39,397 bases of DNA, taken from assembly GCA_027592785.1 (NCBI GenBank), contig JAQCLD010000033.1, positions 1-39,397 on the forward strand, given 5' to 3'. This stretch comes from Acidobacteriota bacterium (lineage in GTDB: Bacteria > Acidobacteriota > Terriglobia > Bryobacterales > UBA6623). The translations under genes and the position numbers were made by a program. Shown here piece after piece: positions 1 through 39,397 of the stretch. How positions within the stretch are numbered: position 1 is the first letter of the stretch; each line of letters begins with the position of its first letter. The notes below the pieces were generated by a model. It worked only from the letters and a program-made list of their open reading frames with translations. It searched no databases and had not been told where the DNA came from.

Positions 1-1
1 A

Positions 2-91
2 ACCGTTGCACCGGCGGGCAAGCTCTGCTACCGTCACCGCGTCGCGATGGCCAAAATGGAAATCCCGGCTTATAGTTCTCCTATTTCGTAA
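2..91 (+). CDS. possible C-terminal end of an unidentified gene
   Basis: One frame is open from the window edge to a TAA at 89-91 (29 residues, ending IPAYSSPIS) with codon use similar to its neighbours. It would be the tail of a gene entering from the left and converging on the bicupin gene, which ends at 135. No family can be recognised from so short a piece, and an overlapping frame (6-437) is also open but is antisense to the cupin gene. The call rests on frame and position only and may be wrong. Confidence 0.25.
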   Translation, partial: TVAPAGKLCYRHRVAMAKMEIPAYSSPIS

Positions 92-134
92 TGAATTAAT
101 TCGGCCACGCCTATCGCGTCAACGGTCGTTCGAC

Positions 135-992
135 CTAGTTGAAAGGATAGCGCGAGCGCACAGCCAGCATTCGCGCCTTGCGCCCCCTAGCTGCATCCGC
201 ATAGAACCCCATCGTGGCGTTGAGCCGATAGAAATAGGCGTCGCCGGGCTTAGCAGGATGTTTCCCCTCCACGCCATCCGCTCCGCCTCCGGCAACGATC
301 TCGCCCTCGCCGTCAAGCAACAGATATATCTCTTCCTCGGTCGCGTGATGGTGCGAGAAATTCGTGCCGCCCGGCTCGAATTCCATCACGAACAAACTGG
401 TCACCGTGTGCCCTACCGCCAGCAAGTCCCGCTGTGACGAAGTATCGCCGACCAGCAGCTGATACAACGTCGACGAAGGATGGTTGCCGACCACCTGCTT
501 GGCGGCCTCGCTCTCGTGCGCCATCGGCAACTTCACCGGGATGCCGTACTCCCCATCCGCCGGAACCTTGAAGCCCATGACGACGATGCGCAGCGTCGCA
601 CTGGAATCATTGGCCGCCGTATGCTCCGAGCCCGGTGCGAAATACATGAAGTCGCCCTCACGCACGGCAACCGGCGTGCCCCGATACATCGCCGCGCCCT
701 GGCCCGCCAACACGTAGTAGATCTGCTCTTCTGCCGCGTAACTGACGACCTTGCACTTGCCGCCTGGCGCGATAGTCAGCTCGCCGAAGCGGGCCACGCC
801 TCTAACGATGGCCGGCTCGCTGTCCGCCGCGCCAAACAACGGACGGTAGCGGCAAGTCGGTGTCGTCTCGTCCGACTCCGCGAACTTCGCCTCACCGATA
901 TTGCGATACAGGTAAGTGGGATCCACAGCCCGTTCAGCGCCAAGCGCCGCGATTGCCGATACGAATAAATACAAGGGGAGAAGTTTTGGCAC
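135..992 (-). CDS. secreted two-domain cupin protein
   Basis: 285 residues with an N-terminal signal peptide (hydrophobic stretch about residues 3-18). The first cupin domain (about 65-140) has YYVLAGQG followed by REGDFMYFAPGSEH; a His pair is missing and Glu88/Glu89 with His124 stand in the ligand region. The second domain (about 200-275) keeps His214-His216 and Glu220 in HHHATEEEIYLLLDGEGE, a metal-binding cupin motif. Bicupins of this kind include oxygenases, isomerases and binding proteins, so the reaction cannot be stated. The start is GTG: it lies 9 bases after a TAGGAT box and has no Shine-Dalgarno, so the message is probably near-leaderless. It diverges from the kinase gene across 77 bases. 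Confidence 0.85.
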   Translation of the reverse strand: MPKLLPLYLFVSAIAALGAERAVDPTYLYRNIGEAKFAESDETTPTCRYRPLFGAADSEPAIVRGVARFGELTIAPGGKCKVVSYAAEEQIYYVLAGQGAAMYRGTPVAVREGDFMYFAPGSEHTAANDSSATLRIVVMGFKVPADGEYGIPVKLPMAHESEAAKQVVGNHPSSTLYQLLVGDTSSQRDLLAVGHTVTSLFVMEFEPGGTNFSHHHATEEEIYLLLDGEGEIVAGGGADGVEGKHPAKPGDAYFYRLNATMGFYADAARGRKARMLAVRSRYPFN

Positions 993-1001
993 AGCGTCTA
1001 C

Positions 1002-1031
1002 ATCCTAGCGTTAGCAGCCGGTTCGAACCAA
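1002..1031 (-). promoter_or_regulatory. promoter of the bicupin gene (near-leaderless)
   Basis: Read on the minus strand: -35 TTGGTT (1031-1026), an 18-base spacer, -10 TAGGAT (1007-1002), then 9 bases to the GTG at 992. Transcription would start within a few bases of the start codon. Confidence 0.55.
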
Positions 1032-1032
1032 G

Positions 1033-1046
1033 CCCGCGCTAGCGGG
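1033..1046. repeat. short palindrome in a divergent promoter region
   Basis: CCCGC-GCTA-GCGGG, a 5-base stem with a GCTA loop, lies between the two divergent promoters. The same loop and CCGC/GCGG core recur in the larger hairpin at 7964-7991. It may be an operator or a small dispersed repeat unit. Confidence 0.35.
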
Positions 1047-1054
1047 AATCACGC

Positions 1055-1060
1055 TACAAT
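1055..1060 (+). promoter_or_regulatory. -10 box of the kinase gene
   Basis: TACAAT ends 9 bases before the TTG start at 1070. There is no Shine-Dalgarno. No good -35 is visible 16-19 bases upstream. Confidence 0.5.
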
Positions 1061-1069
1061 TCCCCTGTC

Positions 1070-3787
1070 TTGATCATCGGCTCCACCATCAGCCATTACA
1101 AGATCCTCGAGAAGCTTGGCGAGGGCGGCATGGGTGTCGTCTACAAGGCTGAAGACACCAAGCTTAACCGCCAGGTCGCCCTCAAGTTCCTGGCCGACCA
1201 TCTGCTCAGCGATGGGGAAGCCAAGGAGCGCTTCCTCCGCGAAGCCCAAGCAGCGGCTGCCCTCCATCACCCCAACGTCTGCCCCGTCTACGAGATTGAC
1301 GAAGTTGCCGGCAAGACGTTTTTGGCGATGGCCTTTCTCAAAGGGGAAACGCTCGAACAGCTCATCGCCAGAGGGCCGCTGCCAATCAAGGACGCTCTCG
1401 ACATCGCTCGCCAAACGGCCGAAGGACTGCAGGCCGCACACGCTGAAGCCGTAGTTCACCGCGACATCAAGCCAGCCAACATCCTGGTCTCGCCCGAAGG
1501 CCGTCCGACAATCATGGACTTCGGCCTGGCGCGGCTGACCGAAGCCTCACGCCTCACTAAAGTCGATACGGCCATGGGGACGGTGGCCTACATGTCGCCC
1601 GAACAAGCCCAAGGCATGGAAGTCGATCACCGCAGTGACGTCTGGTCGCTGGGCTGTGTGCTCTATGAGATGGTCTCGGGCCAACGGCCATTCCTGGGTC
1701 AATACGATCAGGCCTTGTTCTACGAGATCGTCCACGAACAAGTCGCGCCATTGACCTCCGTCCGCGCCGGCGTGCCGATGGAACTGGAGTTCATCGTTGG
1801 CAAATGCCTGGCCAAAGATCGCGAGGACCGCCATCAAGCCGCCAAGGAAGTTGCTGTTGACCTGAGAAACCTGGCCGAGAAACTCAAGTCGGGCCGCTCG
1901 ACGATTCTGCGAACGACGCAGATGACGGGCGCCGTCCCGGCTTTAGCCGGCGGCCAAACAGTAAATCCAGCGCAAGCTTTACCTTCCGACTCGGTTGTCG
2001 TCCCGAGGCGGCGGCAGCAGGTGCTGGTCGGCCTTCTCGCGATGGTGACGCTGGTCGCGGTTGTCCTCGCTCTACTCCACTTCGCGGCAACGCCTGACGC
2101 CCCAGAACGGGCAGTGGCACGCTTCTCTTTCACGTCCGCCGGGGCTTCTCAGACTGAAATCTCGCCAGACGGCAAGCATATCCTCTATGTGGCGGGAACG
2201 CGCGGCAGATCGACGCTATGGGTGCGGTCACTCGCGAGCGAATCCGTCCGCGAATTGGCCGGAACAGAGGGTGTCCTCGGCGCGTTCTGGTCGCCAGACA
2301 GCCGGATAGTCGGTTTCGGAACGAGTGTCGAATTGAAGCGAGTGTCTCTCGACGGAGGCTCCCCCGTAACTCTCGCCAGGCTACCCAGTATTGGTGGCGG
2401 GTTCTATGGAGGCAATCGTTTCTCCGGCGGCACATGGAGCCCTGATGGTCAACGCATTGTTTTCTCCGCCGGTTATTTGCTCTACGAAATCGCAGCCGTC
2501 GGAGGAGACCCCATGCTCCTATTTGAACGTGAGGAAGAGGGGCGTCGGTACTACTCGCATCCTCGATTCCTACCGCCCAATGAAGGCAAACAAGCGATCA
2601 CCTACACGGCGGCGGCGGACGGACGTGACGTGATGCTGGCGGTCATGGACTTCGAATCCGGCGAGCGTCGCGAGTTGGTGGCGGGCTGGCAAGGATTCTA
2701 TGCTCCTGTAGGTTTTTTGCTGTACGCTCCGGCGGACAACGACGGAGGCGATTTGAGGGCGCTACCGTTCTCCATCAGATCCTTATCGGCGACAGGCGAA
2801 CCGTTCCCCATCAACGCGGCTGGCCTGTGGCCTAGCGTTTCTGAGAGCGGAACACTCACCTTCCTGGATTCTTCCAGCGCATCGGGCGCTCGGAGCCTGG
2901 CCTGGAGAGACCGGCAAGGCAGCTTGATTGCCCTAGTCGGCCAGCCGCAGGGATATATGAACATGCCTTCCCTATCTCCCGATGGGCGGCGGGTTGCGGT
3001 CCGGTCAAGAGAAAGCGGGGCCCAGGACATATGGGTTCAAGATCTTGTGCGCTCCACGAAGACTCGACTGACCTTCAACACAAGAATCAATGTCCAGCCT
3101 ACGTGGTCCCCTTCAGGGCGGGACGTACTCTACGAAAGCCGGGCGACCGGCAAGGTAACGATTGAGAGTAAACCAGCGGACGGTACGGGGGAAGCAATCA
3201 TCCTTGTTGAGTCGCCGTCGATACTGGCCAACCCCGCGTGGTCGCCGGATGGGCGATACGTCGTGTACCAGAACAATAACCCTGAAGGAGTGACCGATAT
3301 CCATTATCTGGAGGCGCCGCCCAATGGGACGACGTCTGAGCCCGTGGCCTTCCTTGATACGCCGGCGCGAGAGCGTGTACCGAAGGTATCGCCCGACGGA
3401 CGATTTCTGGCCTACCTCTCCGACGAGTCGGGGCGCGACGAGGTCTATGTCCGCCCGTTCCCTAGCGGAGCCGGTAGGTGGCAAGCGTCCGTGGATGGCG
3501 GAACTCAGCCGCTTTGGAGCCCCGATGGCTCCGAACTGTTCTTCGTCGACGATGGAGCAATGATGACCGTCCCTGTTTCTACTCAGCCCACGCTGACGTT
3601 GGGACAGCCGCAACTCTTATTTGAATCCGAGGACTTGCTGGGACCCTACCCTTCATTGACTTACGACGTATCGCCCGATGCTCAGCGATTCCTCACTATC
3701 ACGCCCTTCCGGGACGAAAACGCTCCGTCCCCTGCGATCCGCATCGTCCTGAACTGGTACGAAGAGTTCCGCAACCGGGAGCAGTAA
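1070..3787 (+). CDS. Ser/Thr protein kinase with PD40 beta-propeller sensor domain
   Basis: 905 residues. The N-terminal Hanks-type kinase domain (about 8-275) has the Gly-rich loop GEGGMGVVYKAED, the ATP-anchoring Lys39 (VALKFL), the catalytic HRDIKPAN (Asp132), the DFGLA metal site (Asp150) and MSPEQAQG in the activation segment, so it should be active. One membrane helix follows at about 313-338, then about 550 residues with repeated (L/W)SPDG blades typical of TolB/PD40 propellers. The propeller should lie outside the membrane. This architecture is abundant in Acidobacteriota as a receptor kinase; the ligand is unknown. The start is TTG, chosen because ISHYKILEKLGEGG follows at once and a -10 box sits just upstream. 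The PQQ-like propeller gene follows by 45 bases and is probably co-transcribed. Confidence 0.93.
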   Translation: MIIGSTISHYKILEKLGEGGMGVVYKAEDTKLNRQVALKFLADHLLSDGEAKERFLREAQAAAALHHPNVCPVYEIDEVAGKTFLAMAFLKGETLEQLIARGPLPIKDALDIARQTAEGLQAAHAEAVVHRDIKPANILVSPEGRPTIMDFGLARLTEASRLTKVDTAMGTVAYMSPEQAQGMEVDHRSDVWSLGCVLYEMVSGQRPFLGQYDQALFYEIVHEQVAPLTSVRAGVPMELEFIVGKCLAKDREDRHQAAKEVAVDLRNLAEKLKSGRSTILRTTQMTGAVPALAGGQTVNPAQALPSDSVVVPRRRQQVLVGLLAMVTLVAVVLALLHFAATPDAPERAVARFSFTSAGASQTEISPDGKHILYVAGTRGRSTLWVRSLASESVRELAGTEGVLGAFWSPDSRIVGFGTSVELKRVSLDGGSPVTLARLPSIGGGFYGGNRFSGGTWSPDGQRIVFSAGYLLYEIAAVGGDPMLLFEREEEGRRYYSHPRFLPPNEGKQAITYTAAADGRDVMLAVMDFESGERRELVAGWQGFYAPVGFLLYAPADNDGGDLRALPFSIRSLSATGEPFPINAAGLWPSVSESGTLTFLDSSSASGARSLAWRDRQGSLIALVGQPQGYMNMPSLSPDGRRVAVRSRESGAQDIWVQDLVRSTKTRLTFNTRINVQPTWSPSGRDVLYESRATGKVTIESKPADGTGEAIILVESPSILANPAWSPDGRYVVYQNNNPEGVTDIHYLEAPPNGTTSEPVAFLDTPARERVPKVSPDGRFLAYLSDESGRDEVYVRPFPSGAGRWQASVDGGTQPLWSPDGSELFFVDDGAMMTVPVSTQPTLTLGQPQLLFESEDLLGPYPSLTYDVSPDAQRFLTITPFRDENAPSPAIRIVLNWYEEFRNREQ

Positions 3788-3832
3788 GTGTTGTCGATAC
3801 CGTTAAAGCGCTTGGGCCTCGGAGGAATCCAG

Positions 3833-5467
3833 ATGATGTCGCAGCGCAAGCTGTTCGGGCTTCTTTTCGTCGTTCTGTTTCCTGCTGGCGTTGCGCATTC
3901 GCAAGGCGTCGAATCTCAGGACTGGCTTACTTGGGGTGGAGATCCCCAGCGAAGCGGCTGGGTAAAAAGCGGCAGCGAAATCAACTCCAGCAACGTCGCC
4001 GGTTTAGGATTGGCATGGAAAACCCAGATTGAGCAGAACGTACCGATCGAAATTGAGTCGGGCGCCTCGATGCTGACGGCTCCGCTGGTGGTCACGGACG
4101 TAGCGACTGCGCAAGGGAACAAGGACTTGGTGTTTACTCTGTCGTTCGCCAATACCCTCGCCGCTCTAGACGCCGAAACAGGACAAATTGTCTGGAAACA
4201 GCAATTCCGCGACAGCACCGCGCCGCCAAGGGCAGCCAACTGGCTTTGTACCAATACGCCAACAGCGACCCCGGTCATCGACAAGGCCAGCAGCGCCATC
4301 TACTTCCTCACAGCGGACGGCACATTGCACGGCGTAAGCCTTTCCAATGGAGAAGACAAGATTCCGCCCACGGCCTTCGTGCCGCCTTTCTCTCGCAATT
4401 GGAGTCTGAATCTGGTCGACGGAGTGCTCTACACCACTGTGGGGCGAGGTTGCGGCGCCAAGCCAGGGGGCGGCTTGGTCAGCTCGCAGATGACCGCGAT
4501 GGATCTTACGGATCCCGCGCGCCCCGTCACCCGCTTTGGCACAAGTTCAGCGCGACCTTCTGGCGTTTGGGGACGCGCCGGCCTAGCCTGGGGTCCGCAC
4601 GGTCTGTACGGGCAAACCGCGGACGGGCCATGGGATCCGGCCGCTGATCAGTGGGGACAAACCCTCGTCGCGCTGGAGCCCAAAACTTTGGAATTGCTGG
4701 ACTACTTTACCCCCGCAAACCTCGACATGATCAACAAGCTGGATCTGGATTTCGGCTCCAGCGGGCCGTTAGCCTTCTCGTTCGGCGACTGGGAACTTGT
4801 AGCGGCGGCCGGCAAGGAAGGCACAATCTACCTTCTCGACGCGAAGGAACTCGGTGGCGAGGACCACCGCACGCCGCTGTTCGAGCTAAAGGTCGCCAAC
4901 GACGCTTACCTGTACGCTTCGATGGGCGTTTGGGGGGCCATGTCCACGGCGGTCGATGCTAGCGGCGACCGCTGGCTCTACGTTCCGATTTGGGGACCCG
5001 TATCTAACAACGTGTCCAACTTGACCTACGCCCACGGCCTTGCGCCGGACGGAGCGATCATCGCCCTCAAACTCGTGATGGAAGAGGAGAAACCGGCACT
5101 CCAGCCTGTTTGGATCTCTCGGAACTTGTCGAAGCCCGAACCGCCGATTATCGTCAACGACGTGGTGATTGCCATCTCGACCGGCGAGAACAGCATCCAA
5201 AGGCACACCGACCCGCGCTATTTGCAGATTTACCAAAAGGATGGCCAGCCGCTGTCGACGCGAGGAATCCTCTCGGCGCAAGAGCGAGGTCAAAATACGG
5301 CCAATACGGTCCTCTACGCTTTTGACGCCCAGACCGGCAAAGAGCTTTTTTCCAGTCAGGAGTTGGTCAATGAATGGACGCACCTGAGCAGCGTAACGAC
5401 CGGCGCCGGGAAGATTTACGTGACCACTCGGGACGCAACCATACACGCCTTCGGGCCAAAGCAGTAG
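3833..5467 (+). CDS. secreted PQQ-like beta-propeller protein
   Basis: The frame opens directly after the kinase stop, but GGAGGA at 3821-3826 lies 6 bases before the ATG at 3833, giving 544 residues with a clean signal peptide (MMSQRKLFGLLFVVLFPAGVAHSQ). The mature protein has PQQ-type propeller repeats such as DAETGQIVWKQQF, LDAKELGGED and FDAQTGKELFSS, starting with LTWGGDPQRSGW. These resemble quinoprotein dehydrogenase and BamB-like propellers. No cytochrome CxxCH motif is visible, so it may bind or sense rather than oxidise. Its position behind a propeller-bearing receptor kinase suggests a periplasmic partner; that is inference. It uses a Shine-Dalgarno, unlike the operon's first gene. 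Confidence 0.85.
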   Translation: MMSQRKLFGLLFVVLFPAGVAHSQGVESQDWLTWGGDPQRSGWVKSGSEINSSNVAGLGLAWKTQIEQNVPIEIESGASMLTAPLVVTDVATAQGNKDLVFTLSFANTLAALDAETGQIVWKQQFRDSTAPPRAANWLCTNTPTATPVIDKASSAIYFLTADGTLHGVSLSNGEDKIPPTAFVPPFSRNWSLNLVDGVLYTTVGRGCGAKPGGGLVSSQMTAMDLTDPARPVTRFGTSSARPSGVWGRAGLAWGPHGLYGQTADGPWDPAADQWGQTLVALEPKTLELLDYFTPANLDMINKLDLDFGSSGPLAFSFGDWELVAAAGKEGTIYLLDAKELGGEDHRTPLFELKVANDAYLYASMGVWGAMSTAVDASGDRWLYVPIWGPVSNNVSNLTYAHGLAPDGAIIALKLVMEEEKPALQPVWISRNLSKPEPPIIVNDVVIAISTGENSIQRHTDPRYLQIYQKDGQPLSTRGILSAQERGQNTANTVLYAFDAQTGKELFSSQELVNEWTHLSSVTTGAGKIYVTTRDATIHAFGPKQ

Positions 5468-5517
5468 ACGGCCCACGCGGCGCTGCAAGCCTCCGAGGGT
5501 CCCTCCCAACCCAGCCC

Positions 5518-5523
5518 TAAATT
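5518..5523 (+). promoter_or_regulatory. -10 box of the DinB-like gene
   Basis: TAAATT ends 6 bases before the ATG at 5530, placing the transcription start at or next to the start codon. No Shine-Dalgarno is present. Confidence 0.4.
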
Positions 5524-5529
5524 AATCTC

Positions 5530-6078
5530 ATGGCCCTGCAGTTCACCACTTCCTACCTTGAAGACTCCCTCGCTGTCTTCCGCTACTACAAGTCTCTGGC
5601 CGATCGCGCCTTGGCCCAAGTCCCCGATGAGCACCTGTTCACCACGCTAGACGGTGAAGCCAACTCCATCGCCATCACCGTCAAACACATCGCCGGCAAC
5701 ATGCGTTCTCGTTGGACCGACTTCCTCACTAGCGACGGCGAGAAACCCTACCGCGACCGCGACAGCGAATTCGTCGACCCGCCCGATACCCGTGCCGACC
5801 TAATAGAACTCTGGGAGGACGGCTGGTCTCGCCTCTTTGCAGCCCTCGAACCGCTGACCGACGAAGACCTGGGACGAACGATCACCATCCGCGCCGAACC
5901 GCATTCGGTCACGCAAGCCATCAACCGCCAAGTCGCCCACTACTCCTATCACGTCGGCCAGATCGTCCTGCTCGCCAAACACTTCGTCGGTCCCGACTGG
6001 AAATCCCTCTCCGTCCCCCGCAACCAGTCCGCCGCCTTCAACCAACAGGTGCAATCCGGAGCCCGCAGCCAGCGCTAG
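5530..6078 (+). CDS. DinB-superfamily (DUF1572-like) protein
   Basis: 182 residues, the usual size for this group. The four-helix DinB fold binds a metal through three histidines, here probably His53 (VKHIAGN), His137 and His141 (HYSYHVGQIV). Relatives include bacillithiol- and mycothiol-dependent transferases, but most members have no proven reaction. The protein is cytoplasmic, with no signal peptide. It starts 62 bases after the propeller gene and seems to have its own leaderless promoter. Confidence 0.8.
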   Translation: MALQFTTSYLEDSLAVFRYYKSLADRALAQVPDEHLFTTLDGEANSIAITVKHIAGNMRSRWTDFLTSDGEKPYRDRDSEFVDPPDTRADLIELWEDGWSRLFAALEPLTDEDLGRTITIRAEPHSVTQAINRQVAHYSYHVGQIVLLAKHFVGPDWKSLSVPRNQSAAFNQQVQSGARSQR

Positions 6079-6156
6079 ATCGCTTGCGCCCGCGGAGGAT
6101 TTGGACCCCTGTTGTAGCCTGAAGGAATAGGAGGCTCGCTAGCGCCGCGCCGTCCC

Positions 6157-6300
6157 CCGAAAACCTTGCCAAAAGTTGCCAAAAATCTCTCAAAGCCCCG
6201 GATAAGGGGAATTTCCACTCGGGCCGAAATGATCGAATCTCGTCCGAAACCAGCCGAAACGGCGTCACGATTGCCAAGAACGGACTGAAATCACTACACT
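6157..6300 (+). promoter_or_regulatory. ykvI-family promoter with phased direct repeats
   Basis: The promoter is -35 TTGCCA (6271-6276), an 18-base spacer and -10 TACACT (6295-6300), then 9 bases to the GTG. Upstream lie repeated elements: TTGCCAAAA at 6166 and 6176 (exactly 10 bases apart), and CCGAAA at 6157, 6224, 6244 and 6254, the last three spaced 20 and 10 bases. Same-face spacing close to the -35 fits a tandem-binding activator such as an OmpR-type regulator. The 231-base gap holds no gene. Confidence 0.5.
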
Positions 6301-6309
6301 CGGGAACCC

Positions 6310-7404
6310 GTGAACGCCAACTGGATCTCCACATACAAGACCTATCTGCTCCCCGGCTTCGTTTTCCAGTCGATCGTCATCGGCGGCGGCTACGGCACTG
6401 GCCGCGAGCTAGTTGAGTTCTTCTTGCGCGAAGGTGCGGCGCCCGGTTATCTCGGCATGGTCGCGGCCATGCTCATTTGGGGACTCATCCTGGCGCTTGG
6501 CTTTGAGCTGGCCCGCGTGGGTCGCAACTACGACTACCGTACGTTCTCAAAGGCCCTGCTGGGGCGCGCCTGGGTCGCCGTCGATGTCCTGGCGATTCTC
6601 TCGATGATTCTCACCGTTGCGGTCGTCGGCTCGGCGTCGGGTGAATTACTGCACGAGATGTCCGGCTCGGCCCCCATTGTCGGGACGCTGCTGGCCGTCG
6701 TCGTGATCGTTCTATTGGTCTGCTGGGGCAGCACGCTGATCGAGCGTGTCTTCTCTGTTTGGTCCCTCCTGCTTTACGGTTTCTATCTGCTGATGATCGT
6801 GCTGGTCATGCGAACGCAATCGGAAGAAATCCTGCGCAACGCGGCAATCTGGGATCCGGAGGCGCACTGGCTTTTAGGAGGCGTGCGTTACGCGGGGTAC
6901 AACCTGGCAGGCCTCAGCGTCATGCTGTTCGTCGTGCGGCACATCAAGACGCGTCGGCAAGCCGTCACGGCAGGCTTCCTCGCCGGGGTCATCGCGATGT
7001 TCCCCGGGATGATGATCTATACGGCGCTCTTGGCTTACTATCCGTCTATCATCGAACAATCAATCCCGGCTAACTTCGTCCTCAGTCAGCTCGACTGGCC
7101 TGCGTTCCAACTCCTGTTCCAAGTCATTCTTTTCGGAACCTTCATCGAAACCGGCACTGGCACCATTCACGGCTTCAACGAACGCCTCGCTGGCGCTTGG
7201 CGCGAAAAGGGTCATGAGATGACGCGCCTACAGCGTCTTGCAGTCGGTGCGGCTGTGCTCGTCTCGGCCGTATGGCTCGCTGACCGCTTCGGTTTAGTTG
7301 CCTTGATCGCCGACGGCTACGGCCTCATCACCTGGGGGTTCTGGCTGTTTCTGCTGCTGCCGGTCTTGGTCTTTGGCCTGCGCTCCATCTTTCGCCGCAC
7401 ATAA
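6310..7404 (+). CDS. YkvI-family integral membrane protein
   Basis: 364 residues with about ten hydrophobic helices. The opening GGGYGTGRELVEFF (about 22-35) and GTGTIHGFNER (about 279-289) are hallmark segments of the YkvI family, whose fold is related to amino-acid/Na+ symporters of the APC/LeuT type; the substrate is unknown. The start is GTG: it lies 9 bases after TACACT and immediately precedes NANWISTYKTYLLPGF. The phased direct repeats upstream suggest it is tightly regulated. Confidence 0.85.
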   Translation: MNANWISTYKTYLLPGFVFQSIVIGGGYGTGRELVEFFLREGAAPGYLGMVAAMLIWGLILALGFELARVGRNYDYRTFSKALLGRAWVAVDVLAILSMILTVAVVGSASGELLHEMSGSAPIVGTLLAVVVIVLLVCWGSTLIERVFSVWSLLLYGFYLLMIVLVMRTQSEEILRNAAIWDPEAHWLLGGVRYAGYNLAGLSVMLFVVRHIKTRRQAVTAGFLAGVIAMFPGMMIYTALLAYYPSIIEQSIPANFVLSQLDWPAFQLLFQVILFGTFIETGTGTIHGFNERLAGAWREKGHEMTRLQRLAVGAAVLVSAVWLADRFGLVALIADGYGLITWGFWLFLLLPVLVFGLRSIFRRT

Positions 7405-7485
7405 CAGCGCAACTAATTTCCGTCGGTCGTGTTTCTACTCACAGACCTCGGCCGGGGCGCTTTCACACATAAGAGAGGAATATCC

Positions 7486-7956
7486 ATGCATAAGGTACTT
7501 AGCTGCATCGCGGCGACGATTCTTTGCGCCTCGGCGCTCGGAGCCCAAGACTGCCCGAGCGACTCATTCGGCGCTCTCGCCCAATACCTCAACCTTTCCG
7601 CGGAACAGACTGAGGAGTTGCAAACTCTGCAGAATCGTTTCGTCGAAGAGATCAAAGCGATTCAAGAAGAGATCCGCGAAAAGAAGGCGCGCATCAAGGC
7701 GGAACTAAAGAGCGAGTTTCCCGATGCGAACTTGATCGGTCAGTTGATGATCGAGATTAAGGCGCTCAACGAGAAGAAGAAGGCCGTCAAAGCCGAGTTC
7801 AACGAACCGGCATTGGCGATTTTGGAGCCCGAGCAAGTTCGGCTGCTTGGCCCGCTCAAAGTGGCGTTGCGGTTGATACGCGTCGCACGGCAAGCGGTGC
7901 ACTTCAATCTGATCGTCTGGGGCGACGACGGCGAGCCCGACGACGGTTTGTTCTAG
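7486..7956 (+). CDS. Spy/CpxP-like periplasmic protein
   Basis: The open frame begins at 7429, but GAGAGGAA (7473-7480) followed 5 bases later by the ATG at 7486 marks the start. It gives 156 residues with a signal peptide ending near ALGAQD. The mature part is mostly helix: LNLSAEQTEELQTLQ, then a Lys/Glu-rich amphipathic stretch (about 50-110) and a helix-breaking LEPEQVRLL. This layout matches LTxxQ-type Spy/CpxP proteins, which act as periplasmic chaperones or stress sensors. Sequence identity to Spy is only by pattern. A hairpin lies directly after the stop. Confidence 0.65.
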   Translation: MHKVLSCIAATILCASALGAQDCPSDSFGALAQYLNLSAEQTEELQTLQNRFVEEIKAIQEEIREKKARIKAELKSEFPDANLIGQLMIEIKALNEKKKAVKAEFNEPALAILEPEQVRLLGPLKVALRLIRVARQAVHFNLIVWGDDGEPDDGLF

Positions 7957-7963
7957 AGCTGCG

Positions 7964-7991
7964 GGGTAGGTCCGCGCTAGCGGACCTACCC
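7964..7991. terminator. 12-base-stem hairpin between convergent genes
   Basis: A perfect stem GGGTAGGTCCGC / GCGGACCTACCC with loop GCTA. It starts 7 bases after the Spy-like gene and its last base is part of the stop codon of the minus-strand gene ending at 7991. There is no U-run, so it may be a bidirectional terminator or a 3' stabiliser. Confidence 0.6.
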
Positions 7992-9010
7992 TACTCGCCG
8001 TCACCCAGACGGCAGCGGATCAGGTTGAAGCTGGCGTACTCGGGGCGGCCGGAGTACGTCAGCCAGAACTCCCGGCCGTCGGCAGACACCCAAGGCGTAG
8101 GGATGAAGTAGCTGAACTTGGCTTTGTCGTCTAAGAAGTCGTCTTCGTAGTGAACTGTCGTCCATGGACCCCACGGCGTAGGAGCCTCAAACACGCCGAG
8201 GGAAGACAACCCTGACTCGGGTGCTTGGGTCGCCGCCGGGTTGTCGTGCGGTGTGTAGTGAGGCTTCGTCAACAGATAACGCCCTAGGGGCGCGATGTAA
8301 GAAACACCGATGTGCCACAGATAGCCGTTCGGGTCGTGGAACACGGGTTTCGTTCCGTCGAAACTCTCCGTCCAGCGGTCTCCACCCGCGAACCAGCGAT
8401 AACTGGCAAACGATTCAATCTCCCCACGTGGGACGCGCGCCAAATAGAAGTCCGATCCTTGACTGCGCGCGAAGTAGACGTATACATATTCGCTTGATTC
8501 TCCTTGCACGACGCCGCTCACCATCAAGCCAGCCGGAATACCCGTAAAGCGCCGATACTCGCCCGTGTCCCAAGTCCGCCCTAAGTCGGCTGAGAATGCA
8601 AGATGCGTCGCGTCTTCCCGGTAGCGGCCGGCGCCCTTCTTCCAGAACAAGTAGAGAGCATCGTTGGCGAATATCAGCGACAACGGTCTATAGACGCCCC
8701 AACCAGGCCCGTAGTCCCACAGATCCTCAGCTTTCAAAGAGCCCGGCCTCGACGTGATGCGAGTGACGCCGAAGCCGCGCTTCTGATCATTACGTTGGCG
8801 GTTCCAACCCCAGCCTTCGCCCCAGACCGCATAGAGTCTGCCGTCGGGTCCGAGCGTCAACTGCCACAGGTCGCTGCCCAAACCAGATTGCTGCCGCGAA
8901 CTCTCGTCGCAAGCCAACGTATACGCGCTCGCCGGATAGGGCGGGTCTTGCGCGAAGACGGCCCAAGCCGACGCCGCAGCGAGGATCAAGAAGCGAATAC
9001 GCGTGTTCAT
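7991..9010 (-). CDS. secreted DUF4185-like propeller protein
   Basis: The frame is open back to 9394, but that part overlaps the peptidase gene. The true start is the ATG at 9010, 2 bases after the peptidase stop (9015-9013), with AGGGAG 5 bases upstream. This gives 339 residues with a signal peptide ending near AWAVFAQD. Features such as GPDGRLYAVWGEGWGW, HLAFSADLGRTWDTGEY, GVFEAPTPWGPWTTVHYED and REFWLTYSGR resemble DUF4185 and other five-bladed propellers related to glycoside hydrolases. No substrate can be assigned. Near-overlap with the M20 gene implies translational coupling. Confidence 0.75.
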   Translation of the reverse strand: MNTRIRFLILAAASAWAVFAQDPPYPASAYTLACDESSRQQSGLGSDLWQLTLGPDGRLYAVWGEGWGWNRQRNDQKRGFGVTRITSRPGSLKAEDLWDYGPGWGVYRPLSLIFANDALYLFWKKGAGRYREDATHLAFSADLGRTWDTGEYRRFTGIPAGLMVSGVVQGESSEYVYVYFARSQGSDFYLARVPRGEIESFASYRWFAGGDRWTESFDGTKPVFHDPNGYLWHIGVSYIAPLGRYLLTKPHYTPHDNPAATQAPESGLSSLGVFEAPTPWGPWTTVHYEDDFLDDKAKFSYFIPTPWVSADGREFWLTYSGRPEYASFNLIRCRLGDGE

Positions 9011-9012
9011 CT

Positions 9013-10563
9013 CTACTCCCTGACCGTCGGGTATTGAATTCCTAGTTGTTCGAGGTAGGTGTCGAAGCGGGTTGGGTCGTAGCGCAGCTTTTCGAGTTCG
9101 GGGCGGTAGCGTTGCATTTTGTCTTCGTTGAAATGGATAGGTGGGGCGGTGTCGGCGGGGATCAGCGACTCCCATTTGACGTCTTTGGTTTGCTCGGTGA
9201 AGTAGGCCTTTGCTTGCTGGACCAACGAGGGGTCGGCGAACAGTTCGATGGCAGTCATGGCTTGCGCCGCCGCCCCGGCTGTGGCCCCCTTGTGGGCGAT
9301 GGGCGTAGCCATGGCGATGCCGGATGACCAATGGTGCCCGGTGGCGCCGGGAATGTTGGATGGGTAGCGCAGGTTGACGGTCGGGACGGTCCAACTCACT
9401 TCGGCGATGTCGTCCGAGCCGCTGGAGGATTCCGCCGGACCTCCTAACTCTTCCACGCTAGAACGCAGCCCTTGTTCTTCTTGTTGAAGCTCGCGTTGTA
9501 CGGCCTTGGCCAGGGTTTGGTCTGCCTCACTCCACCGGGGCATGCCGACGCGCTCGATGTTCCTGTGCAGCAGTTCGGCGAGCGGTTTATTGAAATGCCC
9601 ATCCCAGGCGGCGCCGATGACGCGCTCGGTCATGGTGGTGTCGGTCATCATCGCCGCGGCGGCAGCCATCTTCTGGCCGATGGCGTGGAGATCTTTCACG
9701 TTCTTGTAGTCGGTCTCGCGGAAGAAGTACCACACGGTCGCTTCCGGCGGAACCACGTTGGGTTGATCGCCGCCGTGAGGGATGACGTAGTGCGAGCGTT
9801 GTTGGAGCCGTAGATGCTCACGGCGGAAGTTCCAGCCGATGTTCATCAATTCGACCGCATCGAGCGCGCTCCTGCCGCGCCACGGGGAACCGGCGCCGTG
9901 TGCGCTGACGCCGTGGAAGCTGAACTGCGTTGAGACCAGGGCCAGGCCGCGCTGTCCCCAGTTGGTCGAAAAGTCCGAGCCGACATGACAGCTCAACATA
10001 ATGTCGAGGTCTTTAAACAAACCGTCACGAGTCATATAGGTACGGCTGCCCAACAGCTCCTCGGCGATGCCTGGGTAGACGCGTATCGTGCCGGGAAGGT
10101 TGTAGCGTTCCAGCAGCGTCTTGACGACGAGGGCCGCGGTGACGTTGACGGCCTGACCGGCGTTGTGACCTTCACCGTGACCGGGGCCGCCGGGGATGAG
10201 TGGATCGTGATAGGCGACGCCGGGTTTCTGGGACGTCTCGGGCAAGCCGTCGATGTCGGCCATCAAGCCGATAACAGGCGAGCCTTGGCCCCACTCCGCC
10301 ACGAATGCCGTCGGCATTCCGGCTAAGCCTTCGGTGATGCGGAAGCCGTTGTCGCGGAGTATTCCGGTGACGTAACGAGCCGTCTCGATTTCCTGATAGC
10401 CGAGTTCGGAAAAGCTAAAGATCGAATCGGTGATCGTTTGTACGAGCTTGGCCTGAGCGGCTGCCCGCTCGCCTGCCTCCTGCCGCAGAGCGTCAGGCGA
10501 CGGCTGCTGGGCGGAGGCGATCGCAACTAGCAGAAGAGCCAAGGGGATGAGAGTTCGGCGCAT
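9013..10563 (-). CDS. secreted M20-family amidohydrolase (AbgB-like)
   Basis: 516 residues with an N-terminal signal peptide (to about AIASAQQ). Peptidase M20D features are present in order: FSFSELGYQEIETARYV, the metal region MADIDGLPE, the GEGHNAGQAVNV segment, catalytic Glu-Glu in IAEELLGSRTY, SCHVGSD, a dimerisation lid with HGVSAHGAGSPWRG, and the C-terminal GHHWSSGIAMATPIAHKG. AbgB cleaves p-aminobenzoyl-glutamate; the family also hydrolyses N-acyl amino acids and dipeptides. This exported copy probably acts outside the cytoplasm on an unknown amide. A TACGCT box ends 9 bases before the ATG. It leads a two-gene operon with the DUF4185-like gene. Confidence 0.88.
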   Translation of the reverse strand: MRRTLIPLALLLVAIASAQQPSPDALRQEAGERAAAQAKLVQTITDSIFSFSELGYQEIETARYVTGILRDNGFRITEGLAGMPTAFVAEWGQGSPVIGLMADIDGLPETSQKPGVAYHDPLIPGGPGHGEGHNAGQAVNVTAALVVKTLLERYNLPGTIRVYPGIAEELLGSRTYMTRDGLFKDLDIMLSCHVGSDFSTNWGQRGLALVSTQFSFHGVSAHGAGSPWRGRSALDAVELMNIGWNFRREHLRLQQRSHYVIPHGGDQPNVVPPEATVWYFFRETDYKNVKDLHAIGQKMAAAAAMMTDTTMTERVIGAAWDGHFNKPLAELLHRNIERVGMPRWSEADQTLAKAVQRELQQEEQGLRSSVEELGGPAESSSGSDDIAEVSWTVPTVNLRYPSNIPGATGHHWSSGIAMATPIAHKGATAGAAAQAMTAIELFADPSLVQQAKAYFTEQTKDVKWESLIPADTAPPIHFNEDKMQRYRPELEKLRYDPTRFDTYLEQLGIQYPTVRE

Positions 10564-10572
10564 AACGACGCC

Positions 10573-10604
10573 AGCGTATCACGCCGGCCCGGGCGTGCGA
10601 CAAT
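10573..10604. promoter_or_regulatory. divergent near-leaderless promoters
   Basis: On the minus strand TACGCT (10578-10573) ends 9 bases before the peptidase ATG at 10563. On the plus strand GACAAT (10599-10604), preceded by an extended -10 TG at 10596-10597, ends 8 bases before the ATG at 10613. Neither gene has a Shine-Dalgarno. Only 49 bases separate the two start codons. Confidence 0.45.
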
Positions 10605-10612
10605 GACCGGCG

Positions 10613-10927
10613 ATGAGTCCTATGCACAAGGTTGGGCGTATCGCCTCGATCGCAACATCGATATTCGTGGCGCTTGCGTTCATCCTGCCCGGGACAATGA
10701 CTGGCAAGGGCGGGGGAATGGCCGACGGCGTGATCGCGGCGGGTTACTTCTTGGTGTGTATGGCCGCTGCGGCGATGATCGCCATCAGCACCGCTATTTG
10801 GGGACGCGTTGAGGCTAGCCGTACGTCGCAACCGTATGACAGGATCCTGCTTGTACCGCTGATCATCGTGCTTCTGGGGGTGGTGATGCTGTTTGTGACC
10901 GCATTCCTACGCGGGTCGTTCGGTTAG
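10613..10927 (+). CDS. small membrane protein of unknown function
   Basis: 104 residues with three predicted membrane helices (about 8-26, 37-62 and 77-98) and a short Arg/Ser-rich loop between helices 2 and 3. I do not recognise the family. An overlapping frame starting at 10603 is shorter and lacks a sensible hydrophobic pattern, so this frame was preferred; it also fits the -10 box. It converges on the PepSY pair, with a hairpin at the junction. Confidence 0.65.
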   Translation: MSPMHKVGRIASIATSIFVALAFILPGTMTGKGGGMADGVIAAGYFLVCMAAAAMIAISTAIWGRVEASRTSQPYDRILLVPLIIVLLGVVMLFVTAFLRGSFG

Positions 10928-10940
10928 GCCAGGTACAACG

Positions 10941-10969
10941 CCCGCCTTCAGCTTACGGCTGAATGCGGG
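10941..10969. terminator. hairpin spanning a convergent gene junction
   Basis: CCCGC-C-TTCAGC, loop TTACG, GCTGAA-T-GCGGG: an 11-pair stem with one mismatch. It starts 13 bases after the plus-strand gene. Its loop contains the stop codon (10955-10953) of the minus-strand PepSY gene, so the right arm encodes that protein's last residues. Confidence 0.55.
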
Positions 10970-11528
10970 TAGCGAAAAGAAGTCCGAGGCCGACGAATAA
11001 GCCGATAGATAAGAAGATTCCGCCGAGCACTCGCTCTTTATAGAGGCGGAACCACATGTAGACGCCTGTCGCGCCCAAAGTCAGCAGCGCCAAAGAGGTG
11101 AGAGCAACAAGGGCTGCCCACCAATCGGTAATGCATCGCTCGCGATAGAAGCCCGCTGTATGGTGGAGCCGATTCAACATACCCATGAATCCGGCAACGC
11201 TGGTCTTGACCTGCGCGGTCGGGGATCCGGCAGCATATTCGACGTCATGGGTGGTCCCTGCACGAAGGATGCGAAAACGAAAACCGGCGTCGTCTTGGGC
11301 GACGTTCTGCAATTCACCCCACATGCCGGCCTGCATCAACGCATGAGCGAAGGAGCGCGGGTTTTGGGAGTCGGCGGGGCTGACCGCGACGGTTTGTTCG
11401 CTGACGGTCGGATTATTCGAGAACCATTCGACATGAGACATCTGGACGGCGCTGACTGAGTACATCAGCAGGAACGAGAAGCACAGCAAACCGAGAAACA
11501 GATGGATGTTGCGGATAACGGTGTACAT
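10953..11528 (-). CDS. PepSY-TM half protein (second of a pair)
   Basis: 191 residues: an N-terminal helix with the RNIHLFLGLLCF opening typical of PepSY-associated TM proteins, a periplasmic domain of about 90 residues, then LHHTAGFY and two C-terminal helices (about 135-185). PepSY-TM proteins are linked to iron/siderophore reduction and to control of periplasmic proteases. Usual members are about 350-500 residues with four or more helices; this one is half that size. It begins 6 bases after its paralogue and is surely co-transcribed. Confidence 0.75.
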   Translation of the reverse strand: MYTVIRNIHLFLGLLCFSFLLMYSVSAVQMSHVEWFSNNPTVSEQTVAVSPADSQNPRSFAHALMQAGMWGELQNVAQDDAGFRFRILRAGTTHDVEYAAGSPTAQVKTSVAGFMGMLNRLHHTAGFYRERCITDWWAALVALTSLALLTLGATGVYMWFRLYKERVLGGIFLSIGLFVGLGLLFATRIQP

Positions 11529-11534
11529 GACGGT

Positions 11535-12131
11535 CTAACGCATGAGCCAATACAGCAGGACGAATGCGCCGTTGCCTACCGCGAAGACGGCTCGCGCCCA
11601 AATGAGGTGTGAGCGGGAAGCGAGCCAAAGGACAAGGCCGGAAAGGGCCATAAAGCCCAGCGCCCACAGGCCGGCTTCGTTGTAGTAAGCCCAAGCCTGA
11701 TTGAGAAATCGAGGCGCGGCGTAGCGCAGCACGGCGCCGTGCATGCCGGTGATGAAGCTGGACAGGCCGGCACTTGCACGGACGATCTTCAGCTGGCCCT
11801 GCTGTTCCAAGACGGTGACGGTGCGGACCCCGTTGGGCGTGTAGAAGCTGATGACGAGATTCTGCTCTGCGTCGCGGCGGAGGGCGTAGTCCTCAGCGGG
11901 GCCGCTTAGCGGCAGGTCGAGTTCTTCGTATACGATGTCGGCTAGTTGCTTGTCGCTGACGCTGGTCGGCGCGGTGAACAGCATGAACTGTTCTGTGGTC
12001 GGCGGGGATTGTCTTTCTGACCAAGCCGGGAGGACGGAGTCGATCAACCCCGACAGCCCGTAAACGACCAGTGCGGTAAAGGTAAACAGGCCCGCATACA
12101 TGTGCAGCTTTCTGACTAGAGGCAGGAACAC
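11535..12131 (-). CDS. PepSY-TM half protein (first of a pair)
   Basis: 198 residues with the same plan as the next gene: an N-terminal helix (VRKLHMYAGLFTFTALVVYGLSG), a periplasmic domain of about 90 residues, GMHGAVLRY, then two C-terminal helices ending RAVFAVGNGAFVLLYWLMR. The pair may form a heterodimer equivalent to one full-size PepSY-TM protein. The start is GTG, 7 bases after a TAGCAT box and without a Shine-Dalgarno. Function in metal reduction or protease control is family-level inference. Confidence 0.75.
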   Translation of the reverse strand: MFLPLVRKLHMYAGLFTFTALVVYGLSGLIDSVLPAWSERQSPPTTEQFMLFTAPTSVSDKQLADIVYEELDLPLSGPAEDYALRRDAEQNLVISFYTPNGVRTVTVLEQQGQLKIVRASAGLSSFITGMHGAVLRYAAPRFLNQAWAYYNEAGLWALGFMALSGLVLWLASRSHLIWARAVFAVGNGAFVLLYWLMR

Positions 12132-12138
12132 TCAGCAG

Positions 12139-12144
12139 ATGCTA
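12139..12144 (-). promoter_or_regulatory. -10 box of the PepSY pair
   Basis: TAGCAT on the minus strand ends 7 bases before the GTG at 12131. The -35 region is weak. Confidence 0.4.
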
Positions 12145-12301
12145 ACGCAGCGGATGCTGGGAAGGATAGGCCTGGCGCCGGATGGCGCACTGCTAAGGAA
12201 CAAGGCAGGGCAGGCGCTTCCCGCTATTCTGGTTAGGATCTGCTGCACTAGCACTGCGCGGTAATCGAGAAGACTTAGGCTGTTAGCCCGAACAGTCGCT
12301 T

Positions 12302-12862
12302 ATGGGTTTTTTGTCTTGGTTCTTCGGACGACGTCCGACACCGGCACCGGCGCCACCGCCGAAGTGGCCGATCTCGCGACCCATCGCGTTCGAATGGCGT
12401 GATGCGGGCGGTTCGTTGATTTCGTACGAGACGCAGCTGTTTGTGGAAGAGGACGGCGGGATGACTACGGCGGTCCCGGCGGTCCCGGCAGGAGACCTGG
12501 GAAATGTGCGTGAGGAAAGCTCGTCGTACCCGGTCGAGATCCGGTCAAAGCGGCGAGTTCCTTCTGGTTTTGAACTGAAATTAGATTACCTGTGGGAGGG
12601 CCGGCGGCGCGAGAAGCGAATGTCGGCGTCCGGGCCGGCCTGGATCGAAAGCGAAGGCACGGCCGTGCAGGCCGAAGTGCTCAATGTGTCGTCCGGGGGG
12701 ATGCAGCTTTTCCTGTCCGATCCGTTGAAGCCGGGCAATACCGCACGAATCAAAGGAGCCAAGACAGAGCGTCTGGCCTTGGTTCGCTACTGTTCGCCGG
12801 TGCCTGGCGGATACCATGTTGGATTGCAGTTCTTCGGCGATAACCATCCACAGGGGCGCTGA
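12302..12862 (+). CDS. PilZ-domain protein
   Basis: 186 residues. A Pro-rich N-terminus (about 11-22) and an unassigned region lead to a C-terminal PilZ domain (about 85-180). The c-di-GMP motif parts are RRREKR at 101-106 (RxxxR) and NVSSGG at 128-133 (D/NxSxxG), followed by beta-strand segments ending GGYHVGLQFFGD. It should bind c-di-GMP in the cytoplasm and pass the signal to an unknown partner. The start is ATG at 12302; no Shine-Dalgarno and no close -10 box is evident. The 170-base gap upstream shows no further gene. Confidence 0.8.
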   Translation: MGFLSWFFGRRPTPAPAPPPKWPISRPIAFEWRDAGGSLISYETQLFVEEDGGMTTAVPAVPAGDLGNVREESSSYPVEIRSKRRVPSGFELKLDYLWEGRRREKRMSASGPAWIESEGTAVQAEVLNVSSGGMQLFLSDPLKPGNTARIKGAKTERLALVRYCSPVPGGYHVGLQFFGDNHPQGR

Positions 12863-12877
12863 ACCCGGCTGAAGCGA

Positions 12878-12883
12878 TACCAT
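12878..12883 (+). promoter_or_regulatory. -10 box of the SDR gene
   Basis: TACCAT ends 8 bases before the ATG at 12892. No Shine-Dalgarno is present. Confidence 0.4.
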
Positions 12884-12891
12884 CTATCGCT

Positions 12892-13671
12892 ATGAAGAAA
12901 CTAAATGGGAAGGCCGCTCTGGTCACCGGAGCCGGTCGCGGTATCGGCCGGGCGATCGCCGAGGCATTCGCCCGAGAAGGCGTCACAGTTGCAGTTACGG
13001 CGCGCACCGTCGCCGAACTAGACGATCTTGTCGCACAAGTCAGGGCCGCTGGAGGCAAGGCGACGGCCTTCCAGGCCGATTTGGCCGACCGTGCCGCGAT
13101 TCCAAAGCTGCTCGCCGCAGTGACGGCTGCGATTGGACCGCTCGATATCTTGGTCAACAATGCGGGACTCGGCAGTAGTTCAGACCCGAAACCGGTAGTC
13201 GATTTCGAGGACGACTTTTGGGACCTCAGCATGGCCATCAACCTGACCGCGCCTTACTTGCTGACGAAAGCCGTTTTGCCGCCGATGATCGAGCGCGGTT
13301 GGGGCCGCATCATCACCGTAGCCTCGATCAATTCTCGGGTCCATTCTTTCCACGGTGCGGCGTACGCGGCAAGCAAACATGCTGTCTTGGGATTCATGCG
13401 GACGGTCGCTGCCGAGACCGCTGCGCAGGGGATCACTGCGAATTGTATCTGTCCTGGACCGGTCAAGACACTCATGAACACAAAGCGTATGGAGTATGAC
13501 GCGGCGCGCCTTGGGCGCAAGTTTGAAGAGCACGAGAAGCTGCAAACTCCTATTGGCGGCCGGCTCATGCCTGATGATATTTCGCCCATGGCCGTGTACC
13601 TCGCCAGCGACGATGCGCGCATGGTCACTGGGCAGGCCTACAACGTTTGCGGCGGCCTGGTTATGTCTTAG
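12892..13671 (+). CDS. short-chain dehydrogenase/reductase (FabG-like)
   Basis: 259 residues, a standard classical SDR length. The NAD(P)-binding motif TGAGRGIG is at 12-19, NNAG at 89-92, and the catalytic set is Ser145, Tyr158 and Lys162. The C-terminus ends in ARMVTGQAYNVCGG as in 3-oxoacyl-ACP reductases and related dehydrogenases. Arg38 after the second strand (TARTV) suggests NADP(H) preference. The substrate cannot be read from sequence and no pathway partners lie beside it. Confidence 0.9.
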   Translation: MKKLNGKAALVTGAGRGIGRAIAEAFAREGVTVAVTARTVAELDDLVAQVRAAGGKATAFQADLADRAAIPKLLAAVTAAIGPLDILVNNAGLGSSSDPKPVVDFEDDFWDLSMAINLTAPYLLTKAVLPPMIERGWGRIITVASINSRVHSFHGAAYAASKHAVLGFMRTVAAETAAQGITANCICPGPVKTLMNTKRMEYDAARLGRKFEEHEKLQTPIGGRLMPDDISPMAVYLASDDARMVTGQAYNVCGGLVMS

Positions 13672-13770
13672 CCGCAGCCGGCCGTACGGCACTCCCGGGG
13701 CTTCAGTTAAAGGGCGCCACTGAAAGGTCGATAGGTACTCCAGGACGGAGATCGGCTGGAGCGTTGTTCA

Positions 13771-13860
13771 TTGGCCAAGATCCTATTAGTTGACGATTCG
13801 GCGTTCCAGCGGCGCACGCTCACCCATGTGGAGGTGCGAATGTGTGCGACGCCGTCCTAG
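13771..13860 (+). pseudogene. truncated response-regulator receiver (stub)
   Basis: From a TTG at 13771 the frame encodes 29 residues beginning MAKILLVDDSAFQRRTL, the first strand and acidic Asp-Asp pocket of a CheY-like receiver. It then leaves the family and stops at a TAG (13858-13860). The rest of the receiver, including the phospho-acceptor Asp, is absent. The histidine kinase start lies 15 bases after the TAG in the same frame. This looks like an internal deletion that removed about 100 codons. Confidence 0.7.
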
Positions 13861-13875
13861 GGTCCGGGGGGCAGC

Positions 13876-15057
13876 ATGGAGGCCATTGCGGAAAACTGGC
13901 GCGACCTCGACACAGTCTACGATTACTTGCCGGTCGGAGTCATGGCCCTGACCCGCGATCGCCGGGTCACCATTTGGAACCAGCAGATGGAGAGCTGGAG
14001 CGGAGTGGCGCGGTCCAGCATCATCAACCGGAAGCTGGCTGAGCTATTTAGTAGTTTCGACGATGTCAAGTTCTCCGACCAACTGACCGAGGTGTTCGAT
14101 ATTGGGGCTCCCGCAACGCTTTCCGCGCAATTTCATGGGCAGGTGGTTCCGCTGAGCTTGCCCGGCGGCGGTGACAGGATTCAGCAGGCTACGGTCGTAC
14201 CGATACCGGGCACGGACGGCAGTACATGGGCGCTGTTCGCCATACAGGATGTCAGCGATCTGACGCTCCAGGTACAAACCCACCGGGGCATGAAGGCGGG
14301 TTCGGTTCTGGAGACGCATCGGGCGGAAGCAGCCAAGCTCTTGGCTGAGCGCCACAACGAGCAGTTGGCCAAGCTGAAGCGAGACCTCGATCAATTCGCC
14401 TATCTCGCCTCTCACGATCTTCAGGAGCCGTTGCGCACTCTCACTTCGTTCAGCACGTTTCTGCAGGCTGACCTAGGAGCGGATCTTCCCGAAGCCGCCG
14501 CACGGGATCTGGAGCACATCGTTGCAGCGGCGGCGCGGATGCGTCGATTGATCGATGACCTGCTCGCTCTATCCCGCGTCAGCCGGGTGGAAATGTGGTG
14601 GTCGCGGATATCGCTCGAGTCCTGCGTGGCGGATGCCATGAAACCACTGGAACATGGCGCCCAGGAACTCAAGGCGACCATTGTCGGCGCTGAGAATTTG
14701 CCGACCGTGATGGGAGATCACAAGCTGCTGACGCAGGTTTTCCAAAATATGCTGGGCAATGCCATGAAATTCGCGGACACCTCGCGCCCCTGCGTAATTG
14801 AGATCTCCGCGGAACACGATGGCTCCGGATGGGTGATCAAGACGAAAGACAACGGTATCGGCGTAGGTGAGGAGTATCTGACCAAGATCTTTGCCCCGTT
14901 CCAACGACTGCACGGCGCTGACAAGTACCCCGGGAGCGGGATGGGATTAGCCATTTGTGAGCGAGCCATCGAACGGCATGGCGGCGCGGTGTGGGCCATA
15001 CCGAACGAGACTGTTGGAAGTTGTTTCCAGTTCACGCTGCCGGACCGCCAAGATTAG
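13876..15057 (+). CDS. PAS-containing sensor histidine kinase
   Basis: 393 residues without membrane helices. An N-terminal PAS domain (about 12-125; DYLPVGVMALTRDRRVTIWN) leads through a short coiled coil to a HisKA domain (about 165-240) with phospho-accepting His180 in ASHDLQEPLR. The HATPase region has NMLGNAMKFA (N box), KDNGIGVG (G1) and GSGMGLAICERAIERHGG (G2). It resembles phytochrome-type soluble kinases that pair with Rcp1-like receivers, which fits the receiver fragments on both sides. The start ATG follows a G-rich tract (13865-13871). The next gene starts 2 bases after the TAG stop. Confidence 0.88.
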   Translation: MEAIAENWRDLDTVYDYLPVGVMALTRDRRVTIWNQQMESWSGVARSSIINRKLAELFSSFDDVKFSDQLTEVFDIGAPATLSAQFHGQVVPLSLPGGGDRIQQATVVPIPGTDGSTWALFAIQDVSDLTLQVQTHRGMKAGSVLETHRAEAAKLLAERHNEQLAKLKRDLDQFAYLASHDLQEPLRTLTSFSTFLQADLGADLPEAAARDLEHIVAAAARMRRLIDDLLALSRVSRVEMWWSRISLESCVADAMKPLEHGAQELKATIVGAENLPTVMGDHKLLTQVFQNMLGNAMKFADTSRPCVIEISAEHDGSGWVIKTKDNGIGVGEEYLTKIFAPFQRLHGADKYPGSGMGLAICERAIERHGGAVWAIPNETVGSCFQFTLPDRQD

Positions 15058-15059
15058 CC

Positions 15060-15764
15060 ATGATCAGTCACGACCCCAAAGACGCCATTGAGATCGTTCT
15101 GGTGGACGACAACCTGGCGGACCAAGAGATCGCTCGCCGCGTATTCGGATCGCAGGCGAACGTCCGCAAACTGAGCAACCTCTCGGATGGGTACCACTTG
15201 ACCCGCGCGGTGATGCAGGTGCTGGTGGTCGACGACAGCCGCGCCGACTTCGAGATCATTGCCCGTCAACTGGGCGGTGTACAGGAGTTCCGGTCCGAAG
15301 TGGAACATTGTGCGGACGCTTCGGGCTGCTCGAAGGCGTTGACGTCTGAGATCGTTGACTGTGTGCTGCTCGACTACCGGCTTGGCGCAGACTCGGGACT
15401 GGAGGTTCTGGGTCGGATACGAGCCGAAGGCCATGACCACCCGGTGATCATGTTGACGGGGCAAGGCGACGAGCAAACAGCGGTGGGGGCCATGAAGGGC
15501 GGCGCACAAGACTACTTAGTAAAAGACGGCGTCACGAGCGCCGTTCTGGCGCGGTCGATCTCAAACGCAGTGCAGAAGGTGCGCTTGGAGCGCAGCCTGC
15601 GAGAAAAGCAGAATGAACTCGAGGGCTTCGTCTCGGTGGTGGAGCACGATCTGCGTAATCCGGTTTGCTCGGCGCTGGATTCCATCCAGGTCATCGGTGA
15701 GTTTTATGCGGGTAATCCGCTTGATTCCCGCGGACTCGATTTGATCGGCGGGGCCGTGAAATAG
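15060..15764 (+). CDS. receiver/histidine kinase hybrid, N-terminal part before an in-frame TAG
   Basis: 234 residues. It opens with a receiver start (IEIVLVDDNLADQEIARRVF) that collapses after about 30 residues into a short tail. At Met52 a second, complete receiver begins (QVLVVDDSRADFEII) with phospho-acceptor Asp105 (LLDYRLG) and Lys in QDYLVKDG. A HisKA helix follows with His196 (VEHDLRNPV). Translation stops at TAG (15762-15764) in the middle of the dimerisation domain, yet the same frame continues with LQRMSQLIDALLDYAW and the ATPase domain. As it stands the product is a receiver with half a phosphotransfer domain. It is coupled to the upstream kinase gene. Confidence 0.8.
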   Translation: MISHDPKDAIEIVLVDDNLADQEIARRVFGSQANVRKLSNLSDGYHLTRAVMQVLVVDDSRADFEIIARQLGGVQEFRSEVEHCADASGCSKALTSEIVDCVLLDYRLGADSGLEVLGRIRAEGHDHPVIMLTGQGDEQTAVGAMKGGAQDYLVKDGVTSAVLARSISNAVQKVRLERSLREKQNELEGFVSVVEHDLRNPVCSALDSIQVIGEFYAGNPLDSRGLDLIGGAVK

Positions 15765-15773
15765 CTGCAGCGC

Positions 15774-16322
15774 ATGTCGCAGCTGATCGATGCGCTGCTC
15801 GACTACGCCTGGACGGGACGCGACAATGTGCCTCTTGAGACGGTGGATCTGAACCAGGTTGCGGCGGAGGTGGCTGTGGATCTGAGGTCGGTAGTGGAAA
15901 GCAGTCGAGCGTGTCTAGATATAGGAGTTCTACCGGAGATAACCGGCGACCCGGTCGCTCTGCGCCAACTGTTGCAGAACCTCATCGCGAATGCACTGAA
16001 GTTCAGGGGAGAGGCGGACCCGGTCGTATCGGTGGTTTGCGGCGAGAAACCGGATGCATGGGTGCTGTCTGTCACGGACAACGGAATCGGTATCGCTGCC
16101 GAGCATGTCAGGAACATCTTTCAGCCGTTTCAGCGCCTTCATTCGCGCAACGACTTCGATGGTTCTGGACTTGGCTTGGCGACCTGCCAGCGCATCGTCA
16201 CACAACATGGCGGCAAGATCTGGGTGGAGTCGCAGCCCGGCAGCGGGTCGACCTTCCGCTTCACATGCCCGAAGATGGATGCTTTAGCCGAAACCGCAAC
16301 CTGTAGTCGGACGGCAGTTTAG
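15774..16322 (+). CDS. histidine kinase, C-terminal part after the in-frame TAG
   Basis: 182 residues from the first ATG after the TAG; the reading frame is identical to that of the preceding gene. It holds the second helix of the HisKA bundle (MSQLIDALLDYAW) and a full HATPase domain: NLIANALKFRG (N box), TDNGIGIA (G1), FQPFQRLHS and GSGLGLATCQRIVTQHGG (G2). No Shine-Dalgarno precedes the ATG. Either this is the untranslated half of a pseudogene, or the kinase works as two polypeptides or through readthrough. The natural gene would span 15060-16322 (420 residues). Confidence 0.75.
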   Translation: MSQLIDALLDYAWTGRDNVPLETVDLNQVAAEVAVDLRSVVESSRACLDIGVLPEITGDPVALRQLLQNLIANALKFRGEADPVVSVVCGEKPDAWVLSVTDNGIGIAAEHVRNIFQPFQRLHSRNDFDGSGLGLATCQRIVTQHGGKIWVESQPGSGSTFRFTCPKMDALAETATCSRTAV

Positions 16323-16389
16323 CAGACAGGCTATTGTGAAGGTGCATCGCGGACGAAGGCGGCCGCCGTTTCACATAGGTAGGGGTTCC

Positions 16390-16979
16390 ATGACGACAAT
16401 TGCTTCCGCTTCAAAAGTCTGTGCCAGGTCTACGGGCCTGTTCCTCGCTGGATTGCTGGTGGGTTCGTTCGGTTCGGCGATGGCAGTTCGCCCAACCCGG
16501 GCATCCTCAAGACGAAGGTAAAACCCGATGATGCGGGAATTTATATCGACGGCGAGTACGCCGGACACGCAGACCGTTTCAATGGGCCTCGCGAAAACCT
16601 GTTTCTAACGCCAGGCGAGCACGAGGTCCGCGTCTCGATGGTGTACTACAAGGACTACACCACCAAGGTGACGATCCAGCCAGGCGAGAAGACGGTGATG
16701 CAGCACAGCATGGCGCCCTCAGGCGAAGCGCATCCCACCGGACCGTTTGGGCGCATCAAAATCAGCCCTCCGAAGAGTGAGTTGAACGCGGCCGTAATAG
16801 TCGACGGCATGCATATAGGCTACGCCGACCAGGTCAACAAGATCGCTCAGACACTGCTGCTACTGCCGGGCGAGCACAAGATCGAACTGCGTTACGCAGG
16901 CTACCAGCCGTACGTGACAACCATCACGGTTGAAGCGAACAAGAAGCAGATTCTCACGCCGACGCTGACGCCGAAGTAG
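16390..16979 (+). pseudogene. secreted two-PEGA-domain protein, frameshifted
   Basis: AGGGG (16381-16385) precedes the ATG at 16390 by 4 bases. The first frame encodes a signal peptide (to about GSFGSAMA, near 16484) and then hits a stop at 16519-16521. One base out of register, the downstream frame reads GSSPNPGILKTKVKPDDAG and continues through two PEGA domains: GIYIDGEYAGHADRF...LTPGEHEVRV and VIVDGMHIGYADQV...LLPGEHKIELRYAGY, ending at the TAG 16977-16979. Loss of one G from a GGG near 16482 would explain it. PEGA domains are cell-surface or periplasmic adhesion and anchoring modules. It may be real damage or a homopolymer sequence error. Confidence 0.75.
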
Positions 16980-16986
16980 CTTCGGC
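16970..16986. terminator. hairpin with stop codon as loop
   Basis: GCCGAAG-TAG-CTTCGGC: a perfect 7-base stem whose three-base loop is the stop codon of the PEGA gene and whose last base starts the stop codon of the convergent serine hydrolase. It is the third such junction hairpin in the window. Confidence 0.5.
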
Positions 16987-18152
16987 TAGCGAGTAGATAG
17001 GGCGCCGATAAGCGCCGTTTCCATAGCGGGCTGTGTGGCCCGCTGTTGGGCGTTGACTGCGGCCTCTAGGGCGGCATGTTGGACGACGACTAACCGCTCT
17101 TCGGGATTGACGTAGATGCGTTGTCCGAAGATGCCGGAGGCTGCGTAGCCGCCGTGCTCTTGGAGCCACCACATGTAGCCGTATTGTTCGTTAGCTGGCG
17201 AGGGGGCGGTGGAGGCATCCATCCAGCCGTTGGGCAGGGCACGGGTGCCGTCGGGCAACACGCCGTCTGACATGGCAAATAGCCCAAGGCGCGCATAGTC
17301 ACGTAGTGTGGCATTGAGACAACAGCCTCCGAACTCGCCGCCGCCTGCTTCGGTGAGTGTCCATTTGGCCACGGCCTCCATGCCGAAGGGCTGCCATATC
17401 TTCTCGCTCAAGTAGGTTGCGAGGTTGTTGCCAATGGCGGCCCGGAGGAGCGTGCCGACGAGGTTCGTTTCCGCGGTGTTGTAGTTGAACTTCTGGCCGG
17501 GCGGAGCCACGCGAGGCTTGGCGCTCAAGTAACGCTGGACGAAGAGCGTGCTCCAGTCGTCGATAAAGACGTCGGAATTGGGGTCGTCGTAGGTCTCGTC
17601 CCAGGCGACGCCCGAGGCCATCTGGATGAGGTTGCGTATGGTGGTTTGCTCGTAGGCGGAACCGCGTAGACGCGGCAGATAGTCGGTGACCTTCTCGTCA
17701 ATGTTGTCTATGTAGCCGTCTTGGATGGCGGCGCCGACTAGCATGGAGGTTACTGACTTGGCGACGGAGTAAGAAACCCAGCGGGTCGCCGCGGTGTTGC
17801 CTAGGCCATAGCGCTCGTAGACGATTTGGCCGTTCTTAATGACCAACAGCCCGGCGATGTTCCTCTGGATAAAGTAGTCGTCGAGCGTGAGCTGTTGGCC
17901 GTTGGCTTCAAAGCGCACGCCGCTGAGGTCAACAGGTTTGTAGGGCAGGGGATACGGTGCCGTTGAAGGCGCAACGTCTCGCGACGGAAAGATCTTGTCG
18001 TAGTTGCGGAAGCCGGAGACCTTCTGTTGGAGCGTCCAGGTGAGGGGTTGCGGTGGGCCTAGGTGCTGCGCGTCGTCGGCGGGATCGATCCAGGGAGCTT
18101 GGGCGTGGGCGGATGCACTGCAGAGCAAGAACAGTAAGCAGAGAAGGCGCAT
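16986..18152 (-). CDS. secreted serine hydrolase, class C beta-lactamase/NylB-like
   Basis: 388 residues with a signal peptide ending near SAHAQAPW. The active-site Ser129 and Lys132 lie in SYSVAKSVTSML, the second motif Tyr-x-Asn in KFNYNTAETN (about 207), and the C-terminal strand GYAASGIFGQRIYV replaces the KTG box. This pattern matches 6-aminohexanoate-dimer hydrolase (NylB)/EstB-type esterases more than true beta-lactamases, so resistance should not be assumed. TAGACT ends 9 bases before the ATG, with no Shine-Dalgarno. It diverges from the toxin-antitoxin pair. Confidence 0.85.
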   Translation of the reverse strand: MRLLCLLFLLCSASAHAQAPWIDPADDAQHLGPPQPLTWTLQQKVSGFRNYDKIFPSRDVAPSTAPYPLPYKPVDLSGVRFEANGQQLTLDDYFIQRNIAGLLVIKNGQIVYERYGLGNTAATRWVSYSVAKSVTSMLVGAAIQDGYIDNIDEKVTDYLPRLRGSAYEQTTIRNLIQMASGVAWDETYDDPNSDVFIDDWSTLFVQRYLSAKPRVAPPGQKFNYNTAETNLVGTLLRAAIGNNLATYLSEKIWQPFGMEAVAKWTLTEAGGGEFGGCCLNATLRDYARLGLFAMSDGVLPDGTRALPNGWMDASTAPSPANEQYGYMWWLQEHGGYAASGIFGQRIYVNPEERLVVVQHAALEAAVNAQQRATQPAMETALIGALSTR

Positions 18153-18161
18153 CGCGGCCCC

Positions 18162-18167
18162 AGTCTA
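18162..18167 (-). promoter_or_regulatory. -10 box of the serine hydrolase gene
   Basis: TAGACT on the minus strand ends 9 bases before the ATG at 18152. TTTGTC lies 17 bases further upstream as a possible -35. Confidence 0.5.
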
Positions 18168-18200
18168 GCAACTTGGACTGGAGGGACAAATCGTCGAGTC

Positions 18201-18234
18201 ATAGCAAAAATGCTATACTACAAAAGTCTGCTAT
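18201..18234 (+). promoter_or_regulatory. toxin-antitoxin promoter and operator
   Basis: A palindrome ATAGCA-AAAA-TGCTAT (18201-18216) overlaps the -10 box TATACT (18214-18219), and a third half-site TGCTAT (18229-18234) overlaps the start codon. This is the classic layout for autorepression by the antitoxin or toxin-antitoxin complex. Confidence 0.6.
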
Positions 18235-18568
18235 GACGTGGACGGTAGAAACCCTGAATGAAGTTGTGGACGCGGAGCTTGAAGAGCTGCCCGCCGACAT
18301 GCGGGCCCGTTTTCACTACATCTCGCAACTCATCGAGGAGTTCTGGTTGGATCGTGTTCGGGAGCCTCACGTCAAGCACCTGCGCGGTCGCTTGTGGGAG
18401 ATGAGGATGAAGGGCCAGGATGGAATTTCTCGGGCCCTCTACGTTACTGCCGTGGGAAAGCGCGTGGTGGTAGTCCGCGTATTCATAAAGAAGACGCGGA
18501 CGACGCCAAGCCGGGAGATCGAGGTGGGCCTGAAGCGGGCAAAGGAGCTTGAGTCATGGCCAAAGTAA
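18233..18568 (+). CDS. HigB/RelE-like toxin (Gp49 family)
   Basis: 111 residues from the ATG at 18233. The pattern fits phage Gp49/HigB toxins: an early helical part (LNEVVDAELEELPADMRARF), then VKHLRGRLWEMRMKGQDGISRALYVT and VVVVRVFIKKTRTTP with basic residues that cut ribosome-bound mRNA in this family. The frame is open further upstream to 18053, but that part overlaps the serine hydrolase and lacks the family pattern. The toxin precedes the antitoxin, as in higBA. The antitoxin ATG lies 13 bases inside the toxin's end. Confidence 0.85.
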   Translation: MTWTVETLNEVVDAELEELPADMRARFHYISQLIEEFWLDRVREPHVKHLRGRLWEMRMKGQDGISRALYVTAVGKRVVVVRVFIKKTRTTPSREIEVGLKRAKELESWPK

Positions 18569-18843
18569 GGGACCTTCACCAGAAATGGATTAAGAACAAG
18601 GAGTACCGGAAGGCGCACGACGATCTCGCGCCGGAATTCGCGATCGCGCGAGCGGTAATTGAAGCCCGCGCAGCTGCCGGGCTCACACAGGAGCAGCTCG
18701 CGCAGCGTATGGACACCACGCAATCCGTCATCGCCCGGCTTGAGGGTGGACGGGCGCGGCCCTCGACGCAGACCCTGGAGCGTCTCGCTGCGGCCACCGG
18801 GACCCGGCTTAAAATTAGTTTCGAGCCTGCGGGGGTGCAGTAA
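18556..18843 (+). CDS. XRE-family antitoxin (HigA-like)
   Basis: 95 residues. A helical N-terminus precedes an HTH_3 domain (about 36-90) with GLTQEQLAQRMDTTQSVIARLEGG, the recognition helix around TTQSVIARLE. It should neutralise the adjacent toxin and repress the operon through the palindrome at 18201-18216. Translational coupling through the overlap keeps the two in balance. Confidence 0.88.
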   Translation: MAKVRDLHQKWIKNKEYRKAHDDLAPEFAIARAVIEARAAAGLTQEQLAQRMDTTQSVIARLEGGRARPSTQTLERLAAATGTRLKISFEPAGVQ

Positions 18844-19199
18844 AGATCTCTATTCCTGGCCGTTGCGGGTAAGCACCTGCTCCGTTCGGTCAGAGCCGAT
18901 CACTGCGTTCACGAAAAATGGAAGTTGCTAGCAGGGCGCCGTGGGAAGCGGTCTGAATGGTCAGGAAGGCCCAAACAGGCACAATCAGCAGACCGGGAGG
19001 TAATGATCAGGCATGCCTTTGAGAACGAGAGCTAAACAGAGGGTGCTTGCTAGCGCGCACAGGCCATAAATCTTCATGAGCCGTTTGTGGTGGGCGATTA
19101 GCTTCGAGCGCAGTCTCTACCGCATCTTTCGACGGATACCTTCGATGTCTGTGCTCATCGGTGCGGCCAGCGTCACTAGATTTTAACTCCAAGACCAAG
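18844..19199. other. intergenic stretch with possible small-gene remnants
   Basis: About 360 bases without a convincing gene. On the minus strand 19077-18985 encodes 30 residues that resemble a signal peptide or membrane helix (ALASTLCLALVLKG) before a TGA. A second frame right after (about 18990-18890) is also hydrophobic (IVPVWAFLTIQTASHGALL). Together they could be one small membrane protein broken by a frameshift, but no homology is recognisable. The open frame 19198-19007 looks like chance. Confidence 0.25.
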
Positions 19200-19225
19200 A
19201 AGGCCCGGACGATAGTCCGGGCCTT
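19200..19225. terminator. strong bidirectional terminator after pnp
   Basis: A perfect 11-base stem AAGGCCCGGAC / GTCCGGGCCTT with loop GATA. It lies 25 bases beyond the pnp stop on the minus strand, and a T-rich stretch (TGGTTTCT) follows on the plus strand. Confidence 0.75.
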
Positions 19226-19250
19226 TGGTTTCTAGAGAGGAAGCGAAGGG

Positions 19251-21413
19251 TTAGTCTTCTTCGCCGTCTTCGTCTTCTTCTTCGGCGGCGGGTTTGCTGC
19301 CGCCCTTGGCTGCTTCGCGCTTTTCGCGCTGTTCGCGCAGGACTGCGCGGCGACTCAGTTTGATCTTGTTGCCGTCGAGCGCTAGGCACTTGACCAGGAT
19401 CTGGTCGCCTTCCTTTAGCTCGTCCTTGACTTGGTTGATGCGCTGCTCGGAGATCTCGCTGATGTGCAGCAAGCCTTCCGTTCCGGCGAAGATTTCAACG
19501 AAGGCGCCGAAGTCGACGATGCGCGTTACGGTGCCGAGGTAGGTCTTACCAGGCTCGGCGCTGGCCGTCAATTCTTCGATGATTTCAATCGCGCGCTTGG
19601 CAGCTTCGCTGTCGGTGCTGGCGATCGAAATCTTGCCGTCGTCATCTACGTTGATCTGAACGCCGGTCTCCTCAACAATGCCCTTGATGGTCTTGCCGCC
19701 GGAGCCGATGACGTCGCGGATCTTGCTGACCGGGATGTGGATGGTCGTGATACGCGGCGCGTGAGGAGCTAGGTCCTCACGGTGAGTCGTGAGCGCTTCG
19801 GCCATCTTGCCGAGGATGTGCATGCGTCCGGCTTTCGCTTGGGCGAGAGCTTTCTCCATGATCTCCAGGGTGATGTTTGGAGCCTTGATGTCCATCTGCA
19901 GTGCGCAGATGCCTTCGGCTGTTCCGGCAACCTTGAAGTCCATGTCCCCGTAGTGGTCTTCCGCGCCGGCGATGTCGGTGAGCACGGCGAAGTTGTCTTT
20001 GCCGTCGGTGACCAAACCCATCGCGACGCCCGCAACTGGAGCCTTGATTGGCACGCCGGCGTCCATCAGCGACAGTGCGCCGCCGCAGACAGTGGCCATC
20101 GAACTCGAACCATTCGACTCGAGAATATCGCTAACGACACGGATGGTGTAGGGGAAGTCTTCGTGGCTCGGCAGCACAGCGGTCAGCGCGCGCTCGGCCA
20201 ACATGCCGTGGCCGACTTCGCGGCGTCCCGCGCCACGCAGGAACGAAACCTCGCCCACGCTGAACGGTGGGAAGTTGTAGTGGACCATGAACAACTTGTT
20301 GAAGTTGGCGTCGTCGAGCTTCTCTTGACGCTGCGAGTCCATCTTGGTGCCGAGCGTGGTAGTACACAACGCCTGCGTCTCGCCGCGGGTGAACACGGCC
20401 GAACCGTGGGCGCGCGGCAGCTCTTTAACCGTGCAGTCGATGGCACGGATCTCGTCGAACTTGCGGTTGTCGGGACGGCGCTTCTCTTCGAGCACCCAGC
20501 GGCGGAAGATCTGCTCTTGCAGCTGAGCTAAGATCGGTTTCAGCGCAGCCGACTTCTCTGCGTCGTCGGCGTAGGCGGCTTTGATCTCTTTCTTGACTTC
20601 CTTGACCTTGATCTGGCTATCGAGCTTGGGATACTTGCCCGTATCCACCGCGTCCTCGAACTTCTTGCCGTACTTCTTGGTGACCTCTTTGAGCAGGGCC
20701 TCGTCGAGCTTGGGATCTTCGAAAGACCACTTCGGTTTGCCGGCCAACTTCTGAAGTTTTTCAATGCCCTTGACGATCGTCTTGCAGGCTTCGTGTCCGC
20801 GCTTGATCGCTTCGAGAACTTCGGACTCGTCGACCTCTTTGGCCTCGGACTCGACCATCACGATGCCTGCCTTGGCGGCGGCTACGGTGATGTTCATTTT
20901 GGCGGTCTGGAGTTGCTCGTAGCCGGGGTTTAAAACCCACTCGCCATCGCACAAGCCCACCTGTACGCCGCCAATCGTATGGACTGTCGGGATCGGCGAA
21001 ATTGCCAGTGCCGCCGAGGCGCCGATGATCGCCAGCGGAAACGGATCAAACTCCGGATCGGCCGAAATGACGAAGGCAATGATCTGCGTCTCGTTGCGGA
21101 AGCCGGCAGGGAACAGCGGGCGGAACGGACGGTCGATCAGGCGGCTCGTCAGAACCTCCTTCTCAGAAGGCCGAGCCTCGCGTTTGATGTAGCCGCCCGG
21201 AAAACGTCCGGCGGCGTAATAATACTCCCGGTAATCTACCGTCAACGGGAAAAAGTCGATGCCCTCGCGAGGCTCATCGGCGGCGGTGGCGGTCACTAGG
21301 ACCCGCGCGTCGCCGCATCCGACGACGACCGAACCGCCCGCCTGTTTGGCTAGGCGCCCAGTTTCGAGCGTGATTACACGCTCGCCGAGCTTAATTTCTA
21401 CTGTGTGTTGCAT
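19251..21413 (-). CDS. pnp: polynucleotide phosphorylase
   Basis: 720 residues, the normal length. Two RNase PH domains flank a helical linker, followed by a KH domain (about 575-640; IRDVIGSGGKTIKGI) and an S1 domain (about 645-715; GTVTRIVDFGAFVEIF). It degrades RNA 3' to 5' with phosphate, usually in the degradosome. The C-terminus is an acidic tail (EEEDEDGEED). AGGAAG sits 11 bases before the ATG. It follows rpsO, the conserved bacterial order, with a structured 223-base gap. Confidence 0.98.
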   Translation of the reverse strand: MQHTVEIKLGERVITLETGRLAKQAGGSVVVGCGDARVLVTATAADEPREGIDFFPLTVDYREYYYAAGRFPGGYIKREARPSEKEVLTSRLIDRPFRPLFPAGFRNETQIIAFVISADPEFDPFPLAIIGASAALAISPIPTVHTIGGVQVGLCDGEWVLNPGYEQLQTAKMNITVAAAKAGIVMVESEAKEVDESEVLEAIKRGHEACKTIVKGIEKLQKLAGKPKWSFEDPKLDEALLKEVTKKYGKKFEDAVDTGKYPKLDSQIKVKEVKKEIKAAYADDAEKSAALKPILAQLQEQIFRRWVLEEKRRPDNRKFDEIRAIDCTVKELPRAHGSAVFTRGETQALCTTTLGTKMDSQRQEKLDDANFNKLFMVHYNFPPFSVGEVSFLRGAGRREVGHGMLAERALTAVLPSHEDFPYTIRVVSDILESNGSSSMATVCGGALSLMDAGVPIKAPVAGVAMGLVTDGKDNFAVLTDIAGAEDHYGDMDFKVAGTAEGICALQMDIKAPNITLEIMEKALAQAKAGRMHILGKMAEALTTHREDLAPHAPRITTIHIPVSKIRDVIGSGGKTIKGIVEETGVQINVDDDGKISIASTDSEAAKRAIEIIEELTASAEPGKTYLGTVTRIVDFGAFVEIFAGTEGLLHISEISEQRINQVKDELKEGDQILVKCLALDGNKIKLSRRAVLREQREKREAAKGGSKPAAEEEDEDGEED

Positions 21414-21440
21414 TTGCGATCTAACTTCCTTTGATCGTCA

Positions 21441-21533
21441 GCGCGGCTACGGCCGCGCGGCTTGTTGCAAGCTGGAAAGGAGAAGCGGAGTAACTGATAC
21501 GTTCCCGAGACTGGACGTACAACTTCCGTACGT
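21441..21533 (-). promoter_or_regulatory. hairpins in the rpsO-pnp leader
   Basis: Two stems lie between rpsO and pnp: GCGCGGC/GCCGCGC with loop TACG (21441-21458) and ACGTAC/GTACGT with a 7-base loop (21515-21533). In other bacteria a pnp leader hairpin is processed by RNase III and mediates autocontrol by PNPase. That role here is inference. Confidence 0.4.
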
Positions 21534-21636
21534 GCTCAGTCGAATCCGAGTCCGCCCCGATAGACGGGTGTGAGGTGAGGGCGAGCCCTCCTAGAAGGAA
21601 GTCTCGACCCTGCGGCATCGGTTTCGTGGAAATCGA

Positions 21637-21906
21637 CTAGCCGCGGAGTCCGAGGGACTTAACGAGGGTGGCGTACTCGACAGGATTTTTGCCGCGCAAG
21701 TAGCGCAACAGGCGGCGTCGACGGCTAACCATCTTAAACATGCCGCGCCGGGAGGCGAAATCCTTCTTGTGATCTTTCAGGTGCTCGGTCAAATCCGCGA
21801 TGCGACGCGAAAGAAGAGCGACCTGCACTTCCGAGGAACCCACGTCATCACTATGGATGGCGTAGTTCGAGATAATTTCTTTCGTAACCTGTACTTCTAG
21901 GGGCAT
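21637..21906 (-). CDS. rpsO: 30S ribosomal protein S15
   Basis: 89 residues, the exact expected length, with the S15 pattern throughout: DDVGSSEVQVALLSRRIADLTEHLKDHKKDFASRRG is spread over residues 20-54 and the end is SLGLRG. It binds 16S rRNA early in 30S assembly. The message has a leader of about 50 bases from a promoter at 21963-21968. It ends in TAG, showing that TAG is a normal terminator in this genome. Confidence 0.98.
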   Translation of the reverse strand: MPLEVQVTKEIISNYAIHSDDVGSSEVQVALLSRRIADLTEHLKDHKKDFASRRGMFKMVSRRRRLLRYLRGKNPVEYATLVKSLGLRG

Positions 21907-21962
21907 TCAGCTACTCGCTGCTCCGTTCCAATTGCTTCTACTTTTGTTCGCTTACTCAGCGA

Positions 21963-21968
21963 AGTATA
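21963..21968 (-). promoter_or_regulatory. -10 box of rpsO
   Basis: TATACT on the minus strand with an extended -10 TG one base upstream (TGCTATACT). It lies 56 bases before the rpsO ATG, so this gene has a true leader, unlike many neighbours. Confidence 0.55.
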
Positions 21969-22034
21969 GCATAGGAACGGGACTCGACTCTGCAACATTT
22001 TCTAAATGATTTGTTTCCGAAAGATGCGGCCCCA

Positions 22035-22802
22035 TCAGCGGTTGACGCGCTCCCAGATTAGGCGTAAACCCTTTAACGTCAGGTGCTCGTCGACTTCTTG
22101 CACGTATCTCGACGAGGGACAGATGACGTGCGCCTGACCGCCGGTCCCGACAATCTTAGTGTCCGGTCCCAACTCCGCCAGTAGACGTTCGAGGATGCCG
22201 TCCAATAGCCCCAACGAGCCGTAGAATAGTCCCGACTGCAGGGCGCTCACGGTGCTCGTGCCGATCAGCTTCGCCGGGCGAGTCACCTCGATTTGGGGCA
22301 GCTTGGCTGTGTTGCTGAACAGCGCCTTGGCGGCGACTTCGACGCCTGCGCACAACAGGCCGCCGACATAACTGCCGTCGGCTTGGACGACATCGAAGTT
22401 GATCGCCGTACCGAAGTCCACAGCCACACACGGCCCGCCAAAGCGCTTGAACGCGGCGACGCTGTTGGCGATCCGGTCGGCGCCCAGCTCGGCGGGGTTG
22501 TCGATGGCAATCGTCAGACCGGTATCCACTGTGGAGTCCAGCAGTAAGGGCGTCCGCTGAAAGTAGCGCTCAGCCATGCGCCGCAACGAGTTGTTGAGGC
22601 TAGGCACCACCGAAGCGATGACGATACCGTTGATCTCACTCGCCGATAAGTCGGCCAGCATCAGCAGGTTCCTGATGAGCACGCCCCAACCGTCGACGGT
22701 TTGATCACGATCCGTCTTCAGCCGCCAGTCGTGCAACAGTTCGTCGCCTCGAAACACGCCTAGCGTCAGATTCGTATTGCCTACGTCGATAGCCAGCAGC
22801 AT
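22035..22802 (-). CDS. coaX: type III pantothenate kinase
   Basis: 255 residues, standard length. ASKHA-fold motifs: DVGNTNLTLGVF at the N-terminus (phosphate 1), ELGADRIANSVAA, VDFGTAINFDVV (phosphate 2) and VGTGGQAHVI. It phosphorylates pantothenate, the first step of coenzyme A synthesis, without feedback inhibition by CoA in this type. Its ATG directly abuts the birA stop, so the two are translated together, a very common bacterial pairing. Confidence 0.96.
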   Translation of the reverse strand: MLLAIDVGNTNLTLGVFRGDELLHDWRLKTDRDQTVDGWGVLIRNLLMLADLSASEINGIVIASVVPSLNNSLRRMAERYFQRTPLLLDSTVDTGLTIAIDNPAELGADRIANSVAAFKRFGGPCVAVDFGTAINFDVVQADGSYVGGLLCAGVEVAAKALFSNTAKLPQIEVTRPAKLIGTSTVSALQSGLFYGSLGLLDGILERLLAELGPDTKIVGTGGQAHVICPSSRYVQEVDEHLTLKGLRLIWERVNR

Positions 22803-23552
22803 CTAATCCTCTAGCGGCCGGACTCCGCCCGCCAAGACCGGGACGATTACGCCGTCGTCCCGCCTCACGAGCAGAATACCGCGTTCGTCCAGCCCGGCTG
22901 TTACTCCTCGGATGTTTTGGGCCGCGCTTTCCACCTCGACCCGACGCCCCTTGGCGTAACTGGAAGCTCGGGTGAAGGCCGCGACGATTCCGCTCGGGCC
23001 GCGATGCAAGAATACGTCGTAGTAGCGCTCAAGTTCTGTGAGGATCGATTGCAGGACAACGTCGCGGGCCCACTCACAACCGGTCTCGCGGCTCAGCGAC
23101 GTGGCGATGTCTTCGAGGTCAGGCGGAAACTCCGCCTGGTTGACGTTCACTCCCACGCCGACTATCACGTAGCGCGCGAGGTCGCCGTTCGCCGTTAGGT
23201 CGACTAGAATGCCGCAGCACTTTTTGCCGCCGAGTAATACGTCGTTGGGCCAACGGATGTCTGCCTGTTGCCCGCAGGCGCGGCCGATGCCGCGGGCGAC
23301 GCCGAGTCCGCACGCCAAGGTGATCGGCATGGCCTGCGCGGCAGACACGGGAGGCCGCAGAACCAGCGAAAAATAGAGCCCGGAGCGGGCGGGGGAGTGC
23401 CAATCGCGGCCGAGGCGTCCGCGGCCAACGGTTTGCTCGTCGGCGATGACCAGCGTTCCCTCCGGAGAACCGGCCTCGGCGCGCTCCGCAGCCTCGCGCA
23501 TCGTCGTATCGATGGACTCGAAGTGAAACCGAGGTTGGCCGAGTCGGGGCAA
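22803..23552 (-). CDS. birA: biotin--[acetyl-CoA carboxylase] ligase
   Basis: 249 residues. The catalytic core has GRGRLGRDWHSP (biotinyl-AMP loop), RWPNDVLLGGKKCCGILVD and VGVGVNVNQ, then a C-terminal SH3-like domain. The N-terminal DNA-binding domain of E. coli BirA is missing, so this is a group I enzyme that attaches biotin but does not repress. The start is TTG (7 bases after the previous stop); no better start is available before the conserved FESIDTTMREA. It ends in TAG, directly abutting coaX. Confidence 0.94.
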   Translation of the reverse strand: MPRLGQPRFHFESIDTTMREAAERAEAGSPEGTLVIADEQTVGRGRLGRDWHSPARSGLYFSLVLRPPVSAAQAMPITLACGLGVARGIGRACGQQADIRWPNDVLLGGKKCCGILVDLTANGDLARYVIVGVGVNVNQAEFPPDLEDIATSLSRETGCEWARDVVLQSILTELERYYDVFLHRGPSGIVAAFTRASSYAKGRRVEVESAAQNIRGVTAGLDERGILLVRRDDGVIVPVLAGGVRPLED

Positions 23553-23559
23553 GCGGGAA

Positions 23560-24558
23560 CTAGGCCGAATCCTTTTCGTCCAGGTGCAGACGGGTCAGTA
23601 CGTCGACCCGCGGCGCGATGATCGAGTTGGGGACAACCTTGGCAGCTACGTGGCGAGTTCCGGCGACGAACACGCCGCCCACGATGCACAACCCCGCCAG
23701 GATCAGGCAGGAGACAACGATGTCGAGCAACAACGTCCCCATATTGTCGTGGCGGCCCGGCTTCTGGTAGTTCGTCGTGACCTCACCGCGGTAGTGAACC
23801 TTGGAAAGTAACACTTGGGCTGCGTCAGGATCTGTCGGAGCCAAGACCGCTGCGATCATGGTGACGTCGCGCATGGCCACAACGTTCGGCAGCGTGCGGA
23901 ATAGCTCGATCTGTTCACGCGCCATTTGCGGCGTCGGATAACTAAACAGCGCCAGCCGCTCCTGCTGCTCCCCGGTTCCGTAGGTCGCCAGGACCGCTTC
24001 AGTACCAAAGTGGAAGGCGGCGACGGAGGGAGGCACTTCCGGCGCAAGCTGAGACAGAGAAGTCGGTCCAAGAATATAGCGCTTGCTGCCGCTGTTCATG
24101 TTTTCAGGCGGCAGATAGTTAGTGACTGGCGGATCGGCGCTCAGCCGAACGTTGGGGAAGTATTGCCCCATCATCAGTTCAATGTTGTCGTCCTCCGGCA
24201 TGTCGCCGAGAATTTCCACAACGTAATTGCCGAAGTGAATCCACATGCGGCCCGGAGTGGACCAAGCACGTTCGCCGTAGGTGTCTTCGACGCCGCCTTC
24301 AGCAAGCCCCCACAAGAAAGCCGCGTAGGCGCCGGTATCGTCGTAGAAACGGTAGGCAGTAATTTTCGCCTCGAGTCCGTTCTTGGTTTGAAAGACCCCG
24401 AGTTCACCCGCTTCGTAGTCAAACTCGGCGAAAAGCGCACTATCGGCTACTGGCGCGGCCTCAAGCGAAGTCCGGTCGAAGTCGCCAAGGCGTTCCGGCA
24501 GGATCTCGGCCGAGGCCAATAACGGGAGGAGAAACAACAGTGGGATCAGCTTCTTCAT
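23560..24558 (-). CDS. secreted, membrane-anchored DUF6599-like protein
   Basis: 332 residues: a signal peptide (LIPLLFLLPLLASAE), a periplasmic part with GDFDRTSLEAAPVADSALFAEF, YRFYDDTGAYAAFLWG and AWSTPGRMWIHFGNYVVEI, and one C-terminal membrane helix (about 278-300; LLLDIVVSCLILAGLCIVGG). The pattern matches DUF6599, a family with no known role that is common in Acidobacteriota. It sits between secA (12 bases) and birA (7 bases) in one operon, which does not by itself reveal its task. Confidence 0.75.
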   Translation of the reverse strand: MKKLIPLLFLLPLLASAEILPERLGDFDRTSLEAAPVADSALFAEFDYEAGELGVFQTKNGLEAKITAYRFYDDTGAYAAFLWGLAEGGVEDTYGERAWSTPGRMWIHFGNYVVEILGDMPEDDNIELMMGQYFPNVRLSADPPVTNYLPPENMNSGSKRYILGPTSLSQLAPEVPPSVAAFHFGTEAVLATYGTGEQQERLALFSYPTPQMAREQIELFRTLPNVVAMRDVTMIAAVLAPTDPDAAQVLLSKVHYRGEVTTNYQKPGRHDNMGTLLLDIVVSCLILAGLCIVGGVFVAGTRHVAAKVVPNSIIAPRVDVLTRLHLDEKDSA

Positions 24559-24570
24559 GGCGTCCGATGC

Positions 24571-27381
24571 TCAGGCGTCCGCTCCGCAGCACTTCTTGTA
24601 TTTCTTGCCGCTGCCGCAAGGGCAAGGATCGTTCCGGCCGATCTTGTCGCCCTTAATGACTTGTTTGACCGAAGATGCCGATCCGTCGCCTGCTCCGGCC
24701 AACTTGACCTGTTCCAACTCGCGCTCTTTTTTGCGGCGAATGTCGCGGGTAAAGTCTTCGATCGAGGAGTCCTGCGCCACAGCGCTGGCCGTGCCGTTGG
24801 CCGGGGCAGGCTCCGCGGAAGTATCATCCAGGGGTTGGAAAGTCGCCGCCGGACGCGTAGGCGGTGCACCTTCCTTCGGTTGCAAATGGAACAAGAACTT
24901 CAACGTCTCTTCGTCGAAACGCTGCAGCATCTCTTGGAATAGTACGAAGGATTCCTTCTTGTACTCGATCAACGGATCTTTCTGGCCGTAGCCGCGAAGG
25001 CTGATGCCTTCCTTCAAGTGATCCATCGAGAGCAGGTGGTCCTTCCACTGCTGATCGATGAGTTGCAGCATCAGCATGCGTTCGTAGTAGCGCAGGCGTT
25101 CCGGACCGACGAGAGCTTCCTTGGCTTCGTACTCTTTCACCAAGTAGTCGGTGATCTCGTCAGCGATTTCTTGCTGATCCATGCCATCGAACTTCAGGTG
25201 CTCGATGGAAAGACCGAAGCCGTTGTGAATGTCGAGTTGTAACCCCGCCAAGTCCCAGGTATCGCGATGGGTCTTGAGCGGGCAGCGCGTTTCGACGATC
25301 GAACCCGCGATGTCGCCGGACAGATTGGTGATGTACTCCTTCTGGTCGCGGCCCTCCATCAGCTTGCGGCGCATGGTGTAGATCGCCTCGCGCTGCTTGT
25401 TCATCACGTCGTCGTACTCGAGAACGTGTTTGCGGGCCTCGAAGTGCTGTGCTTCGACAGCTGTCTGGGCTGCCAAAATACGCTTGGTAATCAAGCCTGA
25501 TTCGATCGGGACGTCTTCTTCCATGCCCAACCGGAGCATGAGGTTCTGCATTTTCTCGCCGCCGAAGATACGCATCAGGTCATCTTGCAGCGAAAGATAA
25601 AAGCGAGAAGAACCGGGGTCGCCTTGACGGCCTGCGCGTCCGCGAAGCTGGTTGTCGATACGTCGGGACTCGTGTCGCTCGGTGGCCAGTACGTGCAGGC
25701 CGCCCAGCGCAATTACTTCATCCCGTTCCGCGTCAGTCTGATGCTTGAACTTATCGAGCATTGCGAGCCATTCTTCGCTGGGCAACAGGTCGGGGTTCTG
25801 TCCCTTCTTGGTGAAGTACTCGCGCGCCAGGAACTCAGGATTGCCGCCGAGCAGAATGTCGGTTCCGCGGCCGGCCATGTTCGTGGAGACCATGATGGCC
25901 CCCTTACGTCCGGCTTGCGCGACGATCCTGGCTTCGCGCTCGTGCTGCTTCGCGTTCAGGACTTCGTGTTTGACCCCGAGCTTGCCAAGCAGTTTCGAAA
26001 TGCGCTCTGACTTCTCGATCGATACCGTGCCGACGAGTACGGGTTGCCCGCGCTCTTGGCATTCCTTGATCTCTTGCGCCGCGTTGCGCCACTTTTCGTC
26101 TTCCGTCCGATAAACGACATCCCGGAACTCTTTTCGGATCAACGGTTTATTGGTCGGGATGAGGAGGACGTCAAGCTTGTAGATCTTGGCGAACTCCGCC
26201 GCTTCGGTGTCCGCCGTGCCCGTCATGCCGGCTAGCTTGTCGTACATGCGGAAGAAGTTCTGGAAGGTGATCGTCGCTAGGGTCTGATTCTCGCGCTCGA
26301 TCTTGACGCGCTCTTTGGCCTCTACGGCTTGGTGCAAACCATCCGACCAGCGGCGTCCCGACATCAGACGTCCGGTGAACTCGTCGACGATAATGACCTG
26401 TCCGTCCTTGACGACGTAGTCCTTATCCCGTTGAAACAGAACGTGAGCTTTGAGAGCTTGCTCGACGCAGTGCTTCGACTCGTAGTTGGCCAGCTCGTTG
26501 ATGTTGTCGATGCCGAGCGCATTCTCGACCTTCACCTCACCCACTTCCGTTAGGAAGACAGTGCGGTGCTTCTCATCGATGATGTAGTCGCCCGTGTAAG
26601 TCGTATCGCGGGGTTCGGCGCCCTCGATGACTTCACCTCGCTCCAGTACGGGGATGACTCGATTGATCTTGTAATACTTATCCGTCGACTGCTCGCTCGG
26701 ACCGGAAATGATCAACGGCGTGCGCGCTTCGTCGATCAGGATCGAATCCACCTCGTCGACGATGGCGAAGTTGTGATCGCGCTGAACGCAATCGTTCAGG
26801 TCGAACTTCATGTTGTCGCGCAGATAATCGAAGCCGAACTCGTTGTTCGTGCCGTAAGTGATGTCCGCGCCGTAGGCTTCTTTGCGCTGCTTATCGCTCA
26901 GGTCGTGGACGATGACGCCGACGGTCAGGCCCAAGAACGTGTAGATCTTGCCCATCCAGTCGGCATCGCGATGCGCCAGGTAATCGTTGACCGTGACGAC
27001 GTGAACGCCCTTGCCGGAAAGGGCATTGAGGTACACCGCCAGCGTGGCTACCAGCGTCTTACCTTCACCGGTCTTCATCTCGGCGATCTTGCCTTGATGC
27101 AATACAACGCCGCCGATGAGCTGAACGTCGTAGTGGCGCATTTTCAGCACGCGCTTGCCTGCCTCGCGGCAAACGGCGAAGGCATCGGGCAAGATGTCGT
27201 CCAGGGTTTCGCCGGCTTCGAGGCGGGCTTTCAGTTCCGGGGTCTTGGCCTGGAGTTGCTCATCGGTGAGCGCGGAGATGGAGGGCTCAAGCTCGTTGAT
27301 CTCGTCGACAAACGGCTGCAGCCGCTTCATCTCGCGGTCGTTCGCGGTGCCAAAAACTTTGGCTAGTACGGTGTCAAGCAT
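24571..27381 (-). CDS. secA: preprotein translocase ATPase SecA
   Basis: 936 residues, full length. NBD1 has the Walker A-type [13 protein letters not shown] and the DEAD-type [15 protein letters not shown]; motifs [10 protein letters not shown] and [13 protein letters not shown] mark NBD2. The C-terminus ends in the zinc-binding SEC-C motif [13 protein letters not shown] that contacts SecB and ribosomes. It drives export of the many signal-peptide proteins in this window through SecYEG. It heads the minus-strand operon with DUF6599-like, birA and coaX. The 5' leader holds no clear Shine-Dalgarno. Confidence 0.98.
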
Positions 27382-27391
27382 GAATATGGAT

Positions 27392-27435
27392 GTGGCGGGA
27401 CGCTATGTTAATTGTAGCTTAGGGCGTCCCGCCAC
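27392..27435. promoter_or_regulatory. inverted repeat bracketing the secA promoter
   Basis: GTGGCGGGACGC (27392-27403) and GCGTCCCGCCAC (27424-27435) form a perfect 12-base inverted repeat with a 20-base centre. The centre holds a minus-strand TACAAT box (27416-27411) for secA. Since transcription would start inside the repeat, only one arm enters the message, which favours an operator over an RNA hairpin. Confidence 0.5.
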
Positions 27436-27478
27436 CCGGTCTGCTGCCGTACTTCTGTAGACGCCACCGGATCGCCAT

Positions 27479-27947
27479 ATGTTCCCGCCCGACGCAGTAC
27501 TTGTCGAAGCGACGCTGGCCGATGTGCCGCTGCTGATGGAACTGATGCGGTTGTACTACGAGTAGGACGGCCATCCGTTCGTCGAAGACACGGCGCTTGC
27601 GCGGCGTCCAACGGCTGCTCAAGGACCATTCGTTGGGAGTCCTGTGGGTCATTTACGACGGGGAAGAAGCCGCTGGCTATCTGGTCGCCTGTTTCGGTTT
27701 TTCCCTAGAGTATGCCGGCCGTGACCCCTTCGTCGACGAGTTCTATCTCAAGCCGGAATACCGCGAGGGCGGCATCGGCTCCAGCGCGCTTTCCCAGGCC
27801 GAGGAACTGCTCGCGGGGATGGGCGTGAGGGCCATGTACCGGATGGTTATGCCGGGCAACGACCGCGCCGAGCAGTCCTACCGCCGCACCGGCTACGACG
27901 ACATCGACCGCCTGTTGCTGTCAAAAGGCCTGGGCGGGGACGAATAG
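27479..27947 (+). pseudogene. GNAT acetyltransferase, broken by a TAG and a frameshift
   Basis: From the ATG at 27479 the frame reads a typical GNAT start (VEATLADVPLLMELMRLYYE), meets TAG at 27563-27565, and continues in the same frame with DGHPFVEDTALARR. Near 27590-27605 the coding frame shifts and the rest (VQRLLKDHSLGVLW..., open from a TTG at 27597) carries FGFSLEYAGRDPFVDEFYLKPEYREGGIGSSAL, the acetyl-CoA loop RxxGxG and the C-terminal NDRAEQSYRRTGYDD. The intact protein would be about 155 residues. GNATs move acetyl groups to amines; the substrate is unknown. Two separate lesions argue for true decay, or for local sequence error. Confidence 0.8.
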
Positions 27948-28032
27948 AGGCCACGAACACGGTGGCGTTGACGGAAGTTACCGAGCAGGAGGTCGCGGCT
28001 GCTTCTAATCCGTCGAGTCGGCTCTCTGCGGG

Positions 28033-28038
28033 TATAAT
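28033..28038 (+). promoter_or_regulatory. -10 box of the Cys/Met enzyme gene
   Basis: A consensus TATAAT, 22 bases before the TTG start at 28061. The -35 region (28010-28015) is weak. Confidence 0.55.
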
Positions 28039-28060
28039 CGCCTGAAGGGTTGGATCTCGT

Positions 28061-29302
28061 TTGAAGCGCAAGACGGACAAACAGGCCACGCTCGCTGTAC
28101 ACGCGGGGGATCGCAAGAAGTTGGGCGAATTCACGCCGACGACTACGCCGATCTACGCCACGTCGTCGTTTTTCTATGAGAGTTCTGAAGACCTCGAAAA
28201 GGTTTTCAACGACGAGAAAGAAGGCAATGTGTACTCGCGCTACGGCAATCCGACCGTCAGCGCTTTTGAGGATCAAGTGGCCGTGCTCGAGGGAGCGGAC
28301 TACGCCGTCGCCACCGCTTCGGGTATGGCCGCCATCCACATGGCTGTGCTGGGTGGCTTGCTCGATCGGCGCAAATCCATCGTGGCCGCTGATGTGCTCT
28401 ACGGACAAACCACCGCCCTGCTGCAAAAGGTCTTTGAGCCCTTTGGCGTGGAGACGCGCTATGCCGACCCTTGCGATTTGGCTGCCTTCGAGGCAACGGT
28501 CGTCAAAGCTCAGCCCGGCTGCATCATCGTCGAGAGCATCTCGAACCCTCTATTGCGTGTGCCGGCGCTCGATAAGATCGCCGACATCGCGCAGCGCCAT
28601 GGCGCCCAATTGATTGTCGACGCCACGTTTACGACCCCGGTGCTCTCGCGGCCGCTGGAGTTGGGCGTGGACATCGTGGTTCACTCGGCCACGAAGTACC
28701 TTTCCGGACACGGCGACACGATGGGCGGAATTATTCTCGGGCGGCAAGACACCTACCCGACCATCAATTACTTACGCAAAACAATTGGACCCAATGCGAG
28801 TCCGTTCGACTCTTACCTGGCCATGCGCGGCGTCAAAACACTGTCATTGAGGATGGAGAAGCAGTGCCGCAATGCGGCTCTCGTTGCGCGCCAGCTGGCC
28901 GAATGCAGCGCGATCGAACGGGTCTATTTCCCCGGCAATCCAGACCACCCGGACTACGAGACCTGCGTCCGGCTCTTCCCCGAAGGACTTTTCGGCGCGA
29001 TGGTCAGTTTCGATCTAGCCGGAGGCCGCGAAAGAGTGCTGGCCTTCCTTGACGCCCTGGAGATGACCGTCCCCGCCACCAGCCTGGGCGACGTGCAGTC
29101 CATGGCTCTTTATCCGGCGATGAGTTCGCATCGCGACCTGGCTCCCAAGCATCGCCAGAGGCTCGGTATCGGCGACGGCTTAGTGCGTCTTTCGGTCGGC
29201 ATCGAAGACGCCTCCGACATCATCGGAGACATCGTTCAGGCGGTGGAACGCTCTGAAACGGTCGTCGCGCAGTCGGCAACCGACCAGCGATCCGGGTCGT
29301 AG
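28061..29302 (+). CDS. Cys/Met-metabolism PLP-dependent enzyme
   Basis: 413 residues. The fold-type I PLP enzyme has the pyridoxal Lys212 in VHSATKYLSGHGDTMGG, the phosphate-binding YSRYGNPT near the N-terminus, and a C-terminal SVGIEDASDIIGDI. The family covers cystathionine gamma-synthase, cystathionine gamma-lyase, O-acetylhomoserine sulfhydrylase and methionine gamma-lyase; these cannot be told apart safely here. TTG start, chosen because KRKTDKQATLAVHAGDR matches the usual N-terminus. No sulfur-metabolism neighbours are present. Confidence 0.92.
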   Translation: MKRKTDKQATLAVHAGDRKKLGEFTPTTTPIYATSSFFYESSEDLEKVFNDEKEGNVYSRYGNPTVSAFEDQVAVLEGADYAVATASGMAAIHMAVLGGLLDRRKSIVAADVLYGQTTALLQKVFEPFGVETRYADPCDLAAFEATVVKAQPGCIIVESISNPLLRVPALDKIADIAQRHGAQLIVDATFTTPVLSRPLELGVDIVVHSATKYLSGHGDTMGGIILGRQDTYPTINYLRKTIGPNASPFDSYLAMRGVKTLSLRMEKQCRNAALVARQLAECSAIERVYFPGNPDHPDYETCVRLFPEGLFGAMVSFDLAGGRERVLAFLDALEMTVPATSLGDVQSMALYPAMSSHRDLAPKHRQRLGIGDGLVRLSVGIEDASDIIGDIVQAVERSETVVAQSATDQRSGS

Positions 29303-29361
29303 CACCCACATCTCCCTCAAGTGCGGCACCCGTCGCTCGATAAGACCTAATAGGTCGAATC

Positions 29362-29706
29362 GTGAAGACGTTTTTACAGTTCCTAGCCGTCGCCTGCATC
29401 TGTCTGCTGACTTGGCACCAGGCGACCTTGCACCGCGATTGGGCGCCGGTTAGCACCGCCCTAGTCTTTGCCGGCATCTTGGCGGCTTACCTGACCGCGC
29501 GCGGACGGCGCCTGGGATACTCTGTAGGACTATTTCTAAGCGCGGGCTACTTGGCCGAAGTGTTCGTGCGCGTGAACGACCTGGGCGCCGCCTCGCCCTT
29601 GATCGCTTGGGCGCTCACCCTGGGGGCCTGTTCCATGGTTTTGCTTTGGACCGCTCGCCGCTCGTCGCAAGCCGACTCGCCCTACGAAAGGCACGCGCAG
29701 TTCTGA
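29362..29706 (+). CDS. small four-helix membrane protein, unknown
   Basis: 114 residues from a GTG. Four hydrophobic segments (about 3-17, 30-46, 53-68 and 77-95) separated by short charged loops, with a polar C-terminus. I do not recognise the family. A 13-base palindrome GACCTA-A-TAGGTC (29344-29356) lies just before the start and may be an operator. The gene stands alone between the Cys/Met enzyme and the NagB-like gene. Confidence 0.65.
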   Translation: MKTFLQFLAVACICLLTWHQATLHRDWAPVSTALVFAGILAAYLTARGRRLGYSVGLFLSAGYLAEVFVRVNDLGAASPLIAWALTLGACSMVLLWTARRSSQADSPYERHAQF

Positions 29707-29726
29707 TTTCTGCCTCGGTTATTTCC

Positions 29727-29732
29727 TATACT
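29727..29732 (+). promoter_or_regulatory. -10 box of the nagB-like gene
   Basis: TATACT lies 25 bases before the GTG at 29758, leaving a short leader with GGGG (29746-29749) as a weak Shine-Dalgarno. Confidence 0.45.
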
Positions 29733-29757
29733 TTCGACTAGACGCGGGGTCCAGATA

Positions 29758-30495
29758 GTGAAAGTCATCGTATGCGACAGCGCTGAGCAACTCGGCGCAG
29801 AATCCGCCAATTCAGGCGCGCGGGCCATCGAAGCGGCCATCGCCGAACGCGGCCACGCCAACATCATTGTGGCCACGGGCGTTTCGCAATTCGCCACTCT
29901 AGGCGCTCTCATCGGCGAACCCGGCGTCGACTGGACCAAGGTCACCGGCTTCCATCTCGACGAATACATCGGCGTTCCGATAAGCCATCCGGCGTCATTT
30001 CGCGGCTACCTGGAGCAACGTCTTGTGGATCGCGTAACCTTCCGCGAATTTCACTACATTAATGGCGAGGGAGACCCCTTAGCCGAATGCGACCGGATCA
30101 ACGAGATCATTCGCCGGCATCCAATCGATGTCGCCTTCGTCGGCATCGGTGAGAATTCACACCTTGCTTTCAACGATCCGCCCGCGGACTTCGCGACCGA
30201 CGAGCCCTATATCGTCGTCGAGCTCGATGACGCGTGCCGGCGCCAACAGTCAGGCGAAGGTTGGTTCCCGACTTTCGAGGATGTGCCGAAGCGCGCCATC
30301 AGCATGTCGGTCCGCCAGATCCTCAAGTCCCAGAAGATCATCTGCTGCGCTCTGGACGATCGCAAAGCGGCAGCCGTCGCGGCATCGGTTGAAGGCCCCG
30401 TCACTCCGGAGGTACCGGCTTCGATACTGCAGCAGCACCCCGACACGCTGATGTATCTTGACCAGGCTGCCGCGGCGAAGCTGCAACGGCGATAA
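29758..30495 (+). CDS. nagB: NagB-like glucosamine-6-phosphate deaminase family protein
   Basis: 245 residues, close to the usual 250-266. Family features: [17 protein letters not shown] (sugar-phosphate loop), GFHLDEYIG with the proton-transfer Asp, and [14 protein letters not shown]. In the E. coli enzyme the last motif reads GVDGHIAFNEP, with Asp141-His143-Glu148 opening the sugar ring; here Asp is Asn and Glu is Asp, while His stays. The enzyme may still deaminate glucosamine-6-phosphate or use another amino-sugar phosphate. No nagA or transporter lies beside it. GTG start. Confidence 0.8.
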
Positions 30496-30550
30496 ACCGC
30501 CGTGAAGCTAGGAGGGGACATGCTGGTTGACGGGAGCAGTGATCCAAGAG

Positions 30551-32170
30551 CTATTGGAGCGTCCGTCCTGTAGGCCCCTCCTGCTGCACAGGTTGTCGTC
30601 GGAACAGAACGGCATCAGGAAACGGTTGGCGCGAGCGACCGAGTTCCGATAAACGGTCGGCGACGGCGTGCTCGACGGGACCCGTGGGACCACCGCCATA
30701 GACTTGCCAGACGTGCTCGTAGCCATCGAGCACTGCGGCCACCTCCAAAGGATCACTGTCGACTTCGAGGAAAACCACCGGCAGGGATTCTGGAAGCTCG
30801 TAGACTAGCGAACCAGGGATCGCGTCTCCGAACTCGGTGCCAGCAAACAACACCGACGTTTCGGTTCCGATGGCTTCCACGGATTTTGCAAGACTTCGAT
30901 AGTAGGCCGCGCGCCTCCCTATCGTTAGCTCGTAGCCCCAGTTCGCACAGAGCAGCTGTGACAACCACAGCGCCGCGAGCGCGGAGTAGGCGAGGCCCTG
31001 CAGCGGCTGCCGAAAACTTCCGAGCTTGTAGGTGATCAGAACCGCCACGGCGGGGACCGCGAACGCAAAGTACCTCCATTCAGTGAGGTGTTTGTCAAAC
31101 AAGACATTGAGGGTCATTATTCCTGCGACGGGGGCGAGAGCCCATATCCAAAGCAGAGCCAAGAATTGAGGCTGCCCAGCAGACTTCGTACGGAGCAGAG
31201 CGAAAGCGCAAAGACAGGCCACCGCGATGATTCCAGCCACAAACGCCAGGCGCCCAATCTCCCCCGAAATCGCAGGGCTGAGTAAGTTGTTGGCGTAAGC
31301 GACTAGCTGAGAAGCAAGTTCGACGGGGAAACCTTTGAAACCAGCGAACTGACTCGGGCGCGCACTCAGTTGATTTGATAAAGCGGGAGCCCACACAAGG
31401 AGCGTCCCAGCACCGACAGCTGCGACGACAATCAGCAACGCCGCTCGACCGCGCTGAATCACGACGACGAGCCAAAGGATGATCGCCGCTGCCGGGATCG
31501 CCGCCATATAGTTGGTCATGAAGGACGCGGCGCCCAGCAGGGCTACACTCGCAAAGCCTAGGAATCTGTTCAGCGGACTCTTGGCCTCATGTTTCCAAAG
31601 CAGCAGCGCGACCAACGCCACACCTGCTACCAGCATCAGAGCCATGGAATTGGAGCGCGCTTGCTGGGCTTGGTCAGCAGTGGATGAGGCGAGGGCGAAG
31701 GTCAGGCTGGCTAGGACTGGATACCTGACTCCTCCGAAAGCACAAAAGGCATAGAGCAGACAGACGGCAGAGACTGAACAGACAAGCGACAGCGCCCGTG
31801 CGGTCTCGAGGGAGGGGCCAAAGGCTCGCCGCCAGTAAGAAAGCGTCCAGTAGTAGAGCGGCGGATGCACGTCCGCCCTTCGCAATGGAAGAGCTATTTC
31901 AGACAGCGAAACATTCCCGTGCAGTCTTGGTTTGAGCGTCCCGACTGGCTGTGGGGATGTTGGCCAGCCAGGATGGGTGCTGCTCGCTGCCCGGCCGAGG
32001 GCGGCGTTTCCGGCCACCTGTAGTAGCGTGATCGATTCGTCGTACGAGATAGCACGACTGAATAGGCCGGGGAGGCAAATCGCGGCGGCAAATACCAGCA
32101 GCAGAAGGTACTCGGCAATCACGCGGCCATGGGCAGAGAGATGGGAAGGTATTCGAGTGAAACCATTCAC
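30551..32170 (-). CDS. GT39-like membrane glycosyltransferase
   Basis: 539 residues from a GTG at 32170. The frame is open to 32293, but that extension overlaps the thioredoxin-like gene. About ten to twelve membrane helices; the first loop has the acidic ISYDESITLLQVAG and later ADVHPPLYYWTLSYWRRAF, the DxHPPLYY signature of PMT/ArnT-type polyprenyl-phosphate-sugar transferases. It should use a lipid-linked sugar on the outer face of the membrane; the acceptor is unknown. A TAGACT box that overlaps the upstream stop codon ends 7 bases before the GTG. It lies 10 bases after the thioredoxin-like gene. Confidence 0.85.
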   Translation of the reverse strand: MNGFTRIPSHLSAHGRVIAEYLLLLVFAAAICLPGLFSRAISYDESITLLQVAGNAALGRAASSTHPGWPTSPQPVGTLKPRLHGNVSLSEIALPLRRADVHPPLYYWTLSYWRRAFGPSLETARALSLVCSVSAVCLLYAFCAFGGVRYPVLASLTFALASSTADQAQQARSNSMALMLVAGVALVALLLWKHEAKSPLNRFLGFASVALLGAASFMTNYMAAIPAAAIILWLVVVIQRGRAALLIVVAAVGAGTLLVWAPALSNQLSARPSQFAGFKGFPVELASQLVAYANNLLSPAISGEIGRLAFVAGIIAVACLCAFALLRTKSAGQPQFLALLWIWALAPVAGIMTLNVLFDKHLTEWRYFAFAVPAVAVLITYKLGSFRQPLQGLAYSALAALWLSQLLCANWGYELTIGRRAAYYRSLAKSVEAIGTETSVLFAGTEFGDAIPGSLVYELPESLPVVFLEVDSDPLEVAAVLDGYEHVWQVYGGGPTGPVEHAVADRLSELGRSRQPFPDAVLFRRQPVQQEGPTGRTLQ

Positions 32171-32177
32171 CTCGAAT

Positions 32178-32183
32178 AGTCTA
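32178..32183 (-). promoter_or_regulatory. possible internal -10 box formed by a stop codon
   Basis: TAGACT on the minus strand: its TAG is the stop codon of the thioredoxin-like gene, and it ends 7 bases before the next gene's GTG. Confidence 0.35.
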
Positions 32184-32645
32184 CCGAGCCGGAGCCCACT
32201 TTGTGAGAAAGGCCAGGACCTTCTCAGGGTCGTGGTGATCGTCAGTCTCCAGCTGGCCCGTGCCTTGCGAGTGCAATAGCGAGCCGTCGGCATCCAACAC
32301 GAAGAAGTGCGGATAGCCGGGGATCTCCGGATAGCGCGACAGCACCTGCCTGTTTTCGTTGTCGGGACTGAAGTTGACCTTGACCATCACGAAGTTCGCC
32401 TCAAGCTGCTCAGCGAGGTTGGGATACTCTTGCCACAAGGCGTCCAAGCGGTGGCACCAAATGCACCATTCGCCGCCGACTTCCAGCAACACCCGTCTGC
32501 CGCTGCGCGCCGCCTCGGCCACGGCGGCGTCGATATCCTTCGCTGCGTCGCGTGCGGGGTCGTAGTGGTGTACGGCTTCATAGGCGGGAGGAGGCTCCGC
32601 GCAGGCGAACAGCAGCAAGACTATGGCAACGATAGCGGTGCGCAT
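32181..32645 (-). CDS. thioredoxin-like lipoprotein
   Basis: 154 residues. The N-terminus has a lipobox (LFAC, Cys15), so the protein is probably tethered to a membrane facing the periplasm. The thioredoxin fold has the redox pair Cys61-x-x-Cys64 in WCIWCHRLD, then VMVKVNFSPDNENRQVLSRY and cis-Pro in IPGYPHFFVLD. It resembles DUF255/DsbD-gamma-like thioredoxins that reduce periplasmic disulfides. It diverges from the DapA-like gene across only 39 bases and leads into the GT39-like gene. Confidence 0.85.
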   Translation of the reverse strand: MRTAIVAIVLLLFACAEPPPAYEAVHHYDPARDAAKDIDAAVAEAARSGRRVLLEVGGEWCIWCHRLDALWQEYPNLAEQLEANFVMVKVNFSPDNENRQVLSRYPEIPGYPHFFVLDADGSLLHSQGTGQLETDDHHDPEKVLAFLTKWAPAR

Positions 32646-32651
32646 GATTAG

Positions 32652-32678
32652 AACTTAGTCTAGTCCCGTTGCTACACT
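32652..32678. promoter_or_regulatory. two divergent -10 boxes in 39 bases
   Basis: On the minus strand TAAGTT (32657-32652) ends 6 bases before the ATG at 32645, with TAGACT (32662-32657) as an alternative. On the plus strand TACACT (32673-32678) ends 6 bases before the ATG at 32685. Each -35 region would lie inside or beyond the other promoter. Confidence 0.45.
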
Positions 32679-32684
32679 CCCAAA

Positions 32685-33602
32685 ATGTCAGAGCCCTTCA
32701 GCGGAGTATTTCCCATCGCCCCGACGCCCTTCAACGAGAGCGGCGAGATCGACCTTGACGGCCAGCGCCGGGTGCTCGACTGCATGATCGACCAAGGCGT
32801 CGACGGCATCTGCATCTTGGCTAACTACTCCGAGCAGTTTTTGTTGTCCGACGCCGAGCGCGACCTGCTGCTCGAACTGTGTATGTCCCACGTCGCCGGA
32901 CGCGTCCCGGTCATCGTCACCGTCAGCCATTTTTCGACCCAACTTGTCGCTGAACGGGGAGCGCGAGCGGCGAAAGCCGGCGCGGCGATGTTGATGATGA
33001 TGGCCCCCTATCACGGGGCCGCGCTGCAGGCTTCAGAGAAGGGGGTCGAAGAGCATTTCGCGCGTGTCGCCGAGGCCGCTCAGATTCCGATCATGGTCCA
33101 AGACGCACCCCTGAGCGGAGTGAACTTGTCGGTGTCGTTCTTGGCGCAACTGGCTGAGTCGGTTCCGCTGGTGCGTTATTTCAAGATCGAGATGCCCGGC
33201 ACCGCCGGTAAGCTGCGCGCGCTCATCGAAGCGGGCGGGGAAGCTATCGCTGGACCCTTTGACGGCGAAGAGTCGATCACGCTGATGGCGGACCTCGATG
33301 CAGGTGCCCGCGGCACGATGCCCAGCGCGCTGTTGCCCGACCTGATCAGGCCGGTCCTCGAAGCTCATCTCTCCGGCGACCGTGAAACGGCAGCCAAGCT
33401 CTACGCTCGGATCCTGCCGCTGATTAACTTTGAGAACCGCCAGTGCGGTTTGCGCGCTACTAAGGCCGTCATGAAAGAAGGCGGCGTCATCAAGAGCGAC
33501 GCCGTACGGCACCCGCTGGAGGCGCTGCATCCGGTGACGCGGCAGGGGCTGCTGGATTTAGCGGCGGAGGTTCAACCTTTAACTCTGCGTTGGGGGAAGT
33601 GA
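32685..33602 (+). CDS. DapA-like class I aldolase/lyase
   Basis: 305 residues of the DHDPS/N-acetylneuraminate lyase family. The Schiff-base Lys167 is in RYFKIEMP and the pyruvate-binding region MMMAPYHG is present. The catalytic Tyr of true dihydrodipicolinate synthases (YNxP) is replaced: the segment reads VQDAPLSG (Gln139-Asp140). This variant is seen in dehydratases and aldolases acting on 2-keto-3-deoxy sugar acids, so a role in sugar-acid breakdown is likelier than lysine synthesis. Leaderless-type start. Confidence 0.85.
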   Translation: MSEPFSGVFPIAPTPFNESGEIDLDGQRRVLDCMIDQGVDGICILANYSEQFLLSDAERDLLLELCMSHVAGRVPVIVTVSHFSTQLVAERGARAAKAGAAMLMMMAPYHGAALQASEKGVEEHFARVAEAAQIPIMVQDAPLSGVNLSVSFLAQLAESVPLVRYFKIEMPGTAGKLRALIEAGGEAIAGPFDGEESITLMADLDAGARGTMPSALLPDLIRPVLEAHLSGDRETAAKLYARILPLINFENRQCGLRATKAVMKEGGVIKSDAVRHPLEALHPVTRQGLLDLAAEVQPLTLRWGK

Positions 33603-33610
33603 GTAGCGGC

Positions 33611-33922
33611 TCAGTCTCCAATGATCTTGAAGTAGGTATGAACGTCAGATTCACACCGGCGGCAAAGCGCCAGAAGGCGTTCGATCAAATCCCGCTGGTC
33701 TTTTGAGGCTGCCCAGCCTTTGAGCTGGGTCCATTCCTCGATCAAGCGCGGCATCTGCTGCCGATTGAAAATAGTATCGCCGTAGAAATCGACACCCGAC
33801 AATAGCGGCAGACGCTCTGAGGCTGCGAGTTGCAAGAGCCCATCAAGGATACGCTGGGGGTCCCCGACGGCCTTCTCTAGAGACTCACCGCCCTCGTCCT
33901 GCAACTCGTAATCGAGACCCAT
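33611..33922 (-). CDS. conserved hypothetical protein with GDTIFNRQQ motif
   Basis: 103 residues, cytoplasmic and mostly helical, with a distinctive central stretch VDFYGDTIFNRQQMPRLIEEW (about 44-64) and a Cys pair in LCRRCESDVHTYF near the end. I recognise no functional family. It lies 12 bases after the TIM-barrel gene, but a TAGGTT box, whose TAG is that gene's stop codon, ends 9 bases before this ATG, so it may be expressed separately. It converges on the DapA-like gene with 8 bases between the stops. Confidence 0.7.
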   Translation of the reverse strand: MGLDYELQDEGGESLEKAVGDPQRILDGLLQLAASERLPLLSGVDFYGDTIFNRQQMPRLIEEWTQLKGWAASKDQRDLIERLLALCRRCESDVHTYFKIIGD

Positions 33923-33931
33923 AATCGCGTG

Positions 33932-33937
33932 AACCTA
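33932..33937 (-). promoter_or_regulatory. possible -10 box formed by a stop codon
   Basis: TAGGTT on the minus strand begins with the TAG stop of the TIM-barrel gene and ends 9 bases before the ATG at 33922. This is the second case of this layout in the window. Confidence 0.4.
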
Positions 33938-34843
33938 ACCCCAAGTATCCGCTACCCGATAGGCCTCAAAGCATTTCTCCAGCCCCTCGCGGCCCGGCAC
34001 GGACAGCCCATGCTCCATGCCGATAATCCCCTCGTAGCCCTTCTCGTAAATACGCTTGAATACGTTGCCGTAGTTGATCTCGCCTGTGTACGGCTCCTGG
34101 CGGCCCGGCACGTCGCCCGCCTGGAAGTACCCAATACGGTCCCAGTGCTTCTCGATGTTGTTGATCAGGTTCCCCTCGGAAATCTGTTGGTGATAGATGT
34201 CGAAGAGGATCTTTACGTGCGTGCTGCCCACGGCATCGATAATCTGGACCGCATGGTCCGACGTCACCACGTGATAGCCGGGGTGATTGACCAGCACGTT
34301 CAACGGTTCAAGTACGAGCGTTAGCCCGGTGCCTTCGACGATCTCGGCTGCCTTCTTTAACCCGTCGATCACGTTTTGCGTCTGGCGGCTCAACGGCATG
34401 TAGTCAACGCTGAGCCCGCTGGTTACCGTCGCCCAACGATTCTTGATGGCGTCGTGGTATTCAACCGCCTTGCGCACGTCTTCCCGAAATCCCGCATGGA
34501 ACTTGGCATCGACCAAGGCATCGCCCTGCCAGCCGCCGTTGTTCACCACGAAGACGCCCATCTCCATGCGCAGCTCATTCATCTTGCGGCGGATGCTCAC
34601 ACACTCTTCCAGCGTGTGGTTCTTGGGCAGCGCGTTGTATTCGAAGGCGGTAAACCCGTAGTCAGCGTAAACATCGAGATGCTGGTCTACAGAAACGTCT
34701 TCGCCCAAAAAGCCCATGCGCGGCGCATAACGCAGATGCCACTGATGAGTCCGGGCGGTCTCGGGCACAACCTCAGGCTCCTGACTACAACCGTATAGGC
34801 CTACACCAGCAAAGGAACCAAGAAGAGCATCGCGTCGTGTCAT
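33935..34843 (-). CDS. exported TIM-barrel isomerase (hydroxypyruvate isomerase-like)
   Basis: 302 residues. The start MTRRDALLGSFAGVGLYGC has a twin-Arg pair and a Cys19 lipobox-like end, so it is probably a Tat-exported lipoprotein. The AP-endonuclease-2/sugar isomerase barrel has metal ligands Glu in LVLEPLNVL, Asp-His in LFDIYHQQI, His/Asp in YFQAGDVPGRQEP and Glu in GMEHGLS. This order matches hydroxypyruvate isomerase (Hyi) and related sugar epimerases. Export of such enzymes is common in Acidobacteriota and Planctomycetes, where the substrates are unknown. Confidence 0.85.
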   Translation of the reverse strand: MTRRDALLGSFAGVGLYGCSQEPEVVPETARTHQWHLRYAPRMGFLGEDVSVDQHLDVYADYGFTAFEYNALPKNHTLEECVSIRRKMNELRMEMGVFVVNNGGWQGDALVDAKFHAGFREDVRKAVEYHDAIKNRWATVTSGLSVDYMPLSRQTQNVIDGLKKAAEIVEGTGLTLVLEPLNVLVNHPGYHVVTSDHAVQIIDAVGSTHVKILFDIYHQQISEGNLINNIEKHWDRIGYFQAGDVPGRQEPYTGEINYGNVFKRIYEKGYEGIIGMEHGLSVPGREGLEKCFEAYRVADTWG

Positions 34844-34852
34844 ACGGCTATC

Positions 34853-34858
34853 AGGATA
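34853..34858 (-). promoter_or_regulatory. -10 box of the TIM-barrel gene
   Basis: TATCCT on the minus strand ends 9 bases before the ATG at 34843. No Shine-Dalgarno is present. Confidence 0.45.
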
Positions 34859-34932
34859 CTCGTTGCGCCCTCAATCCAGCGCTTGAGTGCGACACACGCC
34901 CGTCCGTCGGGATGCGCTCTCTTGTTCGGGGG

Positions 34933-36627
34933 CTACTGCGGCGCCTGCAACCGTCGCACGCCTTCCAGCGCATCGGTGTTCGAGGGATCGAACTGGGCAG
35001 CCAGCCGGTAGTGATAAACCGCCTCAAGCGAACGCCCCAAGTACTCCAGTGCCACGCCGAAGTTGTAATGCGCGTCAGCGTAGCCTGGGGCCGCCTCTAA
35101 CGCCGCCTCGTAGTGGGGGACAGCCTCGGCCAATCGTTGTTGCCGCAGCAGACAGTTCCCCAAAGCGTTCTGCGCTTGGGCAAGGCGCGGCTCGCGCTCG
35201 ACGGCAGCGCGCAACGACGCTTCAGCCGCCGTCAGCGAGCCCAGCTGCATCTGCAGGCTCCCCAAGTTGTACTGTGCCTGGGCGTACTGCGGGTCCAGTT
35301 CCACGGCTCGCTCGAAGTGCTGCATCGCTGCCGCCGCGTCGCCTTCCGCCAATACTGCGCGTCCCAGGTTGTTATGGGCGACGATAGACAGCGGCTGGCC
35401 TTCGACGGTCCGGCTCCACAACGCTTTAGAATCGGACCAATGCCTTATCTGGTAGACCGTCAAGCCGCTCAAAACTGTCAACGTCACCGCCGCCAGCGGC
35501 AAGATTGACTTGTTGTGCTTCTCGAGTTGCAGCAGGCAAGTTCCGGCCACTAGGCAGGCGACTCCCAATGTTGCCAAGTAGGTGTGGTGGTCGGCGACTA
35601 CCTGCTGGCGGTCAAGCCGCAGCAGCGACAATACGGGCAACAAGGTGACGACGTAAGCGCCCCAGACCGCAACGATCCAGGGGCGAGTCTTCCACTGCCA
35701 GATTGCCAACGCCGTCACAACGAGAACGAAGACAGCGGCTCCAAGGGTGCGCGGATCCGTAACCAGCGGCTCGAGGCTATAGACGTATTGCGGGTACAGC
35801 GAAATCGGAACTAGCGTCTTCAACAGGTAAAACGCCAACCCATAAACCGAGAGCCCGATGCGCAGATCCGGGTAGAGCCCCACGTCAGCCGTGGCGCTGC
35901 CGAAACTGCCGGTCGTCCGCGTCAGGGCGTAGAAACCGGCGACCGCTGCTAAGGCGAAGAACGGCAGCTTCTCTGACAACGTGCACCAGTTAAACCGGCG
36001 TCTAAGCGGGTAGAAGTCAATCAGCAGCAGTACCAGGGGCAGGGTCACGGCGAGAATCTTCGACAGCAATGCCCCTGCGAAAGCAGCGATCGCCCAGCTG
36101 ACCTTGCCGCGGATGTAGAGCAGCAGCGTCCCGGCATAGAAGACGCCGCACAACACGTCGCGCCTCTCGCTCGCCCAAGTCACCGATTCCACGCGCAACG
36201 GGTGCAACGAGAACAGCAAGGCCCCGGCTGCGGCGGCCCAGACAAGCTGCGGCGACGATTCACGATTCAGAGCCTTCTTGAGCAGTTCCACGAAGAGCAA
36301 AAAGACCAGAACCGCCGTGATTGCGTGCAGTACGACGTTGCTGAAGTGATATCCGGCTGGGTTCATGCCCCACAGCACGTAATCCAGGCTCGAACTCAAC
36401 CAAGCCAGCGGGTGGTAGTGACCGAGGACGAACGCCTGGAACGCCCAGGCGATCTGCGATGGCCCAAGACCGCGGTAATCAGGGTTGTCGAGGAAGTTGC
36501 GGTCGTCGTCCCAATTGACGAAATCGTTGCCGACCGAGGGCAAGAAGACGAGCAAGGTCAGCAGGCCGACAAACCACGGGGCCCAGCGCGATAAGTCGCT
36601 TTGTTGCTGCGGTTTCCGGCGGGCCAT
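34933..36627 (-). CDS. TMTC-like membrane protein with C-terminal TPR repeats
   Basis: 564 residues from the ATG at 36627; an in-frame ATG at 36639 is possible, but TATCAT overlaps it and ends 10 bases before 36627. Ten or more membrane helices (about 15-410) include NWDDDRNF and HPLRVESVTWASERRDVLCG, hallmarks of the DUF1736/TMTC group related to GT-C mannosyltransferases. Four TPR units follow (about 420-560; NNLGRAVLAEGDAAAAMQHF, YNLGSLQMQLG, NALGNCLLRQQ, YNFGVALEYLG). Eukaryotic TMTCs O-mannosylate proteins; the bacterial role is unproven. Confidence 0.85.
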   Translation of the reverse strand: MARRKPQQQSDLSRWAPWFVGLLTLLVFLPSVGNDFVNWDDDRNFLDNPDYRGLGPSQIAWAFQAFVLGHYHPLAWLSSSLDYVLWGMNPAGYHFSNVVLHAITAVLVFLLFVELLKKALNRESSPQLVWAAAAGALLFSLHPLRVESVTWASERRDVLCGVFYAGTLLLYIRGKVSWAIAAFAGALLSKILAVTLPLVLLLIDFYPLRRRFNWCTLSEKLPFFALAAVAGFYALTRTTGSFGSATADVGLYPDLRIGLSVYGLAFYLLKTLVPISLYPQYVYSLEPLVTDPRTLGAAVFVLVVTALAIWQWKTRPWIVAVWGAYVVTLLPVLSLLRLDRQQVVADHHTYLATLGVACLVAGTCLLQLEKHNKSILPLAAVTLTVLSGLTVYQIRHWSDSKALWSRTVEGQPLSIVAHNNLGRAVLAEGDAAAAMQHFERAVELDPQYAQAQYNLGSLQMQLGSLTAAEASLRAAVEREPRLAQAQNALGNCLLRQQRLAEAVPHYEAALEAAPGYADAHYNFGVALEYLGRSLEAVYHYRLAAQFDPSNTDALEGVRRLQAPQ

Positions 36628-36637
36628 CGAAGTCACC

Positions 36638-36664
36638 ATGATAAGCGTCCCGCGCTGTTAGCCT
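36638..36664. promoter_or_regulatory. divergent promoters between the TMTC-like gene and sixA
   Basis: Minus strand: TATCAT (36643-36638), 10 bases before the ATG at 36627. Plus strand: TAGCCT (36659-36664), 7 bases before the GTG at 36672. Neither gene has a Shine-Dalgarno. Confidence 0.4.
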
Positions 36665-36671
36665 GGTAACG

Positions 36672-37157
36672 GTGGATGTGTTCGTTTTGAGGCATGCGAT
36701 CGCCGAAGACGCTGGCGCGGGTCAAGCTGATTCCGAGCGCCGCCTCACCGATCTCGGCCGCGAGCGCCTGCGGTTGGTGGTCCAAAAGGCGATGCGGGCC
36801 GGCATGGCCCCCGCCGTCGTCTTGACCAGCCCCTACGTTCGCGCGCACCAAACAGCGGAAATCCTGCTGGAGGAGCTCGACCATCCTTGTGAGTTGGTGA
36901 CTACGTCCAATTTGACGCCTTACGCCGCAGTCGCCGACTTGTGGCAAGAGTTGCGCGAGTATTCACGGCTCAGCCCGCTGATCGTCGTCGGCCACAACCC
37001 GCAGCTGAGCGAGCTCGTCTCGGTACTGATCGGCTCGCCGCGCTACGCAGTGGAGATTAAAAAGGCCGCCATCGCTTACGTCCAAGACGCCGGCAACGGG
37101 CCTCGTCCGACAGGGCGGCTGGTCTGGATGCTGACCGCCAAGTTGGCCGAGGCGTGA
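36672..37157 (+). CDS. sixA: SixA-type phosphohistidine phosphatase
   Basis: 161 residues, the normal size of this histidine-phosphatase branch. The RHG-type motif LRHAIAED holds nucleophile His8; SPYVRAHQTAEIL supplies the second Arg and VVGHNPQLSEL the second His. SixA removes phosphate from phosphohistidine in phosphotransfer proteins such as HPt domains or the nitrogen PTS. Here it could act on the kinase cluster 20 kb away, but no direct link is visible. GTG start. Confidence 0.9.
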   Translation: MDVFVLRHAIAEDAGAGQADSERRLTDLGRERLRLVVQKAMRAGMAPAVVLTSPYVRAHQTAEILLEELDHPCELVTTSNLTPYAAVADLWQELREYSRLSPLIVVGHNPQLSELVSVLIGSPRYAVEIKKAAIAYVQDAGNGPRPTGRLVWMLTAKLAEA

Positions 37158-37264
37158 AGAAAGTACTAGGCTGAAGGCGCGAGTCGGTAACTATTGCCAA
37201 AACCGACACGCAGTTGGCGGCGATTCTGTGACTGGCGCGGTAATTGCTAGCGGAAGTAGAAACC

Positions 37265-37678
37265 ATGTGGAACAAAGACGATCAACGCAACGAACCTGTC
37301 GCCGCTACGCCGGCGACGACGCCCCGGCCAGCGCTGTCATAGGGAGGAGGTCAGCCGGCTTACATCGGCAAATCCATCTCGATTGAGGGCACCATCACCG
37401 GGTCGGACGATCTGGTCATCGAAGGCCACGTCAAAGGGTCCATCAAGCTCTCAGACAATATGCTGACCATTGGCGCGAATGGGGTGGTAGAAGCTGACGT
37501 CGAGGCGAAAGAGATACGCGTTCAAGGCAAGCTCAACGGCGCCACCAAGGCTCGTGACCGCATCGAAATCGGTAAGACGGGCTCGGTTGAAGGCGAAGTC
37601 ACGACCAGCAGAATCGCTGTCGAGGACGGAGCTGTGTTCCGGGGGAGCGTAAACATCGCCACCCCGGAAGGCAAATAG
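37265..37678 (+). pseudogene. bactofilin with an in-frame TAG at codon 26
   Basis: The ATG at 37265 (GGAAG 8 bases upstream) begins MWNKDDQRNEP, a start typical of acidobacterial bactofilins, followed by an Ala/Pro-Thr linker. Codon 26 is TAG (37340-37342). The frame then runs on for 111 codons through a full bactofilin core: YIGKSISIEGTITGSDDLVI, GHVKGSIKL, IGANGVVEADVEAKEI, repeated six-residue beta-helix turns and GSVNIATPEGK. Bactofilins polymerise into cytoskeletal filaments. No usable start lies after the TAG before an ATG at 37460, which would remove half the core. The gene is therefore either broken, misread, or read through. Confidence 0.85.
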
Positions 37679-38635
37679 CTACTCCTGTGGCGGAGTCGGC
37701 ATTCTCCGGTTGAAAATCATCGGTTCGACCGTCGGCCCCTCTTGGAGGTCAAAATCCGCTGGCGGTTCGAACAGACTCGGCAGCGGTTCGCTGCGGTTGA
37801 TATTGGTCAGCCGGTAACTCGTCTCGCCGACCCGCGGGTCCTTGCGCTTGGTCAACACGTCGACCTTTAGCTCCGCGGAATGCCAGCGCTCGAAGGTGAT
37901 CAAGATATCGCGGTCGGCCCCCATTTGTTTGGCGGTAATCGTCGTGGTCATCTTCGTCCCGACTGCGGTGACTCCTTCGATGTTGCGGGCGCCGAGGTCT
38001 TCTTCTTTTGTTTCTCCTGGAGCGGTCATCGACATTGTGCTGATGGCGCCGCTCATGCCCGGCCCAATGCCGCTCACGCCCGCCCCAACACTGGTCGAGA
38101 CCCCGACTTCCCTCCTCATGACCACGCGCTTCGCAACCCTGGCTGGGCCTTCGCCCGGAGCCATCTGGAAGTGATCAGCCAGCATCGGCACGGGCAGTTG
38201 CTGTCCGGTGTGGTCGTTTGGATTGAGAACGTAGTGCGTGCCGGCGACCGGATCGTTGATGAAGATGGTCTTCTGTTGAGCATCCGTCGACCAGGGACCC
38301 AGGGCGTTGATGCTTTCTTCGCGGCGAGTGCGGCCCTGGCTGTCGCGGTAGATCAGCGAGCGGTTCTCACGACGAATGCGGTTGCCGTCTGAAAGTGTCT
38401 GAGTCGATTCGGTGATCGCCTCCGCGGAGTAGGGCGCATCCTTCACCGGCTCGCCCTCGAAGCGCATCCCGGGCCCGGCCAGCGCGGCGTCGAACCGAAA
38501 GAAGTTCCGAGTGACCGCCGGGCCCTCGACCCAGATGGCGTCGCCAGAGGGAGGCGCGGTAATGGTGAAGTCTTCTTGGGCTGTCGCGGCTGCGGCGCAA
38601 ATCACGAAACAGGCGACAAATAACTTGTAGTTCAT
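37679..38635 (-). CDS. secreted protein of unknown function in the sigma/anti-sigma operon
   Basis: 318 residues with a signal peptide ending near AAAATAQED. A Gly/Ser/Met-rich stretch (about 180-205) divides two parts: IYRDSQGRTRREESINALGP and IFINDPVAGTHYVLNPNDHT in the first, and FERWHSAELKVDVLTKRKDPRVGETSYRL in the second. This resembles uncharacterised secreted proteins of Acidobacteriota; I assign no function. AGGAG lies 9 bases before the ATG, and the gene follows the anti-sigma gene by 27 bases. Its stop abuts the bactofilin stop with no gap. Confidence 0.75.
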   Translation of the reverse strand: MNYKLFVACFVICAAAATAQEDFTITAPPSGDAIWVEGPAVTRNFFRFDAALAGPGMRFEGEPVKDAPYSAEAITESTQTLSDGNRIRRENRSLIYRDSQGRTRREESINALGPWSTDAQQKTIFINDPVAGTHYVLNPNDHTGQQLPVPMLADHFQMAPGEGPARVAKRVVMRREVGVSTSVGAGVSGIGPGMSGAISTMSMTAPGETKEEDLGARNIEGVTAVGTKMTTTITAKQMGADRDILITFERWHSAELKVDVLTKRKDPRVGETSYRLTNINRSEPLPSLFEPPADFDLQEGPTVEPMIFNRRMPTPPQE

Positions 38636-38662
38636 GGGGATAGTCTCCTGATACTTAAGACT

Positions 38663-39190
38663 TTAATAAACAAAGCGAACGGCGTAAATCGCACCGTCAT
38701 CGCCGAGCAAGACGTCAGCCTCGACAGAGCCCTGCGTATCGGGAAGAAACAACCCATACGCTGCGGGGGCGCTGGAAGGCAACGTGGCTCGAACTAATCT
38801 GCCGCGGCCTGCGGCTAAGTCCGGACTCAAAGGATCCAGGACAAGGAAAGGTGTGTAACGAACAATACGCTCATCCGGCGCCGGCGCCGGCGGCGGCACG
38901 TCGGGTTTGCGCAAGGCGAACCACAGCGAAGGCCCGGCAATCAGAATCAACGCCGCGGCGAGCAGCAGCCATCGACTGGCACTGCGATGAGGCTGCAAGG
39001 CCGCCGCTAGCTGAGGGCTCAATGAGGCCCCGGGCGCATCGTACGAAGGAGTTTCGCCGAGCGCGGCGCCCAGACTTTGTTCGGCGCGGAGCCTGGCGCG
39101 GCAGGCGGCGCAGTTCTCCAGGTGTTGCAGGGCTTCGAGAGACAGCGCGGGGCCGATCATCTCCAGTTGCGTTTGGCGGCAATTCGTCAT
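38663..39190 (-). CDS. zinc-finger (zf-HC2) anti-sigma factor-like membrane protein
   Basis: 175 residues. The N-terminus has Cys4 and the HLENCAACRARL motif (His23, Cys27, Cys30), a zinc-binding anti-sigma domain. One membrane helix (about 72-92) and a periplasmic C-terminal part follow, with FLVLDPLSPDLAAGRGRLVRA and LGDDGAIYAVRFVY. It should hold the ECF sigma factor encoded just upstream until a periplasmic signal releases it. Its ATG overlaps the sigma stop (ATGA), so the pair is translationally coupled. Confidence 0.85.
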   Translation of the reverse strand: MTNCRQTQLEMIGPALSLEALQHLENCAACRARLRAEQSLGAALGETPSYDAPGASLSPQLAAALQPHRSASRWLLLAAALILIAGPSLWFALRKPDVPPPAPAPDERIVRYTPFLVLDPLSPDLAAGRGRLVRATLPSSAPAAYGLFLPDTQGSVEADVLLGDDGAIYAVRFVY

Positions 39191-39397
39191 CTGCGCCTCC
39201 CGGCTCCTTGCTCTAGCAGCGAAGCCTTAACGGGTTGGTTGCGGGATAACTTTTCGAGCAGCAGAGCGCGGGCGCGGTGCAATCGCGAGCGGACGGTCCC
39301 GATAGAGACGTCGAGGACTTCGGAGGCCTTGTCAAGGGCGGAGTAAAAATAGACCAGGGCGGCGCCGGAAAACTAGACCAGCTTGGAGTGGAACGGC
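39187..39397 (-). CDS. ECF sigma factor, C-terminal end, with an in-frame TAG
   Basis: The minus-strand frame ends in TGA (39189-39187), overlapping the anti-sigma ATG. It reads AALVYFYSALDKASEVLDVSIGTVRSRLHRARALLLEKL, i.e. sigma region 4.2 (helix-turn-helix SIGTVRSRLHRARA) that binds the -35 element; the stretch quoted is split over residues in two helices. Further upstream the same frame contains a TAG at 39376-39374, after HSKLV and before FSGAAL. The link between helices of region 4 also seems about three residues short. The window edge is only 21 bases beyond, so edge errors or real decay are both possible. Confidence 0.65.

Follow-up and report, generated by a model that had tools for sequence, protein, structure and literature searches.

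A bactofilin gene copy with an in-frame stop codon in its N-terminal linker in a draft Acidobacteriota genome

Introduction

Near one end of the window, the 39,397-nucleotide stretch of an Acidobacteriota draft genome analyzed here, lies a bactofilin gene copy in which an in-frame TAG stands between the start peptide and the polymerizing core. The arrangement raises the question of whether the core is still produced, by readthrough of the stop or by a restart beyond it, or whether the gene has been cut, either in the cell or only in the assembled sequence.

Structure of the interrupted gene

Translation of 37265–37678 (+) from ATG 37265 gives 25 residues, TAG 37340–37342, 111 residues and a terminal TAG at 37676–37678 (Table 1), which bears out the original prediction that the stop falls in the N-terminal linker and that the complete core after it is intact. 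ATG 37265 is a credible start, since a Met-Trp (MW) pair followed by a charged stretch opens 25 of the 30 bactofilin loci in which the linker was read; this start is missing from six of 12 additional bactofilin copies. An N-terminal membrane-targeting peptide is common, although not universal, in bactofilins, and the short MW-plus-Lys start of the window copy resembles MFSKQAKS, described as the membrane-targeting start of Caulobacter BacA (PMC12448750). Because the TAG is located in the linker, this membrane-targeting-like end is present but parted from the polymerizing core. The peptide had no match of its own in a Pfam search. A C-terminal tail, carried after the core by most relatives, is absent from the window copy, so that it differs from the family both in the stop between start peptide and core and in the lack of a tail.

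Table 1. Features of the interrupted bactofilin copy and of other interrupted genes
Feature	Sequence	Position	Strand	Basis or remark
N-terminal peptide, 25 codons: MWNKDD start (membrane-targeting-like) and Ala/Pro/Thr linker	window	37265..37339	+	Translation; MW start in relatives
In-frame TAG	window	37340..37342	+	Translation
GGGAGGAGG, Shine-Dalgarno-like; in frame, Gly-Gly-Gly after TAG	window	37342..37350	+	Gly-Gly-Arg-Gly there in paralogue
Bactofilin polymerizing core, 111 codons, open	window	37343..37675	+	PF04519; predicted fold and PDB match
First in-frame ATG past TAG, already within core	window	37460..37462	+	Sequence reading
Terminal TAG, same frame	window	37676..37678	+	Translation
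Response-regulator/HisKA/HATPase gene, TAG 15762-15764	window	14991-16322	+	HisKA spans stop when read through; among the 13
PEGA-domain gene, signal peptide and body in different frames	window	16390-16979	+	Sequence
Histidine kinase, two in-frame TAGs	L207	13736-13738, 14201-14203	-	One within HATPase_c, one between GAF and HisKA_3
Peroxiredoxin (AhpC/TSA), TGA at apparent active-site cysteine (FTGG*TREM)	G003 L178	13628-13630	-	Sequence

The core matches PF04519 with an E-value of 8.7e-25 and 87.3 bits (cut-off 27.9) over profile positions 2–97 of 98. Its best predicted model is all-strand with a pLDDT of 92.6, the one good model of five; the remaining four had pLDDT values of 29–40, which is attributed to prediction without an alignment. 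When compared with solved bactofilins, the best model gave TM-scores by query of 0.81 (2n3d), 0.76 (6ria) and 0.70 (6rib). The core is thus a bactofilin by profile and, in the best model, by its predicted beta-helix fold, and it is alike in core sequence, predicted helix and PDB matches to known members such as BacA of Caulobacter and ThBac of Thermus.

An intact paralogue and the divergence of the window copy

The explanation favored here, in which we place no more than even confidence, is that the window copy is the second and faster-evolving of two bactofilins, a dispensable duplicate whose linker is interrupted by a nonsense codon. Translation begun at 37265 would then end after a 25-residue membrane-targeting-like peptide, the polymerizing core would not be made, or only in traces, and the bactofilin of the cell would be supplied by the intact copy. 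The lesion would on this account be real in the cell, no useful restart would follow it and the paralogue would cover the function.

The genome does carry two bactofilins, of which the second, on another contig (C44), is intact and open over 190 codons. The end branch of the window copy in the tree is longer (1.27 versus 0.47 for the paralogue), and among 40 columns invariant in seven relatives it deviates at 12, versus four for the paralogue. A profile of relatives scores the window copy at 153.7 bits and the paralogue at 204.8, although 10 of 41 relatives, left out one by one, score below the window copy, which therefore lies within their range. The two copies pair weakly in the tree (86/59), and the program that built it issued a warning about long branches meeting. 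This also bears on the relative-rate test, which presupposes the pairing and in which three of the five outgroups gave unequal counts (27 v 8, 20 v 6 and 21 v 4), whereas with the other two (18 v 8 and 17 v 13) no significant difference was found. The weak pairing, the long-branch warning, the dependence of the rate test on the pairing, the two outgroups and the profile score all count against a nonsense lesion in a fast-evolving duplicate, as does the fact that the core has acquired neither a second stop nor a frameshift.

Differences between the window copy and the paralogue at codon positions 1, 2 and 3 number 34, 17 and 62 over 108 codons. Their concentration at third positions indicates that the divergence probably built up for the most part under selection and suggests that the stop is young relative to most of it; the pattern fits, without proving, a duplicate under loosened constraint that was recently cut. 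A search of genome contigs for relatives found three loci only, at 34–43% identity, and a synteny attempt comparing four flanking proteins with the retrieved loci gave TPR-repeat matches only.

Interrupted genes elsewhere in the assembly

A search of a 1.6 Mb sample of the genome for stops between two coding stretches in the same frame yielded 90 candidates. Pfam was used to check 32 of these, comprising 30 chosen by eye, and hence not blind, together with two cases from the window; the other 58, which on visual inspection looked like gene boundaries or antisense shadows, were dismissed, and the resulting count is therefore a lower bound. Under the rule that one domain must extend seven or more residues to either side of the stop, a single domain spans the stop in 13 of the 32 (10 TAG, two TGA and one TAA), including a pyruvate-carboxylase-like gene (L113), a GDP-mannose dehydratase and a protein kinase. 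The bactofilin is excluded from the 13 because its TAG lies in the linker. In the L207 histidine kinase (Table 1), a second in-frame TAG is found upstream of the one that cuts a domain.

An ADOP permease with an in-frame TAA (L144) is likely to be a further cut gene, judging by a profile match that stops at 619 of 803, ahead of the TAA; it was left uncounted, its MacB domain passing the stop by three residues only. Another ADOP-family permease of the same genome (L164) scores above cut-off and, as this family is linked to the Acidobacteriota, points to a probable acidobacterial host. The PEGA-domain gene of the window likely carries a single-base frameshift. A coding-potential scan for frameshifts detected none in either this genome or the control and missed the PEGA case too, on which account it was judged too strict and was not used. 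A PepSY pair in the window (10953–12131), considered as a second TAG case, was set aside on translation into two complete adjoining genes.

Two further observations concern frames of unusual form. At the contig end, a Sigma-70 region 4 remnant is encoded at window 39190–39396 (-), with a TAG at 39373–39375 that falls outside the Pfam match. A frame at L125 16407–18257 (-) resembles, by eye, a sugar ABC transporter ATPase, and its first ATG, GTG or TTG is found 132 codons in.

As a control, a related genome in three contigs (G003; 95% complete) was searched over 400 kb, and 20 of its 21 candidates were checked. By the same rule it yielded one spanning case, a TGA in a peroxiredoxin, which is possibly a selenocysteine codon since it is placed where the active-site cysteine would be. 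If this hit is counted, the probability of finding none or one is 0.17; if it is not, the probability of finding none is 0.04. The contrast in cut genes between the two assemblies is suggestive only, and the excess is not firm enough to add weight to a nonsense lesion in the bactofilin. The mixture of stop kinds, together with the frameshift, points to nonsense decay or consensus errors and not to a recoded TAG.

A lesion in the cell or an error in the sequence

The main rival to an ordinary nonsense lesion is a consensus error or a strain mixture in the draft assembly, the living cell having a sense codon and an ordinary full-length bactofilin. We regard this as a real possibility, less probable than the lesion. 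The assembly consists of 203 contigs, is 93.7% complete and 3.1% contaminated, and the bactofilin copy ends 1.7 kb from the end of its contig. Conserved domains elsewhere in the assembly are cut by all three kinds of stop, the signal peptide and body of the PEGA-domain gene lie in different frames, and some cut genes, the pyruvate-carboxylase-like gene among them, are not obvious candidates for loss and are better explained by error. On the other hand, a longer branch, deviations at conserved columns and a missing tail are not products of scattered base errors. A real lesion is favored because the duplicate appears to evolve under relaxed constraint, and an error is favored because the assembly is a draft and a carboxylase is among the cut genes.

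A precedent is provided by Deinococcus radiodurans, whose bactofilin is reported as split into DR_2572 and DR_2573 in the reference of one strain and as one whole gene, KDR_2572m, in strain ATCC 13939K (PMC11219805). As there, one bactofilin gene is found in two pieces; in the present case, however, both pieces lie in the same frame with a TAG between them, and no whole version was found. By analogy, the D. radiodurans case shows that bactofilin splits can differ between sequences.

Reinitiation beyond the stop

A further possibility is that GGGAGGAGG, the purine run past the TAG, recruits a ribosome to ATC 37364 or ATG 37460, yielding a core without its membrane-targeting end. The run is Shine-Dalgarno-like and touches the TAG, the reading frame of the core is uninterrupted and its best model is well folded, and a C. 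crescentus BacA variant without residues 2–8 is described as still polymerizing when overproduced (PMC12448750). The window contains two copies of the run where 0.43 would be expected, and at least two occurrences were found in six of 100 shuffles.

Nevertheless, this reading appears unlikely. In keeping with the original prediction, no usable ATG, GTG or TTG closely follows the run, the in-frame ones lying only at 37460, 37484 and 37634. The ATC that it had proposed at 37361 was misplaced: TAC stands there and the first ATC is at 37364, 13 bases after the run. ATC is a very weak start codon. A start at ATG 37460, 109 bases beyond the run, would lose 39 of the 111 residues of the core. Shine-Dalgarno-like motifs precede only four of the 15 starts listed in the window, and the genome may therefore lean little on them. 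Because the paralogue has Gly-Gly-Arg-Gly at the matching place, the purine run is best read as glycine codons. No relative shows the stop arrangement, the linker being open in all 30 bactofilin loci read. A cryptic restart after the TAG finds no positive evidence at either the ATC or the ATG. RNA folding after the TAG (z -1.84; seven of 200 shuffles fold equally well) was not used as evidence.

A more elaborate version, which we consider more doubtful still, would make the stop and the purine run a termination–reinitiation switch: a 25-residue leader would be released, a little core-only bactofilin would be made from a non-AUG start, and the soluble subunits would enter filaments of the membrane-bound paralogue and modulate them. 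In Proteus mirabilis, CcmA is reported to exist in full-length and shorter forms, the latter arising by proteolytic processing (PMC12448750), which likewise amounts to two N-terminal variants of one bactofilin; however, the short form is described there as keeping a membrane-targeting-like start, which the window core would not.

Readthrough or reassignment of TAG

The least probable of all, and very improbable in itself, is readthrough or reassignment of TAG by this organism. TAG accounts for 10 of the 13 domain-cutting stops against 53–54% expected from codon usage; this surplus, considered as a signal of recoding, was rejected as not significant (P 0.07–0.08), and domains are also cut by TGA and TAA. 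TAG terminates 388 of 783 ORFs of at least 250 codons (101 stretches, 1,605,648 bases) and 20 of the 31 main ORFs of the window, as well as the interrupted bactofilin itself. The genome encodes two members of the RF1/RF2 family, an assignment at family level that does not distinguish RF1 from RF2. Of the 48 tRNA matches that exceed the Rfam cut-off in the 93.7% complete genome, none has a CUA anticodon; ARAGORN named all but three of the anticodons, and visual inspection gave CGT, CGC and ACG for those three. Another three matches scored below the cut-off and lie outside this count. Beside a tRNA-Asp, at L083 96–166 (+), a degenerate tRNA-like match (34.2 bits) uncalled by ARAGORN was also noted. 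For PylS, the genome has matches below cut-off only, and the profile also matches 13 of 14 control genomes, one of them above cut-off.

The 30 bactofilin loci with an open linker comprise 29 from genomes of other genera and the paralogue, and in 12 further copies the stretch before the core is likewise free of stops; a stop conserved at the same place, as would mark readthrough, was found in none of these 42. No stop-interrupted, expressed bactofilin is described in the literature searched, judged from titles and abstract openings. Neither amber recoding nor the suggestion that readthrough would give full-length filaments finds support in the stop usage, the release factors, the tRNA set, the PylS search, the other in-gene stops or the relatives' open linkers.

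Implications

If a core-only bactofilin were indeed made, the cytoskeleton would be regulated by the loss of a membrane anchor at translation, of which nothing here gives evidence. For the nonsense-cut duplicate preferred above, the locus carries a caution of wider use: a lone stop in a draft genome can mimic recoding until the whole genome is checked.
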